Part shown: positions 1-64,000 of the stretch, in pieces
Numbering within the stretch: position 1 is the stretch's first letter
How the letters are laid out: the number at the start of each line of letters is the position of its first letter
Position numbers and translations under genes: made by a program
Assembly (NCBI RefSeq): GCF_008728635.1
Contig: NZ_CP044285.1
Span: 2,604,001 to 2,668,000 of the forward strand
Reading direction: 5' to 3'
Origin: Hymenobacter baengnokdamensis
Lineage (GTDB): Bacteria > Bacteroidota > Bacteroidia > Cytophagales > Hymenobacteraceae
Length of the DNA: 64,000 nt
The notes under the pieces: model-generated
What the model was told of the DNA's origin: nothing
What the model saw: only the letters and a program-made list of their open reading frames with translations
Databases searched by the model: none

Positions 1-749
1 ACGAGCGAGCCTACCCGTGCTCCGCAGGCACTGTAGCGCTTCGAGATGGTATCGAGCACCACTACGTAGGGCTCGCCGCCCGCCAGGTTGAGGGCACTGG
101 TAGCGCGGGCCCCATCGTAGCAATACTCGCGGTAGGCCTCATCCGACAGTAAAAACAGCTGGTGCTGCTGGCACAGCTGCAGCAAGGCTTCCAGCTCGGC
201 GCGGCTATACACGTAGCCCGTGGGGTTATTCGGGTTGCACAGTAGCACAGCCTTGGTACGGGGCGTAATAACTGCCTCAAAAGCAGCCAGCGGCGGCAAG
301 GCGAAGCCGTTGTCAATAGTGGCTGTCACGGTTACAAGCTGCACGCCCGCCGCAATAGCAAAAGCCGTGTACGCCCCATAAAAGGGTTCCGGCACCACCA
401 GCTCATCGCCAGGGTTCAGGCAGGTGAGCAGCGCAAACAGAATAGCCTCGCTGCCGGCCGTCGTCACCAGTATTTCCTCAGTGGCCACCTCAATGCCGGC
501 GCGGTGGTAGTAGGCGGTCAGCTTCTGCCGGTAGCTGTCGGTGCCCGCCCCATTGCTATAGGCCAGCACCCGGATGTCGGCCTTGCGCACGGCCTCAAAC
601 AGGCTCGGCGGGGTGGCGATATCGGGCTGGCCAATATTGAGCTGATAGACTTTTATGCCCTGTTGCCGGGCAGCTTCGGCAAACGGGGCCAGCTTGCGAA
701 AGGGCGAAACGGGCATATCCTGCCCCCGCTGCGATACGGATAACGACAT
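1..749 (-). CDS. Pyridoxal-phosphate aminotransferase (aspartate aminotransferase family), C-terminus beyond the window edge
   Basis: This is a fold-type I PLP aminotransferase that would transfer an amino group between an amino acid and a 2-oxoacid in the cytoplasm. About 249 residues are present out of the usual ~400. Reading from the ATG at 749, the sequence shows the N-terminal LNIGQPDIATPPS substrate-binding stretch, then CNPNNPTGYVYS and the LLSDEAYREYCYDG block that contacts the cofactor. The last visible block, LDTISKRYSACGARVG, carries the catalytic lysine (SKR). The family is clear; the exact amino donor cannot be told. The gene is separated from the upstream DUF151 gene by a large inverted repeat, so it probably has its own promoter; TACATTTA at 770-777 on the minus strand is a one-mismatch -7 element. 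Confidence 0.93.
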   Translation of the reverse strand, partial: MSLSVSQRGQDMPVSPFRKLAPFAEAARQQGIKVYQLNIGQPDIATPPSLFEAVRKADIRVLAYSNGAGTDSYRQKLTAYYHRAGIEVATEEILVTTAGSEAILFALLTCLNPGDELVVPEPFYGAYTAFAIAAGVQLVTVTATIDNGFALPPLAAFEAVITPRTKAVLLCNPNNPTGYVYSRAELEALLQLCQQHQLFLLSDEAYREYCYDGARATSALNLAGGEPYVVVLDTISKRYSACGARVGSL

Positions 750-777
750 AAGCTAAGTATCGAATAAATTAAATGTA

Positions 778-861
778 AAAATGTGCTGAATGAGAAGTGG
801 TAAAGCTGTCGCGTTAAGTAAAAACGTTCACAGCATTCCATTTTTTCATTCAGCACATTTT
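778..861 (-). terminator. Large inverted repeat, likely terminator of the DUF151 gene
   Basis: Perfect 16-bp arms lie at 778-793 and 846-861 with a 52-nt loop. On the minus strand the second arm ends in TTTT, as expected for a factor-independent terminator. It sits 12 nt after the DUF151 stop codon and before the aminotransferase promoter region. The long loop is unusual for a terminator. Confidence 0.55.
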
Positions 862-873
862 CAGCTGTGGTGG

Positions 874-1509
874 CTAGCCGTTGCGCTTGTTCAGCTCATC
901 CCGAATCTTGGCGGCCTTTTCATAATCTTCTTTTTCCAGGGCCTGCGCCAGCATCTTGGTCAGCTCGTCGAGCGACACCTGCCCGCTTGGCTCGCGGGGC
1001 TCAGTGGCTTTGGCCGCCCGCGGGGCCTCCCCTTCGCCCTCGTCTTCATCCTCATCGTGGTCGTCGTCATCCTCGTCTTCTTCGCCCGCCTCGTCGAGGT
1101 CGGAGAGGATGATGCCGGCTTCACTGAGCACGCTTTCTACCGTAAAAATCGGCACGCCGAAACGCAGGCCAATCGCAATGGCGTCGGAAGGCCGGGCGTC
1201 AATCTCAAAGGTGGTGGCCCCGTCGGAGCACACAATGCGCGAATAAAATACGCCTTCCTTGAGGTCGGAGATAACTACTTCAATAATAGTAACATGCACA
1301 TGCTCAGCGAAAGCCTTGAACAGGTCGTGCGTGAGGGGCCGGTTGGGGCTGATTTTCTCAATCTGGATGGCGATGCTCTGGGCCTCAAACATGCCGATGA
1401 TAATCGGCAGGCGGCGGTTGCCATGCTTTTCGCCCAGGATAAGGGCAAAGGAGCCGGATTGCGACTGTGAGGAGGACAGGCCCAGAATTTCGAGGGGTAT
1501 TTTTTTCAA
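874..1509 (-). CDS. Bifunctional nuclease family protein (DUF151) with C-terminal UVR motif
   Basis: The protein has 211 residues. Residues 1-135 form the DUF151 (BFN) domain, recognisable from IPLEILGLSSSQSQSGSFAL, the LPIIIGMFEAQSIA block and RPSDAIAIGLRFGVPIF. Residues ~140-165 are an acidic linker almost entirely of Asp and Glu. Residues ~178-211 form a UVR (UvrB/UvrC-type) helical hairpin, LAQALEKEDYEKAAKIRDEL. This DUF151-acidic-UVR arrangement is common in Bacteroidota. Some DUF151 proteins have been reported to have DNase/RNase activity, but the cellular role is not settled. The start is a TTG at 1509, chosen because the family begins with MKKI at this point and no ATG fits. Confidence 0.9.
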   Translation of the reverse strand: MKKIPLEILGLSSSQSQSGSFALILGEKHGNRRLPIIIGMFEAQSIAIQIEKISPNRPLTHDLFKAFAEHVHVTIIEVVISDLKEGVFYSRIVCSDGATTFEIDARPSDAIAIGLRFGVPIFTVESVLSEAGIILSDLDEAGEEDEDDDDHDEDEDEGEGEAPRAAKATEPREPSGQVSLDELTKMLAQALEKEDYEKAAKIRDELNKRNG

Positions 1510-1630
1510 GGGTCTCGGGGACTTGAATTCTTGGTAAATGAAAGCGATGCTTTCCGTACGACAAATAAAGCGAGTACGGCCGGAAACGGCTCACAAAAAA
1601 AGCTTAAGTTGACGTAAAATACGAAATAAG

Positions 1631-1725
1631 AACGTCATGCTGAGCTTGCGAAGTAGCTCGTCCGAACCGCCGGATGCATGACCCGACGGCGCGAACAAGC
1701 TGCTTTTCAAGCCCACCATGACGTT
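1631..1725. repeat. Imperfect ~95-bp palindrome with AACGTCATG ends
   Basis: The two halves are imperfect reverse complements over more than 40 nt, starting AACGTCATGCTGAGCTTG and ending with the complement of AACGTCATGGTGGGCTTG. It fills the gap between the etfA stop and the DUF151 start and shares its outer core with palindromes at 21391 and 58387. It looks like a degenerate member of a dispersed repeat family and may also act as a terminator for the etf operon. Confidence 0.7.
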
Positions 1726-1744
1726 ACTGGCCGGGCAACGCGCC

Positions 1745-2722
1745 TTAGCCGAGCGCTTTTACCGCCGCTGTCAGCTTGGGCAATACGTCAAATACATCGC
1801 CCACAATGCCGTAGTTGGCAGCTTTGAAGAAGGGGGCCTCCGGGTCTTTGTTGATGACCACAATTACTTTCGAGGAGTTGACGCCCGCCAGGTGCTGAAT
1901 AGCGCCCGAAATGCCGCAGGCAATATATAAATTTGGCGATACTGTGATGCCGGTCTGGCCCACGTGCTCGTGGTGCGGGCGCCAGTCAACGTCCGATACC
2001 GGCTTCGAGCAGGCCGTGGCCGCGCCCAGCGCTTTGGCCAGGTCCTCGATAAGATGCCAGTTTTCGGGGCCTTTCATGCCCCGGCCACCGCTCACAACGC
2101 GCTCGGCTTCGGGCAGCAGAATGCCGCCGGCCTGGTCCTGCATCACCACCTGCTTGGGCGCATCGGCAAAATCCGCATCGGAGAGCTGAGCGGCAAAAGC
2201 AACCACTTCGGCCGTTTTGCCGGCCTCATGCTGGGCTTCGATGGAGTTCTTTTTAACGGCGATAATCTTGCGCTCGCCGCTCAGCACCACATCCGAAAAT
2301 GCCTTGCCCGAGAAGGCGCCCCGCTTCACCGTAAACTGGCCACCGGCGGTTTTGGGTAGCTCTACCACGTTGGTCGCCAGCGAGGCTTGCAGCCGGATGG
2401 ACAAGCGCGAACCCACTGTAGCGCCGATGTTGCTGTTGGCCAGCACAATTACCTTGGCATCTTCCTGCTGAGCCGCCGTAGCAATTAGCTTGGTGTACGC
2501 ATTGTTTACGAAGTCTTTCAGGCGCGGCTCCTTGTCATAGAGCACTTTAGTTATGCCTTGCTCACCGAGCCTGGCCAGGCTGGCTTCGGAGGCTTCGCCC
2601 ACGGCAATGGCCGTAGCGCTGGTGCCGAGCTGCGCGGCAAGCTGCGCGCCATACGTAGCCACTTCGAGCGAAGATTTCTTCACTTCGCCCTTATCGCATT
2701 CTACTACTACTAAAACTGACAT
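1745..2722 (-). CDS. etfA: Electron transfer flavoprotein subunit alpha
   Basis: The 325-residue protein is the FAD-binding alpha subunit of ETF, which accepts electrons from acyl-CoA and related dehydrogenases and passes them to the membrane quinone pool. The N-terminal domain begins SVLVVVECDKGEVKKSSLEV. The C-terminal half holds the FAD site: VVSGGRGMKGPENW, VSDVDWRPHHEHVGQTG, ACGISGAIQHLAGVNSS and VVINKDPEAPFF, all diagnostic. Length is normal. It lies downstream of etfB in the same direction, separated by a 107-nt spacer containing a 24-bp perfect inverted repeat. The two subunits would be co-transcribed from the promoter upstream of etfB. Confidence 0.97.
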   Translation of the reverse strand: MSVLVVVECDKGEVKKSSLEVATYGAQLAAQLGTSATAIAVGEASEASLARLGEQGITKVLYDKEPRLKDFVNNAYTKLIATAAQQEDAKVIVLANSNIGATVGSRLSIRLQASLATNVVELPKTAGGQFTVKRGAFSGKAFSDVVLSGERKIIAVKKNSIEAQHEAGKTAEVVAFAAQLSDADFADAPKQVVMQDQAGGILLPEAERVVSGGRGMKGPENWHLIEDLAKALGAATACSKPVSDVDWRPHHEHVGQTGITVSPNLYIACGISGAIQHLAGVNSSKVIVVINKDPEAPFFKAANYGIVGDVFDVLPKLTAAVKALG

Positions 2723-2729
2723 CTTTTGG

Positions 2730-2826
2730 GAGTTATGAGTTAAAAGTCAGGAGTTATGAGTTGCTAGTCTGAGCTTGAGGTGGCCTATCAGCGACCGCCT
2801 GCCTCCTGACTTTTAACTCATAACTC
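2730..2826. repeat. 24-bp perfect inverted repeat within the etfB-etfA spacer
   Basis: Arms at 2730-2753 and 2803-2826 are perfect complements and flank a 49-nt loop. Each arm is made of the repeated word GAGTTATGAGTT plus AAAAGTCAGGAG. The structure lies inside an operon, so it is not simply an end-of-transcript terminator; it could tune the ratio of EtfB to EtfA or stabilise mRNA. Those roles are inferred. Confidence 0.8.
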
Positions 2827-2829
2827 TCC

Positions 2830-3570
2830 TTAGATTACTTTCGCTTCGTTGCGCAGCAGCTTGATAAGGTCGCCGGCGCTTTCGGCGGGTATCAGCTTCA
2901 CGCCCTGCTTCTTGGGGGGCAGGGCGTACTCCTGCACCTGGGTGCGGGCCGCGTCGCCGGTAGCAGCTACTACTTTCAGGGGCTTGGTGCGGGCCGTCAT
3001 AATGCCGCGCATATTGGGAATGCGGGGCTCGCACATGGGCTGCTGGCACGAGGCCACGAAGGGCGTATTTACGCTCACTATTTCCTTGCCGCCCTCAATC
3101 TCGCGCTCCAGAGTGGCCGTGTTGCCGCTCATATCCAGCTTCATGGCGGGGGCTACGGTTGGAATGCCGAGCAGCTCCCCCACCATGCCGTGCACCTGAA
3201 AGCCGTTGTAGTCGATGCTTTCCTTGCCCATCAGAATGACGTCGTAGGCGCCTTCTTTGGCGATAGCCGCGATTTGCTCGGCCACGAAAAACGCATCCTT
3301 CGGGGCGGCATTTACCCGAATGGCGTCGTCGGCGCCGATGGCCAGCGCTTTCCGGATGTTGGGCTCCGTGTCGGCTTCGCCTACATTTAATACGGTTACG
3401 GTGCCACTGCCAGCTGCCTCTTTCAGCTCGATGGCGCGGGTCAGGGCGTATTCGTCCCAGGGGTTAATCACAAACTGCACCCCGGCCTTGTTAAACTCCT
3501 TATTATCGGGCGTAAAGGTAATTTTGGTGGTTGTGTCGGGTACGTTAGAGATGCAAACCAGAAACTTCAT
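2830..3570 (-). CDS. etfB: Electron transfer flavoprotein subunit beta
   Basis: The 246-residue protein is the AMP-binding beta subunit of ETF. The sequence starts MKFLVCISNVPDTTTKITF and contains the family blocks NPWDEYALTRAIELKE, AIGADDAIRV, VILMGKESIDYNG and VNTPFVASCQQPMCEPRIPN. The last block matches the beta-subunit region that docks partner dehydrogenases. Length is normal. It is the first gene of the etfBA operon. A perfect TAnnTTTG element lies about 30 nt upstream. Its presence with etfA but without an acyl-CoA dehydrogenase in this window suggests that the partner dehydrogenases are encoded elsewhere. Confidence 0.97.
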   Translation of the reverse strand: MKFLVCISNVPDTTTKITFTPDNKEFNKAGVQFVINPWDEYALTRAIELKEAAGSGTVTVLNVGEADTEPNIRKALAIGADDAIRVNAAPKDAFFVAEQIAAIAKEGAYDVILMGKESIDYNGFQVHGMVGELLGIPTVAPAMKLDMSGNTATLEREIEGGKEIVSVNTPFVASCQQPMCEPRIPNMRGIMTARTKPLKVVAATGDAARTQVQEYALPPKKQGVKLIPAESAGDLIKLLRNEAKVI

Positions 3571-3599
3571 CTAAGCAAGGTTAGGGTGAGAAGAGAATA

Positions 3600-3632
3600 C
3601 AAAAGTAGTCGGCTTGCATAACAGTTGCCAAG
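3600..3632 (-). promoter_or_regulatory. Promoter of etfBA
   Basis: On the minus strand TACTTTTG (3607-3600) matches the Bacteroidota -7 consensus TAnnTTTG exactly. A near -33 element, TTGG (one mismatch to TTTG), lies about 21 nt further upstream. The start of transcription would fall near 3593, giving a leader of about 23 nt. Confidence 0.6.
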
Positions 3633-3718
3633 CCTGAAAAGGGCTTTCGGCCCCGTTATAAACCCGAATGCGGCGCGAAAGTCGCAATTTCGTCCCAAAG
3701 ATAGCCAAAACCCTTCCC

Positions 3719-4054
3719 ATGAGTACCCCCAGCCGCTTACAGCAACTGTTAGCTTTTTACGAAGAAGACCCCAACGATGCCTTCACCATCTACGCCCTGG
3801 CCACCGAGTACCGGGCGGCCGAGCCGCTGCGGGCCTGGGAATTTTACCAGAAGCTGCTGACCGGGCACCCCGATTACGTGGGGACCTATTACCACGCCGG
3901 TAAGCTGCTCGAAGGCTTTGGCAAGAAAGACGAGGCCGAGCAGGTATATCGCAAAGGCTTGGTAGTAAGCCGGAAGGCCGGTCAGCTGCACGCTGCCAGC
4001 GAGCTGCAGCAGGCCCTCAACAGCTGCCTGGGCCTCGATTATGAAGACGACTAG
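3719..4054 (+). CDS. Tetratricopeptide-repeat protein
   Basis: This is a small cytoplasmic protein of 111 residues, beginning MSTPSRLQQLLAFYEEDPND. It contains about two TPR units: residues ~20-50 (DAFTIYALATEYRAAEPLRAWEFYQKLL) and ~53-88 (PDYVGTYYHAGKLLEGFGKKDEAEQVYRKGL). TPR proteins are protein-binding scaffolds; there is no catalytic domain, and the partner is not evident. The ATG at 3719 is preferred over an upstream ATG because the first TPR helix begins right after it. The gene diverges from etfB and converges on the thioredoxin-like gene, leaving only 24 nt between the two stops. Confidence 0.85.
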   Translation: MSTPSRLQQLLAFYEEDPNDAFTIYALATEYRAAEPLRAWEFYQKLLTGHPDYVGTYYHAGKLLEGFGKKDEAEQVYRKGLVVSRKAGQLHAASELQQALNSCLGLDYEDD

Positions 4055-4078
4055 CCGTAGGCCCAGGCAGCTCACCAC

Positions 4079-5170
4079 TTACTTGATAAAGCGCGCCAGG
4101 GTAGCTTGAATATCGTCGCCACGCAGGTTAGAGGCCGCGATTTTGCCCTGCGGGTCGATAAGAAAGTTCTGCGGAATAGATTTTATACCGTATTGCTGGG
4201 CCGTGGTGCCGTCGAAGCCGCGTAGTTCTGATACCTGCGTCCAGGGCATGTGGTCATCGGCAATGGCCTTGACCCATTTTTCGCGACTTTTTTCTTCATC
4301 GAGCGACACGCCCAGTACCTCAAAGTTGCGCCCCTTAAAGGCTTCGTAGGCTTTGAGCACGTTGGGGTTTTCGGCGCGGCAGGGTGTGCACTAGCTAGCC
4401 CAAAAATCCACTAGCACATATTTGCCCCGGTAATCGGCCAGCGATACCTGTTTGCCATCGGGCGTGGTTTGGGTGAAGGCGGGCGCCGGCGCGCCGATGG
4501 CCGTCGCCTTGAGGCCCTGGAGCAGCTCGCCATACTGGCGGCCGGAGGCGCTGCTTTTCATATTGGGGCTGAAAGCCTCGTAGAGCGGGCCCTCCACGGC
4601 ATATTGCGGCAGCTCCACCATGCGGAGCTGCTGAAGCTGTTCGAGGCTGGCCCAGGCTGTAGGGTTGGCTTTGATAAAAGCCCGGCATGTCTGCACATAT
4701 TCTTTCTGCAGCGTAGCCGATTCCTCCTTGGTAGGAGCCGCTTTAAATTTCGCCGCAAATGGCTTAAGCGCAGTGTTTAGGCGTAGCCAGGCCGCCAGCT
4801 GCGGGCCGCCCGTGAGCCGGGCCCTGGGCAGCGAGTCGGGGCTGGTTACCATCACCGGGTCGGGCCCCAGAAAAAGCGAAACCCGTTCGGCCGACGTCCG
4901 CGCGTAGATATTATTTCGCCAACCTTCCCGCAGCCGGCCCCGGCGCTCGAGCACCAGTTCGGCCGAGTGTGGCCCGCCATTGGAGCCGCGCAGCTCAAAC
5001 TGGCCGTTGTTCAGCGTGGCCGAGTCCAGCACCTGCGGCCCGTACACCAGGTAGATTTTAGCTGGCGCGTTCAGGTGCCCAATCTGGCCTTTAACCAGGA
5101 AAAGGGGCGTGGTTTGGGCACCGGTCAATGTTGAGGCAAGTAGCAGAAACCCAAGTAGGTGCTTATTCAT
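4079..5170 (-). pseudogene. Secreted TlpA/thioredoxin-like protein with DUF4369 domain, interrupted by an amber codon at the CxxC motif
   Basis: Read through one TAG, the frame gives 363 residues. A signal peptide (MNKHLLGFLLLASTLTGAQ) is followed by a DUF4369 domain (~22-130), a helical linker, and a C-terminal TlpA/AhpC-type thioredoxin fold starting at IGAPAPAFTQTTPDGKQVSL. The sequence VDFWAS is followed by TAG (complement of 4391-4393) and then CTPCRAENPNVLKAYEAF, in the same frame. The stop therefore replaces the tryptophan that precedes Cys261 of the WCxxC active site, a single TGG-to-TAG change. Downstream of the stop the fold remains intact to its natural end. Without read-through the product would lack both active-site cysteines. 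It is either a recent pseudogene, a base error, or a suppressed codon. The start at 5170 is chosen for the signal peptide. Confidence 0.85.
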
Positions 5171-5263
5171 GATGAAATATAGGCAGGAATCAGAACCGGC
5201 TAACGGCAATAGACCCGCGTGTAGTATAACCTGCCTGGGCGGCCGGTGGCGAGGCTTGCGGCG

Positions 5264-5271
5264 TTACTTTG
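5264..5271 (+). promoter_or_regulatory. -7 element immediately before the response regulator start
   Basis: TTACTTTG matches TAnnTTTG at seven of eight positions. It ends 6 nt before the ATG at 5278, so transcription would start at or next to the start codon, giving a leaderless mRNA. This arrangement is repeated at two other genes in the window. Confidence 0.45.
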
Positions 5272-5277
5272 CATTCT

Positions 5278-5961
5278 ATGTCAACTAAAATTCTGCTGGT
5301 CGAAGATGAGCCCAAGGTTTCGGCCTTTATCCGGCGGGGGCTGGAGGAAGAAGGCTACGAGGTAGAAGTAGCCTATGATGGAACTTTTGGCCAGCGGCTG
5401 GCGCTGGAGCAGGAGTTTGACCTGTTGATTCTGGACGTGATTTTGCCCGGCCAAAGCGGGCTGGAAGTGCTGAAGGCCGTGCGCGCCCAGGACCAGGAGC
5501 TGCCTATCCTGATGCTTACGGCGCTGGGCACAACCCAGGATAAGCTGCTGGGCTTTGATGGCGGCGCCGACGACTACCTGGTAAAGCCCTTCGACTTTGT
5601 GGAGCTGCTGGCCCGGGTGCGGGCGCTTACGCGCCGCCGCGACCGGCGTTCGGCTAAAGGTAACCAGCTGAGCCTGGCCGATTTGGTAGTGGATACTGCT
5701 GCCAAAACGGTTGTGCGGGCCGGCCAGCCCATTAAGCTCACTGCCCGCGAATTTAACCTGCTTGAGCTGCTGCTGCGCCACCAGGGCCGCGTGCTGAGCC
5801 GGGGCGAAATTGCGGAGCATACCTGGGAAGACTCATTCGACACCGGCTCCAACGTAATTGACGTGTACGTAAACTACCTGCGCAATAAAGTAGACAAGGG
5901 ATTCGATAAAAAGCTGATTCATACGGTGGTAGGTATGGGGTACGTGCTGCGTGAAGAATAA
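5278..5961 (+). CDS. OmpR-family response regulator, probable regulator of the two metal-efflux operons
   Basis: This is a 227-residue DNA-binding response regulator of the CusR/CopR type. The receiver domain (1-120) has the acidic pair Glu9/Asp10, the phospho-acceptor Asp53 in LLILDVILPG, Thr81 and Lys103 (DDYLVKPF). The C-terminal winged helix (~130-227) has AREFNLLELLLRHQGRVLSR and the wing HTVVGMGYVLREE. The ATG at 5278 is preferred over a TTG three codons upstream. It is followed by its histidine kinase and two HME-RND operons. OmpR-family regulators bind direct repeats spaced by one helical turn, and four such repeats at 11-bp spacing precede each operon, which makes this the likely regulator. 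Confidence 0.95.
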   Translation: MSTKILLVEDEPKVSAFIRRGLEEEGYEVEVAYDGTFGQRLALEQEFDLLILDVILPGQSGLEVLKAVRAQDQELPILMLTALGTTQDKLLGFDGGADDYLVKPFDFVELLARVRALTRRRDRRSAKGNQLSLADLVVDTAAKTVVRAGQPIKLTAREFNLLELLLRHQGRVLSRGEIAEHTWEDSFDTGSNVIDVYVNYLRNKVDKGFDKKLIHTVVGMGYVLREE

Positions 5962-6049
5962 GCAGCCAACAGCAGCTGACTGCGGAGACAAGGAACGCAG
6001 GATTTTGGAATAATATTAATTATTTTTAATATATTAAATTTATAATATA

Positions 6050-7432
6050 ATGACTATCCGGAACCGGCTTACCTGGCTCTTTCTGGGCGTGGTGGCCGTG
6101 CTGTTGCTGGGGGTGCTGGCAATGGTTTTTGTGCTGCAGATGACCACCTCGCAGCGGGAATTCCGGCAGCGGCTGCGCGAGCGGGCGCAGGTGACGGGCT
6201 ATATCTACCTCGAAAAAGATGAGATGCGGGCCAGCGCCTTCCGCGACTTTGAGAAGAAATACCTGCAATCGCTCAGCAACGAGATTTTACAGGTCTACGA
6301 CGCCAAAGGGCAGGTGCGCTTTGTGGCGGAGGATGAGCGCGTGCGGCTTTCGGATGCCATTCTGGCCCGTATTGTTACCAACAAGGAAGTGTACTTTCAG
6401 CTGGGGCAGCGGCAGGCGGTTGGGCTGTTTTATCAGGATAATCAGGGCGACTATATTATTGTAGCAGCGGCCGAAAATGTATATGGCAAGCGGCGGCTGA
6501 AAAGTCTGGCTTCCATAATGAGCGCGATTTACATAAGTAGCCTGCTGGTAATCTATGGCGTAGGCCGGGGGTTTGCCGGGCGGGCGCTGGCTCCCATTGC
6601 GGCGCTCAATGACCAGGTAGACCGCATTACGGCGCACGACCTGCACCAGCGGGTAGATGAGGGCTTTTTGCGTACCAGCGAGCGCGATGACCTCACGCGC
6701 CTGGCCCGGACCTTCAACCGGCTGCTGGAGCGGCTCGAAGCCAGCTTTCAGGGCCAGCGAGCCTTTGTGCGCAATGCCTCGCACGAGCTGCGCACGCCGC
6801 TAACGGCTAGTATCGGAGAGCTTCAGGTATTGCTGGCGCGCGACCGGCCGCCGGCGGCTTATCGGGAGGGCGTCGCATCGGTACTGGCCGAGTTGCAGCA
6901 GCTCAAGGCCTTAATTAATAATCTGCTGGACCTGGCCCAGGCCGAAGAGGCGGTGCCGCTGACCGATGAAGTGCGCCTGGATGAGCTGCTTTGGGAGGTG
7001 CGTGAAGCCGTGGCGCCGGCTCAGCGCGCGCGGATTCAGGTTGACTTAGGCGACCTGGCTGATTTGCCTGCCGACCCTGCCGATTTTGTTGTGCTCGGCC
7101 ACCGTGGGCTGCTAGTGCAGGCTTTGGGTAATCTGGTTGATAACGCGCTGAAATATTCGGCCAGCGACCAGCGGGTGCTGCTTAGCCTGCGCTGTCTGGC
7201 CGGTGGAGAACGCATTGTGCGGGTAGCCGACACCGGCATGGGTATCGCGGCCGACGACCTGGCACAGGTGTTTCAGCCCTTTTTTCGGGCTGCTGCCGTG
7301 CGCGGAGTAACCGGGCATGGGGTAGGGCTGCCACTGGCCCAGCGCATTGTCGGCCTGCACGGCGGCCTGCTCACGCTGCGCTCGGAGCCCGGCCGGGGAA
7401 CAGTAGCAGAGCTGGTATTTGTTGGCCGGTAG
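6050..7432 (+). CDS. Membrane sensor histidine kinase, partner of the response regulator
   Basis: The protein has 460 residues. A first membrane segment lies at ~10-32 and a second at ~157-177, enclosing a periplasmic sensor domain of about 125 residues. It is followed by a HAMP domain (GRALAPIAALNDQVDRITAHDL), a HisKA domain with the phospho-acceptor His245 in ASHELRTPLTAS, and a HATPase_c domain with the N box (ALGNLVDNALKY), G1 (VADTGMGIA), F box and G2 (GVTGHGVGLPLA). All catalytic boxes are present. The 88-nt gap from the regulator is unusually AT-rich just before the ATG. No obvious metal-binding His/Met cluster is visible in the sensor domain, so the signal is inferred from context to be a metal ion. 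Confidence 0.95.
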   Translation: MTIRNRLTWLFLGVVAVLLLGVLAMVFVLQMTTSQREFRQRLRERAQVTGYIYLEKDEMRASAFRDFEKKYLQSLSNEILQVYDAKGQVRFVAEDERVRLSDAILARIVTNKEVYFQLGQRQAVGLFYQDNQGDYIIVAAAENVYGKRRLKSLASIMSAIYISSLLVIYGVGRGFAGRALAPIAALNDQVDRITAHDLHQRVDEGFLRTSERDDLTRLARTFNRLLERLEASFQGQRAFVRNASHELRTPLTASIGELQVLLARDRPPAAYREGVASVLAELQQLKALINNLLDLAQAEEAVPLTDEVRLDELLWEVREAVAPAQRARIQVDLGDLADLPADPADFVVLGHRGLLVQALGNLVDNALKYSASDQRVLLSLRCLAGGERIVRVADTGMGIAADDLAQVFQPFFRAAAVRGVTGHGVGLPLAQRIVGLHGGLLTLRSEPGRGTVAELVFVGR

Positions 7433-7465
7433 CGGAACAGCCAAAAAGGACGAAGGAATTCATCT

Positions 7466-7505
7466 TTCTAATCGGTTTCTAATGTCCTTCTAATTCTGAC
7501 CTAAT
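7466..7505 (+). promoter_or_regulatory. Four 11-bp-phased direct repeats: probable response-regulator operator 1
   Basis: TTCTAAT begins at 7466, 7477 and 7488, and the variant ACCTAAT begins at 7499, so the spacing is exactly 11 bp each time. The array lies upstream of the first efflux operon. The same four-copy, 11-bp array occurs at 13822-13861 in front of the second operon. One-turn phasing fits an OmpR-family dimer of dimers. Confidence 0.75.
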
Positions 7506-7519
7506 GTACTGGTCGGACC

Positions 7520-7550
7520 TTTGCTTCTTAATTAGAAGCTACTGCTTTTG
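7520..7550 (+). promoter_or_regulatory. Promoter of the first efflux operon
   Basis: TTTG at 7520-7523 is followed after 19 nt by TGCTTTTG at 7543-7550, a one-mismatch fit to TAnnTTTG. The spacing fits Bacteroidota promoters. The phased operator ends 14 nt upstream of the -33 element, a position suited to activation. A perfect 6-bp palindrome (GCTTCT/AGAAGC) lies between the two elements. Confidence 0.5.
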
Positions 7551-7606
7551 ACAGCGGGCCCACAATAGCTCCACTTCGAAGTTCCTAAGCAGCAGATTTA
7601 CCCTTT

Positions 7607-9310
7607 ATGCGTTTTCAAATTTCTGTTTTTCGAATCCTGGCTACTGCCGGAGGCCTAAGCTTAACGGCGGTAGCGAGCTGGGCTCAGCTGCCACAACCCA
7701 ACGCAGCCCGGCCAGCTACCGGGGCACCCCTGCCAGCCGTTACAACGCCTGCTACTACACCAGCGACGACCGGCCAGCAGCCGGGCGCCGCCAGAGGCAC
7801 TACCAGCCCGGCCCAGCTACCGGGGCAGCCTACCGCCACGCCTACATTCGGCCAGCCGGGTACCCCCCTTACCAGTCCCGGCGGGGCGGCCTCCAGCCCG
7901 GCTGCTACCTCCACCACTTCAGCTCCCGGCATGGGGGCGGGCCGGCTGGTAGCGCCGGCGGGGGCGCTTACTGCCCCAGGTGCTTCGGCTGCCGGTGCCC
8001 CCACCATCGGTGCGGGAGGCGGTAATGGGCTGAACAGGTATCCAATTGAGCTGGGTGTGCCGACTGGTGCCGCGGCAACCGCTATTCCTACCGATACGCT
8101 GCGCGTAACGCTCGACCAGGCGCAGGCGCGGTTTATGCAGGCCAACTTTCAGCTGCTGGCCCAGCATTTTAATATCGACGTGGCTAACGCGGCTATCCGG
8201 CAGGCGCTGCTGCGTGATAACCCTAACCTCCAGATGGAGGTGAACGCCTACAACCCAAATACGAATACCTTCTTCCCCCTGAATAAGCAGACTGACCCGA
8301 CGAACCCCACGGGCGGTACCTTTTTGGCGCAGATTCAGCAGCTTATTGATATATCGGGCCGGCGCAGTAAGCTCGTGCAGCTTTCGCGCACGGGGGTTGC
8401 GGTGCAGCAGGCGGCATTTGAAGACCTGCTGCGTCAGGCCCGCTTCCAGCTGGTACAATCGTTCTATAACGTAGCGGCCGAGCGCCGTAAGCTGGGCTTT
8501 ACCGAGCAGGAGCGCGTTCAGCTGGGCCGCCTGCTGGCCGCTTTCCGCGAGCGGCTGCGGCTGGGGGTGGTGGCTTCTTACGAAGTAACCCGCCTCGAAC
8601 TGGAGCAGCAAAGCCTGGAGCGCGACCGCAGCGACCTGCTCAATCAGCTTACCCAGGACCAGGCTACCCTGCGCGTACTGCTGGCCGCGCCGGGCTCCGT
8701 GTTTGTATCGCCCGAAGGAGTGGAATTTCTGCCCGATGCTCCGGCTGTAGTGCCTGAGTTGGCTTATCTGGAAACCCAGGCCTTTGCGCTGCGGCCCGAC
8801 CTGCGGGCGGCTACCCAGCAAACGGTCTATACCCAGCAAAACCTGGCCGTTCAGCATTCGCTGGCTATCCCCAAGCTCCTGGTAGGCGCGGACTATGCCA
8901 GTCAGGGCAGCACCTATTCGCATTATTTTGGCTTGCAATCGGCCATCGACCTGCCGATTGCCAACCGTAACCAGGGCAATATTCAAGCCGCTAAGATTGG
9001 TATTCAGCAGTCGGGCTTTGCGTTGAATGCGGTGCATTTACAGGTGGAGCAGGATGTAGCGTCCGCCTACGAGCAGTTGCAGCGTGCTATCACCTTGCGG
9101 CGCAGTATTACGCCCGACTACCTGGCCCGCACGGCCAACGTGAGCCGCGACGCTGTAGCCGACTATAATCGCCGCCTTATCGACCTGGTGAGCTTCATCG
9201 ACAAGTTTCGGGCCTATAAAGAGGCGCAGCTTGGGCTTATCGATATCAGCAGCCGCCTGCTGCAAAGCGAGCAGCAAGTCAATTTCGCCACCAACGCCAA
9301 AGTATTTTAA
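7607..9310 (+). CDS. TolC-family outer membrane channel of heavy-metal efflux (CzcC-like) with long Pro/Thr/Ala-rich N-terminal extension
   Basis: The protein has 567 residues, longer than the usual ~420-450. A signal peptide (residues 1-26, ending SWAQ) is followed by a low-complexity region of about 130 residues rich in Pro, Ala, Thr and Gly. The outer membrane efflux domain begins near residue 163 (DTLRVTLDQAQARFMQANFQLLAQ). Inside the fold, LPIANRNQGNIQAAKIGIQQ is the conserved CzcC-type hairpin signature. It would form the exit duct through the outer membrane for the adaptor and pump encoded directly downstream. The paralogue at 13938 lacks the extension entirely, so the insert is specific to this copy; its role is unknown, though a disordered tether or peptidoglycan-spanning linker is possible. 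Confidence 0.93.
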   Translation: MRFQISVFRILATAGGLSLTAVASWAQLPQPNAARPATGAPLPAVTTPATTPATTGQQPGAARGTTSPAQLPGQPTATPTFGQPGTPLTSPGGAASSPAATSTTSAPGMGAGRLVAPAGALTAPGASAAGAPTIGAGGGNGLNRYPIELGVPTGAAATAIPTDTLRVTLDQAQARFMQANFQLLAQHFNIDVANAAIRQALLRDNPNLQMEVNAYNPNTNTFFPLNKQTDPTNPTGGTFLAQIQQLIDISGRRSKLVQLSRTGVAVQQAAFEDLLRQARFQLVQSFYNVAAERRKLGFTEQERVQLGRLLAAFRERLRLGVVASYEVTRLELEQQSLERDRSDLLNQLTQDQATLRVLLAAPGSVFVSPEGVEFLPDAPAVVPELAYLETQAFALRPDLRAATQQTVYTQQNLAVQHSLAIPKLLVGADYASQGSTYSHYFGLQSAIDLPIANRNQGNIQAAKIGIQQSGFALNAVHLQVEQDVASAYEQLQRAITLRRSITPDYLARTANVSRDAVADYNRRLIDLVSFIDKFRAYKEAQLGLIDISSRLLQSEQQVNFATNAKVF

Positions 9311-9380
9311 TTAACTAAGAAGCAAGAAAGGGATTTGGCCTGCCGGCTGATTACGTCCTTCTAATTCTCTACGTACCCAA

Positions 9381-10487
9381 ATGAACGTGTTTCAAAAAAT
9401 GCCCTTTCGCTTGCTTATCACGGCTGTGCTGGCAGCGCCAATACTAAGCCTGCCCGCCTGCAGCGAGAAAAAAGCTGAGCTTCCTACTAATAGCAAGGAC
9501 ACGGAGTCGACTTATCGGACTGATACAGTAATGACGCGTAACCTGGCCGATGACCTGCGCTTTACTGGTAAAGTAAGCTATGACCAGCGCCGCGTCGACC
9601 AGGTATTTCCGGTGGTGAGCGGTAATGTACTCGACGTATCGGCTACGCTGGGTGCGCATGTGCAGCAGGGGCAGGCCCTGGCCCGCGTGCAAAGTGCCGA
9701 CGTGAGCGGTTACCTCAACGACTTTAATGCCGCCAAGAGCGATTTTGCGCTGGCCCAGCGTAATGCCAACAACACCGAGCAGCTTTATAAAACCAACTTC
9801 GCTTCGCAGTCAGATTTGATTGCCGCCCGCGAAGGCCTGGTTAAAGCCCAGTCGGCCCTGAACCGTACCCAGCAGATTCTGAAGCTTTATGGCGCTAGCA
9901 GCAATGGCACTGCCAAACCAATCTACGAAGTAAAAGCCCCGGTTAGCGGGTTTGTTGTGGCCCGCAATGTGAACCCTAACATGCAGTTGCGGCCCGACAA
10001 CTCGACGCCCCTTTTTATTATCTCGGACCTGAGCAGGGTCTGGATTCTATTCAATATCTACGAAACTGATATTTCGGCCTTGCGCATTGGCCAGCAGGTT
10101 GATATTACGGCGCTGGCTTATCCCGACAAAAAATTCTCGGGTACCATCACCAACATCTCGAACGTAGTTGATGCTGATACGCGGGTGCTGCAAGCCCGGG
10201 TAGAATTGCCCAACCCAGGGGGACTTCTCAAGCCTGATATGTTCTGCACCGTGAGCCTGCACCTTGAAAATTCGGGTAAGAATCTGGCGCTTAATCCTAA
10301 ATCGGTGATTTTCAGCAAGGATAAGTACTTCGTAGTAAAGCAGACTGCGCCTGGCAAATACGCAGTTGTGCCGGTTAATGTGGTGCGCTCAACTCCGGAA
10401 TATACCTATGTAACGGGAAGCCTTAAGAATGGTGACCAGGTGGTTACGGAAGGTAGCCTGCTACTATTCAACGATTTGACGGATTAG
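9381..10487 (+). CDS. RND efflux periplasmic adaptor lipoprotein (CzcB-like)
   Basis: The 368-residue protein links the inner membrane pump to the outer membrane channel. A lipoprotein signal ends in the lipobox LPAC (Cys at ~27). The barrel-sandwich domain begins VFPVVSGNVLDVSATLGAHV and continues after a helical hairpin (residues ~115-165) with YEVKAPVSGFVVARNVNPN. The beta-barrel contains LSRVWILFNIYETDISALRIGQ, typical of heavy-metal adaptors. The C-terminal membrane-proximal domain follows. No His- or Met-rich metal-binding segment is visible. A single TTCTAAT word lies at 9359-9365 in the short gap before the start, but without the phased partners. It belongs to the first efflux operon. 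Confidence 0.94.
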   Translation: MNVFQKMPFRLLITAVLAAPILSLPACSEKKAELPTNSKDTESTYRTDTVMTRNLADDLRFTGKVSYDQRRVDQVFPVVSGNVLDVSATLGAHVQQGQALARVQSADVSGYLNDFNAAKSDFALAQRNANNTEQLYKTNFASQSDLIAAREGLVKAQSALNRTQQILKLYGASSNGTAKPIYEVKAPVSGFVVARNVNPNMQLRPDNSTPLFIISDLSRVWILFNIYETDISALRIGQQVDITALAYPDKKFSGTITNISNVVDADTRVLQARVELPNPGGLLKPDMFCTVSLHLENSGKNLALNPKSVIFSKDKYFVVKQTAPGKYAVVPVNVVRSTPEYTYVTGSLKNGDQVVTEGSLLLFNDLTD

Positions 10488-10637
10488 TTTTTAGTTGCCG
10501 GCTACACGCTGCGCATTGCCGGCCGCCGGTAATTACTGCGCAACGGGCTGCCGAAGCCAAAAGACTCGCCCCGGCTTCATGAGCCGCTGGCCCGGCATTG
10601 CCTGGCAACTGCCAACCAACAACTGACAACTAGTTAA
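10484..10637. repeat. Intra-operon spacer with AGTTGCC/GGCAACT inverted repeat and repeated CAACT words
   Basis: AGTTGCC at 10493-10499 pairs with GGCAACT at 10604-10610. The right side continues with repeated AAC/CAACTG words up to the pump start codon. The stop codon of the adaptor lies at the left edge. It is a weaker example of the word-built spacer hairpins seen at 2730, 16431 and 32370. Confidence 0.4.
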
Positions 10638-10639
10638 CA

Positions 10640-13600
10640 ATGAACAAATTCATAAAAGGCCTCATCGGTTTCTCGCTGAAGCATCCCTATGTCATTTTCT
10701 TTATCACGGCACTAGTGGTTGTGGCAGGGGCAGTGAGTTTCTACTATACTCCGGTAGAGGCTTACCCCGATGTAACAAACACGGAAGTGGTAATTATTAC
10801 GCAGTGGCCTGGCCGCTCGGCCGAAGAAGTAGAGCGCTTCATCTCCATTCCGATTGAGACGGAGATGAACTCGATAAGCCGCAAAACGGTCATTCGCTCC
10901 ATTAACCTGTTTGGCCTTTCCTTCATCAAGATTGTGTTTGAGGACGGGGCTGATAACTTCAACGCCCGCATGGAAGCCGCTCAAAAGCTGGCTAACGTGA
11001 ACCTGCCCGATGGCGTGACCGCTGGCGTGCAGCCACCTACCGGCCCGACCGGGGAAATCTACCGTTTCACCCTCGTCTCCAAAACAAAAACGGCTACTGA
11101 GCTTAAAACCCTGGAGGATTGGGTAATTGAAAAAAACCTCAAGGCGGTGCCGGGAGTAGGCGACGTCGTTAGCTTCGGCGGTAAGGTAAAAACGTACGAG
11201 GTAGCCGTAACGCCTCCGCTGCTAACCAAATATGGCTTGACGGCCCTCGACGTATTTCAGGCTTTGCAGCGCGCCAACGTGAACGTGGGCGGCGACATTG
11301 TGCGGGAAGGCCAGCAGGCGTTTGTGGTGCGCGGTATTGGCATTGTAAAAAATGTGGCCGATATCGAGAAGATTATCATTAAAAATGTGAACGGTGTGCC
11401 AGTGCTGGTTCGCAATATCGGCACCGTACACACCTCTAACCTGCCGCAGCTTGGCATAGTGGGCCGCGACGACCACGACGATGTAGTGGAAGGTATCGTG
11501 CTCATGCGCAAGGGTGAAAACCCGGGGGCCGTGCTGCCCCTGCTCGAAGCCAAGGTAGACTACCTGAATACCACAGTGCTGCCCGGTGATGTACGCCTCA
11601 AGGTATTCTACGACCGCACCGAGCTTAACGAACATACCCTGCACACAGTAGGGGAGAACGTGGCAATGGGCATTACGCTGGTAACCATTATTCTGCTGAT
11701 TTTTCTGGCCGACTGGCGCACCACGATAACCGTTGCAATGGTTATTCCGCTGGCCCTGCTCTTTGCCTTTATCCTGATGCGCTGGAAAGGCATGACGGCC
11801 AATCTGCTCAGCATCGGGGCTATCGACTTCGGCATCATCATCGACGGGGCCGTGGTAATGGTGGAAGGGCTCTTTGTAATGCTGGCTCACTGGGCCGAGC
11901 ACGAAGGCATGGAGGAGTTCAACAAGCGCGCGAAGCTGAGCAAAATTCTGCACACGGGTACGGAGATGGGTAAGTCCATCTTCACGTCCAAGCTCATTAT
12001 TGTAACGGCTCTGATTCCCATCTTCTCGTTTCAGAAAGTAGAGGGAAAACTGTTTTCCCCGTTGGCCTTTACCCTCGGGTTTGCGCTGCTGGGCGCCTTG
12101 CTGCTGGCCCTTACGCTGGTGCCGGTGCTGTCGTCCATCCTGCTGAAGAAGAATGTGCGCGAGCGGCATAATCCGCTCATCGAGTTTCTCAACCGCAACT
12201 ATGCGCCTCTGCTCGATAAGGTAATGGGCAACCCCCGCACGGCAATGCTTACCGCACTGCTGGCCCTTATTGCCGGCATTGGCGCTTTTCACTTCGTCGG
12301 AACGGAGTTTTTGCCCCACCTGAACGAGGGCAGCATCTACGTGCGGGCCTCGATGCCGCTGAGCATCAGCCTGGAAGATTCCTACCATTTTACCAAGCAG
12401 TTTCGGCAGGATTTTGAGCAGTACCCGGAGGTACGGGGCGTGATTTCGCAGACCGGCCGTCCCAATGATGGTACCGATGCCACGGGCTTCTTCAACCAGG
12501 AGTTCTTTGTCGATTTGTACCCGGCCGAGCAGTGGAAGCGTAAGATTACCAAGGATGAGCTAATTGTAGAGATGCAAAAAAAGCTTAGTCACTACCGCGG
12601 GGTTGACTTCAACTTTTCCCAGCCGATTTCCGACAACGTGGAGGAAGCCGTATCGGGCGTAAAGGGGTCGATGGCCGTGAAGATTACGGGCGATGACCTT
12701 AATTTCCTGGATAAAAAAGCCGATGAAGTATATGCGCAGCTAAAGAAGGTAAAAGGGGTTGAAGACCTCGGTATCTTCCGAAATCTTGGCCAGCCCGAAC
12801 TGCACATTACCCTCGACCCGGATAAGATGGCGCAGTTTGGCGTGAGCGCTGCCGACGCCAACGCGGTTATTGAAATGGCAATCGGCGGCAAGGCCGTGAG
12901 CCAGGTGTTTGAGGGTGAGCGCAAATTTGACCTGCGCCTGCGCTACGATATCCCGTATCGTTCAACCCCCGACCAGATTGGCGACCTCACAGTGCCAAAT
13001 CTGAGCGGCGGTAAAATCAAGCTTCAGGAAATTGCGAAGATTGAAAACGTATCGGGTCCGGCCTTTATCTATCGGGAGAATAATTCCCGCTTTATCGCTA
13101 TCAAGTTCTCGGTGCGGGGCCGCGACCTGGGCTCGACTATTGCGGAAGCTCAAAAGCTGGTGGCGGCCAACGTGAAGCTGCCCAAAGGCTACGCAACGGG
13201 ATGGAACGGCGAGTTTGAAAACCAGGAGCGTGCCCAGCGTCAGCTTTCCATCGTGGTGCCTATCAGCATCCTTGCTATCTTCTTTATTCTGTTTATCTCC
13301 TTTGGCAACGTGCTTGATTCGGTGCTGGTGCTGCTCAACGTGCCCTTTGCCCTCATTGGGGGTATCGCGGCGCTACTGCTAACGGGCGTTAACTTTTCTA
13401 TCTCGGCCGGCGTGGGCTTTATCGCACTCTTCGGGGTAGCCACGCAGGATGGGGTAATTCTGGTCAATAAATTCCGCCAGAATATGCGCGAGGGTATGCC
13501 CCTGGTGCAGGCCATTAAAGATGGGGCCCGGTCACGACTGCGCCCGGTAATGATGACGGCACTCATGGCTTCGCTCGGGCTCTTACCAGCTGCCCTCAGC

Positions 13601-13747
13601 CACGGCATCGGCTCTGAAACCCAGAAGCCGCTGGCTATCGTGGTTATTGGCGGCCTGATAACCGCGACGCTGTTGTCGCTGCTTATTTTGCCGGCGGTTT
13701 ACGAGTGGGTATATAGCAGCAAGCAGGAGCGGGAGCGACATAAATAA
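10640..13747 (+). CDS. czcA: CzcA-type heavy-metal efflux RND pump (HME family), copy 1
   Basis: The 1035-residue protein is a proton-driven inner membrane pump with twelve membrane helices and two large periplasmic loops. TM4 contains DFGIIIDGAVVMVE with Asp396, Asp402 and Glu409, the proton-relay motif D-x5-D-x6-E found in pumps for divalent cations (Zn, Co, Cd, Ni) and not the motif of the Cu/Ag pump CusA. Further family blocks are TEVVIITQWPGRSAEEVERFIS, split here by no gap, TGPTGEIYRFTL, GTEFLPHLNEGSIYVRASMP and NFSQPISDNVEE. Length is normal. It forms a tripartite system with the two upstream products. The substrate is inferred from the TM4 motif only. Confidence 0.95.
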   Translation: MNKFIKGLIGFSLKHPYVIFFITALVVVAGAVSFYYTPVEAYPDVTNTEVVIITQWPGRSAEEVERFISIPIETEMNSISRKTVIRSINLFGLSFIKIVFEDGADNFNARMEAAQKLANVNLPDGVTAGVQPPTGPTGEIYRFTLVSKTKTATELKTLEDWVIEKNLKAVPGVGDVVSFGGKVKTYEVAVTPPLLTKYGLTALDVFQALQRANVNVGGDIVREGQQAFVVRGIGIVKNVADIEKIIIKNVNGVPVLVRNIGTVHTSNLPQLGIVGRDDHDDVVEGIVLMRKGENPGAVLPLLEAKVDYLNTTVLPGDVRLKVFYDRTELNEHTLHTVGENVAMGITLVTIILLIFLADWRTTITVAMVIPLALLFAFILMRWKGMTANLLSIGAIDFGIIIDGAVVMVEGLFVMLAHWAEHEGMEEFNKRAKLSKILHTGTEMGKSIFTSKLIIVTALIPIFSFQKVEGKLFSPLAFTLGFALLGALLLALTLVPVLSSILLKKNVRERHNPLIEFLNRNYAPLLDKVMGNPRTAMLTALLALIAGIGAFHFVGTEFLPHLNEGSIYVRASMPLSISLEDSYHFTKQFRQDFEQYPEVRGVISQTGRPNDGTDATGFFNQEFFVDLYPAEQWKRKITKDELIVEMQKKLSHYRGVDFNFSQPISDNVEEAVSGVKGSMAVKITGDDLNFLDKKADEVYAQLKKVKGVEDLGIFRNLGQPELHITLDPDKMAQFGVSAADANAVIEMAIGGKAVSQVFEGERKFDLRLRYDIPYRSTPDQIGDLTVPNLSGGKIKLQEIAKIENVSGPAFIYRENNSRFIAIKFSVRGRDLGSTIAEAQKLVAANVKLPKGYATGWNGEFENQERAQRQLSIVVPISILAIFFILFISFGNVLDSVLVLLNVPFALIGGIAALLLTGVNFSISAGVGFIALFGVATQDGVILVNKFRQNMREGMPLVQAIKDGARSRLRPVMMTALMASLGLLPAALSHGIGSETQKPLAIVVIGGLITATLLSLLILPAVYEWVYSSKQERERHK

Positions 13748-13769
13748 AGCCTTCATCCTGAAGTAATTT

Positions 13770-13805
13770 AAAAGCCTCCAGTCTAATTGGCTGGAGGCTT
13801 TTTTT
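13770..13805 (+). terminator. Rho-independent terminator after the first efflux operon
   Basis: An 11-bp perfect stem (AAAGCCTCCAG at 13771-13781 with CTGGAGGCTTT at 13791-13801), a 9-nt loop and a run of T follow 23 nt after the stop. It separates the two efflux operons, so they are separate transcription units. Confidence 0.9.
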
Positions 13806-13821
13806 GGCATCTGGAAACAAT

Positions 13822-13861
13822 TTCTAATCTCTTCCTAATCTAATACTAATCTGTTTCCAAT
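13822..13861 (+). promoter_or_regulatory. Four 11-bp-phased direct repeats: probable response-regulator operator 2
   Basis: TTCTAAT, TCCTAAT, TACTAAT and TTCCAAT begin at 13822, 13833, 13844 and 13855, again exactly 11 bp apart. The consensus TTCTAAT and the copy number match the array at 7466-7505. Confidence 0.75.
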
Positions 13862-13902
13862 GTAGATGTAGTGGTAATGAATAAAATACGCTGGCTTTAG
13901 GA

Positions 13903-13910
13903 TAGCTTTG
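13903..13910 (+). promoter_or_regulatory. -7 element of the second efflux operon
   Basis: TAGCTTTG is a perfect TAnnTTTG match, 42 nt after the operator array and 27 nt before the GTG start. No TTTG is present 19-21 nt upstream, so the promoter lacks a -33 element and may depend on activation from the operator. Confidence 0.6.
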
Positions 13911-13937
13911 TAAGCTAACCCAAAGCCAAGCTTAGCC

Positions 13938-15257
13938 GTGATTACGCAGAATAAGTTACATCTAAAGGGAAATCGACTTCGCGCCATAAGTAGAATCCTT
14001 GCTTTTTTAGTAATTTTCGCTACCCAGGCCTTAGCCCAGCCCGCTGTAGACACCCTACGCCTGACGCTGCCCGATGCCGAGCAGCGCTTCGTGCAAAACA
14101 ACCTGCAGCTGCTGGCCCAGCGCTACAACATCACGGCGGCGCAGGCACTGGCGGTGCAGGCAAAGCTCATTGATAACCCGACTATATCGCTGGACCAGAA
14201 TATTCTGCAGCAGTCGATTTATCGGCAGGAGCCTGATGGCGCGGGCCAACAGAACCAGGTGGCATTTCAGGTGCAGCAGCTGTTTGCGCTGGCGGGCCGC
14301 CGACGCGCAGCGGGCAAAGCTGCCCAGCAGGCGGCCGTGGTCGAAACCTTCAACCTCGAAGACCTGGTGCGCAACCTGCGCTTTCAGCTGCGTACGACGT
14401 TTTACGACGTGTACTTCCGCCAGCAGACCCTGCGCGTGTACGATACCGAAATACCCCAGCTTCAGCACACTGTAGACCTTTACCAGAGCCAGTACGAGAA
14501 GGGCAACATTGCGCTCAAAGAGGTTATCCGGCTCAAGGCGTTTCTCTTTACCCTGCAAAGCGAGCGGCTGGGCCTGATAACCGAGCAGGCCAATGGCCAG
14601 GCCGACCTGCACGTGCTGCTGCGCGACTCGACCCGCTCGGCTTACCAGCCGGTGGTTGACCCCAACCGCGTGCGCGACATCTCGCTGAATGCCTACTCCG
14701 AAACGCAGCTGACCGACACGGCCGTAGCTCGCCGCGCCGACCTGCTGGCCCGCCGGGCCGAGGTGCAGCGCCAGGAGCTGAATCTGCGCCTGCAGCGGGC
14801 CGTGGCCACGCCCGACCTCGCCGTTGGCTACAGCTACGACCGTCTGGGCTCCTATATCAATAATTATAACTCCCTGACCCTGGGAGTTGCGGTGCCCTTG
14901 TTTAACCGTAACCAGGGTAATATTCAGGCCGCTAAAGCCCAGATAAGCAACGCCCAGGCCCAGGCCGCCCAGCAGCAGCTGGTGGTGCGCCGCGATGTGC
15001 ACGAGGCCTACCAGGTAGCCCTGCGCCAGGACGACCTCTACCAGCACACCAGCCGCGATACGACGCCCTTTGCGCGCCTCATCGACAACATCGAGCAGAG
15101 CTATACCAAGCGCCTTATCAGCGTAGTAGAGTATCTGGATTTTTACGAAGCATACAAAAACAACGTTATTCAGCTCAATACGCTGCGCGCCAACCGGATG
15201 CGGGCCTTTGAGAGCCTCAATCTTGCCGCCGGGCGCACGTTCTTCCGCGCCGAATAA
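13938..15257 (+). CDS. TolC-family outer membrane channel of heavy-metal efflux (CzcC-like), copy 2
   Basis: The protein has 439 residues. A GTG start gives a good signal peptide ending ATQALAQ, and no ATG is available nearby. The efflux fold starts at once (DTLRLTLPDAEQRFVQNNLQLL) and contains the same NRNQGNIQAAKAQI hairpin signature as copy 1. It is the outer membrane exit duct for the adaptor and pump that follow. In contrast to copy 1 it has no low-complexity extension. The blocks shared with copy 1, such as QLLAQ and the FNRNQGNIQAAK region, indicate that the operons arose by duplication followed by divergence. Confidence 0.94.
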   Translation: MITQNKLHLKGNRLRAISRILAFLVIFATQALAQPAVDTLRLTLPDAEQRFVQNNLQLLAQRYNITAAQALAVQAKLIDNPTISLDQNILQQSIYRQEPDGAGQQNQVAFQVQQLFALAGRRRAAGKAAQQAAVVETFNLEDLVRNLRFQLRTTFYDVYFRQQTLRVYDTEIPQLQHTVDLYQSQYEKGNIALKEVIRLKAFLFTLQSERLGLITEQANGQADLHVLLRDSTRSAYQPVVDPNRVRDISLNAYSETQLTDTAVARRADLLARRAEVQRQELNLRLQRAVATPDLAVGYSYDRLGSYINNYNSLTLGVAVPLFNRNQGNIQAAKAQISNAQAQAAQQQLVVRRDVHEAYQVALRQDDLYQHTSRDTTPFARLIDNIEQSYTKRLISVVEYLDFYEAYKNNVIQLNTLRANRMRAFESLNLAAGRTFFRAE

Positions 15258-15328
15258 TTCTTTCTCACTAGCCTCGAATGACAAGGAGCTGTGCTTTCGG
15301 AAGCCTGCCCTGCCACTACTCACTATTC

Positions 15329-16426
15329 ATGAATCGCGCTGCTTATTTTCTGTTGCTGACCCTGGGCCTGGGGGCCTGCTCCAAGTCGGAATCTACGACG
15401 AAAGAGGAACCAAAAACCGCCAAGAAATTCTCGCTTTCTGACCAGACCCTTAAGGAGCTGGCCTTCGATACTGTGCGCCTGGAGCCCATGCGCAGCGAGC
15501 AGTCGTTTTCGGGCCAGGTGAAAACCAATGGCGACAAAACTGCCAAAGTATTCCCGCTGGTAGGCGGAATAGTCGAAAAGCTTAATGTAGAGCTGGGCGA
15601 CCACGTTACCAAGGGCCAGGTGCTGGCCGTGGTGCGCTCGGGCGAGATTGCCGACGTGCAGAACCAGAACAGTACGGCCGGCACCGACCTGGCGATTGCC
15701 CAGAAAAACCTGTCGGTAGCCGAAGACCAGTTTAAAGCTGGTCTGGCGGCTGAGCGCGACGTGGTGCTGGCCCGCGAAGAGCTGCGCAAAGCGCAGAGCA
15801 ACCTCGGCAAAACCAACAAGCAGCTGGGTATCTATGGGGTGTCGCGCGATGGGCATTACACTATTAAAGCCCCGATTTCGGGCTTTATCACGGATAAAAA
15901 CGTGACCCAGGGCATGCAGTACACCAATGCCAACACTGACGCCGACGGCTTTTTTACCATCGCCGACCTCGACCAGGTATGGGTGCTGGCCAACGTGTTT
16001 GAGTCGGACATCGCCAACGTGAAGCTGGGCTACCAGGCCGACATTACCACGCTCTCGTACCCCGACAAGCACTTTCACGGCGTGGTGGATAAGGTGTTCA
16101 ACGTGCTTGACCCCGACAGCAAGGCCCTGAAGGTGCGCATTCGGCTGCCCAACCCCGGCTACCTGCTCAAGCCCGAGATGTACGCCCAGGTGCACATTCT
16201 CAATACCGAAAACCAAAAGGCATTGGCCGTGCCGACCAACGCGGTGATTTTCGACAAAGACCAGCATTTTGTGCTGGTGTATAAAAGCCGGACGGAGGTC
16301 GATACCCGCCCGGTGAAAGTGGTGAAGACGGTGGGCGACGTGAGCTACGTGAGCGGCAATCTTAAGGCCGGCGACATTATCGTTACCAAAAACCAACTGC
16401 TCGTGTACGACGAGCTGAATGACTAA
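15329..16426 (+). CDS. RND efflux periplasmic adaptor lipoprotein (CzcB-like), copy 2
   Basis: The protein has 365 residues. The ATG at 15329 gives the lipoprotein signal MNRAAYFLLLTLGLGACSK with lipobox LGAC; an upstream in-frame ATG would bury this signal. The lipoyl-like domain halves are VFPLVGGIVEKLNVELGDHV and YTIKAPISGFITDKNVTQG, separated by a coiled-coil hairpin. The barrel block LDQVWVLANVFESDIANVKLG parallels copy 1. It connects the upstream channel to the downstream pump. No metal-binding repeats are seen. Confidence 0.94.
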   Translation: MNRAAYFLLLTLGLGACSKSESTTKEEPKTAKKFSLSDQTLKELAFDTVRLEPMRSEQSFSGQVKTNGDKTAKVFPLVGGIVEKLNVELGDHVTKGQVLAVVRSGEIADVQNQNSTAGTDLAIAQKNLSVAEDQFKAGLAAERDVVLAREELRKAQSNLGKTNKQLGIYGVSRDGHYTIKAPISGFITDKNVTQGMQYTNANTDADGFFTIADLDQVWVLANVFESDIANVKLGYQADITTLSYPDKHFHGVVDKVFNVLDPDSKALKVRIRLPNPGYLLKPEMYAQVHILNTENQKALAVPTNAVIFDKDQHFVLVYKSRTEVDTRPVKVVKTVGDVSYVSGNLKAGDIIVTKNQLLVYDELND

Positions 16427-16430
16427 CTGT

Positions 16431-16541
16431 CATTTAACAGGTAGCATCTGCCGGTTAACAGCCCCTGCGCTGTGGTGTACTGCCACAGCCGGCGCGTTGT
16501 AGATAAGCGGTGATAAAGAGCTGAAAAGCAACTGTTAAATG
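16431..16541. repeat. Intra-operon inverted repeat between adaptor and pump genes, copy 2
   Basis: CATTTAACAG (16431-16440) pairs perfectly with CTGTTAAATG (16532-16541). Inside lies a second GC-rich hairpin, GCTGTGG/CCACAGC at 16469-16475 and 16483-16489. The word TTAACAG is repeated within the left side. The position is equivalent to the spacer of copy 1. Confidence 0.6.
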
Positions 16542-16559
16542 GTAAATGATACTTGCTAA

Positions 16560-19500
16560 ATGAATAAGTTTATTCAAGGCATTATTGCCTTTTCGCTCAA
16601 GAACAAGGGCTTTATTTTCCTGCTCACGCTGGCGGCAATTATTGCCGGTGTAGTGAGCTACCGGAATACGCCCATCGAGGCCTTTCCGGACGTAACGAAC
16701 ACCGAAATCACCATCATTACGCAGTGGCCCGGCCGCTCGGCCGAGGAGATTGAGAAGTTTGTGACCGCGCCCATTGAAATCGCGCTCAACCCCGTGCAGA
16801 AGAAAACCAGCGTGCGCTCGACCACGCTCTTTGGCCTGTCGGTGGTGAAGGTGATTTTCGATGATGGCGTAGACGACGCCTTTGCCCGCGTGCAGGTCAA
16901 CAACCTGCTGGCCGGGGCCGACCTGCCCGAAGGCGCGGCGCCCGAGGTGCAGCCGCCCTACGGCCCGACGGGGGAGATTTTTCGCTACACGCTGGCATCT
17001 AACGATAAATCGACCCGCGAGCTGAAAACCATTCAGGACTGGGTAGTAGAGCGTAACCTGAAGGCCGTGCCCGGCGTGGCCGACGTGAACAGCTTCGGCG
17101 GCGAGGTAAAGAGCTACGAGATATCGGTAGACCCCAGCAAGCTGCAGGATTTTGGCCTCACGCCGCTCGACCTCTACACGGCCGTGCAGCGCTCCAACAT
17201 CAACGTGGGCGGCGACGTGATAAATGAAGGCCAGCAGAACTACGTGGTGCGCGGCATTGGCCTGCTGAACAACATCTCGGACATCAACAACACGGTCATC
17301 AAAAACGTGAACGGCGCGCCGATTCTGGTGAAAGACGTGGCGCAGGTAGCCGAAGCGGCCCTGCCCCGCCTGGGCCGCGTGGGCCGGGGCCTGAACGACG
17401 ACATGGTGGAAGGCATTGTGGTAATGCGCAAAGGCGAAAACCCGTCGGAAGTTATCAAGCTGCTGCAAGCCAAGGTAGAACTGCTGAACGACAAGATTCT
17501 GCCGCCCGACGTGAAAATCAGCACGTTCTACAATCGCCAGAACCTGATTGACTTCTCGACCGAAACCGTTATTCATAACCTCACCGAGGGCATGATTTTC
17601 GTGACGGTAATTGTGTTCCTGTTCATGGCCGACTGGCGCACCACGGTCATTGTGAGCATTATCATTCCGCTGGCGCTGCTGTTTGCCTTCATCTGCCTGC
17701 GCCTCAAAGGTATGAGTGCCAACCTGCTCAGCATGGGCGCTATCGACTTCGGTATCATCATCGACGGGGCCGTGGTAATGGTGGAAGGGCTCTTTGTGGC
17801 GCTCGACCACAAAGCCCACGAGGTGGGCATGGAGCGCTTCAACAAGCTCGCCAAGCTGGGCATCATCAAGAAAACCGGCCGCGATATGGGTAAATCCATC
17901 TTCTTTGCCAAGGCCATCATTATCACCGCATTGCTGCCGATTTTCTCGTTTGAGAAAGTGGAGGGCAAAGTGTTTTCGCCGCTGGCCTGGACGCTGGGCT
18001 TCGCGCTGCTCGGCGCGCTGATTTTTACTCTGACGCTGGTGCCGGTGCTGGCCTCCATTCTGCTGCGCAAGAACGTGCGGGAGAAAGACAACTTCTTCGT
18101 GCGGGCCATCAGCAAGGGCGCGAAGAACGTATTTGATTTTACATATATTCATAAAACCGCTAGTCTGCTGGCGGCGGCGGCGGCCGTGGTGGTGGGCATC
18201 GGCATGTACCAGTTTTTGGGCACCGAGTTTTTGCCCGAGCTAAATGAGGGCTCCATCTACGTGCGGGCGCAGCTGCCGCTGAGTATCTCGCTCGATGCGT
18301 CGAACAAGCTTTGCAACGAGATGCGGCGCGTATTCATCAGCTTTCCCGAAGTGAGCGACGTAGTAAGCCAGACCGGCCGCCCCAACGATGGTACCGACCC
18401 CACGGGCTTCTACAACAACGAGTTTCTGGTGCAGATAAAGCACACCGATGAGGTACAGAAGAACATGAAGCATAAAGCTTACCGGGAGGCGCTTATCGAG
18501 CGGATGCAGGAAAAGCTAAACCGTTTTCCGGGCGTCGACTTCAACTTCTCGCAGCCCATCACCGACAACGTGGAGGAAGCGGCTTCGGGCGTGAAGGGAA
18601 GTATAGCAGTTAAAATATATGGCACTGACCTCAAGCTGATGGAAGGCAAAGCCCGCCAGGTATATGAGATACTGCAAAAGGTGGATGGCATCGACGACCT
18701 GGGTCTGCTGCGCAACATCGGCCAGCCCGAGCTACACGCCGACCTCGACGAGCGTCGCATGGCCAGCTACGGTGTCAGTAAAAGCGACGCCAACGCCGTG
18801 CTCGAAATGGCGGTGGGCGGCAAGCAGGCCAGCCAGATGTACGAAGGCGAGCGCAAATTCCCGATTCGGGTGCGCTACGAGCCGCAGTTCCGCGAAAGCC
18901 CGGCCCAGATTTCGTCGCTCATGGTGCCCACGCAAGCGGGCAAAACTGTGCCCCTCAACGAAATAGCCGACATCAGGCAGGTAACCGGCCCCAGCCTGAT
19001 TTACCGCGACGACAACACCCGCTTCTCGGCTGTGAAATTTTCGGTGCGGGGCCGCGACCTGGGCTCAGCCATTGCGGAGGCGCAGGAAAAGGTGAACAAA
19101 GTAGTGGTGCTGCCCAAAGGCTACTCTATGAAATGGACCGGCGACTTCGAGAACCAGCGCCGGGCCTCGCAGCGGCTGGCGCAGGTGGTGCCCATCTCGC
19201 TGGCGCTCATTTTCTTCATTCTGTTTATTCTCTTTGGCAACCTCAAAGATGCCGGGCTGGTGCTGCTCAACGTGCCGTTTGCCCTCATCGGCGGCATTGC
19301 CATGCTGCTCATTACGCACACCAACTTCTCGATTTCGGCTGGTATCGGCTTCATTGCCCTGTTTGGTATCTGTATTCAGAACGGCGTTATTCTTATCAGC
19401 GTCTTTAAGCAGAACATGCTCAATAAGATGAGCCTCGACCGTAGCTTGTCGGAAGGCGTGGCCTCGCGCGTGCGGCCGGTCGTGATGACGGCCCTGATGG

Positions 19501-19709
19501 CTATCATCGGCCTCATGCCGGCGGCCCTCAGCACCGGCATCGGCTCCGAAACCTCTAAGCCTCTGGCTATTGTGGTTATCGGCGGCCTGCTCACGGGTAC
19601 TGTCCTCACGCTGTTCATCTTCCCGCTGATATTCGAGCGCACGTACCGCGCCTCGCACACGCACTACGCCGACGACCGGACTACCGGCCGCGAGCTGGCC
19701 GCGCATTAG
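16560..19709 (+). CDS. czcA: CzcA-type heavy-metal efflux RND pump (HME family), copy 2
   Basis: The 1049-residue pump is a paralogue of the one at 10640. The TM4 proton-relay motif DFGIIIDGAVVMVE is identical and falls at the same residues (Asp396, Asp402, Glu409), so divalent-cation efflux is again predicted. Shared blocks include TIITQWPGRSAEEIE, PPYGPTGEIFRYTL, GTEFLPELNEGSIYVRAQLP, NFSQPITDNVEEAASGVKGS and SRVRPVVMTALMAIIGLMPAA. Twelve membrane helices are expected. The divergent periplasmic loops between the two copies suggest different metal preference or affinity. It is the last gene of the second operon and is followed by a hairpin terminator. Confidence 0.95.
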   Translation: MNKFIQGIIAFSLKNKGFIFLLTLAAIIAGVVSYRNTPIEAFPDVTNTEITIITQWPGRSAEEIEKFVTAPIEIALNPVQKKTSVRSTTLFGLSVVKVIFDDGVDDAFARVQVNNLLAGADLPEGAAPEVQPPYGPTGEIFRYTLASNDKSTRELKTIQDWVVERNLKAVPGVADVNSFGGEVKSYEISVDPSKLQDFGLTPLDLYTAVQRSNINVGGDVINEGQQNYVVRGIGLLNNISDINNTVIKNVNGAPILVKDVAQVAEAALPRLGRVGRGLNDDMVEGIVVMRKGENPSEVIKLLQAKVELLNDKILPPDVKISTFYNRQNLIDFSTETVIHNLTEGMIFVTVIVFLFMADWRTTVIVSIIIPLALLFAFICLRLKGMSANLLSMGAIDFGIIIDGAVVMVEGLFVALDHKAHEVGMERFNKLAKLGIIKKTGRDMGKSIFFAKAIIITALLPIFSFEKVEGKVFSPLAWTLGFALLGALIFTLTLVPVLASILLRKNVREKDNFFVRAISKGAKNVFDFTYIHKTASLLAAAAAVVVGIGMYQFLGTEFLPELNEGSIYVRAQLPLSISLDASNKLCNEMRRVFISFPEVSDVVSQTGRPNDGTDPTGFYNNEFLVQIKHTDEVQKNMKHKAYREALIERMQEKLNRFPGVDFNFSQPITDNVEEAASGVKGSIAVKIYGTDLKLMEGKARQVYEILQKVDGIDDLGLLRNIGQPELHADLDERRMASYGVSKSDANAVLEMAVGGKQASQMYEGERKFPIRVRYEPQFRESPAQISSLMVPTQAGKTVPLNEIADIRQVTGPSLIYRDDNTRFSAVKFSVRGRDLGSAIAEAQEKVNKVVVLPKGYSMKWTGDFENQRRASQRLAQVVPISLALIFFILFILFGNLKDAGLVLLNVPFALIGGIAMLLITHTNFSISAGIGFIALFGICIQNGVILISVFKQNMLNKMSLDRSLSEGVASRVRPVVMTALMAIIGLMPAALSTGIGSETSKPLAIVVIGGLLTGTVLTLFIFPLIFERTYRASHTHYADDRTTGRELAAH

Positions 19710-19741
19710 GAGCCGGCAGAAGCTCCGGGCTCCTGTTAAAA

Positions 19742-19779
19742 GAAAGTCATGCCGCATTTTGCGTGGCATGACCTTCTTT
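19742..19779. terminator. Bidirectional terminator between the pump and the convergent hydrolase
   Basis: GTCATGCC pairs with GGCATGAC across a short loop, flanked by AAGAAA-type and TTCTTTTT tracts. It carries the GTCATGC core shared by the palindromes at 1631, 21391 and 58387. Confidence 0.75.
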
Positions 19780-20724
19780 TTAGTTGTTGATTTCCGTGCG
19801 CAAAAACCGGCTTATCACGCCCCGCCACTGCCCTGGATGCTTGGGCCAGTACGGCTCGTGGCCCGAGCCAATAAAATCGACGCGCTGCTTGGGGCCGGCC
19901 AGGTGGGCGAATATGGTGTCCGTTTCGGCGCGGGTCACGCGTGGGTCGGCGGTGCCCCACAGCAGCAGGGTAGGAGTGGCGACGTGCCGGGCGTACTCGC
20001 CCGCGTTCAGGCCGAATGCCCAATAGCCATTCTCCACGCTGCCCCAGAAAACCAATAGGTTAGCCAGTGGAAAGGGCGGCAGGTGCATCGACACAAAACG
20101 GTTTTTAGCCGTTTGCAGCATGCTGCCGTAGGGGCACTCGATAATGTTGGCCGTGGGCCGCAGCCTCAGCGCGGCCTCAGCTCGCAGAATGGCTACCGCA
20201 CCCATGCTTACGCCGTAAAGCACCACGGGCGCCCCCGGCTGCCGGGCCTGCGCCCAGCGAAAAGCGGCCGCTACATCGTCGGCTTCGCGGTAGCCAATGG
20301 TGGTTTGGTAGCCCTCGGAGGTGCCATTGCCGCTAAAGTCGAGCAGCAGCACCGAGTAGCCGAGCTGCCGAAAATAAGCCGCCTCGGGCCGCAGGCGCGA
20401 CTTATCGCTGGTGTAGCCGTGGCAAAGCACTACCGTGCCACGCGCTGCTGGCACACCGCTATACCAGGCACCGAGCCGGCCGTTGGGGCTGTGCAGCGTC
20501 ACGTTCTGGTAAGGAAAATCCGGTGGCGCGAGGTTGACGGGCTTCGGATTTTGCAGCCCGGTAAGAATAAGCTTGATTTTTTCCGCCGTAGGCAGCTTTT
20601 CCGGGTTGCGGGTGCGCGGCCCCGGAGTGGTCGTAAAGTGCGTAAAGCGCCAGGCATGGAGGGCCACCACCACGTTGAGCAGTACGACTATACCTAGCAA
20701 AAATACGATAAGCCGGCGTAGCAT
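19780..20724 (-). CDS. Membrane-anchored alpha/beta hydrolase
   Basis: The 314-residue protein has an N-terminal membrane anchor (residues ~5-24) followed by an alpha/beta hydrolase domain. The catalytic serine is Ser173 in LYGVSMGAVAIL, the acid is Asp260 in LLLWGTADPRV, and the base is His289 in GSGHEPYWP. VVLCHGYTSDKSRL provides the oxyanion-hole HG motif. The substrate is unknown; the closest general type is the BAAT/acyl-CoA thioester or dienelactone-like serine hydrolases. Its ATG overlaps the stop of the upstream pseudouridine synthase by one base (TGATG), so the two are translationally coupled. Confidence 0.88.
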   Translation of the reverse strand: MLRRLIVFLLGIVVLLNVVVALHAWRFTHFTTTPGPRTRNPEKLPTAEKIKLILTGLQNPKPVNLAPPDFPYQNVTLHSPNGRLGAWYSGVPAARGTVVLCHGYTSDKSRLRPEAAYFRQLGYSVLLLDFSGNGTSEGYQTTIGYREADDVAAAFRWAQARQPGAPVVLYGVSMGAVAILRAEAALRLRPTANIIECPYGSMLQTAKNRFVSMHLPPFPLANLLVFWGSVENGYWAFGLNAGEYARHVATPTLLLWGTADPRVTRAETDTIFAHLAGPKQRVDFIGSGHEPYWPKHPGQWRGVISRFLRTEINN

Positions 20725-21389
20725 CAGGGGCGGGGGTGGCGCGGGCCAGGGCGCCCGTGTGGAGTCGAAGCAGGTACCGGACGGCGGTAAGACTGGCTGG
20801 CGCGGCTACCCACGCCCGCCAGTCCGCGCAGGGCCTGTGCTTCCTCGTCGGTCAGCTCGCGCCAGGTGCCGGGCTGCAGGTCGTAGAGGCGCAGGTCGCC
20901 CAGGGCTTGGCGCACCAGCCGCAGGCAGGGCAGGCCCACGGCGGCGCACATCTTGCGCACCTGCCGGTTCATACCCTGTGAGATGGTGATTTCGAGCCAG
21001 CTCGTCGGGATGCTCGCCCGGTAGCGGATGGGCGGGTTGCGCGGCCACAGGTCGGTAGTTTCCTGCTCGGGCAGTTGTCGCGCCTCGGCGGGCAGCGTAA
21101 AGCCTTCCTTGATTTGCACGCCCTCGCGCAGCTGTTGCAGTGCCGCTTCGGTGGGCCGGCCCTCTACCTGTGCCCAGTAGGTTTTGGGCACCTTGTAGCG
21201 CGGGTCGCTGAGGCGGTGCTGCAGCTGCTTGTCGTCCGTTAATAATAAAAGCCCCTCGCTGTCGAAGTCGAGCCGACCCACCGGATACACGTTGGGCACT
21301 GCCACGAAATCCTTGAGCGTGGCGCGGCCCTGCTCATCGGTGAATTGGGTAAGAACTTCAAAGGGCTTGTTGAGGAGGACGTAGCGCAT
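20724..21389 (-). CDS. rRNA pseudouridine synthase, RsuA/RluE type
   Basis: The protein has 221 residues. It begins MRYVLLNKPFEVLTQFTDEQG, the usual start for RluE-type enzymes without an S4 domain. The catalytic aspartate lies in VYPVGRLDFDSEGLLLLTDD (GRLD). Other blocks are KTYWAQVEGRP, SQGMNRQVRKMCAAVGLPCLRLVR and LQPGTWRELT. It would isomerise one uridine of 23S rRNA, by analogy with RluE (U2457). The start at 21389 is preferred to an ATG five codons upstream, which lies inside a palindromic repeat. The last ~30 residues are Arg/Pro/Ser-rich and probably disordered. The stop overlaps the start of the hydrolase gene. Confidence 0.92.
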   Translation of the reverse strand: MRYVLLNKPFEVLTQFTDEQGRATLKDFVAVPNVYPVGRLDFDSEGLLLLTDDKQLQHRLSDPRYKVPKTYWAQVEGRPTEAALQQLREGVQIKEGFTLPAEARQLPEQETTDLWPRNPPIRYRASIPTSWLEITISQGMNRQVRKMCAAVGLPCLRLVRQALGDLRLYDLQPGTWRELTDEEAQALRGLAGVGSRASQSYRRPVPASTPHGRPGPRHPRP

Positions 21390-21390
21390 A

Positions 21391-21491
21391 AAAACGTTTG
21401 TCATGCTGACGAAGGAAGCATCTTGTCAGGAGAGATTAATGGACACGCGAACCTGACAAGATGCTTCCTTCGTCAGCATGACAAACGTTTT
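21391..21491. repeat. Perfect 40-bp inverted repeat (101-bp palindromic element)
   Basis: The arm 21391-21430 is the exact reverse complement of 21452-21491, with a 21-nt loop. The arms contain GTTTGTCATGCTGACGAAGG. It lies between the vWA protein gene stop and the pseudouridine synthase start and ends in a T run on the plus strand. Perfect arms suggest a recently mobilised or actively maintained element. No transposase is nearby. Confidence 0.92.
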
Positions 21492-21502
21492 TTATACGAT
21501 GC

Positions 21503-23656
21503 CTACACGCCGCCCTGGTACTTACGCGTAGCCCACTCGGCCGCCAGCAGCGCCACCACCGCGAAAAACAACCACTTCAAGTTAATCAGGTCCTTTAAAT
21601 CTTCTTCGCTGGAAAGCAGCGGCTTATAATTGCCTTTTGCTATATCCTGGGCCAGCTTGTCTAGCTGCGCGGGGTAATAGAGCCGGCCGCCGCTGCGGCG
21701 GCTGAGCTGCGCCAGCAGGCGGTGGTCGGCTTTCGACTCCTGAGCTTCAAGGGGCTGATTCTGCACCAGCAGTTCGCCGCCGGCCTGCTGGGCCTGGCCG
21801 CCGAGGGTGGCGCGGGCCTGGTAGCGGTAGAGGCCGGCCGGCAGCGGCCCCAGGTGCAGCGGCGAGCCATCGGCGGCATTGGCAAAGGTGATAGTGCGCG
21901 CCTTGCGGGCTGAGTCGGTGAGCGTGAGGGTAATTTTCTGGTCGTAGATGCGCTCAAAAACAGCGTTGTACGTTTCGGCGCTGAGCGTCACGTCGTCCTG
22001 GGTGCCAAAGGCATCCTGCGTCGGGTACACGTCGAGACGCTTTTTGTTGGCGTTCTGGGTCAGCAACTGTAGCGTGCGGCTGATGAGGCGGTCGTAGGCT
22101 TCGGGATGGTCGTCGTGGGCGATGGCTTCCTGCAAGCGCCACTGCCAGGTGTTTTCGGCCAGCAGCGTGGCCGTGCGGGGCCCGGTACCGGCCGCGCTGC
22201 TAAAAGCCAGCAGCGGTTTCTGGGTGGGGAGCCGGCCCACCTGCTGCCAGAGGGCCGCCTCTGCGCCGCTGCCCAGCCGCAGCTCGCCAAATGGTACTGT
22301 CGCCGGTGGGTATTGCGCAAAACGCAGCCGGGTTTCCTCATCAAGTGGAAAGCGGGCGAAGCCTGGGTTGGGCAGAGGCGTCACCTCGTCGGTTTGCGAG
22401 CCGCGCGGCTGCACATTCAGGCCGGCATTCAGCTGGTTATAAGCGTTAAAATCGGACTGTGCGCCCAGCACATAGAGCGTTGGTACGTGGGCCGCCCGTA
22501 CCCGCGCCAGCAGGTCCTGGCCGAGGCCACCGTGCGCCGGCAGCTGGTGCAGTACTGCCACATCGAAGGTGGTGCCGGCGGGCAGCGGCGCGCCCACGCC
22601 GGCAATACTCAGGGTGAGCTCAAAGTTATTATTAGCCAGAATGGCGGCCCGGAGCGCCTTGAGGTCGGGGTGCGGAGCGGCGGCGGCCAGCAGCACCCGC
22701 AGCTTACCTTTGACAATCTCAATGAAGGCCGTGCGCACGTTATTGAGGGCCGTAAACTCGCCGGCCTGGGGCACTACGCGTACTTCGTAGCGGCGCTTGC
22801 CCGGCGCGGGCGCGGTGAGCTGAAACGTGGTACGCACCCGCTGGCGGCCGGCTGGCAGGGCTACGCGCCGGGTTTCGAGTATCCGGCCGCCCTCGCGCAC
22901 TTCCACGGTTGCCGCGCCGCCGGCATAGCCCTCGTAGCTGATTTCGGCTTCCAGGGGAAATTTATTGCCGCTGAACGCCACGCGATTATACACCAAATCA
23001 GTAAGGCGTAGGTCTTTCTTCGCAATCGTATCGCCCAGCGCCACGCTGAAAATCGGGAAATTAAACTCCGAGAACTGGGGTTCCTGGCCTTGATTAACCA
23101 AGCCATCGCTCACCAGCACTACGCCGGCCAGGTTGTGCTCGGCGTTGGCCTCGCGGCTATCGCTGAGCAGCTTATTCAGGTCGGTACGGTCGGCGGTGAA
23201 GCGGAGCGAGTCGGGCGAGGCAGTGGCGTTGGTCAGCGTGCGGGTTTCGACCCGGAAGCCTTTGGCGCGCAAGGTGGCTGCCAGCTGCGGCAGGCCCGTA
23301 GTGAGCTGCGCTAAGTTCGCTTTGGGTGTAAATAAGCTTACCGACTGCGAGTTATCGACCGCTACTACTACTGTTGGGGCTTCGGTGTGCGTAGTGGTAG
23401 CCCTGATAAACGGCGACAACAGCAGAAAGCACAGAAAGCTGACTACCACAAAGCGCAGCCCGGCCAGCGCGTAGTTGACGGTCCGGCTCCAAGGCGACTT
23501 AGCCGAATAAAGCAGCGCCGCGTAGCCCGCGCCCACGGCCAGGCAAAGCAGAATAAACCAGGGAGAATAAGCAGTAGAGAGCAAGAGCAGAAGCGCGCCT
23601 AGAGGCCAGCGCGAAGCAAGAAACGAAAAAGCCCGCCAATCGGCACGCGCCCACAA
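21503..23656 (-). CDS. Membrane-anchored von Willebrand factor A domain protein
   Basis: The protein has up to 717 residues. Two N-terminal membrane helices (~30-50 and ~64-82) are followed by a vWA domain whose metal site starts at Asp101 (VAVDNSQSVSLF, DxSxS) and continues with GVVLVSDGLVNQGQ. A beta-rich region follows (~215-300), then a second alpha/beta part (~310-480). A C-terminal membrane helix lies at ~690-708. Similar proteins are widespread in Bacteroidota but have no assigned function; a role in envelope protein assembly is a guess from the BatA-like layout. The start is uncertain: the longest frame begins with TTG at 23656, and a later start near 23584 is possible. Confidence 0.8.
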   Translation of the reverse strand: MWARADWRAFSFLASRWPLGALLLLLSTAYSPWFILLCLAVGAGYAALLYSAKSPWSRTVNYALAGLRFVVVSFLCFLLLSPFIRATTTHTEAPTVVVAVDNSQSVSLFTPKANLAQLTTGLPQLAATLRAKGFRVETRTLTNATASPDSLRFTADRTDLNKLLSDSREANAEHNLAGVVLVSDGLVNQGQEPQFSEFNFPIFSVALGDTIAKKDLRLTDLVYNRVAFSGNKFPLEAEISYEGYAGGAATVEVREGGRILETRRVALPAGRQRVRTTFQLTAPAPGKRRYEVRVVPQAGEFTALNNVRTAFIEIVKGKLRVLLAAAAPHPDLKALRAAILANNNFELTLSIAGVGAPLPAGTTFDVAVLHQLPAHGGLGQDLLARVRAAHVPTLYVLGAQSDFNAYNQLNAGLNVQPRGSQTDEVTPLPNPGFARFPLDEETRLRFAQYPPATVPFGELRLGSGAEAALWQQVGRLPTQKPLLAFSSAAGTGPRTATLLAENTWQWRLQEAIAHDDHPEAYDRLISRTLQLLTQNANKKRLDVYPTQDAFGTQDDVTLSAETYNAVFERIYDQKITLTLTDSARKARTITFANAADGSPLHLGPLPAGLYRYQARATLGGQAQQAGGELLVQNQPLEAQESKADHRLLAQLSRRSGGRLYYPAQLDKLAQDIAKGNYKPLLSSEEDLKDLINLKWLFFAVVALLAAEWATRKYQGGV

Positions 23657-23742
23657 AGATGCGTGTGAAGTAGCGGTAGCTGCGTGCTAACGGCAACTGT
23701 CGCACGCTACGTTCCGATTCGCGCTCCTGGAAGGGGGTGGGG

Positions 23743-24561
23743 CTACTTCCACCAAATCTGTGCCTCACGCTTGCACGCGGCGGCTGAGCGTGCTCTATTA
23801 GTGTTTCCAAACGTACAGTCACGCATATCCAGCCAGCCAGCAGCCAAGTATTTGTCAGCCGGGCTGAATTCTCCCACCCCAATGTCAAAATCGCCCGAGT
23901 TAGGAATACGGTAGTCACCCCAGTTACAACGCAGGGCTTTTCCGGATGTATAGCTCGTCCAGCTACCTAAAAATTGATTGTTGCAAAACCTGTCCGTGGT
24001 GCGGATATCATCGTATTTCAGGCGGCCCCACTTGTCAACAAACCAGTCGGTTTCTACTACTCCCCTAAAGATGCCGGATTTTGACTGAGCGGCGTTTTCA
24101 CGCAACTCATAATCTGCCAGTAATATACCCTCTTGCCGGGCTGGGGACACAGTTTCATCAACGCGGGTGGCTAGTTGCCGGAGTTCCCGAATTTGCCTTA
24201 TTACCAGCACGCCGCTAAAGGTGCTTACGCGCCCGGTAACCTTTGTTTTGCCCATCAGTTGGTAGCGCGCAGGGTTAGCGGCATCCTGCTGCACGGTCAA
24301 AATTTTAACGCGTAGTCGCTGGCAAGCCGGGCCTATAAAACCCACAACTGCGGCGTTTGGGGTTTTTAACCATAGCGAACTAAAATCATACTTGGTGTAT
24401 TGATTCAGTTTGTTGTCGCGCTTTAAATTACTAGCCGCTAGTCGATTATGCTGATAGGTAATGCTTTCGGGCGGCAAAGAAAATGCGGCTTGGGTAGTCT
24501 GGGCAGATGAAGCCAAGGCATTCAGGCAAAATAATAGGCAGAAAGTGCGTTTTCTACTCAT
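23743..24561 (-). CDS. Secreted protein of unknown function
   Basis: The 272-residue protein starts with a signal peptide, MSRKRTFCLLFCLNALASSAQ. The mature part contains several cysteines (CQRL, RFCNNQ, ALRCNW, DCTFGN, AACKRE) that could form disulfides. A glycine/aromatic-rich C-terminal region follows, including SGDFDIGVGEFSPADKYL. I do not recognise a family. The gene has clearly lower GC (about 37-50 percent in 60-nt samples) than its neighbours and less biased codon use, which suggests acquisition or relaxed selection. It lies between the vWA gene and the YiiX-like gene, all in the same direction. Confidence 0.75.
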   Translation of the reverse strand: MSRKRTFCLLFCLNALASSAQTTQAAFSLPPESITYQHNRLAASNLKRDNKLNQYTKYDFSSLWLKTPNAAVVGFIGPACQRLRVKILTVQQDAANPARYQLMGKTKVTGRVSTFSGVLVIRQIRELRQLATRVDETVSPARQEGILLADYELRENAAQSKSGIFRGVVETDWFVDKWGRLKYDDIRTTDRFCNNQFLGSWTSYTSGKALRCNWGDYRIPNSGDFDIGVGEFSPADKYLAAGWLDMRDCTFGNTNRARSAAACKREAQIWWK

Positions 24562-24604
24562 GATATTTATCCTATGTTAAGCTGAATGGCACGTCCTAGC
24601 CGCC

Positions 24605-25294
24605 TCAACGTTTCACCACTGTCACCAGTTCTGCGCTACCAAATACGCTGGCCGGCGAGATAACTGGCTCATTCAGCGGTAATTCATTTCCGTACCGTTC
24701 GCGCAGCTTGGCTTGCACGGCGGGGTTCGTCAGGTCGAAGTCGCGCAGGTGCTGCAACTGCCCCAACTGCCGGTGCAGGCCCCGGTCGTACACTTTCCAA
24801 ATCAGCTCCGAGCAGTAAATCTGCTTATCTGACCAATTGAAGGCCAAGTCGTAGTCGCGGCCCAGCATCGGCTGGCCTGCGGCTCGCAGCCGTTCCAATG
24901 CCTTCGGAGTTAGCGTTGTAGCCGCATCACGCAGCCGCTTCACCACGAAGTGCCTGCCCTGGCCCCGCGCCACCCAGCGGGCTAGTGGCGTCAGCTTCAC
25001 CGGCTGCACCGCCTCGAAGACCTGCCACTTGCCGTTGGTTTTATAAAGCAGGCCGCAGTGGCTGTAGGGCGAGTGCGTAGCCAGTTGAATAGCTTGGCTT
25101 TGAGCCGACTGCGACGTGTGAAAAATCAGGTCGCCCTCGCGCAGGGTAGGGGATAGTTGGGCTACGGTGGCCGTGGCCTTGCGGGTAGTCTGCCAGCGGT
25201 GGAGCTTGCTGGTTAGGCGCGGGTAGGCGAAAAAGCTGCCGAAAATCGAGAGCATCCCAGCGACCCCAACTGCTGATTTGGATGAAAAGAGCAT
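24605..25294 (-). CDS. YiiX/YebB-like NlpC/P60-superfamily cysteine hydrolase
   Basis: The protein has 229 residues. A membrane-spanning or signal segment lies at ~8-24. The permuted papain-like domain has the conserved LREGDLIFHTSQSAQSQAI block, His79 in SPYSHCGLLYK, Glu in VFEAVQP, and the catalytic Cys161 in QIYCSELIWKVY. The order His-Glu-Cys is the circular permutation typical of YiiX-type enzymes. Family members cleave amide or acyl bonds at membranes; the substrate here is not known. It is on the minus strand 43 nt upstream of the secreted unknown protein and may be co-transcribed with it. Confidence 0.88.
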   Translation of the reverse strand: MLFSSKSAVGVAGMLSIFGSFFAYPRLTSKLHRWQTTRKATATVAQLSPTLREGDLIFHTSQSAQSQAIQLATHSPYSHCGLLYKTNGKWQVFEAVQPVKLTPLARWVARGQGRHFVVKRLRDAATTLTPKALERLRAAGQPMLGRDYDLAFNWSDKQIYCSELIWKVYDRGLHRQLGQLQHLRDFDLTNPAVQAKLRERYGNELPLNEPVISPASVFGSAELVTVVKR

Positions 25295-25342
25295 AGCGAT
25301 TTCGCTAAAGGGTAAGAATAGGATGCTCCCGGCAGCTGGCCG

Positions 25343-26092
25343 CTACGTCAGCATGCCGCCATCCACTTGCAGCACCTGCCCGGTAATGTAGCTCGAATCG
25401 TCCGACGCCAGAAAGGCCGTAGCCCTGGCCACGTCCTCGGGCGAGCCGCCGCGCTTGAGCGGGATAGCCTTGCGCCACTCTTCCACCTGCTTCTGGTCGA
25501 GCGCATCGGTCATTTCGGTTTCGATAAAGCCGGGCGCGATGGCGTTGCAGCGGATGTTGCGCGAGCCCAGCTCCAGAGCCACCGACTTGGTAAAGCCGAT
25601 GATGCCGGCCTTGCTGGCGGCGTAGTTGGCCTGCCCCGCATTGCCTTTGATGCCCACCACCGAGGTCATGTTGATGATGGAGCCGGTTTTGGCGCGCATC
25701 ATGGGCTTGGTGGCGGCTTTGGTGAGGTTAAATACCGACTTCAGGTTGACGGTGAGGACGTTGTCCCACTGCGCCTCGCTCATGCGCATGAGCAGGCCAT
25801 CCTGGGTGATGCCAGCGTTGTTGACCAGAATATCGAGTTTTCCGAATTCTTTCACCACCTCATCTACCAGCTGCTCGGCCTGGGCGTAGTCGGAGGCATC
25901 GGAGCGGTAGCCTTTCACCTTGCTGCCGTGGGCGGCCAGCTCGGCTTCCAGGGCCTGGCCTTTTTCAACCGAAGAGAGATACGTAAACGCTACCTGCGCG
26001 CCCTGCTGGGCAAATAGCGTGGCAATGGCGCGGCCAATTCCTTTGGAGGCCCCGGTGATGAGGGCTACTTTTCCAGCGAGAGTCTGATTCAT
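25343..26092 (-). CDS. fabG: 3-oxoacyl-[acyl-carrier-protein] reductase
   Basis: The protein has 249 residues and would reduce 3-oxoacyl-ACP with NADPH in fatty acid elongation. The Rossmann glycine motif is TGASKGIGRAIA, and the NNAG motif follows. The catalytic tetrad is visible as Asn near LTVNLKSVFNL, Ser in INMTSVVGIKGN, and Tyr/Lys in YAASKAG. The C-terminus, SSYITGQVLQVDGGMLT, is the FabG signature. The ATG at 26092 is preferred to the frame's upstream extension because the family starts MNQTLAGKVALITG. TACTTTC lies five nt before the start, a weak -7 candidate. It is divergent from the flavoprotein gene at 26187. Confidence 0.96.
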   Translation of the reverse strand: MNQTLAGKVALITGASKGIGRAIATLFAQQGAQVAFTYLSSVEKGQALEAELAAHGSKVKGYRSDASDYAQAEQLVDEVVKEFGKLDILVNNAGITQDGLLMRMSEAQWDNVLTVNLKSVFNLTKAATKPMMRAKTGSIINMTSVVGIKGNAGQANYAASKAGIIGFTKSVALELGSRNIRCNAIAPGFIETEMTDALDQKQVEEWRKAIPLKRGGSPEDVARATAFLASDDSSYITGQVLQVDGGMLT

Positions 26093-26186
26093 ACTGCGAA
26101 AGTAGCGTAGGGTAAGCTTAGCCGGCTGTCCGTTCTTTGTAGCCGGCAGCTTGCCGGCCACGCGCCAAGCTGCTGCTTACTTTACC

Positions 26187-27443
26187 ATGCCTGCTATCTG
26201 TATTCTGGGCGCCGGACCAGGCGGGGCGACGGCGGCCCTGCACCTGGCCCGCGCCGGCCACACTTGCCTGCTGCTTGACAAGGCCACCTTTCCGCGCGAT
26301 AAAATATGCGGCGATGCGCTGAGCGCGAAAGTGTTAGCTGAGCTAAAGCGCCTGGATGCCGCCTTGCCGGCTCAGCTGACTGCTTCGCCCATGCAGGTGA
26401 CCTGCTGGGGCATTGATTTCTTTGCCCCCAACGGCCGCCACCTCAGCGTGCCGTTCAAGCCCAGCTACGACAAGGCCATCGACCAGCCAGCCGGCCACGT
26501 TGCCAAGCGGGTCGACTTCGATAATTTTCTGGTCGAAGAAGTACGCCGTCGTCCCGAAATCGACTTTCGTGAAAACGTGGATGTCGTTCGGGTCGAGCGC
26601 ACTGCCGATGGCTGGCAGCTCTTTGACAAAGCCGGCGAGGCGGTAGCCACCTGCCGGCTGCTGCTGGTGGCCAATGGCGCGCAGTCGGAATTTACCCGCA
26701 AGGTGGCCGGCCACGCCCTGGAGCCCGCGCACTACAGCGCCGGCTTGCGCACCTATTACCGCAACGTAGCCGGGCTTAGTACCGACAATTTTATTGAGCT
26801 GCACTTTATTAAAGAGTTGCTGCCCGGTTACCTCTGGATTTTTCCGCTGCCCAACGGCCAGGCCAACGTAGGCGTGGGAATGCTTTCCAAGACCGTGGCC
26901 GCTAAAAAAGTGAACCTGCGCCAGCGGCTGGAGGAGATACTGGCTACTCATCCTACACTGGCCCCGCGCTTTGCTCACGCCGAGCGCCTGGGGCCGGCGC
27001 GCGGCTTCGGGCTGCCGCTGGGCTCGAAGCGCCGGACACTGTCGGGCGCTAACTACCTGCTGCTCGGCGATGCTGCTTCGCTCATCGACCCGTTCTCGGG
27101 CGAGGGCATCTCGCACGCCATGGTGAGCGGGCGCCACGCTGCCGACTGGGCCGGGCGGGCCGTGGCACAGGCCGATTTCAGCGCCGCCTTCCTGAGCGGC
27201 TACGACAAGGCCGTGTATAACCGCCTGGGCCAGGAGCTGCGCGTGAGCTACGTCCTGCAGCGGCTGCTGAGCTTTCCCAGCTTGTTCAACTTTGTCGCCA
27301 ACCGCGCCGCTACCAACCCTACGCTGGCCGAAACCCTCTCGATGATGTTTCTGGATATCGACCTGCGCGCCCGGCTCCGACAACCCGGATTTTATATGCG
27401 ACTGCTATTTGGCAGCAAAAAAAGAACCCCACCAGCGAGTTAG
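26187..27443 (+). CDS. FAD-dependent geranylgeranyl-reductase-family oxidoreductase
   Basis: The 418-residue flavoprotein opens with the dinucleotide-binding motif ILGAGPGGATAALHLARAGH and continues LLDKATFPRDKICGDALS, the PRxKxCG-type motif of the geranylgeranyl reductase/halogenase group. The second FAD motif, LLLGDAASLIDPFSGEGI, is intact. These enzymes reduce isoprenoid chains such as those of menaquinone or lipids, but related proteins act on other substrates, so the reaction is not fixed. The start at 26187 places the glycine motif six residues from the N-terminus. Its last codons also encode the left arm of a terminator. Confidence 0.9.
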   Translation: MPAICILGAGPGGATAALHLARAGHTCLLLDKATFPRDKICGDALSAKVLAELKRLDAALPAQLTASPMQVTCWGIDFFAPNGRHLSVPFKPSYDKAIDQPAGHVAKRVDFDNFLVEEVRRRPEIDFRENVDVVRVERTADGWQLFDKAGEAVATCRLLLVANGAQSEFTRKVAGHALEPAHYSAGLRTYYRNVAGLSTDNFIELHFIKELLPGYLWIFPLPNGQANVGVGMLSKTVAAKKVNLRQRLEEILATHPTLAPRFAHAERLGPARGFGLPLGSKRRTLSGANYLLLGDAASLIDPFSGEGISHAMVSGRHAADWAGRAVAQADFSAAFLSGYDKAVYNRLGQELRVSYVLQRLLSFPSLFNFVANRAATNPTLAETLSMMFLDIDLRARLRQPGFYMRLLFGSKKRTPPAS

Positions 27444-27454
27444 GCGGGGTTCTT
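27422..27454. terminator. Terminator hairpin overlapping the stop codon of the flavoprotein gene
   Basis: AAGAACCCC (27422-27430) pairs with GGGGTTCTT (27446-27454). The left arm is coding sequence (Lys-Arg-Thr-Pro-Pro), and the TAG stop at 27441-27443 lies in the loop. On either strand it ends in U-rich sequence, serving the convergent mlaF-like gene as well. Confidence 0.8.
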
Positions 27455-27475
27455 AATATAAGAAAAATACTATGT

Positions 27476-28288
27476 TTATACCTCGGATAGCGGCTCGGCA
27501 GCCAGGTGTTCGAGGCCCTGGGGACCATCTTCTTCTTCCACGCGCTTGGCGGCGCGCACTAGCGACGAGCTGAAGATAAACTCGCGCAGCTCGGGCACAT
27601 CGGCGTTCAGGATGTGCTCCTTGTCGCCGTCCCACAGCTTTTTGCCCTGGTGCAGGAAAATAATATGGTCGCCGATGCCCACCACCGAGTTCATATCGTG
27701 GGTAATAATGGCCGTGGTGATGTTGTACTCGTGCGTGATTTCGTAAATCAGCTCGTCAATCTTGATGCTGGTGGCCGGGTCAAGGCCCGAGTTGGGCTCG
27801 TCGCAAAACAGGTAGGTACAATTGGGGGCAATGGCGCGGGCAATACCCACGCGCTTTTTCATGCCGCCCGAAATTTCGGAAGGCATCTTGTTGCCGGCAT
27901 TTTCGAGGCCCACGCGCTTGAGGCAAAACTCCACGCGGTCGCGGCGCTCTTCCACGCTCATGTCGGGCGTGAGCATTTGCAGCGGAAATTCTACGTTCTT
28001 GGCCACCGTCATCGAGTCGAACAGCGCCGAGCCCTGAAACAGCATGCCGATTTTGCGCCGAATCTCCTGGCGAATGTCTACCTTGGAATTGGTATACACC
28101 GTGCCATCGAAGGTAATGGAGCCGAGGTCGGGCTTCATCAGGCCCACGATGCACGAAAGCAGCACGCTTTTGCCGGTTCCCGAGCCGCCCAGCAGCAGGT
28201 TGCACTTGCCCGTTTCGAGCGTGCAGGTAATGCCTTTCAGCACCTGGTTGCCATCGAAACCCTTTTCGAGGTTGGATATTTCAATCAT
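27476..28288 (-). CDS. mlaF: ABC transporter ATPase of an MCE/Mla lipid transport system
   Basis: The 270-residue cytoplasmic ATPase has Walker A (GGSGTGKSVLLS), Q-loop (KIGMLFQGSALFDSMTV), signature (SEISGGMKKRVGIARAIA), Walker B (YLFCDEPNSGLDP) and H-loop (IITHDMNS). The QGSALFDSMTV stretch and the SGGMKKR signature are typical of MlaF-type ATPases for phospholipid trafficking between membranes. It follows the permease gene in the same direction with a 90-nt gap. An acidic, low-conservation tail ends the protein. The substrate-binding MCE protein (MlaD) is not adjacent, because a terminator follows. Confidence 0.93.
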   Translation of the reverse strand: MIEISNLEKGFDGNQVLKGITCTLETGKCNLLLGGSGTGKSVLLSCIVGLMKPDLGSITFDGTVYTNSKVDIRQEIRRKIGMLFQGSALFDSMTVAKNVEFPLQMLTPDMSVEERRDRVEFCLKRVGLENAGNKMPSEISGGMKKRVGIARAIAPNCTYLFCDEPNSGLDPATSIKIDELIYEITHEYNITTAIITHDMNSVVGIGDHIIFLHQGKKLWDGDKEHILNADVPELREFIFSSSLVRAAKRVEEEDGPQGLEHLAAEPLSEV

Positions 28289-28378
28289 ATACGGTTCATT
28301 TTTTGCCTTTCGTTTTTCGCAAGTTCAGTAACACGCCCGGTAAGCATAACCCGAGAAACGAGAAACGGATAACAAAAT

Positions 28379-29110
28379 TTACAGCAGAATAGCCGCCAGC
28401 ACGTAGTCGGCCACCAGAATAGCAATAATGGAGTTGGTAACGGCCGATGTGCTGGCTGCACCTACTTCCAGGGCCCCGCCCTCGGTATAAAACCCTTTGT
28501 AGGCCGAAATGCCCGACACCAGGAAGGCAAAAACCACGGCTTTAATAAGGGCAAACAAGATGTTATACGGAATGAAATCGGTGCGAATACCCTCAATATA
28601 ATCCTGAGGAGCCATTACGCCGGATAGTGTGCCGGCAATATAGCCGCCCAGAATGCTGAGCGCCATAGCCAGAATAACGAGCAGCGGAAACATGAGCATG
28701 GCCGCCAGAATGCGCGGCAGCACCAGATAAGAGGTAGCGTTGATGCCCATTACTTCGAGCGCCGAAATCTGCTCGGTGATGCGCATGGTGCCCAGCCCGC
28801 CCGCAATTGACGACCCGACCTTACCAGCCAGCACGATGCTCGTGATAGTAGGCGCCAGCTCCAGAATGGTCATTTCGCGCACCATGTAGCCGATAGTCGA
28901 CTTCGGAATAAGCGGATTGGTGAGGTTGTAGGCAATCTGGATGCAGGTTACCGCCCCGATGAAGGCCGATACAATGCCCACGATAAAGATAGAATTGACA
29001 CCGATAAGCGTGGCTTCTTCAAAAAAGCGCTGCCAGAGCACTTTCAGCCGCTCGGCGCGCGCCACCATGTTGTACAGAAATAAAACGAAAGAGCCGAAAA
29101 TTTTAAACAT
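28379..29110 (-). CDS. mlaE: MlaE/YrbE-family lipid ABC transporter permease
   Basis: The protein has 243 residues with about five membrane helices. It begins MFKIFGSFVLFLYNMVARAERLK and contains the MlaE-family blocks SIFIVGIVSAFIGAVTCIQ, STIGYMVREMTILELAPTI, VLAGKVGSSIAGGLGTMRITEQ and DYIEGIRTDFIPYN. GKVGSSIAGGLGTMR with EQISALEVMGIN is the conserved MlaE/ATPase coupling region. The ATG at 29110 matches the normal family start; a longer frame upstream has no homologous features. It forms an inner membrane lipid transporter with the MlaF-like ATPase. Confidence 0.93.
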   Translation of the reverse strand: MFKIFGSFVLFLYNMVARAERLKVLWQRFFEEATLIGVNSIFIVGIVSAFIGAVTCIQIAYNLTNPLIPKSTIGYMVREMTILELAPTITSIVLAGKVGSSIAGGLGTMRITEQISALEVMGINATSYLVLPRILAAMLMFPLLVILAMALSILGGYIAGTLSGVMAPQDYIEGIRTDFIPYNILFALIKAVVFAFLVSGISAYKGFYTEGGALEVGAASTSAVTNSIIAILVADYVLAAILL

Positions 29111-29206
29111 AGAGGAGGAAAATGAGGTCGCCCAAACAGGCCAGCTTAGCCGTGGCGGGCCGCAGCGAGGCATCTTTGCGCGTCTTACGTATAAATCCGG
29201 AAAATA

Positions 29207-29920
29207 GTGGTCTCAGCAGTGGAGCTAGTAGTGATAACGGGTGGTAGCCAGGGCATAGGTCGGGCTTTGGTAATGAGTTTTTTAGCGGCGGGGTTTACGG
29301 TAGCTACCTGCGCCCGTAGCCCCACCGATTTGGCCGCCCTGGCCGCTGCCTGCCCCGGCCAGCCGCTGCACACCCTGCCCGTCGACCTCAGCCAGCTGGC
29401 CGACTGCCAGCGCTTTGCCGAGTTTGTGCTGGGGCTGGGCCAGCCGCTGGCCGCGCTCATCAACAATGCCGGGGCCTACGTGCCCGGCCGGTTCCAGGAC
29501 GAGCCCGCCGATGGCTCAAGGCTGCGCGAGCTGTTAGGTAGTAATTTGCTGAGTGCCTACGATGTAACGCGGGCGCTGCTGCCCACGCTGCTGGCCCAGG
29601 GGCGCGGGCACATTTTCACCATCTGCTCCACGGCCAGCATCATGCCCTACCCCAACGGCGGCTCGTATGGCGTAGCCAAATTTGCCCTGCTGGGCTACAC
29701 CAAAACCCTGCGCGAGGAAGTAAAAGCCCAGGGCCTGCGCGTAACGGCGGTGCTGCCCGGCGCCACCCTTACCCGCAGCTGGGATGGGGCCGCAGTGCCG
29801 CCCGAGCGCTTTATCGACCCGGCCGATGTGGCAGCAGCCGTGCTCGGCGCATTCCGGCTCTCGCCCCAGGCGGTGGTCGAAGAAATTATTATCCGGCCGC
29901 AGCTCGGTGATTTGGTGTGA
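29207..29920 (+). CDS. Short-chain dehydrogenase/reductase
   Basis: The protein has 237 residues. It has the cofactor motif TGGSQGIGRALV, the NNAG motif (LINNAGAYVPG), Ser in ICSTASIMPYPNGG and the catalytic Tyr/Lys in YGVAKFAL. The C-terminal region (LPGATLTRSWDGAAVPPERF) resembles NADP-dependent SDRs of the general oxidoreductase type. The substrate cannot be inferred. The start is a GTG at 29207 or, more in keeping with the family, the GTG at 29219; there is no ATG. It is divergent from mlaE and converges on the head-GIN lipoprotein gene with 24 nt between stops. Confidence 0.88.
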   Translation: MVSAVELVVITGGSQGIGRALVMSFLAAGFTVATCARSPTDLAALAAACPGQPLHTLPVDLSQLADCQRFAEFVLGLGQPLAALINNAGAYVPGRFQDEPADGSRLRELLGSNLLSAYDVTRALLPTLLAQGRGHIFTICSTASIMPYPNGGSYGVAKFALLGYTKTLREEVKAQGLRVTAVLPGATLTRSWDGAAVPPERFIDPADVAAAVLGAFRLSPQAVVEEIIIRPQLGDLV

Positions 29921-29944
29921 AGAATGTGAAGAAGTCGTACTATC

Positions 29945-30736
29945 CTACTCCTTAATCAGATTGCCGGCGTCGGGGCCCTTCACGTCGATGAGGCTGGGCG
30001 TACCCGTGTAAAAAAAACGGCCCGTGCCGTTGAGCGTGCCCCCCAGATTCTGGCGCACGCGCACGTGGGCATCGCCTATCCACTCGCGGTAGGTAAGAAA
30101 GTAGCAGTAGCGGGCGTCGAGCCCACTGGCCAGCAAAAAGCCGTTGCTGCCCAGGTTGGGATGAAAATCTTCGGCCGTGCCGCTCAGGGTCATATCGCCG
30201 GCGTCGTATATATCGGTGTAGAGGTAGGTAGAGCGCACGTTCATGTTGATGTCGCCGGTGCTCCAAAGGCGCAGAAACAGCGTGTCCTGCGCCCACTGGC
30301 CCTCGTTGTTAATAAGGCCATAGCCGTACTGCTCAATAATGAAATGCCCGTGGTTGGCCGCTACGTGCAGGCGCACCTGGCGGGGCGTATCGTAGCTGCG
30401 CACCCAGTTGCAGCGGCTGGTATTGGCGATAATCAGCTTCTGCGGCCCCAGCGGCGTGGAGAACGTGATGTCATCAATCATGTGCTCGCCGGCCCGCACT
30501 TCGGCGTAGGTGGCGGTGTCGGGCACGATGGTGAGGTCCACATTATCGTACACCGTTACGGTGGACAGGCGGCGGTCGAGGGCCCGGCGCTGCGTTATCA
30601 CGGTGCCGTTGCTTTTGAGGCAGTCGGTACTGTGGTCGGGGCCGCAGGCGGCCAGGCCCAGAGCGGCGGCCAGTACGGCTGCTGCGGGGCGCAGCGCAGC
30701 CAGCGCGTTACTTTGTACGTACATCAGCAGTCGCAT
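29945..30736 (-). CDS. Head-GIN-domain lipoprotein (DUF2807)
   Basis: The protein has 263 residues. A lipoprotein signal ends LGLAACGPDHS. The body shows the head-GIN pattern: RRLSTVTVYDNVDLTIVPDT followed by AEVRAGEHMIDDITFST and a series of beta-solenoid-like strands with alternating Gly, Asn and Asp (TLSGTAEDFHPNLGSNGFL). These surface lipoproteins are common in Bacteroidota; they have been called putative adhesins, but the function is unproven. The ATG at 30736 is used; a second ATG lies at 30724. The promoter of the divergent dehydrogenase appears to lie within the first codons of this gene. Confidence 0.83.
   Translation of the reverse strand: MRLLMYVQSNALAALRPAAAVLAAALGLAACGPDHSTDCLKSNGTVITQRRALDRRLSTVTVYDNVDLTIVPDTATYAEVRAGEHMIDDITFSTPLGPQKLIIANTSRCNWVRSYDTPRQVRLHVAANHGHFIIEQYGYGLINNEGQWAQDTLFLRLWSTGDINMNVRSTYLYTDIYDAGDMTLSGTAEDFHPNLGSNGFLLASGLDARYCYFLTYREWIGDAHVRVRQNLGGTLNGTGRFFYTGTPSLIDVKGPDAGNLIKE
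30708..30715 (+). promoter_or_regulatory. -7 element upstream of the second dehydrogenase
   Basis: TTACTTTG is the same variant -7 octamer as the one preceding the response regulator at 5264. Transcription would start near 30722, about 37 nt before the ATG at 30759. Confidence 0.4.
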
Positions 30737-30758
30737 CCGTCAAATTTTGCCTGAAATT

Positions 30759-31451
30759 ATGAACCTGAGCGGGAAAGTTGCCATTGTCACCGGCGTGAGC
30801 ACCGGGATTGGCCGCGCCACAGCCGAAGCCTTGTTGGCGCGCGGGGCCGCCGTAGCCGGCTGGGGCCGCACTCCGCCCGGCGGCCTCGACCACGACCGTT
30901 TCCAGTTTTTTGCCTGCGATGTGCGCGATGAGCACGCCGTAGCCGAAGCCCTTACCAACACGCTGCGCGAGCTGGGCCCCGACCTTCATATCCTGGTCAA
31001 CAACGCCGGCGTGGGCATTTTCGGGCCGGTCGATGGGTTTAAGTCCGCCGACTGGCACGCCATGTTCGATACCAACGTGCACGGCTTGTTTTACTGCACC
31101 CGGGCCGTGCTGCCCGCCATGAAAAAGCAGCACGAAGGGCACATCATTAACGTAGCCTCGCTGGCGGCTACCGCCGGCACGGCCAGTCTGGCCGGCTACT
31201 GCGCCACCAAATATGCCGTGCGGGGCTTTTCCGATGCCTTATTTAAGGAGCTGCGGCCCTATGGCATCCGTGTTACCTGCGTAATGCCCGGCTCGGTCGA
31301 AACCAACTTCAACGGTGCTCAGCCCGGCCGGCAGCCCGACCCGCACAAGATGCAGCCCGAGGATATTGCCGCCGCCATTGTGCACGCCCTCGAAGCCCCG
31401 CAGGCTACCATGATTTCGGAAATCCAGATGCGCCCGGCGCAGGTAAAATAG
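30759..31451 (+). CDS. Short-chain dehydrogenase/reductase
   Basis: The protein has 230 residues, starting MNLSGKVAIVTGVSTGIGRAT. It has NNAG (LVNNAGVGIFGP), Ser in INVASLAATAGTASLAG, and Tyr/Lys in YCATKYAV. The C-terminal part reads VMPGSVETNFNGAQPGRQPDPHKMQPEDIA, typical of classical NADP-dependent SDRs. The substrate is unknown. A much longer open frame upstream runs antisense to the head-GIN gene and is not supported by the family start. The stop is 2 nt before the gldA start, so this gene and gldA may share a transcript. Confidence 0.9.
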   Translation: MNLSGKVAIVTGVSTGIGRATAEALLARGAAVAGWGRTPPGGLDHDRFQFFACDVRDEHAVAEALTNTLRELGPDLHILVNNAGVGIFGPVDGFKSADWHAMFDTNVHGLFYCTRAVLPAMKKQHEGHIINVASLAATAGTASLAGYCATKYAVRGFSDALFKELRPYGIRVTCVMPGSVETNFNGAQPGRQPDPHKMQPEDIAAAIVHALEAPQATMISEIQMRPAQVK

Positions 31452-31453
31452 CC

Positions 31454-32362
31454 ATGGTAGAAGTCGACCACCTGCTTAAAACCTACGGTACCCAACATGC
31501 CGTGGACGATATCAGCTTCCGGGCCGATAAGGGTGAGATTGTGGGCTTTCTCGGCCCCAATGGCGCGGGTAAAAGCACGACCATGAAAATTGCGCTTGGC
31601 TACCTGCCGCCCACATCCGGCACGGTGCGCATCGGCGGCTTCGACGTGCAGCAGGACCCGCTGGCCGTGCGCCGCCGCGTGGGCTACCTGCCCGAGCATA
31701 ACCCGCTTTACCTCGATATGTACGTGCACGAGTACCTCGAATTCATCGGCTCGGTGCATGGGCTGAAAGGCCGCGGGCTGAGCCAGCGCGTGGCGCAGCT
31801 GGTGCAGAAAGTGGGGCTTACCCGCGAGCAGAACAAGCAAATCGGGGCGCTCAGCAAGGGCTACCGGCAGCGCGTGGGGCTGGCCCAGGCCCTGGTGCAC
31901 GACCCCGAAGTATTGATATTAGACGAGCCCACCACGGGCCTCGACCCCAACCAGATTGGCGAAATCCGCCAGCTCATCCGCGAGCTGGGGGCCGATAAGA
32001 CGGTCATTTTCAGCACCCACATTCTGCCCGAAGTCACTGCCCTGTGCTCGCGGGTCGTCATCATCAGCCGGGGCCGGCTGGTAGCCGACGCGCCCGTGGC
32101 CGAGCTGGCCGCCCGCGCCGCCGGCGAAACCGTGCTCCGCGCCGAGTTTGAAGGCGCGGTGGCCACCGCCCCGCTGGCCGTCCTGCCGGGCGTGCGCGGC
32201 GTAGAGGCGGCCGGGCCGGGCGTGGTGCTCATCCGCACCGCGCCGGGCACTGACGTGCGCGCCGCCGTGTCGCGCCTGGCCGTGGAGCAGGGCTGGCTGC
32301 TGCTAGGCTTGCGCCAGGAGCAGCAGAGCCTGGAAGCGGTGTTTGGGGAATTGACGAAGTGA
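31454..32362 (+). CDS. gldA: Gliding-motility ABC transporter ATP-binding subunit
   Basis: The 302-residue ATPase begins MVEVDHLLKTYGTQHAVDDI. Walker A is GPNGAGKSTTMK, the signature is LSKGYRQRVGLAQAL, Walker B is LILDEPTTGLDPNQ, and the H-loop lies in IFSTHILPE. The C-terminal ~80 residues form the extra domain of the GldA/CcmA-type drug and polymer exporters. With gldF and gldG directly downstream it matches the GldA-GldF-GldG exporter that is needed for gliding in Flavobacterium johnsoniae. In non-gliding Bacteroidota the same trio is often kept, so gliding itself is not proven. Confidence 0.93.
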   Translation: MVEVDHLLKTYGTQHAVDDISFRADKGEIVGFLGPNGAGKSTTMKIALGYLPPTSGTVRIGGFDVQQDPLAVRRRVGYLPEHNPLYLDMYVHEYLEFIGSVHGLKGRGLSQRVAQLVQKVGLTREQNKQIGALSKGYRQRVGLAQALVHDPEVLILDEPTTGLDPNQIGEIRQLIRELGADKTVIFSTHILPEVTALCSRVVIISRGRLVADAPVAELAARAAGETVLRAEFEGAVATAPLAVLPGVRGVEAAGPGVVLIRTAPGTDVRAAVSRLAVEQGWLLLGLRQEQQSLEAVFGELTK

Positions 32363-32369
32363 TTTTTTA

Positions 32370-32505
32370 AATGTGAAGATGTGAGAAAGGTGAGAAATGT
32401 GAAAATGCCCGTCCGATTAATCGGCTGTGGGAGCAGCTGTAGCACCCAATGAGGCTGCCGGTACCAATTTGCACATTTCCACATCGGCCATATTTTCCAC
32501 ATTAC
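32370..32505. repeat. Word-built imperfect inverted repeat in the gldA-gldF spacer
   Basis: The left side (32370-32407) repeats the words AATGTGAAGATGTGAG and AAATGTGAAAATG. The right side (32471-32505) carries their complements CACATTTCCACATC and ATTTTCCACATT. The structure lies inside an operon and resembles the etfB-etfA spacer in design but not in sequence. Confidence 0.6.
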
Positions 32506-32510
32506 TCCCT

Positions 32511-33236
32511 ATGCTCACCATCCTCAGAAAAGAATTCAACGCCTTCCTCAACTCGCCGGTGGCCTATGTCGTCATCGGCGTGTTTCTGGTGGCGACGGGG
32601 CTGTTTGTCTGGGTTTTCCCCGATAGCAGCGTGCTCGACTACGGCTACGCCGACCTGCAATCGCTGTTCAACCTGGCGCCGTGGCTGTTTTTGCTGCTGA
32701 TACCGGCCATCACCATGCGCACCTTTGCCGAGGAGAAGAAGGCGGGCACGATTGAGCTGCTGCTTACGCGCCCGCTCACCGATGGGCAGATAGTGGGTGG
32801 TAAATATATGGCCTGTTTATTATTAGCGCTGCTGGCGCTCATTCCGACGCTGCTTTACTATTTCTCGGTGTACAAGCTGGGCTCGCCGCCCGGCAACATC
32901 GACTCGGCGGCCACGGTGGGCTCGTACCTGGGGCTGGCGCTGCTGGCGGCGGTATTTTCGGCCCTGGGCGTGCTGGCCTCGGCCCTCACGCGCGACCAGA
33001 TTATCGCCTTTGTGCTGGCCGTAGTGGCTTGTTTCTTAGTTTATACTGGTTTCGACTCAGTGGCCTCGGTGCTCGACGGCGCCCCGGCTTACTACGTGAG
33101 CCAGCTCGGCATCGCGGCGCACTACCGCGACCTCAGCAAGGGGCTGGTTGACTCGCGCGACGTACTGTATTTTCTCACCGTGGTAGCCGTGGCCCTGCTG
33201 GGTACGCGGCTGGCCCTGCGCAGCCGCACCTGGTAA
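32511..33236 (+). CDS. gldF: Gliding-motility ABC transporter permease
   Basis: The protein has 241 residues and six membrane helices. It starts MLTILRKEFNAFLNSPVAYV, as GldF does, and contains LAPWLFLLLIPAITMRTFAEEKKAGTIELLLTRPLTDGQIVGGKY, shown here only in part by the core motif EEKKAGTIELLLTRPLT. This region is the coupling helix of ABC-2 permeases. The ATG at 32511 follows a spacer of ~150 nt after gldA. It pairs with GldA in the inner membrane. Confidence 0.93.
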   Translation: MLTILRKEFNAFLNSPVAYVVIGVFLVATGLFVWVFPDSSVLDYGYADLQSLFNLAPWLFLLLIPAITMRTFAEEKKAGTIELLLTRPLTDGQIVGGKYMACLLLALLALIPTLLYYFSVYKLGSPPGNIDSAATVGSYLGLALLAAVFSALGVLASALTRDQIIAFVLAVVACFLVYTGFDSVASVLDGAPAYYVSQLGIAAHYRDLSKGLVDSRDVLYFLTVVAVALLGTRLALRSRTW

Positions 33237-33238
33237 GC

Positions 33239-34966
33239 ATGGAACCGACTCTCACCTCTCTGCCGGCTCCCGCTACCTCGCGCAAGCGCCAGGACTTGCT
33301 GCGCTTTGCCGCCATTATCGGCGGCTTGCTGGTGCTCAATTTTGTGGCCCAGCACTTCTTCTTCCGGCTCGATTTGACGGAGGAAAAGCGCTATACCATG
33401 TCGCCGGCCACCAAGCAGCTGCTCAGCAATCTGAAGCAGCCGGTGACTATCACGGTGTATCTGGCCGGCGATTTTCCGCCCACTTTCCGCCGCCTGGAGC
33501 AGGGCGTACGCGAAACGCTCAACGAGTTTCAGGTGTACGGCGGCGGCAACCTCAACTTTGTGTTCATCGACCCCAGCGCGGCCGGCACCGAGGCGGGGCG
33601 CAACAAATTCTACGAAACGCTTTTTAAGAAAGGCCTGAAACCCACCAACCTGGGGGCCAACGAGAATGGCAAGCGGGTCGAGAAAATTATCTTCCCGTGG
33701 GCCGTGGTGCAGGCTGGTGGCCAGAGTCGCAACGTGCTGCTGCTGCGCGGCAGCCAGGTAGCCGCGCCCGAGGAGCGCCTCAATCAGAGTATCGAAGGGT
33801 TGGAATATGAGCTGGCCAGCACCATCCGGCAGGTAGCTCCGCCCGGCGGCGCGCGCCGCCGGCTGGGCATAGTCACGGGCCACGGCGAGCTGCCCAATGT
33901 CGAGATGGCCGACATCCTTACCGCCTGGAGCCAGAACTATGATGTGTTTCGGGTGAATCTGAGCCAGGTGAAGGACCTGCGCGGCAACCTCGACGCGGTG
34001 GTGGTGGCCAAGCCCACCGGGCCGTACTCGGAGGTGGAGAAATTCCGGCTCGACCAGTTTATCACGCACGGCGGGCGAGCGCTGTTTTTTGTAGATGCCC
34101 TGCGCACCGACCTCGACAGCGTGAGCCGCAACGGCGCAGCGCTGGCCACGCCCTACGACCTCAACCTCGACGACCTGTTTTTCCGCTACGGCGTGCGGCT
34201 CAACCCGAATATGCTGCTCGACCTCAACTGCGGGCAGATTCCGCTCGTGACGGGCATGACCGGCAACAAGCCTAAGATTGAGCCGCTGCCCTGGCAGCTT
34301 TACCCGCTGGTCAACCGCTTTAGTCCCAATCCGATAACCCGGAATCTGGATGCAGTATATCTGAAATTCGTGGGTAATATCGACACGGTGAAGGCCGTCG
34401 GCATCCGAAAAACCTCACTCATGACAACCTCGCGCTACACGCGCCGCCTACCCGCGCCGGTGCCCATCAACTTCAACGATGCGCGCCTGGAGCCTAATCC
34501 GAAACTCTATCAGAACAGCTACCAGTCGGTGGGCTACCTGCTCGAAGGCAGGTTCCGCTCACTGTTTGCCAATCGGGTAGAGCCGGGCACCATGCGCTAC
34601 CAGCCCGACCAGAACCCGAATGCCCAGCCCAGCAAGCTGCTCGTTATCTCGGATGGCGATTTTCTGCGCAACGACGTGGACCCCAAAACCGGCCGGCCCA
34701 TGCGCCTGGGCTACGACCGGCTATCGAGCACCGAGTTTGCCAACCGCGAGCTGATTCTGAACGCCACCGACTACCTGCTCGACGAAACCGGCCTCATTGC
34801 CGTGCGTGGCAAGCAAATCACGCTGCGCCCCCTCGATAAAGTGCAGCTGGCCGACCACCGCCGGCCCTGGCAGCTGCTCAACCTGGGGGCGCCGCTGCTG
34901 CTGCTGGCGGCTTTTGGCGCAGTGCGCGTCTGGCGGCGCAAGCGGCGCTACGCCCGGTTTGTCTAG
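33239..34966 (+). CDS. gldG: Gliding-motility-associated ABC transporter substrate-binding protein
   Basis: The 575-residue protein has an N-terminal membrane helix (~22-42), a long periplasmic region and a C-terminal helix near residue 550. It begins the soluble part with FRLDLTEEKRYTMSPATKQLL, the hallmark of GldG (DUF4350/ABC_transp_aux family). Later blocks are GHGELPNVEMADI and VISDGDFLRNDVDPKTGRP. The start lies 2 nt after the gldF stop. It completes the GldA-GldF-GldG complex; the transported substrate is not known. Confidence 0.93.
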   Translation: MEPTLTSLPAPATSRKRQDLLRFAAIIGGLLVLNFVAQHFFFRLDLTEEKRYTMSPATKQLLSNLKQPVTITVYLAGDFPPTFRRLEQGVRETLNEFQVYGGGNLNFVFIDPSAAGTEAGRNKFYETLFKKGLKPTNLGANENGKRVEKIIFPWAVVQAGGQSRNVLLLRGSQVAAPEERLNQSIEGLEYELASTIRQVAPPGGARRRLGIVTGHGELPNVEMADILTAWSQNYDVFRVNLSQVKDLRGNLDAVVVAKPTGPYSEVEKFRLDQFITHGGRALFFVDALRTDLDSVSRNGAALATPYDLNLDDLFFRYGVRLNPNMLLDLNCGQIPLVTGMTGNKPKIEPLPWQLYPLVNRFSPNPITRNLDAVYLKFVGNIDTVKAVGIRKTSLMTTSRYTRRLPAPVPINFNDARLEPNPKLYQNSYQSVGYLLEGRFRSLFANRVEPGTMRYQPDQNPNAQPSKLLVISDGDFLRNDVDPKTGRPMRLGYDRLSSTEFANRELILNATDYLLDETGLIAVRGKQITLRPLDKVQLADHRRPWQLLNLGAPLLLLAAFGAVRVWRRKRRYARFV

Positions 34967-35000
34967 CCCAACGTTTCATCGGCTGCTTACAGCCAGCGCG

Positions 35001-35008
35001 TAGCTTTG
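35001..35008 (+). promoter_or_regulatory. -7 promoter element upstream of the CBM9-like lipoprotein gene
   Basis: TAGCTTTG is a perfect TAnnTTTG match 26 nt before the ATG at 35034. A TTTC word (one mismatch to TTTG) lies 23 nt upstream at 34974-34977. Confidence 0.55.
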
Positions 35009-35033
35009 TGCTTTATATTCCTACCCGTGCATT

Positions 35034-35936
35034 ATGCGTCTGTCACCGTCCTTGCTTCTTCTGTTGCCTGCTGTCTACCTCACTAGCTGTGCTGCCTCCC
35101 AAAAAGCGGCGCAAACTGATGCCGGCAAGCAGCAGCCTGTCATTGCCAGCAAAGCGCCCAGCCGCTACGTAGAAACAATGCCCACCATCGACGGGCGGGC
35201 CACCGAGTGGACCGACTCGCTGCAGTACGATTCGAACAGCCACTTGCAGTACCAGGTGCTCAACGATGCCCGCTACGTGTATGTGCGCCTCAAAGCCAAC
35301 GATATGCCTACCCAGGCCAAGCTCGTGTACCTGGGCACCATCGTGTGGCTCGACTCTACCGGCCGCAACCAGCAGCAGCTGGGCGTGCGCTTTCCGCTGG
35401 CCATCGACCTGAACTCTATAAAGGGCCCGGCCGAGCGACCCATCGGAGCCATTGGCCCTTCGGCCGCCGAGCGCCAGGCCGAGCACATTACCCGCCTGCG
35501 CGAAGCCATTGCCGGTGACCACGAAATGGAGCTGCTCAATTACAGAGGCAGCAAAGAGCCCGTTCTGACCGATTCGGAGTCGAAGCTGGGCGTGAAAGCC
35601 GCCCTGGGCATTGATAGCCGCAACAACCTGATTTACGAACTGGCGGTGCCGCTCCGGCTCATTTATCGCCGGGTGCCGGCGCTGGCCAGCGGCCAGGCGG
35701 CCACGGTGGGCGTGTGGGTGGCCGGCCAGCGGCCGAAAGTGCCCGCTGGTACCGGCAGCCAGTCTTCCGATATGAGCGTAGTTGGCCCGCAGCGCGGCGG
35801 GTATGGCGGCGGCTATGGGGGCGGTATGCGCGGTGGTGGCTACGGGGGCGGTATGCGTAGCGGAGCCATGCGCGGGGGCGGCGATACCTTCCAGACCTTT
35901 ACGCTGAAAACCAGCGCCCAACTTAGCGGTAAATAA
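35034..35936 (+). CDS. Lipoprotein with CBM9/DOMON-like N-terminal domain and Gly-rich tail
   Basis: The protein has 300 residues. The lipoprotein signal ends VYLTSCAAS. Residues ~45-220 contain TMPTIDGRATEWTDSLQYD, the DGxxxEW opening of CBM9-like sandwich domains, and later LGIDSRNNLIYELAVPLRLI, the closing strands of the same fold. Residues ~250-285 are a Gly/Tyr/Met/Arg repeat region (GGYGGGYGGGMRGG). CBM9-like domains bind ligands such as sugars, or serve structural roles, but no ligand is known here. It probably has its own promoter at 35001, so it is not a required part of the gld operon. Confidence 0.8.
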   Translation: MRLSPSLLLLLPAVYLTSCAASQKAAQTDAGKQQPVIASKAPSRYVETMPTIDGRATEWTDSLQYDSNSHLQYQVLNDARYVYVRLKANDMPTQAKLVYLGTIVWLDSTGRNQQQLGVRFPLAIDLNSIKGPAERPIGAIGPSAAERQAEHITRLREAIAGDHEMELLNYRGSKEPVLTDSESKLGVKAALGIDSRNNLIYELAVPLRLIYRRVPALASGQAATVGVWVAGQRPKVPAGTGSQSSDMSVVGPQRGGYGGGYGGGMRGGGYGGGMRSGAMRGGGDTFQTFTLKTSAQLSGK

Positions 35937-36043
35937 GGCCGTTTGTGTATTGCCCTGCTCCTGAATTAGCAAGCTGCTGAAAGAACGTCAGGCGTAGCTC
36001 TGCCGAACAATACCCGACTTCTGATTCCGTCAACAACATTCCT

Positions 36044-36406
36044 ATGCAGGTTATCAATCTCACCGAAAAATTTGGGTGCTTTACCGCCCACTGGCACCCG
36101 CACATCGTCGCCGACCTCAACGACCAGCACATTAAGCTGGCCAAAGTACAGGGGGAATTTATCTGGCACCAGCACGAGGCCGAAGATGAATTATTTATCG
36201 TCATAAAGGGCCAGCTTCACATCGACTTCCGCGACCAGCCCACGGCGGTGCTCAACGCGGGGGAAATCCTGGTTGTGCCCCGCGGGGTAGAGCACCGCCC
36301 CCACGCGCCCGAAGAAACCTGGATTATGCTCGTTGAGCCGCAAGCTACCCGCCACACCGGTACCGTGGAGCACGCCCTCACCCGCCACGAGCTACCTCGC
36401 ATTTAG
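36044..36406 (+). CDS. Cupin-domain protein
   Basis: The 120-residue protein is a single cupin barrel. Motif 1 is FIWHQHEAEDELFIVIKGQLHIDF in part (HxH plus Glu: HQHEAEDELF, GQL), motif 2 is EILVVPRGVEHRPHAPEE (PxGxxH). The metal ligands His, His, Glu and His are all present. Small cupins of this type include isomerases, dioxygenase-like and sugar-binding proteins, and the activity cannot be assigned. A short unclassified gap of ~100 nt separates it from the upstream lipoprotein. Confidence 0.88.
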   Translation: MQVINLTEKFGCFTAHWHPHIVADLNDQHIKLAKVQGEFIWHQHEAEDELFIVIKGQLHIDFRDQPTAVLNAGEILVVPRGVEHRPHAPEETWIMLVEPQATRHTGTVEHALTRHELPRI

Positions 36407-36986
36407 CCCGACCGTGCTTTGCTACGGCGGCTGGCCCGGAGCATTTTGCTGCGGGTGATTGGCCAGGCGCATAGTGCCGGGCGCAGGCGCTGGCTAAAAG
36501 TGCCGTTCGCAATGAAATGCCTCGAACACAAACCTTGGGCTTTGCGTACTCACTTCAAGCGTATCACTCGTAAACTCACCTGCCGCTTCAAAAGGCAGCC
36601 CGTTACGATGAAGCTGCCAGGGAACAGGACATAACATGTGTGTAAACCGGGCAGTCATGCTAATCGCAGTCAGCATAGTTTTCTTGTGCCCGAGCGGGTG
36701 GTGTTTGTTTAATGAATATTAAATAGTAGCTATGTTTGCCAGCGTTGCTGACATATTACCAGGAACGCCTTAGCAAATAGAGTGAGGCAGAAAAAGTGAG
36801 ATTGGCCTTCGCATTCCGGTACGGGAGCTTACTCCATATGAGAGATGAATGGGTTGATATAACGTTTGAAATCAACAGGTTAATTAAATATTGACCGGCC
36901 GATTCTGGGTGTGCCTGGTATGCATTGTTCCTTGCTATTGTCTAGTCGCTGTTGGCAAGCGTCCTAACCACTGTTCCAGTGCCTTT
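36407..36986. other. 580-nt gap without a supported gene, leading into the respiratory operon
   Basis: The left part has ordinary GC and short unsupported open frames. The right part (36700-36890) is AT-rich and holds the probable promoter of the respiratory operon and a small inverted repeat, GTTGAT/ATCAAC around 36853-36876, which could be an operator. No RNA gene is recognised. Confidence 0.6.
36704..36738 (+). promoter_or_regulatory. Probable promoter of the respiratory gene cluster
   Basis: TTTG at 36704-36707 is followed after 23 nt by TATGTTTG (36731-36738), a perfect TAnnTTTG. The spacer is slightly longer than the usual 19-21 nt. It would give a 5' leader of ~240 nt before the subunit II start. 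Confidence 0.5.
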
Positions 36987-37916
36987 ATGCGCTCTATTTT
37001 CTCGGCGGCCACCCAGGAGGCCGCGCGGCTAAATCGGCTCGACACTTACTTCATAGTGGCGGCGCTGGCCGTGCTGCTGCTGGTGACTTACCTGGTCGTG
37101 TACACGTCGCTGAAGTTTCGGGATAAGGGCAATGGCATCGAGCCGAAGCAGGAATCGACCAACCTCAGGTTGGAAATGCTCATGATTGGCGGGCCAACGG
37201 TGCTGGTAGTCGGCTTCTTTTTTCTGACCATTACCACGACCAGCGCCATTCTGCCGCCCGCCGGCACCACAACTCCGGTGGTGCTTATCACGGGCCATCA
37301 GTGGTGGTGGGAGTTTAGGTATCCGGGCACGAACGTGCAGACAGCCAATGAAGTACACCTGCCCGTGGGCCAGCGGCTGCTAGTGGTGGGCACCTCGGCC
37401 GATGTGGTACACGACTGGTGGGTGCCCTCGTTCGGCCTGAAGATGGACCTGATACCCGGCTTGCGCAACCACGTGTGGGTAACCATCAAAAAGCCAGGAA
37501 TTTATGAGGGGGCGTGCAGCGAGTTTTGCGGCCAGCAGCACGCCTGGATGCGTATCCGGGTGGTGGCCCAGATGCCCGCCGACTACGCCCGGTGGCTGCA
37601 GGCGGCGGCGCGGCCCGCCGTGGCCGCCCCTTCCGATTCGCTGGCCCGCGTGGGCGGGGCACTGTTTGCGCATTACGCCTGCAGCAGCTGCCACCAGGTG
37701 CGGGGCACGCTTGCCGCCGGCCAGCAGGGGCCCGACCTCACGCACTTTGGCAGCCGGAGCACCATGCTGGCGGGCCTGCTCCCGAACACGCCCCAAAACG
37801 TGACCCGCTGGCTCACCGACCCGCAGGCCGTAAAGCCGGGCGCGCACATGCCCCGGTTCATTTTTGGCCGCGACAGCATTCAGGCGCTGACCGCGTATTT
37901 AACTCAATTAAAATAA
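36987..37916 (+). CDS. coxB: Cytochrome c oxidase subunit II with fused C-terminal cytochrome c (caa3 type)
   Basis: The 309-residue protein has two N-terminal membrane helices (~20-42 and ~65-88), a periplasmic cupredoxin domain and a cytochrome c domain. ITGHQWWWEFRYP is the aromatic electron-entry region. The binuclear CuA site is Cys177, Cys181, His185 and Met188 in ACSEFCGQQHAWM. The haem c site is Cys232-Cys235-His236 in CSSCHQV, with a downstream Met ligand candidate in GAHMPRF. A fused cytochrome c marks the caa3 type. The ATG at 36987 is preferred to a TTG 96 nt upstream because the helices start soon after it. It is the first gene of the respiratory cluster. Confidence 0.95.
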   Translation: MRSIFSAATQEAARLNRLDTYFIVAALAVLLLVTYLVVYTSLKFRDKGNGIEPKQESTNLRLEMLMIGGPTVLVVGFFFLTITTTSAILPPAGTTTPVVLITGHQWWWEFRYPGTNVQTANEVHLPVGQRLLVVGTSADVVHDWWVPSFGLKMDLIPGLRNHVWVTIKKPGIYEGACSEFCGQQHAWMRIRVVAQMPADYARWLQAAARPAVAAPSDSLARVGGALFAHYACSSCHQVRGTLAAGQQGPDLTHFGSRSTMLAGLLPNTPQNVTRWLTDPQAVKPGAHMPRFIFGRDSIQALTAYLTQLK

Positions 37917-37919
37917 GTT

Positions 37920-39626
37920 ATGGCTGCGCAACCCGTACTGGTGCCCGAACCCGCCGAAGCGTTGCCCGACCTCGACCTTGGGGGCGACCAGGGCCTGCTG
38001 CAGTGGATTTCATCGGTCGACCACAAGCAGATTGGGATTATGTACCTCTGGGTGGCGCTGCTGTTTATGCTCATCGGCGGGGTCGAAGTCCTGCTTATGC
38101 GGGTGCAGCTGGCGGTACCCAAAAACACGTTTATGGGGCCGGAAATCTACAACCAGCTCTTTACCATGCACGGCACCACGATGATATTCTTCGTGGCTAT
38201 GCCCGCCATTTTTGGCTTTGCCACCTACCTCGTGCCGCTTATGATTGGGGCCAACGAGATGGCTTTTCCCCGCCTGAATGCGCTGAGTTTGTGGATAACA
38301 TTTTTTGGCGGACTGCTGCTGTATTTCAGCTTTCTGGCGGGCGGCGCACCCGATGCGGGGTGGTTCAACTACGCGCCGCTCAATCAGTATAACTATTCCT
38401 TTAGGCCGGGCATCGACTACTACTGCGCAGGACTGCTGCTGGCCGGCATCGGCACCGTATCGGCGGCCTGCAATTTTGTAGTTACCATTCTGCGCTACCG
38501 GGTGCCGGGCATGGGCCTCAAGCAGCTGCCCGTTTTCGTATGGATGATGCTGATTGACTCGTTTCTCATCATCTTTTCGTTTCCGGCCCTGAACGCGGCG
38601 CTGGCCATGCTGCTGCTTGACCGGCAGCTGCACGCGCACTTCTTCGACGTGCAAGCGGGCGGCTCGGCGCTGCTGTGGCAGCACCTGTTCTGGCTGTTTG
38701 GGCACCCGGAAGTATATATCGTTATCCTGCCTTCGTTCGGCATCCTGTCGGAGGTGTTTGCGGTGTTTTCGCGCAAGCCGATTTTTGGCTATTCCTTCAT
38801 CGTGGGCTCGGGCATAGCCATTGGCTTACTGGCTTTTGGTGTCTGGATTCACCACATGCTGGCGGTGGGCCTGGGCAACGTGGTCAACGGCTTTTTTTCG
38901 GCCAGCAGTATGCTCATCGGCATCCCGACGGGCATCAAAATCTTCAACTGGCTGGCTACGATGCACGGCGGCTCGCTGCGCTTTTCCACGGCCATGAAAT
39001 TCGCCGTGGCATTTCTGGTTGAGTTTACGATTGGCGGGCTGAGCGGCATCGCCTTCGCCATCGTGCCGATTGACCTGCAGCTCACGGACACGTATTTTGT
39101 GGTGGCGCACATCCACTACGTATTTATCGGGGGCACCCTGTTTGGGCTGCTGGCGGGCTTGTTCTACTGGTTTCCGAAGATGAGCGGGCGGCAGCTGAGT
39201 GAGCGGCTGGGTAGCTGGTTTTTCTGGTTGTTCGTCATCGGCTTCAATGGTACTTTTCTGGTGCAGCACGTGCTGGGTACCCTGGGCATGCCGCGCCGCG
39301 TGTATACCTACCCCGACCTGCCCGGCTGGGGCACCCTAAACATGATTTCGACCATCGGCGGCTTCCTGATGGGAGCGGCCACGCTGCTGCTGGTATATAT
39401 GGTAATTAAGGCCATACGCAGTGGGCCGGCCGCCACCTCCGACCCCTGGGACGCGTTTACGCTGGAGTGGAGCACCGCCTCGCCGCCGCCGCTGCAGAAT
39501 TTTGACCGCGTGGTGCCCGTGCGCAGCGCCCGCCCCTTCCGCGACCTCAAGCGCCCCGGCGACGCAGATTGGCTTAAACCCGGTAAAAAAGAAGGCTACC
39601 ATGAAAGAGAACAGTCTGTTGATTAA
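37920..39626 (+). CDS. ctaD: Cytochrome c oxidase subunit I (haem-copper, A1 type)
   Basis: The 568-residue protein has twelve core membrane helices and carries haem a and the haem a3-CuB centre. TMHGTTMIFF holds a haem a ligand, WLFGHPEVYIVILPSFG holds the CuB His, the cross-linked Tyr and the D-channel Glu, WIHHMLAVGLG holds two more CuB His, and VVAHIHYVFIGG holds the a3 and a ligands. GHPEVY with Glu marks the A1 class. It starts 3 nt after the subunit II stop and ends inside the subunit III gene, overlapping by 26 nt. Confidence 0.97.
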   Translation: MAAQPVLVPEPAEALPDLDLGGDQGLLQWISSVDHKQIGIMYLWVALLFMLIGGVEVLLMRVQLAVPKNTFMGPEIYNQLFTMHGTTMIFFVAMPAIFGFATYLVPLMIGANEMAFPRLNALSLWITFFGGLLLYFSFLAGGAPDAGWFNYAPLNQYNYSFRPGIDYYCAGLLLAGIGTVSAACNFVVTILRYRVPGMGLKQLPVFVWMMLIDSFLIIFSFPALNAALAMLLLDRQLHAHFFDVQAGGSALLWQHLFWLFGHPEVYIVILPSFGILSEVFAVFSRKPIFGYSFIVGSGIAIGLLAFGVWIHHMLAVGLGNVVNGFFSASSMLIGIPTGIKIFNWLATMHGGSLRFSTAMKFAVAFLVEFTIGGLSGIAFAIVPIDLQLTDTYFVVAHIHYVFIGGTLFGLLAGLFYWFPKMSGRQLSERLGSWFFWLFVIGFNGTFLVQHVLGTLGMPRRVYTYPDLPGWGTLNMISTIGGFLMGAATLLLVYMVIKAIRSGPAATSDPWDAFTLEWSTASPPPLQNFDRVVPVRSARPFRDLKRPGDADWLKPGKKEGYHEREQSVD

Positions 39627-40167
39627 GCTGGTAGTAGCGACCGAGACGATATTTTTCGCGTCACTGCTCATGGCTTTCATCTATTTTTCGCTCGCGCCGG
39701 GTTTCCGGCAGCAGCAGCTGGCGGCGCTCGACCTGCGTAGCACGGGCGGGTTTACGGCGCTGCTCTTTGCCAGCAGCTTTACCTATATGCGGGCCGAAGC
39801 CAGCTACCGACAAGGGGCACCGGGCCGGCTCAAGGGCTGGCTACTGGCCACTATCGGGCTGGGGGCGCTGTTTCTGCTGGGGCAGGTACGGGAGTTTCGG
39901 GGGCTGTTTGCCCGGCACGTCGACATTGCCAGCAACACCTTTGGTACCAGCTTTTTTACGCTCACCGGCTTTCACGGGCTGCACGTGCTGGCCGGGCTGG
40001 TGGTGCTCAGTATCTTGGTGGGTCGGGCCTTTGCCGGCGATTTCAATCAGCCCAACTTATCCGTGCTCAGTGCAGTAGGTATCTACTGGCACTTTGTGGA
40101 CATCGTGTGGGCGGTGGTGTTTTCGGTGGTTTACGTATTGCCTCACTTTACCCATTTTGGCTCATGA
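39601..40167 (+). CDS. ctaE: Cytochrome c oxidase subunit III
   Basis: The 188-residue protein has five membrane helices, as in short bacterial subunit III proteins. It begins MKENSLLIKLVVATETIFFA and contains TFFTLTGFHGLHVLAG in the form FFTLTGFHGLHVLAGLVVL, and the C-terminal YWHFVDIVWAVVFSVVY, both family signatures. The ATG at 39601 lies within the end of subunit I (26-nt overlap). Its stop shares four bases with the ATG of ctaG (ATGA). Confidence 0.94.
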   Translation: MKENSLLIKLVVATETIFFASLLMAFIYFSLAPGFRQQQLAALDLRSTGGFTALLFASSFTYMRAEASYRQGAPGRLKGWLLATIGLGALFLLGQVREFRGLFARHVDIASNTFGTSFFTLTGFHGLHVLAGLVVLSILVGRAFAGDFNQPNLSVLSAVGIYWHFVDIVWAVVFSVVYVLPHFTHFGS

Positions 40168-40991
40168 ATACGTCCGTCTGGTGGCAGTGGTATTTCAATC
40201 CGGGGCTGCTTTTGCTGGTAGCGGGCTTGGCGGCGGCTTACTACTGGCTGGCGGGCGGGCGCTGGCAAGCGCGGGGTGGGGTGTATTTCGCGGGGCTGAC
40301 GCTGTTTGCGCTGGCCGAGCTGTCGCCGCTGCACTACCTGGGAATGCACGCCCTGTTCAGCGCCCACATGGTGGTACACATCGTGGTGCTGCTGCTGAGC
40401 GGGCCGCTGCTGGTGCTGGGCCTGCCGCCGCAGCCGGTGCCGGCCGCCGCGCGGGGGCTGGCCCGGTTTTCGGGTTGGCTGCGCGGGCACGAGTGGCTGG
40501 CCTGGGGCGCGGGTGTGGGCATTATGTGGGGGCTGCACGTACCGGCCGTATTCGATGCCTCATTTACTGCTATGCATAACGTATTCAGCCCCTTGCCCAT
40601 GCTGCACGCGGGCGCGATGCTGCTGGCGGGGGCGCTGTTTAGCTGGCCGCTGTTTGGGCCGGTACCGGCGCAGCACCTGCACCCGCTGGCAGGGGTGGGG
40701 TACCTGTTTACGGCCTGCGTAGCCTGCTCACTGCTGGGGCTGCTCCTTACTTTCGCTCCGGCCGATACCTACCAGCACTACGCCCGTGCCTCCTGGTGCG
40801 GCACTGCCAGCCTGGCCCCCGACTACGCTACGAATGCCTGGGGCCTCAGCCTGGCCGACGACCAGCAGCTGGCGGGGCTGATTATGTGGGTGCCGTGCTG
40901 CTTCATCTACCTGAGCGGCTGCGTGTTTTTGCTGGCGCGGTATTTTGGGGCGGAGCAGGAAACAGTTTCAGCGGCGGCTTTGGTGGGGTGA
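40164..40991 (+). CDS. ctaG: Cytochrome c oxidase assembly factor CtaG (caa3 type)
   Basis: The 275-residue protein has about seven membrane helices. It has the CtaG_caa3 blocks SPLHYLGMHALFSAHMVVHI, WGAGVGIMWGLHVPAVFD and PLAGVGYLFTACVACSLLG. Conserved His residues in HALFSAHMVVH are candidates for copper binding. In Bacillus, CtaG is needed to form active caa3 oxidase, probably by helping to insert CuB. The start overlaps the subunit III stop (ATGA), so translation is coupled. The position inside the oxidase operon supports the call. Confidence 0.92.
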   Translation: MNTSVWWQWYFNPGLLLLVAGLAAAYYWLAGGRWQARGGVYFAGLTLFALAELSPLHYLGMHALFSAHMVVHIVVLLLSGPLLVLGLPPQPVPAAARGLARFSGWLRGHEWLAWGAGVGIMWGLHVPAVFDASFTAMHNVFSPLPMLHAGAMLLAGALFSWPLFGPVPAQHLHPLAGVGYLFTACVACSLLGLLLTFAPADTYQHYARASWCGTASLAPDYATNAWGLSLADDQQLAGLIMWVPCCFIYLSGCVFLLARYFGAEQETVSAAALVG

Positions 40992-41041
40992 GGCGCGGCA
41001 GGGCTACCCACAGAACGATTTACTTATGACTATTTATTTCT

Positions 41042-41254
41042 ATGTCCGAAGCTGATGCTACCCCGCCGCCTGCCGAGTGGCCCAAGGCTCGCCCGGAAAA
41101 GCTGCCGAAGCCCACGTACTGGCCGTTTTTTCTGGCGATGGGGCTCGCCTTTATCTTTTGGGGGCTGCTCACTACCTGGGTAATTCTGGTAGCCGGACTG
41201 CTCATTTTTGCCATTGCCCTGGGAGGCTGGATTTCCATTCTACGCCATGAGTGA
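41042..41254 (+). CDS. Small membrane subunit of the oxidase (subunit IV-like)
   Basis: The 70-residue protein starts MSEADATPPPAEWPKARPEK and has two closely spaced membrane helices (~27-45 and ~47-66). Proline-rich N-termini followed by PTYWPFFLAMGLAF are typical of small oxidase subunits encoded with caa3 operons in Bacteroidota and Deinococcota. The role is structural by inference. The stop overlaps the start of the Rieske gene by 8 nt. Confidence 0.8.
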   Translation: MSEADATPPPAEWPKARPEKLPKPTYWPFFLAMGLAFIFWGLLTTWVILVAGLLIFAIALGGWISILRHE

Positions 41255-41780
41255 AACCGACAATACTGCTCCCGGCCCGACTGCCGAAGATGAGCCGCGC
41301 CGCGATTTTCTGGTAAAGCTGAGCCTGGGGCTGGGCGGTGTGGCCGCGCTGGCCGTGGGCGTGCCCGTGGTGAGCGCGGTGCTGGCCCCGCTGCTCCAGG
41401 CCGACCCCCAAACCTGGCGCAAGGTGGGCACGCTGGCCGATTTTGACATCGGCTCGACGCATCTCGTCAAGTTTGAGAATGCCAACCCGGTGGCGTGGTC
41501 AGGGGTATCGAGCGAGTCGGCAGCATGGCTGCGGCGCGACTCGGCCACGGCGTTCACGGCCTTCTCGGTCAACTGCGCCCACCTGGGCTGCCCGGTGCGC
41601 TGGGAGCCGGGCGCGGGCCTGTTTATGTGTCCCTGCCACGGCGGCATCTATTACAAGGATGGGACCGTGGCCGCCGGCCCGCCACCGCGCGGCCTCACGC
41701 AGTACCACATCCGGGTTTCCGGCCACGATGTGGAGCTGCTCACGGCTCCCATTCCCATCACCGATATCACCGCCTCCTGA
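41247..41780 (+). CDS. Rieske iron-sulfur protein of a bc-type complex
   Basis: The 177-residue protein has an N-terminal membrane anchor (~24-48) preceded by RRDFLVKL, a twin-arginine-type signal. The 2Fe-2S site is Cys110/His112 in CAHLGC and Cys128/His131 in CPCHGG; Cys115 and Cys130 form the stabilising disulfide. It would take one electron from quinol and pass it to the haem c domain. The ATG at 41247 overlaps the previous gene. It lies 12 nt upstream of the cytochrome b gene. Confidence 0.95.
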   Translation: MSETDNTAPGPTAEDEPRRDFLVKLSLGLGGVAALAVGVPVVSAVLAPLLQADPQTWRKVGTLADFDIGSTHLVKFENANPVAWSGVSSESAAWLRRDSATAFTAFSVNCAHLGCPVRWEPGAGLFMCPCHGGIYYKDGTVAAGPPPRGLTQYHIRVSGHDVELLTAPIPITDITAS

Positions 41781-41792
41781 CCCGCGCCGCCC

Positions 41793-43184
41793 ATGAAGAT
41801 TTTACGCTCTATCGGGGCCTGGCTGGACGACCGTCTGGGGATTTCGGATACGGTTATGCCGCTGGCCCGGCACCTGGTACCGCCGGGGGCCAAGTGGAGC
41901 TACGTGTTCGGGAGTGCGGCGCTGTTTTGTCTTATCCTGCAGGTGGTTACGGGGTTAGCTCTCACGCTGCTTTACCAGCCTACCTCGTCGGAGGCCTACC
42001 AGTCGCTGCAGTTTATTACCCACCAGGCGGTGTTTGGGCGCACGCTGCGGGCCATCCATTACTTCGGGGCGTCGGGCATGGTGCTGCTGGTGGGCGTACA
42101 TATGATGCGTGTGTACATCACAGCCTCCTACAAGTTTCCGCGCGAGATGAGCTGGATAAGCGGGGTATTTCTGCTGTTTCTGACCCTGGCGATGGGCTTC
42201 ACCGGGCAGCTGCTGCGCTGGGATTCCAATGGCGTGTGGTCGGCGGTGGTGGCGGCCGAGCAGGTGGGGCGCATTCCGGTTGTCGGCACCTACGTGGCGC
42301 GGCTGCTGCTGGGCGGCGATACCATCGGTGGGCAGTCGTTGAGCCGGTTTTACTCTTACCACACGCTGTTGTTTCCGGGGCTGCTGCTGGGGCTGGTGGG
42401 CTTTCACCTCTACCTGGTTATTCGCAACGGCGTATCGGAGCCGCCGGTGGCTGGCCGGCCCGTCGACCCCAAAACCTACCGGCAGTGGTACCAGGCTATG
42501 CTGAAGAAAGTGGGCGTGCCCTTCTGGCCCACTGCTGCCTGGCGCGACACGCTGTTTGGGGCCATCGTTATCCTCAGCATCTTCGGGCTGGCCCTATTGT
42601 ATGGCCCGCCTGAGCTAACCACGCCGCCCTCACCGGCCACCATCAATACCAACCCGGCCCCCGACTGGTACCTGCTGCCTGTGTTCGCGCTTTTTGCGCT
42701 CATGCCCGCCAAAATCGAGTCCTACGTCATTTTTATCGGTCCTATCCTCACCGTGATAGGGCTGCTGGCGCTGCCCTTCGTGTCGAACGCGGGCGAGCGC
42801 AGCCCGCTGCGGCGGCCCTGGGCGGTGTTTGGCTCGTTGTGCGTAGTGGTGTTTGTAGGGGCACTGCTGCTGCTGGGCGAGCAGGCACCGTGGTCGCCCA
42901 AGTTCACGGCCCAGCCGCTCACGGCCGGCCTCGTGCATTCCAGCGACCCGCAGGTGGTGGCCGGCAGCGCGTTATTTTACAACAAAGGCTGCCTCTACTG
43001 CCACCTTATCGACGGCCACGGCGGCCGGCGCGGCCCCGAGCTAACGGAGGTGGGCCGCCGCCTCACGCCCGGCGAGCTGGAAATCCGCATCGTGAACGGC
43101 GGCGGCAACATGCCCGCCTATGGCGGGGTGGTTTCTAAAAAAGAGCTGGCCGCGCTGGTCGCATTTTTGGGCACGCGCAAGTAG
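41793..43184 (+). CDS. Cytochrome b fused to a C-terminal cytochrome c domain
   Basis: The 463-residue protein combines three parts. Residues ~1-215 are the cytochrome b N-terminal part with haem ligands His89/His103 and His190/His205. Residues ~225-370 are the subunit IV-like part with the Qo-site PDWYLLP motif (ANPAPDWYLLPVFALF as NPAPDWYLLP). Residues ~380-463 are a mono-haem cytochrome c with Cys400-Cys403-His404 (CLYCH) and a Met ligand in GGNMPAYGG. It would oxidise quinol with the Rieske protein and hand electrons to the caa3 oxidase. No separate cytochrome c1 gene follows; the fusion replaces it. The gene ends the cluster. Confidence 0.94.
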   Translation: MKILRSIGAWLDDRLGISDTVMPLARHLVPPGAKWSYVFGSAALFCLILQVVTGLALTLLYQPTSSEAYQSLQFITHQAVFGRTLRAIHYFGASGMVLLVGVHMMRVYITASYKFPREMSWISGVFLLFLTLAMGFTGQLLRWDSNGVWSAVVAAEQVGRIPVVGTYVARLLLGGDTIGGQSLSRFYSYHTLLFPGLLLGLVGFHLYLVIRNGVSEPPVAGRPVDPKTYRQWYQAMLKKVGVPFWPTAAWRDTLFGAIVILSIFGLALLYGPPELTTPPSPATINTNPAPDWYLLPVFALFALMPAKIESYVIFIGPILTVIGLLALPFVSNAGERSPLRRPWAVFGSLCVVVFVGALLLLGEQAPWSPKFTAQPLTAGLVHSSDPQVVAGSALFYNKGCLYCHLIDGHGGRRGPELTEVGRRLTPGELEIRIVNGGGNMPAYGGVVSKKELAALVAFLGTRK

Positions 43185-43285
43185 GCAATGCGCCGCAGTT
43201 TGAGCAGTTCCCAGTAGTTCGTCCCATACTTCTAAAAACCGCTGCGAGTATCTGTACCAGTGCTCTAAGTGCTTACGGCCGGCCG

Positions 43286-44182
43286 TTACGCGCCGGGCTG
43301 CGTGAAGTGGTAAGTCAGTACGGGTGGCAGGGCATGGGTAGCCACGATATCGGCAATACCGGCGTGCAGGAAGCTGCTCAGGCCGGAGTGGTGATACGTA
43401 GGCAGTACTACCAGGCTGGCCTGTACCTGCTGGGCATACTGCTCGATACCCGTGCTTACCTCATCGGCATTTATCGAGGCTACCTGGCAATGCGTAAGCT
43501 GATGGCGCTTGGCAAATACCTGCATCTGCTGTTTGGTTGCCTCATCATTACCATTCGTGGCTACGTGCAACAGGTGCAGGGTAGCGTCTGGGAAAGCCGT
43601 CAGCACGGGTTGCAGGCCCGCAAAAGCACTATCGGCATCGGCCGAAAAGTCCGATGGAAAAACGATGGTGCGCACGTCGAAGGCGGCTTGCGGCGGCTTC
43701 ACAGCCAGTACCGGGCAGGGAGCCAGGCGAATAGTGCGCTCGACATGCGAGCCCAGAAAGAAGTTCTCGCTGCCCCCGTGGTTTTGCACACCCATCACCA
43801 CCAGGTCGCTGCCGTGTTTCTGAATGGCCCTCAGAATGCCATCGCTGAGGTCGGCCACTTCTACCGTATCCTGCATCGGCACATCGGCGGCCAGGGTGGC
43901 GGCCTCGTCTTTCAGTATATGCATCCGGTGCTTGGTGGCCTGCATCAATTTCAGCACAAAGAGCCCCTGCATACCACTGTTGCCGCCGCCGCTGTTGGGC
44001 ACGATGCCGCCGTGAACGGGTGCGCCAAATGTGCTGAAATTGCCCGTTTCCGTGGGTTCCTGGCCTTCCAGCACATAAAGCAGCGTCACGTTGCCGCCTG
44101 TATGCTTAGCTAGCTGCAAAGCCACCTCATAGGCATGATGAGCCTCGGGCGAGAAATCGGTAGGAACCAGGATATTTTTCAT
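43286..44182 (-). CDS. Universal stress protein with two tandem UspA domains
   Basis: The 298-residue protein has two UspA domains, ~1-150 and ~155-298. The first begins MKNILVPTDFSPEAHHAYEVAL and has an ATP-binding-type tail GVQNHGGSENFFLGSHVERT. The second begins VRTIVFPSDFSADADSAFAG and ends without the full glycine motif (LPTYHHSGLSSFLHAGIADI). Tandem USPs are common in Bacteroidota and are linked to stress and growth arrest. The gene converges on the respiratory cluster. Its upstream region is AT-rich, but no clear TAnnTTTG is visible. Confidence 0.92.
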   Translation of the reverse strand: MKNILVPTDFSPEAHHAYEVALQLAKHTGGNVTLLYVLEGQEPTETGNFSTFGAPVHGGIVPNSGGGNSGMQGLFVLKLMQATKHRMHILKDEAATLAADVPMQDTVEVADLSDGILRAIQKHGSDLVVMGVQNHGGSENFFLGSHVERTIRLAPCPVLAVKPPQAAFDVRTIVFPSDFSADADSAFAGLQPVLTAFPDATLHLLHVATNGNDEATKQQMQVFAKRHQLTHCQVASINADEVSTGIEQYAQQVQASLVVLPTYHHSGLSSFLHAGIADIVATHALPPVLTYHFTQPGA

Positions 44183-44450
44183 ACGGCTTGGGGCTAAAGG
44201 AGTTAAAAGCGGTCGCCACTGCCACCGCTACCCTTCTACGGTAGATGGCATTGAAACAATAAGCTCCTGATTAAAAATTATTTTAGCTCATCCAATATTC
44301 AGCTTCAGCCTCTTAGTCATGGTATCGTAGGGCGGACTTTCAGTCCGCACGTTAACTTACGCGGCTCTCCACTGATTCTGGGTGTGCACTAGATTAATAT
44401 ATAAAAATGTAAATACAAATTCATATATATTACTTTGATATCCACCTGTC

Positions 44451-44532
44451 GAAGCCTCTCTACCCCTTCACCAGGGGTCCGTACAATGGAGCGGTAGCGA
44501 GGCTTCCTATCAGTCAGCAGGACGTTTTTTAT
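44451..44532. repeat. Decayed palindromic element of the GACGTT hairpin type
   Basis: GAAGCCTCTCTACC pairs with GGTAGCGAGGCTTC with one mismatch, and the right side runs into CAGCAGGACGTTTTTT, which matches the right arm of the terminator at 51623-51640. It looks like a remnant of the same dispersed family. Confidence 0.5.
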
Positions 44533-44558
44533 GACTGCTTACTTCTCCACGAGTACAT

Positions 44559-44590
44559 AAAGAGAAGCGCGAGGGATAGCCCTCCTCTTT
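44559..44590 (-). terminator. Possible terminator of the M48 protease gene
   Basis: On the minus strand AAAGAG/CTCTTT and GAGGG/CCCTC form a stem with one internal bulge, about 45 nt after the stop codon of the M48 gene. The U tract is short, so confidence is limited. Confidence 0.4.
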
Positions 44591-44634
44591 CGGGTGGACC
44601 AGGCAGAAACCAGGGTGTTTGGCAACGAGTAGGT

Positions 44635-46083
44635 CTACCTGCCTACCACCTTAAACAAGGTGCCGGCCGGTAGGCGGTCAGTTAGCTGCATGCCATTGAT
44701 AATAGCGACTTCTTCGAGGCGCTTGGTGGGCACGCCGTTGGCCGTGAGGGCTTGCGAAAGCGTGGTAGCGGCCGGGGCCTGCTTTATGTGAATGTGCTCG
44801 GCCTGCCGGTTGAGCTTGCTGGCCTCGGTGAGGCGCTGGTAGCCCTGCACGGCGCTGGCAAACTGCGGCGCATAGGTGCCAAATGTGGCGGCCGTAGCCA
44901 GCCCCACAAAAGCAAACAGCGACTTGCCATCCTGTAAGATATAGCTCTGTACATGGGCCGGCGTGGCCTGGCTCTGCGAAGCGGCCTGGTCGCCTTCAAA
45001 CGTGAGGGCGGGGAACCCGTTGATGGTGGTGCGCTGCACGTTGCCGGCCGTTACGCCGATTTGTTTGGCCAGCGTTTGGGCGGCCTCATCCAGCGAGCTG
45101 CCGCTGACGCCCGTAAAAGCCAGCAGCGCCTTGCCGTTGGGCTCCGACATTTGAAACTGCTCGGGCGAGTTCTGCGATTTCCAGCCCGCCGGAATCGGGA
45201 AGCGAAATTTCAGCTCGGGATGATAAAACACCCCATTTTCCACGAAGCCCTCGCGTGGGTCATCGCCGAAGGGCAGCCCGTCGATGGAGCGGAGGTAACT
45301 GTCGCGGTTTACCGCAAACGTGGTTTTGCCGCTAGCTTGCTTGGCCTGCGCAGCCAGCCCTTTCACGCGCTGGTAGCGGTCGGCCGAGTTGGGGTGCGTA
45401 GAAAGAAACGTGGGAACGCTGCTGCCACTCTGCTGCTCGGTGCGCTCCAGGGTCTGGAAAAAACTGGCCATGTGCGAGGCATCATAACCAACTTTGGTCG
45501 AGTATTTAACACCCAGGCCATCGGCCTCATTTTCATCGTTGCGGCTGTATTTAAGCATCCCCAGGCCCACTACCTGCTGCGCCACGCCGCCAATCGACTG
45601 CATCACCTGTGGGGCCAGCACCGAGCCCAGCAGCATGCCAATGCCGGTAATGGTGGAGCGGGTTTGCTGCTTTTTGCCGTGCTGCGCCGTAATGTGGCCC
45701 AGCTCGTGGCCCAGCACGCCGGTAAACTGCGCCTCGTCGTTGAAATAGGCCATGATGCCCCGCGTGAAGTACACATGACCATCGGGCGTGGCAAAGGCGT
45801 TGATAACCGGCGAATCGACAATGGTAAAACCATAGTCGCCGGGCCGGTCCGAAATGGCCGTCATGCGCTTTCCCTGCTGCGTGATGTAAGCCTGCAGCCT
45901 GGGGTTATCGTACATCCCAAACTGGGCAATCACCTGCGGGTCGGGCTGGGCGCCTTGCAGCGGCTCCTTGAAGCAAGCAACGTCCCCAATCGGTTTGGCT
46001 GGCCTGGCCGGCGTAGCGCTGGCCAGCGGCAGCAGCAAAAGCAGCGTAACAGGCCGCAACACGCGGCGGAATAATATATTCAT
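44635..46083 (-). CDS. Secreted M48-family zinc metalloprotease
   Basis: The 482-residue protein has a signal peptide (~1-24, ASATPA). The catalytic motif HELGH gives His126, Glu127 and His130, and the third zinc ligand is Glu184 in RNDENEADGLG. This is the layout of BepA/YfgC-type periplasmic proteases that act in outer membrane protein quality control. After the protease domain, residues ~280-410 form a region with LKFRFPIPAGWKSQNSPEQF, common in Bacteroidota M48 proteins. The C-terminus ends with a short LysM-like segment (IINGMQLTDRLPAGTLFKVV). A terminator separates it from the upstream TlpA-type gene. Confidence 0.9.
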   Translation of the reverse strand: MNILFRRVLRPVTLLLLLPLASATPARPAKPIGDVACFKEPLQGAQPDPQVIAQFGMYDNPRLQAYITQQGKRMTAISDRPGDYGFTIVDSPVINAFATPDGHVYFTRGIMAYFNDEAQFTGVLGHELGHITAQHGKKQQTRSTITGIGMLLGSVLAPQVMQSIGGVAQQVVGLGMLKYSRNDENEADGLGVKYSTKVGYDASHMASFFQTLERTEQQSGSSVPTFLSTHPNSADRYQRVKGLAAQAKQASGKTTFAVNRDSYLRSIDGLPFGDDPREGFVENGVFYHPELKFRFPIPAGWKSQNSPEQFQMSEPNGKALLAFTGVSGSSLDEAAQTLAKQIGVTAGNVQRTTINGFPALTFEGDQAASQSQATPAHVQSYILQDGKSLFAFVGLATAATFGTYAPQFASAVQGYQRLTEASKLNRQAEHIHIKQAPAATTLSQALTANGVPTKRLEEVAIINGMQLTDRLPAGTLFKVVGR

Positions 46084-46245
46084 TATTTGATATATAGTGA
46101 AAGTTCTGGATTTTCAAATTGCCAGGTCGAAAAAGCTAAACCGGTTCCCTAGTGGGGGGAGAGCTTGGCCGGCAGCCCACACCGTCCACTGTCTTGGAAA
46201 CTGTGCTAAATCCTACATTAAAAGCTTTGGAGTACTCCATAACAA

Positions 46246-46280
46246 AAGCGCCACCATCCGCAAGCCGGACAGTGGCGCTT
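46246..46280 (-). terminator. Terminator after the TlpA-type lipoprotein gene
   Basis: AAGCGCCAC (46246-46254) pairs perfectly with GTGGCGCTT (46272-46280), with inner TCCG/CGGA pairing in the loop. It lies ~50 nt after the stop of the gene at 46332. A-rich and T-rich flanks are present on both sides. Confidence 0.75.
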
Positions 46281-46331
46281 AAAACGGTGCGCAAAGATGA
46301 AGGTTTCGTGTAGCGATTTGATTGCTGCTCG

Positions 46332-47675
46332 CTATTCTTTCAGCAGCTTGTCCACCGTGCGGTTAAAGTGGGCTTTTTCTTCCTCGTAATACTGCCCCGT
46401 GCCCGGCCCCGAAAAGCCGGTGCGGATGCTGCGCACCACGCCTTTTTTATCCAGAAAAATGGTGGTTGGGAAACCCAGAAACTTCGCCAGCTGCGGCAGC
46501 GACCTGGCTACCGAGTCTTTGTTCGACACGCCCGCCACGGCCAGGTCGTAGCCGATGTTGAAGCGTTGCTTCATCTTTTGCAAACGGCTGGCCGCCTGCT
46601 GGTAGTCAGAGCTACGCTCGTAGCCCAGGCCGATAATCTCCACGCCGCGCGCCTTATTCTGCGCGTACCAGGGCGCGAGGTAAGCGGTTTCGTCCATGCA
46701 GTTGGGGCACCACGAGCCCAGGATTTGCAGCACCACCACCTTGCCCTTGTACTTGGGGTCGGTAGGGGAGATGCTGCTGCCCTGCACAATGCTCGGAAAC
46801 TTGAAATTCAGCCGCGACTCGCCCTTGCGCAGGTAGGTGAGCGTGTCGGCGTCGGGCAGCTTGGCCTTGGGGTCGAGGGTAGCCGTCCAGGTTTCGTGGC
46901 CCGATTTGCCTGAGTAGTAGTCGCCATTGAGTTCTCCTCGGTAAGCATTTTCAGCCAAAGCACGTGGCAAGCCGGTTTGCTCATTATTAGCAGCGGTAAC
47001 CTTTATTTTTGGCTCTTTTTTAGCCTCGAATAAAAAAGCGTGACTTCCATCAAATGTGCTCATACGCAGTCCACTACCCAGTGCACTTCCACTTAGATAA
47101 CGGTAGTCGCCAGTTGTAGTTAAGAAGGTGCCTACAACATCTGCACCTTTTTGCTGAATCACCCCTACTGCTGGATAACTGTCTTTACCATCGGTAAAAG
47201 TGGTTTTCCATGTACCAGCAAAAGAAGCGGCGTCTTTTGAATCGGCGCCGTTAAAAAGCGACTGCGCGCCCGCAGTAGCCACCAGCGGCACCCGATATGG
47301 CGTCTTGCTGTCGTATTTCACCCACACGCCTTTCAGCTTATCCTGGCCATCGGCGCGCACCACCAGCGCCGCGTCAAACACGTGCAGGCGAATGGTAACC
47401 GAGTCGCCGGCTGCCGAGATTTCGTCGCAGCGCAGGCGCTCCTCGCCGTTCAGCCCTTTATTAACAAGGTACACCACCGGCTTGCCGGCCTCAGTTTTAA
47501 CCTCGAATAAAAACGGAATTTTCTGGCCCTGCGTGGCCAGTTCGCCGCGCCAGGGGCCGGGTGTAAGCAGCGCGGCGGCCGAAGTGGCACCCGCTGCGCC
47601 CGAGCCCGAAGTAGTAGACGAGTTGCAGCCGGCCAACAGCGTAGCTGCCAGAAAGACCAAACAGAGAGATTTCAT
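46332..47675 (-). CDS. TlpA-family thiol-disulfide lipoprotein
   Basis: The 447-residue protein starts with the lipoprotein signal MKSLCLVFLAATLLAGCNSS. Residues ~25-290 are an extended N-terminal region with two related beta-rich parts (FLFEVKTEAGKPVVYLVNKG and AFLFEAKKEPKIKV). The C-terminal thioredoxin domain (~300-447) has Trp322-Cys323-Pro-Asn-Cys326 (GSWCPNC), GYERSSDYQQAASRL and the cis-Pro region GFPTTIFLDKKG. It would reduce periplasmic disulfides. Unlike the gene at 4079, the active site is intact. The middle (46981-47220) has about 43 percent GC against ~58-60 percent in the flanks, with a matching change in codon use. A -7 element lies 5 nt before the ATG. Confidence 0.92.
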   Translation of the reverse strand: MKSLCLVFLAATLLAGCNSSTTSGSGAAGATSAAALLTPGPWRGELATQGQKIPFLFEVKTEAGKPVVYLVNKGLNGEERLRCDEISAAGDSVTIRLHVFDAALVVRADGQDKLKGVWVKYDSKTPYRVPLVATAGAQSLFNGADSKDAASFAGTWKTTFTDGKDSYPAVGVIQQKGADVVGTFLTTTGDYRYLSGSALGSGLRMSTFDGSHAFLFEAKKEPKIKVTAANNEQTGLPRALAENAYRGELNGDYYSGKSGHETWTATLDPKAKLPDADTLTYLRKGESRLNFKFPSIVQGSSISPTDPKYKGKVVVLQILGSWCPNCMDETAYLAPWYAQNKARGVEIIGLGYERSSDYQQAASRLQKMKQRFNIGYDLAVAGVSNKDSVARSLPQLAKFLGFPTTIFLDKKGVVRSIRTGFSGPGTGQYYEEEKAHFNRTVDKLLKE

Positions 47676-47680
47676 AAAAG

Positions 47681-47687
47681 CAAAGTA
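47681..47687 (-). promoter_or_regulatory. -7-like element directly before the TlpA-type gene
   Basis: On the minus strand TACTTTG ends 5 nt before the ATG at 47675, with CTTTT in between. It is one base shorter than TAnnTTTG. It resembles the arrangement at 5264 and 61287 and suggests a leaderless transcript. Confidence 0.35.
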
Positions 47688-47856
47688 GAACCGCCAAAAC
47701 TAGCACCGGCGCCACTTGGTTATAAGATGTGGCTGCTTCGTGCCGAATCGGCGTAAAAGTCGCACAGCGTGCCTCTCCAACCAGCATTCTATTTGGAAGA
47801 TTTCTAAGTACACTCCTAAATCAACCGGATACTACCAATTTGCCTGGGCTGCCAGT

Positions 47857-47864
47857 TACTTTTG
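47857..47864 (+). promoter_or_regulatory. -7 promoter element of the aconitase gene
   Basis: TACTTTTG is a perfect TAnnTTTG, placing transcription start near 47871 and giving a ~24-nt leader before the ATG at 47895. A TTTG at 47839-47842 is too close (14 nt) to be a normal -33 element. Confidence 0.55.
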
Positions 47865-47894
47865 CGCCTAAGCTAACAACCCCACTCTCCTCCT

Positions 47895-50174
47895 ATGGCG
47901 TTTGACCTTGATATGATTCGGGCCGTGTACGCGGGCCTCGGCGCGCGCATCGAAGCCGCCCGCACGGCCGTCGGCCGGCCGCTCACGCTCACCGAAAAAA
48001 TCCTTTATGCTCACCTCTACGGGGGCAAAGTCGGCGCTTCCTACCAGCGCGGCATAAGCTACGTCGATTTTACCCCCGACCGCGTAGCCATGCAGGATGC
48101 CACCGCCCAGATGGCGCTGCTACAGTTTATGCAGGCCGGCAAGGACAAAACAGCCGTTCCCTCGACCGTACACTGCGACCACCTGATTCAGGCTAAGGAC
48201 GGCGCCACCGAAGACCTCGCCGTAGCCAACGACGAGAACAAGGAAGTTTACGATTTTCTGGCTTCGGTTTCGAATAAGTATGGCATTGGCTTCTGGAAGC
48301 CGGGCGCGGGCATTATTCACCAGGTAGTGCTCGAAAACTACGCCTTCCCCGGCGGCATGATGATTGGCACCGACTCGCACACCCCCAACGCGGGTGGCCT
48401 GGGCATGATTGCCATTGGCGTGGGCGGCGCCGATGCTGTGGACGTAATGGCCGGGATGCCCTGGGAGCTGAAGTTCCCGAAGGTGATTGGCGTAAAGCTG
48501 ACCGGCAAGATGAGCGGCTGGACCTCGGCCAAAGACGTGATTCTGAAAGTAGCTGGTATTCTGACCGTAAAAGGCGGTACCGGCGCCATCGTGGAGTATT
48601 TTGGCGAAGGCGCGGAAAGCCTGAGCGCCACTGGCAAAGGCACCATCTGCAACATGGGCGCCGAAATCGGGGCTACCACCTCGGTATTTGGCTACGATGA
48701 GAAGATGGGCGACTACCTGCGCAGCACCGACCGCGCCGATATTGCCGACATGGCGAAAGGCGTGGCCCAGCACCTGCGCGCCGACGACGAGGTGTACGCT
48801 AACCCGGCCAATTTCTACGACCAACTCATCGAGATTGACCTCAATACCCTGGAGCCTTACGTGAACGGCCCGTTTACGCCCGACGCCGCCTGGCCGATTT
48901 CGCAGTTTGCCGCCGCCGTAAAGGAGCACGGCTGGCCCGAGAAGCTGGAAGTGGGCCTCATTGGCTCGTGCACCAACTCCAGCTACGAAGACATTACCCG
49001 CGCCGCCAGCATCGCCAAGCAGGCCGTGGATAAGGGCCTGCACGTAGCGGCCGAGTTTACCATCACGCCCGGCTCGGAGCAGGTGCGCTACACCGTGGCC
49101 CGCGACGGTCTGCTCGACACCTTCGCCGAGATGGGCGGTGTGGTGCTGGCCAATGCCTGCGGGCCGTGCATCGGCCAGTGGGCCCGCCACACCGATGACC
49201 CCAAGCGCCGTAACTCCATCATTACGAGCTTCAACCGCAACTTTGCCAAGCGCAACGACGGCAACCCAAACACGCATGCGTTCGTGGCTTCGCCCGAAAT
49301 CGTAACGGCTTTCGCCATCGCCGGCAGCTTGACCTTTAATCCGCTCACCGATACGCTGCCCGGCAAAAACGGCGCGGTGAAGTTCGACGAGCCCACCGGC
49401 GTAGAGCTGCCCCCGTCCGGCTTTGCCGTGGAAGACGCGGGCTTCCAGGCCCCGGCGGCCGATGGCAGCACCGTACAGGTGTTGGTAGACCGTAACTCGG
49501 ACCGCCTCCAACTGCTGGAACCCTTCAAACCCTGGGAAGGTACCGACCTGCTGGGGTTGCGGGTGCTCATCAAGGCGCTCGGCAAGTGCACCACCGACCA
49601 CATCAGCATGGCCGGCCCGTGGCTCAAGTTCCGCGGGCACCTGGATAATATTTCCAACAACATGCTCATCGGCGCCACCAATGCCTACACCGGCGAAACC
49701 AACGCTGTGAAGGACAGTGGTACCCAGGGCTCGCCCTACGTGCCGGTGCCCCAGGCCGCCCGCGTGCTTAAGAGCATCGGCATCGGCTCGATTGTGGTAG
49801 GCGACGAGAACTACGGCGAAGGCAGCTCGCGCGAGCACGCCGCCATGGAGCCCCGCCACCTCGGCGTGCGCGCCGTGCTGGTGAAAAGCTTCGCCCGGAT
49901 TCACGAAACCAACCTCAAGAAGCAGGGGATGCTGGCTCTCACCTTCGCCAATAAGGCCGACTACGACCTCATCGAAGAAGATGACCAGATTGACATCCTG
50001 GGCCTCACGAGCTTCGCTCCCGGCCAGCCGCTGCAAGTGCGCCTGCGCCACTCCGACGGTGACACTGACCTCATCACCGTCAACCACACCTACAACGAAG
50101 GCCAGATTGGCTGGTTTAAAGCCGGCTCGGCTCTGAACCTGATTAAGTTGCAGGCACAGGGTGTGGCAGTGTAA
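47895..50174 (+). CDS. acnA: Aconitate hydratase (mitochondrial-type)
   Basis: The 759-residue enzyme interconverts citrate and isocitrate in the TCA cycle. It starts [20 protein letters not shown]. The 4Fe-4S cluster cysteines lie in [13 protein letters not shown] and [11 protein letters not shown]. Substrate-binding residues are visible in [28 protein letters not shown] and [38 protein letters not shown] starts the swivelling domain 4. The length and motif set match the mitochondrial-type aconitases found in Bacteroidota rather than AcnB. It is a single-gene transcription unit followed by a hairpin terminator. Confidence 0.97.
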
Positions 50175-50197
50175 ATATCGTTATTGCTGATTACTTT

Positions 50198-50232
50198 AAC
50201 GGCCGCCTCGGGAAACCGGGGTGGCCGTTTTT
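50198..50232 (+). terminator. Rho-independent terminator of the aconitase gene
   Basis: AACGGCC (50198-50204) pairs with GGCCGTT (50223-50229), with further G-C pairing inside, and is followed by a T run. It lies 24 nt after the stop. Confidence 0.88.
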
Positions 50233-50317
50233 GTAAAGCAGAGTAGTAAATAATCTCTAATTTTTACCTTTCAAAATACTTAGGTTTCCATATCGCCAAT
50301 GGGTTGTATCTCCAAAA

Positions 50318-50499
50318 CTGTCACGAGTTTAGGCGAAGCAGTAACTCGTGACAGGTTTTCGGGGAGGCTGTGCCTCCCATAGAACGATGTAGTAGAACGA
50401 AACTAGCGGCGCATTTCCACTTTGCCGCTGGCGCGGCAGTGGAGGTACAACCTCCACAGTATAATCGGCACGAGTTACGGCTTCGCCTAAACTCGCGCC
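50318..50499. repeat. Compound element of nested hairpins with related inverted ends
   Basis: CTGTCACGAGTT (50318-50329) pairs perfectly with AACTCGTGACAG (50343-50354). Next come GGGAGGC/GCCTCCC (50362-50378) and GTGGAGGT/ACCTCCAC (50439-50457). The right end (about 50467-50499) folds on itself as GGCACGAGTT/AACTCGCGCC. The left hairpin from GAGTTTAGGCGAAGC to CTCGTG is also the reverse complement of the right end with one mismatch over 26 nt. The outer ends therefore form long inverted repeats that are themselves palindromes. Confidence 0.85.
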
Positions 50500-50579
50500 A
50501 GTTAGTAAACTACTTTAGTACCACGGATGCAACTTGCGGCGGCAATAGGAGTTAGGGAATAAGCACTTTCTCAATTCTT

Positions 50580-51569
50580 ATGAACCACCGCACTCTTGGC
50601 AAAACCGGCTTCTCCATCTCTGAAATCAGCCTTGGCACCTGGCAGGTGGGCGGCAGGTGGGGCGAGCCATTCAGCCACGCCAATGCCGACCGCATTCTGA
50701 ACGCCGCCGTGGATGCGGGCATCAACTTCATCGACACGGCCGACGTGTATGGCGACGGGGAAAGCGAAAAAGCGGTAGGCCGGCTTGTGCGCAGCCGCTC
50801 GGGCGAGCGGATAATTGTCGCTACCAAGTGCGGCCGGCGCTTGCAGCCCCACACGGCCGACGCCTACCAGCCCGCCGCGCTACGCGGCTTCGTCGAAGAC
50901 AGCCTGCGCAACATGCAGCTCGAAACCCTCGACCTTGTGCAGCTGCACTGCCCGCCCACCGAAGTATATTACCGCCCCGATATATTTGAGCTGTTCGACC
51001 GACTCAAAGAGGAAGGCAAAATTCTTAACCTGGGGGTAAGCGTCGAAAAGGTGGAGGAGGGCCTCAAGGCCATCGAATACCCGAACGTGACTACCGTACA
51101 GGTGATTTTCAATATGTTTCGGCAGCGGCCGGCCGAGCTGTTTTTCAAGGAGGCGCAGCGGCGCAATGTTGGCCTGATTGTGCGGGTGCCGCTGGCCAGT
51201 GGCCTGCTCACGGGTAAGTTTTCGCCCCAGACGACTTTCAACAAAGACGACCACCGTAATTTCAACCGCGACGGCGCAGCCTTCGACAAGGGTGAAACCT
51301 TCGCGGGCGTGGACTACAACACCGGCCTGGCGGCCGTGGAGGAGCTGAAAAAGGTGTTCCCTGGCCAGCCACAGCTAGCCCCGCTGGCTTTGCGCTGGAT
51401 ACTGATGTTTCCGGAGGTAAGCTGCATTATTCCGGGTGCTTCCAGGCCCGAGCAGCTGCTTTCCAACTTGAAAACAGAAGAGCTGCCGGCACTGACAAGT
51501 GAGCAGCTGGCGGCCGTGCGCGGTATTTACGACCGCATGATTCGGCCGCTCGTGCATCAGTTGTGGTAA
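50580..51569 (+). CDS. Aldo/keto reductase
   Basis: The 329-residue protein is a TIM-barrel NADPH-dependent oxidoreductase. It starts MNHRTLGKTGFSISEISLGT. The catalytic Asp/Tyr pair lies in FIDTADVYGDGESEKAVGRL, the Lys in IVATKCGRR, and the His in LVQLHCPPTEVYY. The C-terminal cofactor site reads CIIPGASRPEQLLSNLKTE. Substrates of this group are various aldehydes and sugars, so the physiological reaction is open. It stands alone between two palindrome-rich regions and ends at a bidirectional terminator. Confidence 0.93.
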   Translation: MNHRTLGKTGFSISEISLGTWQVGGRWGEPFSHANADRILNAAVDAGINFIDTADVYGDGESEKAVGRLVRSRSGERIIVATKCGRRLQPHTADAYQPAALRGFVEDSLRNMQLETLDLVQLHCPPTEVYYRPDIFELFDRLKEEGKILNLGVSVEKVEEGLKAIEYPNVTTVQVIFNMFRQRPAELFFKEAQRRNVGLIVRVPLASGLLTGKFSPQTTFNKDDHRNFNRDGAAFDKGETFAGVDYNTGLAAVEELKKVFPGQPQLAPLALRWILMFPEVSCIIPGASRPEQLLSNLKTEELPALTSEQLAAVRGIYDRMIRPLVHQLW

Positions 51570-51585
51570 AAAGGCGGTTTATATA

Positions 51586-51640
51586 GAAAGAACGTCCTGC
51601 TTCAACAAGCGGACGCCAGGTGAGCAGGACGTTCTTTTTC
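51586..51640. terminator. Bidirectional terminator with AACGTCCTGC core
   Basis: GAAAGAACGTCCTGCT (51586-51601) pairs with AGCAGGACGTTCTTT (51623-51637), with a loop of 21 nt and T runs on both sides. It lies between the convergent aldo/keto reductase and the membrane protein gene. The core is a variant of the AACGTCATGC palindromes. Confidence 0.88.
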
Positions 51641-51651
51641 AATTGGTTATT

Positions 51652-52065
51652 TCACAGCGTAGCCACCTGCGCGGCCCGCGCCTCACGCGGCTTCTGCACG
51701 AGGTAATAATACGCCAAAATGGCTAGCCCGATGCCAAACGGAATGATAGCCAGGTGCTTACCGTCGGTAAGGGTGCCAATGCGCACCGTGTCGAAGCCGA
51801 AGAACTCGCTGAGCATCCAGTACGAGTTGGCTGAAATCCAGAATACAATGGCCAAGTTATGGGCCAGCTCGGACTTAAGGGTGCGGGTGCGCCAGGCAAT
51901 GACGAGGGCAATACCCAGCGTAGGCCCTATCATCAGGATTCCCAGGGGCTTCCACACCATGCACCAGCTGATGTCTTTGAGTAGCCAGAACAGGATGTGG
52001 GTATTCTCCATTTGCCGGTATCTGGCCGGAATGGCGTAAACTTCTTCTTCGGTGGGCTGAGCCAT
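51652..52065 (-). CDS. Conserved four-helix membrane protein of unknown function
   Basis: The 137-residue protein starts MAQPTEEEVYAIPARYRQME and has four predicted membrane helices: ~24-44 (HILFWLLKDISWCMVW, partly), ~45-58, ~69-90 and ~107-124. Motifs such as LLKDISWCMVWKPLG and FWISANSYWMLSEFFG suggest a conserved family seen in Bacteroidota, but I cannot assign a function. It ends next to a shared terminator and diverges from the DUF2459 gene. Confidence 0.8.
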   Translation of the reverse strand: MAQPTEEEVYAIPARYRQMENTHILFWLLKDISWCMVWKPLGILMIGPTLGIALVIAWRTRTLKSELAHNLAIVFWISANSYWMLSEFFGFDTVRIGTLTDGKHLAIIPFGIGLAILAYYYLVQKPREARAAQVATL

Positions 52066-52140
52066 TGGGCAGGTAAAGCGCGCTGCGGCGCGGGTTACTT
52101 TTAGTGAAATAGCGTACTAGCAGTAAAACTACCGCCGCTT

Positions 52141-52833
52141 ATGTCGCCTTTACTGCGCAAATCGCTAAAAATAACTGCCTGCACGCTGGGTGCGCTGGTG
52201 GGGGCCGTGGGCGTGTATCTGGGCTCGGCGTATGTGCTGTCGCGTATTCCGGTGGCTAAGCAGCCGACCGCGGAGCCGGCCACCATCCCGCTGTTTATCT
52301 ACTCCAACGGGGTGCATACCGACCTGGTGCTGCCCGTCAGAACCCGGTTTATCGACTGGAGCCAGCAGCTGCCCTATGGCAACACGCAGGCCGCCGATAC
52401 CACCTATCACTATATCGGCATCGGGTGGGGCGATAAGGGGTTTTACCTCGATACCCCAACCTGGGCACAGCTCAAAGCCAGCACGGCTATCAAGGCCGGC
52501 TTCTGGCTGAGTACTTCGGCTATGCACACCACCTTTTACCGCGAGGCCGACCTGCAGCTCGGCCCCGAATGCGTAGCGCTGCACCTCACGCCCACGCAAT
52601 ATCAGCAGCTGATTGCCTATATTCAAAAAAGCTTCCGCCGCGACGCCGCGGGCCAGTTTACCTGGCTGCCCGGCCACAGCTACGCCGCCCACGATGCGTT
52701 CTACGAAGCCAACAACCGCTACAGCATCCTCAATACCTGCAACACCTGGACGAATAACGGCTTGAAGATGAGCGGCCAGAAAGCCAGCCTCTGGACACCT
52801 TTTGATACCGGAATTCTCTACCAGTACCGGTAG
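52141..52833 (+). CDS. DUF2459 (TIGR02117) family protein
   Basis: The 230-residue protein has one N-terminal membrane helix (~10-32). The rest shows the DUF2459 pattern: PLFIYSNGVHTDLVLPV, YHYIGIGWGDKGFYLDTPTW, STSAMHTTFYREADL, and the C-terminal RYSILNTCNTWTNNGLKMSG. The conserved His in GVHTD and the Cys in NTCNTW suggest a possible catalytic pair in a papain-like fold. No activity has been established for the family, to my knowledge. TACTTTTA at 52096-52103 is a weak -7 candidate. Confidence 0.88.
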   Translation: MSPLLRKSLKITACTLGALVGAVGVYLGSAYVLSRIPVAKQPTAEPATIPLFIYSNGVHTDLVLPVRTRFIDWSQQLPYGNTQAADTTYHYIGIGWGDKGFYLDTPTWAQLKASTAIKAGFWLSTSAMHTTFYREADLQLGPECVALHLTPTQYQQLIAYIQKSFRRDAAGQFTWLPGHSYAAHDAFYEANNRYSILNTCNTWTNNGLKMSGQKASLWTPFDTGILYQYR

Positions 52834-52861
52834 CAGCGGCAGGAGTCAGCAGTTACTGATT

Positions 52862-53542
52862 TCAGATTTGCTGCAGCACCTGCGGCACGCCGATGCTTGC
52901 CGGCTGCACCACATATTGTACGTGGCGGCGGCCGCTTACTTCGGGCTGGTGCGGGTCGATAACGTACACCGGGCAGCTGGCGGGCGCGTAGTGCAGCAGC
53001 CCGGCCGCCGGGTACACCTGCAGGGAAGTGCCCACCACAAGCAGCACATCGGCGGTAGCCACCAGCTCGGCGGCTTCCTCAATGGCGGGCACCATTTCGC
53101 CAAACCACACGATGTGCGGGCGCAGCTGGCCGCCGTCGGGGGCCAGGTCGCCCACCTCAATGTCGCCCGGACAGTCAAAAACGGTGGTTTCGCTTTTCAC
53201 CGAGCGCATTTTATTCAGCATACCGTGCAGGTGCAGCACCTGCGTAGAGCCGGCCCGCTCGTGCAGGTCATCCACATTTTGGGTAATAATGCTGACCGTC
53301 CAGCCCGGCGCCTGCTCAAAGCCGGCGAGGGCTAGGTGCGCCGCGTTGGGCGCTACGGTGCGGGCCTGGGCACGCCGCTTGTTATAAAAGTCGAGCACCA
53401 GCGCCGGGTTGCGGGCAAAGGCCTCGGGCGTGGCTACATCCTCAATCCGATGCTCTTCCCAAAGGCCATTGGTGTCGCGAAACGTGCGAATTCCGCTCTC
53501 GGCCGATACGCCCGCGCCGGTAAGTGCTACGAGATGAGGCAT
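52862..53542 (-). CDS. cobB: Sir2-family NAD-dependent protein deacylase (class III)
   Basis: The 226-residue enzyme removes acyl groups from lysines with NAD. Its motifs are LTGAGVSAESGIRTFRD (NAD site), TQNVDDLHERAG, and HLHGMLNKMRS with the catalytic His. Residues Tyr and Arg in FYNKRR match the Y-x-x-R acyl-binding pair of class III sirtuins (SIRT5/CobB), which prefer succinyl and malonyl groups. The four zinc cysteines of many sirtuins are absent, as in short class III members. The final block is VVGTSLQVYPAAGLLHYAP. It converges on the DUF2459 gene. Confidence 0.93.
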   Translation of the reverse strand: MPHLVALTGAGVSAESGIRTFRDTNGLWEEHRIEDVATPEAFARNPALVLDFYNKRRAQARTVAPNAAHLALAGFEQAPGWTVSIITQNVDDLHERAGSTQVLHLHGMLNKMRSVKSETTVFDCPGDIEVGDLAPDGGQLRPHIVWFGEMVPAIEEAAELVATADVLLVVGTSLQVYPAAGLLHYAPASCPVYVIDPHQPEVSGRRHVQYVVQPASIGVPQVLQQI

Positions 53543-53624
53543 GCTGCTGCTAGTGGGGTAAGTACTGGTGAATAATCAAAATTACGGCTGGCCTCACCTA
53601 ATCCAAGCCCTGTTCGGCCGTCAG

Positions 53625-54584
53625 CTATTGGCCATTCAGGAGCACTTCGTACTGGCGCTCGGCAAAATCGCGCAGGCGCTGAAAGGCGGCGTCAACCTCC
53701 TGCGCATCTTCGCTGAGCAGGTTGCCATACACGACACGGTCGGTGGTGCGCAGCGCCCGGCGCACGTCTTCATTATGCTGAAAATACTCGGTTAACTCTT
53801 TCGTGGTGAGAGAGCTGAGGTTAGTGCTTTCGAGGCTGGAAAGGTAATTTTTCCAGAGCACTACCGTACGCTCTACCAGCGGGGCCGAGCGGGATAGCGT
53901 GAAGCGCTCGGCATTGCGGGCAAACTGCGTCAGAAAATACAGGTGGTTTTTGCGGCGCTTGTAGCGGCTATAGCGCTGGCGCCAGCGCCGGCCGTAGAGG
54001 GCCCAGGCCACGCCGGCCAGCGCCAGGGCACCCGCCAGGCCCGCCAGCCAGAACGGGTAGTTAAAAGCCGGTGGCAGGGGCAGGGGCTGGTAATTGGTGC
54101 GCAGCGTGGGCAGCCCCGCATGCTCGGAGGTGTAGAGGGTAGGAGCCACGCGGTGCAGGCGCACCTGCGTAGCCGGCGGCAGCAGGCGCAGCGTATCGCC
54201 ATCTTCGTGCAGCACCAGCACGGGCAGCTGCAGGACCTGAACCGGGGCCAGCGAGAACGTGCGCAGCCGGTACACTGCCTGGTCGAAGCTCCGGCCGTTT
54301 TCGGTGCGGGTAGGCAGCCAGCGCCGCCCCACGTACTCAAACGAGCCAAAAACCGCCAGCGAGTCGGGGAAAACAACCTCCTCGGCCGGGTCGTGGGCGT
54401 AGCTCAGCACGTAGTCGAAGGGCTGGCCTACCTCCACCACGGCCCGCGAAAACCGCCCCACCGGCCCGGTAGCCGCCGCGGCCCCGCTTATGCCCACGCC
54501 AGTACTGACTCCCAGCAGCAGGGCAAGCCGCCGCCCGGAACGGAATCTATTAAATATATTATGTATTATATATAGTAAAAACAT
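53625..54584 (-). CDS. Membrane protein of a DUF58-associated (Bat-like) operon
   Basis: The 319-residue protein has an N-terminal signal or anchor (~20-38), an extracytoplasmic beta-rich domain (~45-165) with EVGQPFDYVLSYAHDPAEEV, a membrane helix near 175-198, and a cytoplasmic helical tail ending FAERQYEVLLNGQ. The layout resembles the BatD/DUF4381-type partners that lie downstream of DUF58 in MoxR-associated operons. The gap from the DUF58 stop is only 3 nt, so they are co-transcribed. Function is unknown; a link to envelope stress is inferred from the operon type. Confidence 0.78.
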   Translation of the reverse strand: MFLLYIIHNIFNRFRSGRRLALLLGVSTGVGISGAAAATGPVGRFSRAVVEVGQPFDYVLSYAHDPAEEVVFPDSLAVFGSFEYVGRRWLPTRTENGRSFDQAVYRLRTFSLAPVQVLQLPVLVLHEDGDTLRLLPPATQVRLHRVAPTLYTSEHAGLPTLRTNYQPLPLPPAFNYPFWLAGLAGALALAGVAWALYGRRWRQRYSRYKRRKNHLYFLTQFARNAERFTLSRSAPLVERTVVLWKNYLSSLESTNLSSLTTKELTEYFQHNEDVRRALRTTDRVVYGNLLSEDAQEVDAAFQRLRDFAERQYEVLLNGQ

Positions 54585-54587
54585 AAT

Positions 54588-55502
54588 TTATCCCCGTCGC
54601 TGCCGAAACAGTCCCACCAGCTGCGGCACAAAGTCTTCGTCGGTACGCAGCAGCAGCAGGCTCACGCGCTGGCGGCGGCACAGGGTGCGCAGGGCCAGCT
54701 GCCGGGCATCGGTCTGGGCCCGGTACTGGTTCTGGAAAGCCGGGGCCGACGTGTCGACCCAGCGCAGCAGGCCGGTTTCGGCATCGCGCAGGGGTACAAT
54801 GCCCAGCGCCGGAAAGGCGGCTTCCTGCGGTGCCACCAGCTGCACCACTACCAGGTCGTGCTGCCGGGCCAGCATGCTAAGCTCCCGCTCGTAGTTTTCG
54901 TCGATAAAATCGGAGATAAGAATAACCAGGCTGCGCCGGCGCAGCAGGCCCAGCAGCTGGCGGATACCCGCGCTCAGGCTGGTATGCTCCGAGGCCGGCC
55001 GCAGCCCATAGAGGCGTTGCAGCAGGGCGTAGGCCGCCCGCAACCCCTTGGCCGGGGGCAGGTACAGCTCTTTCTGGTCCGAAAAAGCCAGCATTCCCAG
55101 CGCCGAATCCTGGCGGGCGGCGGCCAGGGCCAGCACCCCGGCCAGGTCGCGGCCCAGGTCAAGCTTGCACTGGCTGCCGGCGGGGCCGCCGCCCACGCGC
55201 TGCGAGGCGCTCACGTCGAGGGCTACCAGCACCTGCTGCTCGCGCTCTTCCTTGTAGGTTTTTACAAAGGTGCCGTGGCCTTTACTGCTCACGGCCCAGT
55301 CAATGGCCCGCACCTCATCGCCATACTGATAGAGGCGCACGTCGTCAAACTCCAGGCCGTTGCCCCGAAATACGGAGCCGAAGTTGCCCTGCAGCTGGGC
55401 CTCTACCGCCTGGCGCATTCTTATTTCGAGGTGGCGCAGGCGGCGCACCAGTGCCGTAAGGCTGGCAGGAAGCTGGGCAGATGGCGGGGCGGCGGGCGGC
55501 AT
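54588..55502 (-). CDS. DUF58 domain protein
   Basis: The 304-residue protein has the DUF58 signature GNGLEFDDVRLYQYGDEVRAIDW with the downstream KTYKEEREQQVLVALDVSAS, where LDVSAS resembles a degenerate vWA metal site. SLVILISDFIDENYERELSM continues the vWA-like fold. DUF58 proteins are usually encoded next to a MoxR-type AAA ATPase and act in complex assembly. No MoxR ATPase lies within the window on this side. It precedes the BatD-like gene with 3 nt between them. Confidence 0.9.
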   Translation of the reverse strand: MPPAAPPSAQLPASLTALVRRLRHLEIRMRQAVEAQLQGNFGSVFRGNGLEFDDVRLYQYGDEVRAIDWAVSSKGHGTFVKTYKEEREQQVLVALDVSASQRVGGGPAGSQCKLDLGRDLAGVLALAAARQDSALGMLAFSDQKELYLPPAKGLRAAYALLQRLYGLRPASEHTSLSAGIRQLLGLLRRRSLVILISDFIDENYERELSMLARQHDLVVVQLVAPQEAAFPALGIVPLRDAETGLLRWVDTSAPAFQNQYRAQTDARQLALRTLCRRQRVSLLLLRTDEDFVPQLVGLFRQRRG

Positions 55503-55550
55503 GGTGGGCAGGCTGAGAGACGAAGCTACGGCGCGGGGCTATTTTTGGGG

Positions 55551-55937
55551 GTGAAATCGCCGCTGACCTCCTTTATTCCGGCGCTGGGCCTGCTCCTGGC
55601 CCTCGGTAGCTGTGCCCGCCCCGAAGAGGTGAGCCCTCCACCCAAGCTACTGACCAAGCAACAGATGATAAGCCTGCTTATCCGGTTTCATCTGCTGGAA
55701 TCGCGGCTGGAATCGGGTCGGTTTTCGCCCGATTCCAGCCGGGCGCTGTTTCTGAGTATGCAGCGCGACATACTCTGGCACTACGGTATAGCCGAAGAGG
55801 ATTCCTCTTTTCAGCGCAGCTATTACTACTACGCTTCTCACAAAAAGGACCTGGACGATATTTACGCCGGCGTTATCGACTCGCTCGATGCCCAGCAAAA
55901 GCGCATGGGCGGCCAGCCGACGGTGAAGCATCCGTAG
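55551..55937 (+). CDS. DUF4296 lipoprotein
   Basis: The 128-residue protein starts at GTG with the lipoprotein signal ending GLLLALGSCARPE. The DUF4296 domain follows: LLTKQQMISLLIRFHLLESRLE, then SSFQRSYYYYASHKKDLDDIYAGVIDSL, a helical arrangement limited to Bacteroidota. Function is unknown. A perfect TATTTTTG -7 element at 55540-55547 lies only 3 nt before the GTG, which is close for a transcript that includes the start codon. A much longer open frame upstream runs antisense to DUF58 and is not credible. Confidence 0.85.
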   Translation: MKSPLTSFIPALGLLLALGSCARPEEVSPPPKLLTKQQMISLLIRFHLLESRLESGRFSPDSSRALFLSMQRDILWHYGIAEEDSSFQRSYYYYASHKKDLDDIYAGVIDSLDAQQKRMGGQPTVKHP

Positions 55938-55948
55938 CGTGCCGCGGC

Positions 55949-56305
55949 TCAGTAAATGCGGCTGCCATTGGGCACCGGCGCGGCCACGGCCACGAGCACC
56001 GTGTGGCCATCGGCATCGGGGGCCCCGAGCACCAGCACTTCCGAGTGGAATGGGCCAATCTGCCGGGGCGGAAAGTTGAGCACGGCCAGCACCTGCCGGC
56101 CCTGCAGCGTAGCGGGCGTGTAATGATGCGTAAGCTGGGCGCTCGATTTTTTCAGGCCGATTGCGGGGCCAAAGTCAATGAGCAGCTGGTAGGCCGGGCG
56201 GCGGGCCTGTGGAAACTCACGGGCTTCCACAATGGTGCCCACGTGCAGGGCAACGCGCTCAAAATCGGCTACGCTTATCACGTCAGAAGGAGGCTGCTCA
56301 GGCAT
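55949..56305 (-). CDS. csaA: tRNA-binding CsaA-like protein
   Basis: The 118-residue protein is a single OB-fold tRNA-binding domain. It begins MPEQPPSDVISVADFERVAL and has VGTIVEAREFPQARRPAYQL, IDFGPAIGLKKSSAQLTHHY and VLAVLNFPPRQIGPFHSEVL, all CsaA signatures. CsaA is a chaperone-like or tRNA-binding protein in Bacillus. The start at 56305 is chosen from the family, and it overlaps the end of the DUF922 gene by 8 nt, so the two are probably co-transcribed. Confidence 0.92.
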   Translation of the reverse strand: MPEQPPSDVISVADFERVALHVGTIVEAREFPQARRPAYQLLIDFGPAIGLKKSSAQLTHHYTPATLQGRQVLAVLNFPPRQIGPFHSEVLVLGAPDADGHTVLVAVAAPVPNGSRIY

Positions 56306-56861
56306 CTTTTTCGGCAAAAGGGGCCAGCTCGCGGAGCTGCTGCTGCACCTGGGTTTCCCATTGGGCCTGGCGCTCGTGCAGCAGGCCGTGGTTGGTGTCG
56401 CGGTCGTAGGCATCTTCGGCCTGCTGCCAGGCCGAGTAGGCCGCCTGGCTCACGCGGTCGAAGGTAGTACCCAGCTGGCTGCAGGAAATTCGCAGCGCGC
56501 CCAGCTGCTGACGCAGGCGGCGGGCATATACCTCCGCAATATCGAAGTGCAGCTGCTCGTGGCGCAGCAGGGCGGGCGTCATGCGGGCCGGGTCGCGCAC
56601 CCACGACGTAGCCGGGTCGAAGCTGGCCTGGGCCGTGCCCGAAAACACGTTGGCGTGGCAGGTAGCCCCGGTGTTGATATTGGCCGAGGTGAGCGCCGCA
56701 TGGCCTTCGCTCGTTTTGGGCCGTCCTTTAAAATCAGCCACCGTGAGGGGGCGGTTGGCCGACCAGCGGATGGCCCCAGCCGGCAGCTTCACCTGCTGCG
56801 CGGCGGCCGGGCCGGGTGCGAAAAGGGCTATTAACAAAAATTCAGGCCAGAAGATGCGCAT
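56298..56861 (-). CDS. DUF922 secreted protein, possible metalloprotease
   Basis: The 187-residue protein starts with a signal peptide (MRIFWPEFLLIALFAPGPAAA). The domain includes IRWSANRPLTVADFKG and LLRHEQLHFDIAEVYARRLR. HEQLHFD gives a zincin-like HExxH motif, the reason why DUF922 is sometimes listed as a putative metallopeptidase. No activity is proven. TACTTTTA about 20 nt upstream on the minus strand is a near -7 element. The 3' end overlaps csaA by 8 nt. Confidence 0.85.
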   Translation of the reverse strand: MRIFWPEFLLIALFAPGPAAAQQVKLPAGAIRWSANRPLTVADFKGRPKTSEGHAALTSANINTGATCHANVFSGTAQASFDPATSWVRDPARMTPALLRHEQLHFDIAEVYARRLRQQLGALRISCSQLGTTFDRVSQAAYSAWQQAEDAYDRDTNHGLLHERQAQWETQVQQQLRELAPFAEKDA

Positions 56862-56959
56862 GAAGTTGCAAGGGTAGAAATAAAAGTAGCGGGCAGGGCC
56901 CATGCGGCTGGTAAACCAGCGCTCACCTGACAACCGCCACCCGGCTCTGAGTTCCGCAG

Positions 56960-58375
56960 TTAGCCAGCGGGCTGGCTCAGCACCAGCAGTTCTTCAGCCT
57001 TGGTAAGCGCTTGCGCTGAGCTGCCCGCTTTGGCAGTAGGCTTGCCCGGCTGGCTTTCGCGCCGAAAGCGCAGCAGCAGCACACCGGCTACCAGGCTCAG
57101 GCCCGTGAGCAGGCCCAGCCAGATGCCCGGCGCGCCCAGGCCAAGCCCAAAGCCCAGGCCGTAGCCCAGTGGCAGGGCAATAGCCCAGTAAGCCAGCAGG
57201 GCTACTACCGAGGGCACCTTTACGTCTTCGAGGCCCCGCAGGGCGCCCAGGCCCACCACCTGCAAGCCGTCGGATACCTGAAAGCCGGCCGCAATGGCCA
57301 GCAGCGTGGCAGCCTGCGCTACCACGGCCGGGTCAGTATTATAAAAGGCAGGAATACTATGCCGCAACACAATCAGCAGCAGGCCCATCGTGCCCATAAA
57401 CCCAAAAGCCAGCCAGTAGGCAGCAAAGCCAGCCTGCCGGGCCCCGGCCATATCGCCGCTGCCGCGCAGGTTGCCCACCCGAATGGTAGCTGCCGCCGCA
57501 ATGCCCGTGGCGGCCATATACGTCACCGAGGCCACGTTTATGGCAATCTGATGGGCCGCCTGGGGCGTAACGCCAATCCAGCCAATCATTAAATACGAAA
57601 AGCTGAATGCTCCCACTTCGAGCATCATTTGCACGCCGATGGGCAGGCCCAGCGCCAGCTGCCCGCGCAGCTCGGCCAGGCCCGGCCGCAGCCACTCGGC
57701 CATAGTGGCTGGGCGCTTGGCCCGTAGCAGCTGGGTGCGCAATACAAACTGCCCCATCAGCAGGGCCATGCCGATACGGGCAATGAGCGTGGCCCAGGCG
57801 GCGCCCATCAGCCCCAGGCGCGGGGCCCCGAAATGGCCGAAAATCAGGGCGTAGCACAGCAGGGCATTGAGCACGTTGGCGGCAATGGAGAGCTGCATGG
57901 CCTGGCGGGTCAGCCCCAGCCCTTCGGCCCACTCGCGGAAGCCCTGAAACACCATCAGCGGCAGCAGCGACAGGCCCACTACGCGCACCCAGGGCGTGGC
58001 CAGCGCCACCACCTCGGGGGCCTGGTGCAGGTGGGGCAGCAGCAGGGGCAGCAGCTGGCTGAAGCCGGCCAGCAGCACGCCCACCAGCGTATTCAGCCAC
58101 ACGGTGCCCACCAGCAGCCGGCCCAGCGCCTCCTTATCGCCGCGCCCGTTGGCGGCCGCCACGCGTGGCACCGCGCCCATGCTGATGCCCAGGCCCAGCA
58201 CCAGCAGCAGCGTGGTCGAGCTCACGCCCATGCCCACGGCGTCGAGCGGCAGCTTGCCAAGGTGGCCCACCATCACCGAGTCGCACACGCCCACCAGGAT
58301 ATGCCCGAGCTGGCTGAGCACCACGGGATAAGCTAAGAGCAGGGTAGGGCGAAGGTGGGATTTTATAGCTTGCAT
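56960..58375 (-). CDS. MATE-family multidrug efflux transporter
   Basis: The 471-residue protein has twelve membrane helices in two similar halves. It begins with a short cytoplasmic tail, then LLLAYPVVLSQLGHILVGVCDSVMVGHLGK, with the family block VCDSVMVGHLG. The middle has GLPIGVQMMLEVGAFSFSYLMI and IAAAATIRVGNLRGSGD, the second-half counterpart. MATE pumps export cationic drugs using sodium or protons; the Glu in MMLEVGAF is a candidate coupling residue of NorM-type pumps. It is followed by a 584-nt-distant gene cluster in the same direction and preceded by a hairpin terminator. Confidence 0.93.
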   Translation of the reverse strand: MQAIKSHLRPTLLLAYPVVLSQLGHILVGVCDSVMVGHLGKLPLDAVGMGVSSTTLLLVLGLGISMGAVPRVAAANGRGDKEALGRLLVGTVWLNTLVGVLLAGFSQLLPLLLPHLHQAPEVVALATPWVRVVGLSLLPLMVFQGFREWAEGLGLTRQAMQLSIAANVLNALLCYALIFGHFGAPRLGLMGAAWATLIARIGMALLMGQFVLRTQLLRAKRPATMAEWLRPGLAELRGQLALGLPIGVQMMLEVGAFSFSYLMIGWIGVTPQAAHQIAINVASVTYMAATGIAAAATIRVGNLRGSGDMAGARQAGFAAYWLAFGFMGTMGLLLIVLRHSIPAFYNTDPAVVAQAATLLAIAAGFQVSDGLQVVGLGALRGLEDVKVPSVVALLAYWAIALPLGYGLGFGLGLGAPGIWLGLLTGLSLVAGVLLLRFRRESQPGKPTAKAGSSAQALTKAEELLVLSQPAG

Positions 58376-58386
58376 CTACTTAAAAA

Positions 58387-58423
58387 AAGAACGTCATGCC
58401 GAGCATAGCGAAGCATGACGTTC
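58387..58423 (-). terminator. Hairpin with AGAACGTCATGC arms after egtD
   Basis: AGAACGTCATGC (58387-58398) pairs perfectly with GCATGACGTTCT (58412-58423) around a 13-nt loop. It lies between the egtD stop and the MATE start and ends in a T run on the minus strand. It is the shortest member of the palindrome family. Confidence 0.88.
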
Positions 58424-58450
58424 TACTTGATTGGATACAAAATTACGACC

Positions 58451-59407
58451 TTAGCCGGCCACGGCCAGCACCACGTCGGCGAAGTCGCCGGCCGCATCCT
58501 GGAAGACCTGCACCACGCGCAGGCCGGCGCCCGCGGCCAGCCCCGTAATCTGAGGCAGGGTAAATTTGTATGAGCTTTCGGTTTGAATGGCCTCCCAGGC
58601 CGCAATTTCAAAAGCCTGGCCGGCCAGCGCCGCCACGCGTACGGTCTGGGCGCGGCGGCTCACCAGCCACGAGCGCATGGCCCCGGTGGCGGGGTCATAG
58701 TCAGGGAAATGCTGCCAGTCTGCGAGCTGAAAATCAGTCCCGGCTTCGGCGTTGAGGCGGCGCAGCAGGTTGAAGTTAAACTCAGCCGTGATGCCCTGGG
58801 CATCGTCGTAAGCCGCCCGAATGCGGCGCGGGTCCTTGCGCAGGTCGAAGCCCACCAGCAGGCGGTCGGCCGGGGTGAGCGGCCGGGCCAGGTTGCGCAA
58901 AAAATCGAGCTGCTCGGCGGGCGCGAAATTGCCGATGTTGGAGCCCAGAAACAGCACGGCCTTTGCCCCCGGCTGCGCCGCCAGCGCCGTGAGCGCTTCC
59001 CCGTACTCGGCTACCAGCGGCTCGGTGGCCAGGCCGGGCAGCTCCTGTTGCAGCGAGCTGGTCAGCTCCTCAATAGCGGAGGGGGAGATATCAACCGGCA
59101 CGTAGGTGAGCGCTACCGGCTGGGCAAGCAGCTCACGCAGTAGCAGCTTGGTTTTTAGCCCGTCGCCCGCCCCCAGCTCCACCACGGCCAGGGGCTGCCC
59201 GGTGGTGGCACCCGCTGCCAGCGCCCGCCCGATTGCCGCGCCCTGCTCCTGAAAAATACCCAACTCCGTACGCGTAGGGTAATACTCGGGCAGGCTCATT
59301 ATCTGCTGAAACAGCCGGCTGCCGGCTGCATCGTAGAAATATTTGGACGACAAGGTCTTCGGCGTTTGGCTGAAGCCTTGGGCCAGATGTTCAGCAAGTT
59401 GATTCAA
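58451..59407 (-). CDS. egtD: L-histidine N-alpha-methyltransferase
   Basis: The 318-residue SAM-dependent enzyme trimethylates histidine to hercynine, the first step of ergothioneine synthesis. It starts at TTG with AEHLAQGFSQTPKTLSSKYF, then YDAAGSRLFQQIMSLPEYYPTRTE, the family signature. The SAM site is VVELGAGDGLKTKLLL, and VLFLGSNIGNF follows. It ends with ETESYKF-like IQTESSYKFTL. Length is normal. egtB, the sulfoxide synthase for the next step, is not in the window. EgtD alone could supply hercynine or depend on a distant egtB. Confidence 0.94.
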   Translation of the reverse strand: MNQLAEHLAQGFSQTPKTLSSKYFYDAAGSRLFQQIMSLPEYYPTRTELGIFQEQGAAIGRALAAGATTGQPLAVVELGAGDGLKTKLLLRELLAQPVALTYVPVDISPSAIEELTSSLQQELPGLATEPLVAEYGEALTALAAQPGAKAVLFLGSNIGNFAPAEQLDFLRNLARPLTPADRLLVGFDLRKDPRRIRAAYDDAQGITAEFNFNLLRRLNAEAGTDFQLADWQHFPDYDPATGAMRSWLVSRRAQTVRVAALAGQAFEIAAWEAIQTESSYKFTLPQITGLAAGAGLRVVQVFQDAAGDFADVVLAVAG

Positions 59408-59497
59408 GGTAATGACGAATGGGTGATGAGTAAGTAGCGGGTAGTAGTGGCAGCGGGTAGTACATACTACTGCTTGGTGGCCAGTGAAAAGCGGCCA

Positions 59498-60439
59498 TTA
59501 CCCGTTTTTCCGGGGCCACAGCAGCGAGGCGCCAATGGAGCCCAGCAGCAGCAGGCCTACCACGCCCAGTGAAACCGGCATGGGTAGCTCCCGGTTAAAC
59601 TGCACGCGCAAAAGGTCGTCGGTCAGCAGCTTGCCACCGATAAAAACCAGAATAAGCGCCAGCCCATAGTGCAGGTAGTGAAAAAGCGTCATGAGGCTGG
59701 CCAGGGCAAAATACAGCGCCCGCAGCCCCAGCAGCGCAAATACATTAGAGGTATACACCACGAACGTATTGCGCGAAACGGCCAGGATAGCCGGGATAGA
59801 ATCGGCCGCAAAAACCACGTCGGTAGTTTCTATCATCACCAGCACCACCAGTAGGGGCGTGGCAAAGCGCAGGCCGTCGCGCCGGGTAAAAAACCGGCCG
59901 CCATCAAGCTGCCGCGTGATGGGCAGGTGCCGGCTCAGCAGCCGCACTACCGGATTGTTGTTGGGCTCGATTTCGGGCTCATCGCTGCCGCTCAGGGCCA
60001 TGCGAACGCCGGTGTATACCAGAAAAGCGCCGAGTATATAAAGTAAAAAATGAAACTTTACCAGCAGCGCGGCCCCCGCCAGAATAAATATGCCGCGCAG
60101 CACCAGCGCCCCCAGCACGCCCCAGAACAGAATGCGGTGCTGATACTCGGCTGGTACCTTAAAGTAGGTGAAAATGAGCAGGAATACAAACAGGTTATCT
60201 ATGCTCAGGGCCTTTTCGATGAGGTAGCCCGTTAGCCATTGCAGGCCGGCCTCGTGGCCCATGGTGCGGTACACCAGGAAGTTGAAGCCCAGTGAAAGCG
60301 TAATCCAGAAGATGCTCCAGCCCAGCGCCTCGCGGAGCTTGACGGCGTGGGCCCGGCGGTTCAGCACCAGTAAATCGAGCAGTAAGAGCCCAATTATAAG
60401 TAGATTGAATAAAATCCAGAACAGGGGTGTGTTTTCCAT
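59498..60439 (-). CDS. TerC-family integral membrane protein
   Basis: The 313-residue protein has about nine membrane helices. Family motifs are ALGWSIFWITLSLGFNF, LTGYLIEKALSIDNLFVFLLIF (with the conserved EKALSIDN), and LLVVLVMIETTDVVFAADSIPAI (with ETTDVVFAxDS). The acidic residues in these two motifs match the TerC/Alx metal-export family, which in several bacteria moves manganese. TerC proteins are also linked to tellurite resistance. It precedes egtD by 91 nt in the same direction, but a regulatory link is not evident. Confidence 0.93.
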   Translation of the reverse strand: MENTPLFWILFNLLIIGLLLLDLLVLNRRAHAVKLREALGWSIFWITLSLGFNFLVYRTMGHEAGLQWLTGYLIEKALSIDNLFVFLLIFTYFKVPAEYQHRILFWGVLGALVLRGIFILAGAALLVKFHFLLYILGAFLVYTGVRMALSGSDEPEIEPNNNPVVRLLSRHLPITRQLDGGRFFTRRDGLRFATPLLVVLVMIETTDVVFAADSIPAILAVSRNTFVVYTSNVFALLGLRALYFALASLMTLFHYLHYGLALILVFIGGKLLTDDLLRVQFNRELPMPVSLGVVGLLLLGSIGASLLWPRKNG

Positions 60440-60494
60440 CCGGCAGCATAAGGCTGTCTCAGATACGAAAAAACTGCCCGCGTGGCGGTAAGCG

Positions 60495-61280
60495 CTACTG
60501 CGCCGGCGCGATAGCTGGCTGGCCCTGGGGAGAGTTGTCGGTGCGGCGTGGCGGATGAATCCAGCTGCTGAGCTTCATCTGGACGACGCCAAAGAGGGCC
60601 TCCTTAAAAATGCCCTTCGACATTTTGGACTGCCCCCGGGTGCGGTCGGTGAAGATAATGGGCACCTCCTTGATGTGAAAGCCCAGGCGGTAGGTCAGCC
60701 ACTTCATCTCAATCTGAAAGGCGTAGCCCACAAAATGTATCCGGCTCAGGTCGATGGCGCGCAGCACCCGCGCCGAGTAGCACTTAAACCCCGCCGTGGC
60801 ATCATGAATGGGCATGCTCGTGATAAAGCGCACATACTTGGAGGCAAAATACGACATCAGTACCCGGCTCATGGGCCAGTTCACGACGTTAACGCCATCG
60901 CTGTAGCGCGAGCCGATGGCCAGGTCGTAGCCTTGCACGGCGCAGGCTTCGTGCAGGCGCAGCAAATCCTGCGGGTTATGCGAGAAGTCCGCATCCATCT
61001 CAAACACATAGTCGTAGCCCCGCGCCAATGCCCACCGGAAGCCAAAGATGTAGGCCGTGCCCAGGCCTTGCTTGCCCGCGCGCTCTTCCAGAAAAAGGCG
61101 GCCCGCAAACTCAGCCAGTAGCCCGCGCACAACCGCGCCCGTGCCGTCGGGCGAGCCGTCGTCAATTACCAGGACGTGAAACTTCTTCGGCAGCGCAAAA
61201 ACGGCCCGCAGAATAAGCTCCACATTTTCCCGCTCATTGTACGTCGGAATTAAGACTAACCCGGCGGCCATAGTACTCAT
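60495..61280 (-). CDS. Polyprenol-phosphate mannosyl/glycosyltransferase (Dpm1-like, GT2)
   Basis: The 261-residue protein is a GT-A glycosyltransferase. It starts MSTMAAGLVLIPTYNERENV. Motifs are VIDDGSPDGTGAVV (nucleotide binding), the DAD metal-binding motif in FEMDADFSHNP, YSDGVNVVNWP, ATAGFKCYSARVL and SMPIHDATAG. This matches bacterial Dpm1-like enzymes that make polyprenol-phosphate sugars for glycosylation. The C-terminal part (from ~245) is Pro/Gln-rich. No membrane helices are seen beyond this, so it is the short soluble form. A perfect TATCTTTG lies six nt before the ATG. Confidence 0.91.
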   Translation of the reverse strand: MSTMAAGLVLIPTYNERENVELILRAVFALPKKFHVLVIDDGSPDGTGAVVRGLLAEFAGRLFLEERAGKQGLGTAYIFGFRWALARGYDYVFEMDADFSHNPQDLLRLHEACAVQGYDLAIGSRYSDGVNVVNWPMSRVLMSYFASKYVRFITSMPIHDATAGFKCYSARVLRAIDLSRIHFVGYAFQIEMKWLTYRLGFHIKEVPIIFTDRTRGQSKMSKGIFKEALFGVVQMKLSSWIHPPRRTDNSPQGQPAIAPAQ

Positions 61281-61286
61281 CACACG

Positions 61287-61294
61287 CAAAGATA
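61287..61294 (-). promoter_or_regulatory. -7 element directly before the Dpm1-like gene
   Basis: On the minus strand TATCTTTG is a perfect TAnnTTTG. It ends 6 nt before the ATG at 61280, so transcription would begin at or next to the start codon. Confidence 0.5.
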
Positions 61295-61376
61295 AGGAGC
61301 GTGGCAATAGGGTTGCCTCCCTGGCTGGCTGGCGGCGAATTATTAGCAGCCAACGGGGAAGGAATAGAGCGGGCGG

Positions 61377-62729
61377 CTACTTATTGGCGGCTAACTGCCC
61401 GGCCAGCCGGCGGGCGTACTTTATACAGTCGGGCACGCTTACGCCGGCTTGCCAGTTGGCTACGGCCACCATTCCCCGGGCCGCCAGCGGGGCCACGGCG
61501 GCCCGCGCCGCCGCCAGGTACTGGTCGAACTGCGGAAGGCTCTGCGGCCAGTAATAGCGGCCCTGCCAGCGCGGTGCACCCTCAATGCCGTAAAGCCGGC
61601 TTAGCTCGTGGTGCACGGCAGCCAGCTGCGTGGCGGCCGGCTCCTGCGCCTGGCGGGCAAACTGTGCCCCGCCCACGAAGCTGGTAAAGAGCACCTGCCC
61701 GGCCGGCACGCGGTCGGGGAAAAGGGAGCTGGTCCAGATGGAACCCGCCGAATAGGTGTTTTCCACCCTCGGATTCAGCGCCCCGAAGCCCGCGAGCGGG
61801 TGCGCCACGGCCGCCCGGTCGTAGGCCGAATATACCAGCGTCATGGGCGGGTAGCGCACGGCCGCCAGGGCTTCGGCGGCGGCCGCAAAGTGCGGGCGCA
61901 GCAGCGGGGCCGCCGCGTAGGCCGGCAGCGCCAGCGCCAGGTGCGAGTAGGGCGCCAGGGCGGCCGGCTGGGGCGGCTGGGGGGTCAGGGTATACGTATT
62001 TTCAGCGAGCAACCCGATGGCGGTAATCCGGCAATCCGGGTGGTAGTTGGTAAGCTTGGCGGCAAGCGCATCGGTAAGGGCCTGCACGCCGCCTCGCAGC
62101 GTAATAGTGCGGCGGCGCGCCGTTTTTGGGCCTTTGGCCAGGCCGCGCAGCAGCGAGCCATACTGGGTTTCGAGCGCCGCCAGCTGCGGAAAAGTAAGGG
62201 AGAGCAGCAGCTCGGCCGGGTCGCCGGCATAAATGCCGGCAACAAATGCATTGACGGCATACTGCACCACTTCGGCCCCGAAGTGCCGCTCAAAAAAGGC
62301 GGCCACGGTTTCGCCCGGCACGGGCTGGGTCGGCCGGCGTAGCAGCTCGGCCAGCAGGCGCAGCTTGGTTCTCAGACTAAAAAAATTGCTGCTTATCAGC
62401 GCGGGCGGCGAGGCAGGCAGAGCCTGATACCGGCCGCCTCGCAGTACGTAACGGTGCTGGCTTACCGGAGCCGCTTCCTGAATGTGGCTTTGCAGGCCAA
62501 GCTCGGTCACTAATTCTTCTAGCTCAGCGCTTAGCAGCAAGGAGTTAGGCCCGGCCTCCAGCTGATAGCCCTCCGGCGTAAGAGGCGAATACAGATTGCC
62601 GCCCGGCCGGCCGCTCGCTTCAAACAAGTCGTAGGCAACGCCTGCTTTTTGTAAGTAATACGCCAGCGTGAGGCCGGTGAGACCGCCGCCGATAATGGCA
62701 ACGCGGATAGGAGAAGGGCTGCTGGCCAT
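61377..62729 (-). CDS. hemG: Protoporphyrinogen oxidase (HemY-type)
   Basis: The 450-residue flavoprotein converts protoporphyrinogen IX to protoporphyrin IX in haem synthesis. The N-terminal FAD motif is VAIIGGGLTGLTLAYYLQKAG, then LFEASGRPGGNLYSP and LEAGPNSLLLS, as in HemY-type enzymes. RRRTITLRGGVQALTDAL and the C-terminal VAVANWQAGVSVPDCIKYA end the domain. The ATG at 62729 is used; a TTG two codons upstream is less likely. The gene is divergent from gmhB-like. In Bacteroidota this oxygen-dependent form is usual. Haem demand links it loosely to the respiratory cluster. Confidence 0.93.
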   Translation of the reverse strand: MASSPSPIRVAIIGGGLTGLTLAYYLQKAGVAYDLFEASGRPGGNLYSPLTPEGYQLEAGPNSLLLSAELEELVTELGLQSHIQEAAPVSQHRYVLRGGRYQALPASPPALISSNFFSLRTKLRLLAELLRRPTQPVPGETVAAFFERHFGAEVVQYAVNAFVAGIYAGDPAELLLSLTFPQLAALETQYGSLLRGLAKGPKTARRRTITLRGGVQALTDALAAKLTNYHPDCRITAIGLLAENTYTLTPQPPQPAALAPYSHLALALPAYAAAPLLRPHFAAAAEALAAVRYPPMTLVYSAYDRAAVAHPLAGFGALNPRVENTYSAGSIWTSSLFPDRVPAGQVLFTSFVGGAQFARQAQEPAATQLAAVHHELSRLYGIEGAPRWQGRYYWPQSLPQFDQYLAAARAAVAPLAARGMVAVANWQAGVSVPDCIKYARRLAGQLAANK

Positions 62730-62743
62730 GAGCAATTAGCGAA

Positions 62744-62771
62744 TAGCTTTGTTTTCAGTGGGGCAAAGCTG
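62744..62771. promoter_or_regulatory. Divergent promoters between protoporphyrinogen oxidase and the HAD phosphatase
   Basis: On the plus strand TAGCTTTG (62744-62751) is a perfect -7 element for the gene at 62802. On the minus strand CAGCTTTG (62771-62764) is a one-mismatch -7 element for the gene at 62729. The two octamers form an inverted repeat (AGCTTTG/CAAAGCT). Confidence 0.55.
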
Positions 62772-62801
62772 AAAGAAACTGAAATATAAAAATCTACTTA
62801 T

Positions 62802-63314
62802 ATGAATAAGGCAGTGTTCCTGGACCGTGATGGCGTGCTCAACGAAGAAATGGGTGACTACGTCTGGACGCCCGAACGCTTCCGCATCTGCCCCGGTGTG
62901 CCCGAGAGCCTGGCGCGCCTCAAGGCGGCGGGCTACTACCTCATTGTGGTAACCAACCAGGCCGGTATTGCCAAGGGGCTTTACACGCCGGCCGAGGTGC
63001 TGGCCTGCCACCACATCTTGCAGCAGGCATGTGGTAACATAGTAGATTCAATATATTATTCCGAAAGCCATCCATCCGTCAGCGAGTCTATTTTTCGCAA
63101 GCCCGATTCAGGAATGCTCGAAAAAGCCGTGGCCCGCTTTCAGCTCGACCCGGCCCGGTGCTGGCTGGTGGGCGACCGGGCCCGCGACATGGCAGCCGGG
63201 GCGAAGCTGGGCGTGCGCGGCATCCTGGTGGGGCCGGCCGAGCCCCTGGCTTACTCGCCCAGGGTAGCCGATTTGTGGGAAGCTACTGAGTTGATTTTAA
63301 GCGAAGAAAAGTAG
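62802..63314 (+). CDS. HAD-IIIA phosphatase, heptose-bisphosphatase (GmhB)-like without zinc-loop cysteines
   Basis: The 170-residue protein has the HAD motifs Asp8/Asp10 (VFLDRDGVLNEE), motif II Thr-Asn in VVTNQAGIAKGLY, Lys in FRKPDSGMLEKA, and the acidic motif in WLVGDRARDMAAG. This is the GmhB/histidinol-phosphatase layout. GmhB normally has a zinc loop with three Cys and a His; here the same region reads YSESHPSVSESIFRKP and has one His and no Cys. The enzyme may still act on heptose or histidinol phosphates, but the missing zinc site makes the substrate uncertain. It ends 2 nt from the convergent epimerase gene. Confidence 0.88.
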   Translation: MNKAVFLDRDGVLNEEMGDYVWTPERFRICPGVPESLARLKAAGYYLIVVTNQAGIAKGLYTPAEVLACHHILQQACGNIVDSIYYSESHPSVSESIFRKPDSGMLEKAVARFQLDPARCWLVGDRARDMAAGAKLGVRGILVGPAEPLAYSPRVADLWEATELILSEEK

Positions 63315-63316
63315 TG

Positions 63317-64000
63317 TCAGCTTTCCTGGTAAAACGATTGCAGGGCTGCTTTAACCTCCGGGTACTCATACACAAAGCCCTGGCTTAAGACCTTGTCGGC
63401 GCTCACGCGCTGCGAGCCGAGCACAATCTCGCTCATCTCGCCCATCGCCAGCTTCAGGCCAAACGCCGGCACCTTGGGCAGTAGCAGCGGCCGGTGCATT
63501 ACCTGGGCCAGCGTTGCGGTAAACTCCTGGTTGGTGACCGGGTTGGGAGCTACGGCGTTGTACTCGCCCTGCCACTGCGCCTCTTCCAGCATATGCACCA
63601 GCAGGCGGCACAGGTCATCCAGATGAATCCAGCTCATGTACTGCCGGCCCGAGCCCAGCGGGGCCCCGGCCCCGTAGCGAATGGTTTTGGCAATGGGCAC
63701 CAGCGCCCCGCCCTCGGGGCTGAGCACGATACCGATGCGAGGCAGCACCACCCGGAGCCCTAGTTCGCCGATGCGCCGGGCGGCAGCTTCCCACTGCACC
63801 ACCACATCGGCGAGAAAGTCGTCGCCGGGGGCCGCAATGGGCGAGTCTTCATAAAGCATTTCCGCGCCCCGGTCGCCATACACGCCGATGGCCGAGGCAG
63901 ATAGCAGCGTTTGGACATGGTGGCCGGGCTTAGCTAGCTCACGGTACAGCAGCTCCAGCCCATCGAGGCGCGAGCGAATGATGTCGTGCTTGCGCTCGGT
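63317..64000 (-). CDS. TIGR01777-family NAD-dependent epimerase (YfcH-like), N-terminus beyond the window edge
   Basis: About 227 C-terminal residues are visible of the usual ~300. The frame stays open to the window edge. The TIGR01777 signature SASAIGVYGDRG appears at the start, followed by VVLPRIGIVLSPEGGAL, YMSWIHLDDLCRLLVHMLE, YNAVAPNPVTNQEF and the C-terminal LPKVPAFGLKLAMGEMSEIVLGSQRV, all typical. It is a Rossmann-fold, SDR-related protein without the usual tyrosine-lysine pair in a conserved place, and its substrate is unknown. It converges on the HAD gene with a 2-nt gap. Confidence 0.93.
   Translation of the reverse strand, partial: TERKHDIIRSRLDGLELLYRELAKPGHHVQTLLSASAIGVYGDRGAEMLYEDSPIAAPGDDFLADVVVQWEAAARRIGELGLRVVLPRIGIVLSPEGGALVPIAKTIRYGAGAPLGSGRQYMSWIHLDDLCRLLVHMLEEAQWQGEYNAVAPNPVTNQEFTATLAQVMHRPLLLPKVPAFGLKLAMGEMSEIVLGSQRVSADKVLSQGFVYEYPEVKAALQSFYQES

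What the first reader, a model, noticed from the sequence alone, without database searches (positions are those of the whole stretch)
7466..13861. Matched four-copy, 11-bp-phased operators in front of two metal-efflux operons
Both efflux operons are preceded by four copies of TTCTAAT-like words at exactly 11-bp steps (7466/7477/7488/7499 and 13822/13833/13844/13855). The sequences around them are otherwise unrelated, so the phased words are conserved by selection. An OmpR-family regulator gene sits next to the first operon. The second promoter has a perfect -7 element but no -33 element, which fits dependence on an activator. This defines a candidate binding site for a Bacteroidota metal-responsive regulator.
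Basis: partly seen in the sequence, partly recalled or inferred. Interest (0 to 1): 0.75.

Follow-up and report, generated by a model that had tools for sequence, protein, structure and literature searches.

The report
Four-word switch before metal-efflux operons
Two metal-efflux operons of a Hymenobacter bacterium each carry four evenly spaced copies of a short DNA word that look like landing sites for the neighbouring sensor-controlled regulator; the same layout recurs in many Bacteroidota, and one amino acid of the regulator appears to set one letter of the word.

Summary
Four TTCTAAT-like words at exact 11-bp steps lie at 7466-7505 and 13822-13861, before two CzcA-type efflux operons in a Hymenobacter genome. 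No other four-word array with fewer than 3 mismatches was found in the 4.4-Mb genome.

The arrays are conserved. In 118 of 172 loci fetched for such arrays across Bacteroidota, an OmpR/PhoB-type regulator gene lies within 3 kb upstream on the same strand, usually with its kinase gene between. The last word typically ends 10 nt (often 21-22) before the Bacteroidota -7 box (TAnnTTTG), where a -33 element would lie. Operon 2 keeps about the same helical face, three turns further upstream.

I read the array as a class-II-type operator for the adjacent response regulator, with four head-to-tail half-sites.

Unexpected addition: across 133 distinct regulators, recognition-helix Tyr200 goes with CTAAT words and Phe with pure TTAAT words (Phe: 23 of 23 with no C; Tyr: 106 of 110 with two or more C; 4-5 switches on the tree). 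In M. tuberculosis PhoP the aligned Tyr220 hydrogen-bonds the matching C.

Binding, phosphorylation dependence and metal response are inferred. It is a new variant of a known kind.

The parts
5278..5961 (+). OmpR/PhoB-family response regulator gene (ATG start preferred over the listed TTG at 5269); recognition helix NVIDVYVNYLR, Tyr200 counted from the ATG
   Evidence: Response_reg and Trans_reg_C; best NCBIfam TIGR01387 cztR/silR/copR, 252.8 bits, below its cut-off 279.2; numbering
6050..7432 (+). sensor histidine kinase gene (HAMP, HisKA, HATPase)
   Evidence: best NCBIfam TIGR01386 heavy-metal sensor kinase, 181.8 bits, below its cut-off 292.55
7466..7505 (+). array 1: four 7-bp words at 11-bp steps, predicted operator (two tandem dimers); -62 to -23 relative to the inferred start
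7516..7523 (+). -7 box GACCTTTG of operon 1 (5 of 6 to TAnnTTTG), 10 nt after the last word; inferred transcription start about 7528
   Evidence: box position -12 to -5 from PMC9723704 (passages)
7607..9310 (+). outer-membrane efflux protein (CzcC-like)
   Evidence: OEP
9381..10487 (+). membrane-fusion protein (CzcB-like)
   Evidence: HlyD_D23, RND_mfp
10640..13747 (+). RND pump, CusA/CzcA family; best sequence match among solved structures ZneA (4k0e); motif DFGIIIDGAVVMVE
   Evidence: TIGR00914, 933.8 bits over cut-off 701.45
13770..13806 (+). intrinsic-terminator-like hairpin with T run between the two operons
   Evidence: -23.5 kcal/mol, z -6.43; the simple consensus scan did not list it
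13822..13861 (+). array 2: four words at 11-bp steps; -93 to -54 relative to the inferred start
13903..13910 (+). -7 box TAGCTTTG of operon 2 (6 of 6), 41 nt after the last word; no TTTG 17-22 nt upstream; inferred start about 13915
13938..15257 (+). second outer-membrane efflux protein
   Evidence: OEP
15278..16426 (+). second membrane-fusion protein
16560..19709 (+). second RND pump, CusA/CzcA family
   Evidence: TIGR00914, 908.8 bits over cut-off

Best explanation
Each array is the operator of the response regulator encoded at 5278-5961. The regulator, presumably when phosphorylated by the kinase at 6050-7432 under metal stress, binds the four words head to tail as two tandem dimers, one monomer per 11 bp. 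At operon 1 the array ends 10 nt before the -7 box, so the downstream monomer takes the place of the missing -33 element and presents RNA polymerase to the promoter (class II). At operon 2 the array lies about three helical turns further upstream on about the same face (class-I-like). Recognition-helix Tyr200 reads the C of CTAAT; Phe at that place goes with TTAAT. Shown by computation: arrays, conservation, position behind the regulator-kinase pair, spacing to the -7 box, residue/word covariation. Inferred: binding, phosphorylation, activation, metal as the signal.
For: Arrays in 69 of 149 relatives. Of 172 loci fetched for arrays, 118 have an OmpR-type regulator within 3 kb upstream on the same strand (54 of 80, 8 of 12, 29 of 40, 27 of 40). 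Among 107 distinct arrays located without using the -7 box, 64 have it (at least 5/6) at exactly 10 nt, 18 at 21/22, 9 (6/6) at 30/41/52 and 16 at none of these; shuffled tails never gave more than 6 at any offset. Combined word-plus-box pattern: 40 of 395 Bacteroidia genomes against 1 for the reversed control; TTAAT version 18 of 395 against 4; 118 of 250 against 0 in the order of G857. Tyr/Phe with C/T words; of all well-filled RR alignment columns it is the best separator. Crystal precedent: PhoP Tyr220 hydrogen-bonds C of TCACAGC, 7-bp motif plus 4-bp spacer (PMC4832192, passages; gapless helix alignment).
Against: No binding or expression data. 54 of 172 array loci have no such regulator within 3 kb upstream (some are contig ends, some look like chance arrays, some may be distal members). 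16 of 107 arrays have no -7 box at the expected offsets. The residue/word association has few independent switches (4 pairs on supported branches, sign test 0.125, cannot reach 0.05) and exceptions: L200 Tyr with no C word; L300, L339 and L356 Tyr with one. RR and HK score below the NCBIfam heavy-metal cut-offs, so metal as the signal rests on the neighbouring pumps.
Confidence: 0.87

Rival explanations
1. The arrays are bound by a different regulator (for example a stand-alone repressor or another OmpR-type protein encoded elsewhere), and the neighbouring two-component pair is incidental.
For: No binding data exist; the genome has two further regulator matches at E <= 1e-50; 11-bp direct repeats suit any OmpR-family protein; 54 of 172 array loci have no regulator of this kind within 3 kb upstream.
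Against: 118 of 172 array loci do have one, on the same strand. The word changes with a recognition-helix residue of that very RR. Paralogous pairs in one genome keep their own word type: at least G000, G022, G031, G395, G808, G826.
Confidence: 0.07
2. The regulator represses from the array: it covers the -33 region of operon 1 and blocks polymerase; metal releases it.
For: At operon 1 the array overlaps the -33 region (-62 to -23).
Against: No TTTG lies 17-22 nt before either -7 box, so basal promoter strength should be low; for gap-10 arrays in general the commonest tetramers 19-21 nt upstream are word fragments such as TAAT and AATT. Operon 2 and its orthologs keep the array 30-52 nt away, which suits activation better. 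Phosphorylated OmpR/PhoB proteins often activate from such sites (established knowledge).
Confidence: 0.1
3. The words are a structural or bending element (phased AT-rich tracts) that helps polymerase without a specific regulator.
For: 11-bp phasing of TAAT tracts could bend DNA.
Against: The C/T at the first base of the YTAAT core tracks a protein residue; between the window's arrays spacers differ while words agree (3/12 against 23/28); only two four-word arrays with fewer than 3 mismatches exist in this genome.
Confidence: 0.02

Closest known systems
PhoP of Mycobacterium tuberculosis with its direct repeat (PMC4832192; passages read)
   Same: 7-bp motif plus 4-bp spacer, tandem head-to-tail binding extensible to trimer and tetramer; recognition helix NVVESYVSYLR aligns without gap to NVIDVYVNYLR; Tyr220 hydrogen-bonds the C that I match to the C of TTCTAAT
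   Different: motif TCACAGC; other phylum; neither the fixed 10-nt spacing to a TAnnTTTG box nor the Tyr/Phe switch appears in the passages read
PmrA/BasR with the PmrA box (PMC4660055; passages read; box sequence recalled)
   Same: OmpR/PhoB family, tandem half-sites, head-to-tail DNA-binding domains; box CTTAAT-like at 11 bp (recalled)
   Different: two half-sites in the complex; base-specific contacts by Asn188 and Asn196; proteobacterial -35/-10 promoter (recalled)
PhoB with the pho box (recalled, no call)
   Same: repeats of 11 bp that take the place of the -35 element; class II activation through sigma region 4
   Different: word CTGTCAT; phosphate; Arg at the place of Tyr200 (all recalled)
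CzcRS/CusRS metal two-component systems of Proteobacteria
   Same: RR-HK next to CzcCBA-type efflux genes; best NCBIfam matches TIGR01387 and TIGR01386
   Different: both matches below the curated cut-offs; those operators are inverted-repeat-like as I recall

Membership tests
OmpR/PhoB-family response regulator | receiver domain plus winged-helix Trans_reg_C | tested here: met
   PF00072 93.1 bits, PF00486 91.7 bits, both above gathering
OmpR/PhoB-family response regulator | binding to tandem direct repeats at 10-11 bp | not testable with these tools
   arrays with 11-bp step exist; binding needs an experiment
Heavy-metal response regulator CzcR/SilR/CopR (TIGR01387) | score above the curated cut-off 279.2 | tested here: not met
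   252.8 bits, though it is the best family
Heavy-metal sensor kinase CztS/SilS/CopS (TIGR01386) | score above the curated cut-off 292.55 | tested here: not met
   181.8 bits, though it is the best family
CusA/CzcA heavy-metal RND pump (TIGR00914) | score above the curated cut-off 701.45 | tested here: met
   933.8 and 908.8 bits
Class II (PhoB/PmrA-type) activator site, operon 1 | operator overlaps the upstream promoter element at fixed spacing to the -10/-7 box | tested here: met
   last word ends 10 nt before the box; same offset in 64 of 107 distinct arrays
Class II (PhoB/PmrA-type) activator site, operon 1 | regulator contacts sigma region 4 and activates when phosphorylated | not testable with these tools
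   none
Class II (PhoB/PmrA-type) activator site, operon 2 | operator overlaps the -33 region | tested here: not met
   array 2 ends 41 nt before TAGCTTTG; orthologs with TAGCTTTG at 30, 41 or 52 nt: class-I-like

The most novel reading that the evidence does not exclude
Bacteroidota have a shared promoter grammar for OmpR-type regulators: four (up to seven) words YTAAT at 11 bp, set one or two helical turns before TAnnTTTG in place of a -33 element. A single recognition-helix position acts as a natural specificity switch (Tyr reads CTAAT, Phe reads TTAAT), keeping paralogous pairs in one cell apart and allowing regulons to be predicted from sequence across the phylum.
Probability: 0.6. Interest if true: 0.8.

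Novelty: new variant of a known kind. Interest (0 to 1): 0.7.

Why it matters
My searches of the open library showed no operator described for a Bacteroidota metal two-component system; most subscription journals are not held. If right, operators and regulons of many such systems can be read directly from genomes, and a one-residue change in a natural regulator family can be tested as a specificity switch. It also gives a concrete question about how the Bacteroidota primary sigma factor is recruited without a -33 element.

Tried and rejected
Rejected: chance repeats. Rejected: the palindrome GCTTCTTAATTAGAAGC near 7523-7539 as part of the system, since the nearest relative (L081) does not keep it. 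Rejected: the -7 candidate TGCTTTTG at 7543 for operon 1 in favour of GACCTTTG at 7516, because the 10-nt offset is the conserved one.

Results against or weakening. Of 172 loci fetched for arrays, 54 have no OmpR-type regulator within 3 kb upstream on the same strand. No regulator in the fetched stretch at all: L037, L065, L070, L086, L092, L095, L104-L106, L109, L115, L160, L170, L171, L303-L305, L312, L314-L316, L324, L329, L343, L350, L353, L357-L360, L369, L371-L373, L376. Regulator elsewhere in the stretch: L052, L054, L058, L060, L061, L064, L069, L072, L074, L076, L077, L083, L097, L100, L107, L168, L321, L341. L322 reaches the array rule only with more mismatches. Some of these stretches end close to the array at a contig end (e.g. 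L115, L315, L316); I did not sort the rest into distal members and chance. RR relatives from Zetaproteobacteria, Nitrospirae and Planctomycetes (L207, L209, L211-L218, L220, L221, L223, L228) had no array within 3 mismatches. L237, L248 and L251 from other phyla had TTAAT-type matches at 2-3 mismatches, which I take for chance in AT-rich DNA. Bacteroidota relatives L198, L201, L202, L205, L208, L227, L230 and L232 showed none either. Reversed-pattern controls: 5 of 395 genomes at phylum scale against 17 real. The Fisher value printed uses a grouping that I chose after seeing which genomes had arrays (G066 and G088 counted in, ten others of 68-71% identity counted out), so I do not use it.

Rows dropped before the covariation count: L248 (Clostridium; Phe with one C word) and L317 (very long branch), L341 (RR on the other strand, Tyr) and L346 (RR 3098 nt away, Tyr) fell outside the rule and 12 of 40 loci had no RR. 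In one search, 98 of 220 RR hits had no array by the rule used.

Not run: structure prediction, protein-DNA docking, the search for homologous proteins.
Full report
WHAT IS THERE. The window belongs to a Hymenobacter chromosome: the contig is 4.43 Mb and the nearest named relative in the regulator search is Hymenobacter sp. BRD67, 97%. A response regulator gene (5278-5961) and a sensor kinase gene (6050-7432) are followed by two complete CzcCBA-type efflux operons (7607-13747 and 13938-19709). The pumps pass the CusA/CzcA cut-off, and the best sequence match of pump 1 among solved structures is ZneA. Both pumps carry DFGIIIDGAVVMVE, which I recall as typical of divalent-cation pumps. A strong hairpin with a T run (13770-13806; not listed by the simple scan) separates the operons, so operon 2 probably needs its own promoter.

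THE ARRAYS. Four words at 11-bp steps stand at 7466-7505 and 13822-13861, as reported. TTCTAAT occurs six times in 64 kb on both strands together, four of these inside the arrays. Words agree between the arrays at 23 of 28 positions, spacers at 3 of 12, flanks at 11 and 20 of 60. In the whole genome the two arrays are the only four-word hits below 3 mismatches.

CONSERVATION. With at most 2 mismatches, four phased CTAAT words occur in 69 of 149 relatives, 54 of the 91 same-genus genomes among them (own included; counted). Of the 91, 58 have a regulator 68-100% identical to the window's. 48 of the 58 have such an array. The other ten have TTCTAAT-N4-TTCTAAT (8 exact, 2 with one mismatch), 10 nt before a -7-like box. 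Six genomes have an array without such a regulator: one (G057) has the kinase and the array on a 3.6-kb contig with no regulator hit in it, and five (G001, G040, G062, G068, G079) carry a different six-word array.

POSITION. Of 172 loci fetched because of an array, 118 have an OmpR-type regulator gene within 3 kb upstream on the same strand (54 of 80 from relatives, 8 of 12 from the phylum sample, 29 of 40 and 27 of 40 from the class and order samples); the 54 others are listed under Tried and rejected. Where the kinase is recognised, the array usually stands right behind its gene and before the next operon, often an efflux operon. In several species there are two arrays with an extra HlyD-type gene between them (e.g. 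L045).

PROMOTER GRAMMAR. In the 92 loci fetched from the promoter-blind searches and the window I located 118 arrays (107 distinct). The Bacteroidota -7 box TAnnTTTG (at least 5 of 6) begins exactly 10 nt after the last word in 64, at 21 or 22 nt in 18, and (6 of 6) at 30, 41 or 52 nt in 9; 16 have none of these. In 200 shuffles of the downstream sequences no offset gathered more than 6. 10, 21, 30, 41 and 52 are close to whole helical turns from each other. F. psychrophilum data put this box at -12 to -5 (PMC9723704, passages). Array 1 then spans -62 to -23 and covers the place of the -33 element; array 2 spans -93 to -54. No TTTG lies 17-22 nt before either box. Operon 1 thus looks class II and operon 2 class-I-like.

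BREADTH. Four CTAAT words plus ten free bases plus TAnnTTTG (up to 3 mismatches) occur in 40 of 395 Bacteroidia genomes against 1 for the reversed pattern. The TTAAT version (up to 2 mismatches) occurs in 18 of 395 against 4. The pattern with either base (up to 1 mismatch) occurs in 118 of 250 against 0 in the order of G857 and in 15 of 248 against 0 in the order of G395. Four words alone (up to 1 mismatch): 17 of 395 phylum genomes against 5. Named examples are Sphingobacterium (L197, L244) and a Prolixibacteraceae MAG (L203). Next to RR relatives from Zetaproteobacteria, Nitrospirae and Planctomycetes (L207, L209, L211-L218, L220, L221, L223, L228) no array was found; eight Bacteroidota relatives had none either.

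A SPECIFICITY SWITCH. The genome has a paralogous pair (RR 64-65% identical; L135). Behind its kinase gene, 10 nt before a box TAAGCTTG, stand four words TTTTAAC/TTTTAAT/TTTTAAG/GCTTAAT, followed by a carbonic anhydrase gene. Its recognition helix reads NVIDVYINFLR, against NVIDVYVNYLR in the window regulator. I then asked whether Tyr/Phe at this position (residue 200 of the window regulator, counted from the ATG) goes with C/T at the first base of the YTAAT core. In one search, 122 of 220 RR hits had an array under one rule: 16 Phe with no C word, plus L248 with one; Tyr with 0, 1, 2, 3 and 4 C words in 1, 1, 13, 26 and 64. In 40 further loci fetched afterwards, 26 gave a pair: Phe 8, all with no C; Tyr 18, all with at least one C. 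Over 133 distinct RRs: Phe 23 of 23 with no C; Tyr 106 of 110 with two or more, 3 with one, 1 with none. Of all well-filled alignment columns, this one separates the two word types best (overlap 0.04; next 0.13, then 0.35). The tree, built without that column, needs 5 residue changes (at least 4 forced by supported branches) and 6 word changes. On 4 independent pairs the word went the same way in 3.9 on average and never the other way; with so few pairs the sign test cannot reach 0.05. At least six genomes carry both kinds side by side (G000, G022, G031, G395, G808, G826), so base composition of the genome is not the reason.

STRUCTURAL PRECEDENT. In the crystal structure of M. tuberculosis PhoP on its direct repeat, Tyr220 of the recognition helix hydrogen-bonds C5 of TCACAGC, Tyr217 packs on T4 and C5, and the unit is 7 bp plus a 4-bp spacer; binding can extend to trimers and tetramers (PMC4832192, passages). 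The helix aligns without gaps to the window regulator: Tyr220 falls on Tyr200. Loss of the hydroxyl in Phe would remove that bond and leave room for the thymine methyl. That last step, and the matching of PhoP's C5 with the C of TTCTAAT, are my inference.

WHAT IS SHOWN AND WHAT IS NOT. Shown by computation: arrays, conservation, position behind the regulator-kinase pair in most loci, spacing to the -7 box, residue/word covariation. Inferred: that the regulator binds, as two dimers; that phosphorylation is needed; that it activates; that metal is the signal. RR and HK score below the curated cut-offs of the heavy-metal families.

LITERATURE. In the open library my searches showed no paper describing such words in Bacteroidota (listings only, apart from the passages of PMC9723704). 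Most subscription journals are not held, so this is not proof of absence. PhoB and PmrA box details are recalled where marked.

VERDICT. Observation confirmed; interpretation supported and extended. The kind of system (OmpR-type tandem-repeat operator) is known; the phylum-wide layout and the natural Tyr/Phe-C/T switch are, as far as my searches show, new.

Noticed in passing
5264-5278: A -7-like box TTACTTTG (5264-5271) lies so close to the regulator's ATG (5278) that its transcript may be leaderless; no four-word array precedes the regulator gene, so no sign of autoregulation by the same words.
   Followed up: no
L135 (G000:C1:3070000-3086000), array at 3075921-3075958 minus strand: Paralogous RR-HK pair with a TTAAT-word array, 10 nt before a -7-like box, in front of a carbonic anhydrase gene (PF00484); in L152 the next open frame is a SulP-type permease fragment (PF00916).
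   Followed up: partly
L052, L058, L060, L061, L069, L076, L077: A third array type in the genus with mixed words; six words, 21 nt before the -7 box, in L052, L060, L061, L069, L076 and L077 (L058 differs in the count). In L061 the next gene looks like a SulP permease fused to a carbonic anhydrase (by eye, not scanned).
   Followed up: partly
L136-L145: A sister group of the regulator (64-71% identical by the two searches used) keeps only two clear words before a HlyD-like gene and a second response-regulator gene.
   Followed up: partly
L054, L074, L083, L177, L178, L181, L183, L186: In some relatives about 5 kb of other DNA lies between the regulator gene and its kinase gene.
   Followed up: no
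9355-9368: A single TTCTAAT before the CzcB-like gene shares the 14-mer GTCCTTCTAATTCT with array 1 (7484-7497).
   Followed up: no
L045, L049, L053, L057, L090, L112, L113: Two arrays per locus, with an additional HlyD-type adaptor gene between kinase and pump operon, each array with a -7-like box at 10 nt.
   Followed up: partly
arrays of genus g64: The third word of the array is very often TTAAT while words 1, 2 and 4 are CTAAT, as if one monomer position tolerated or preferred T (seen by eye, not counted).
   Followed up: no
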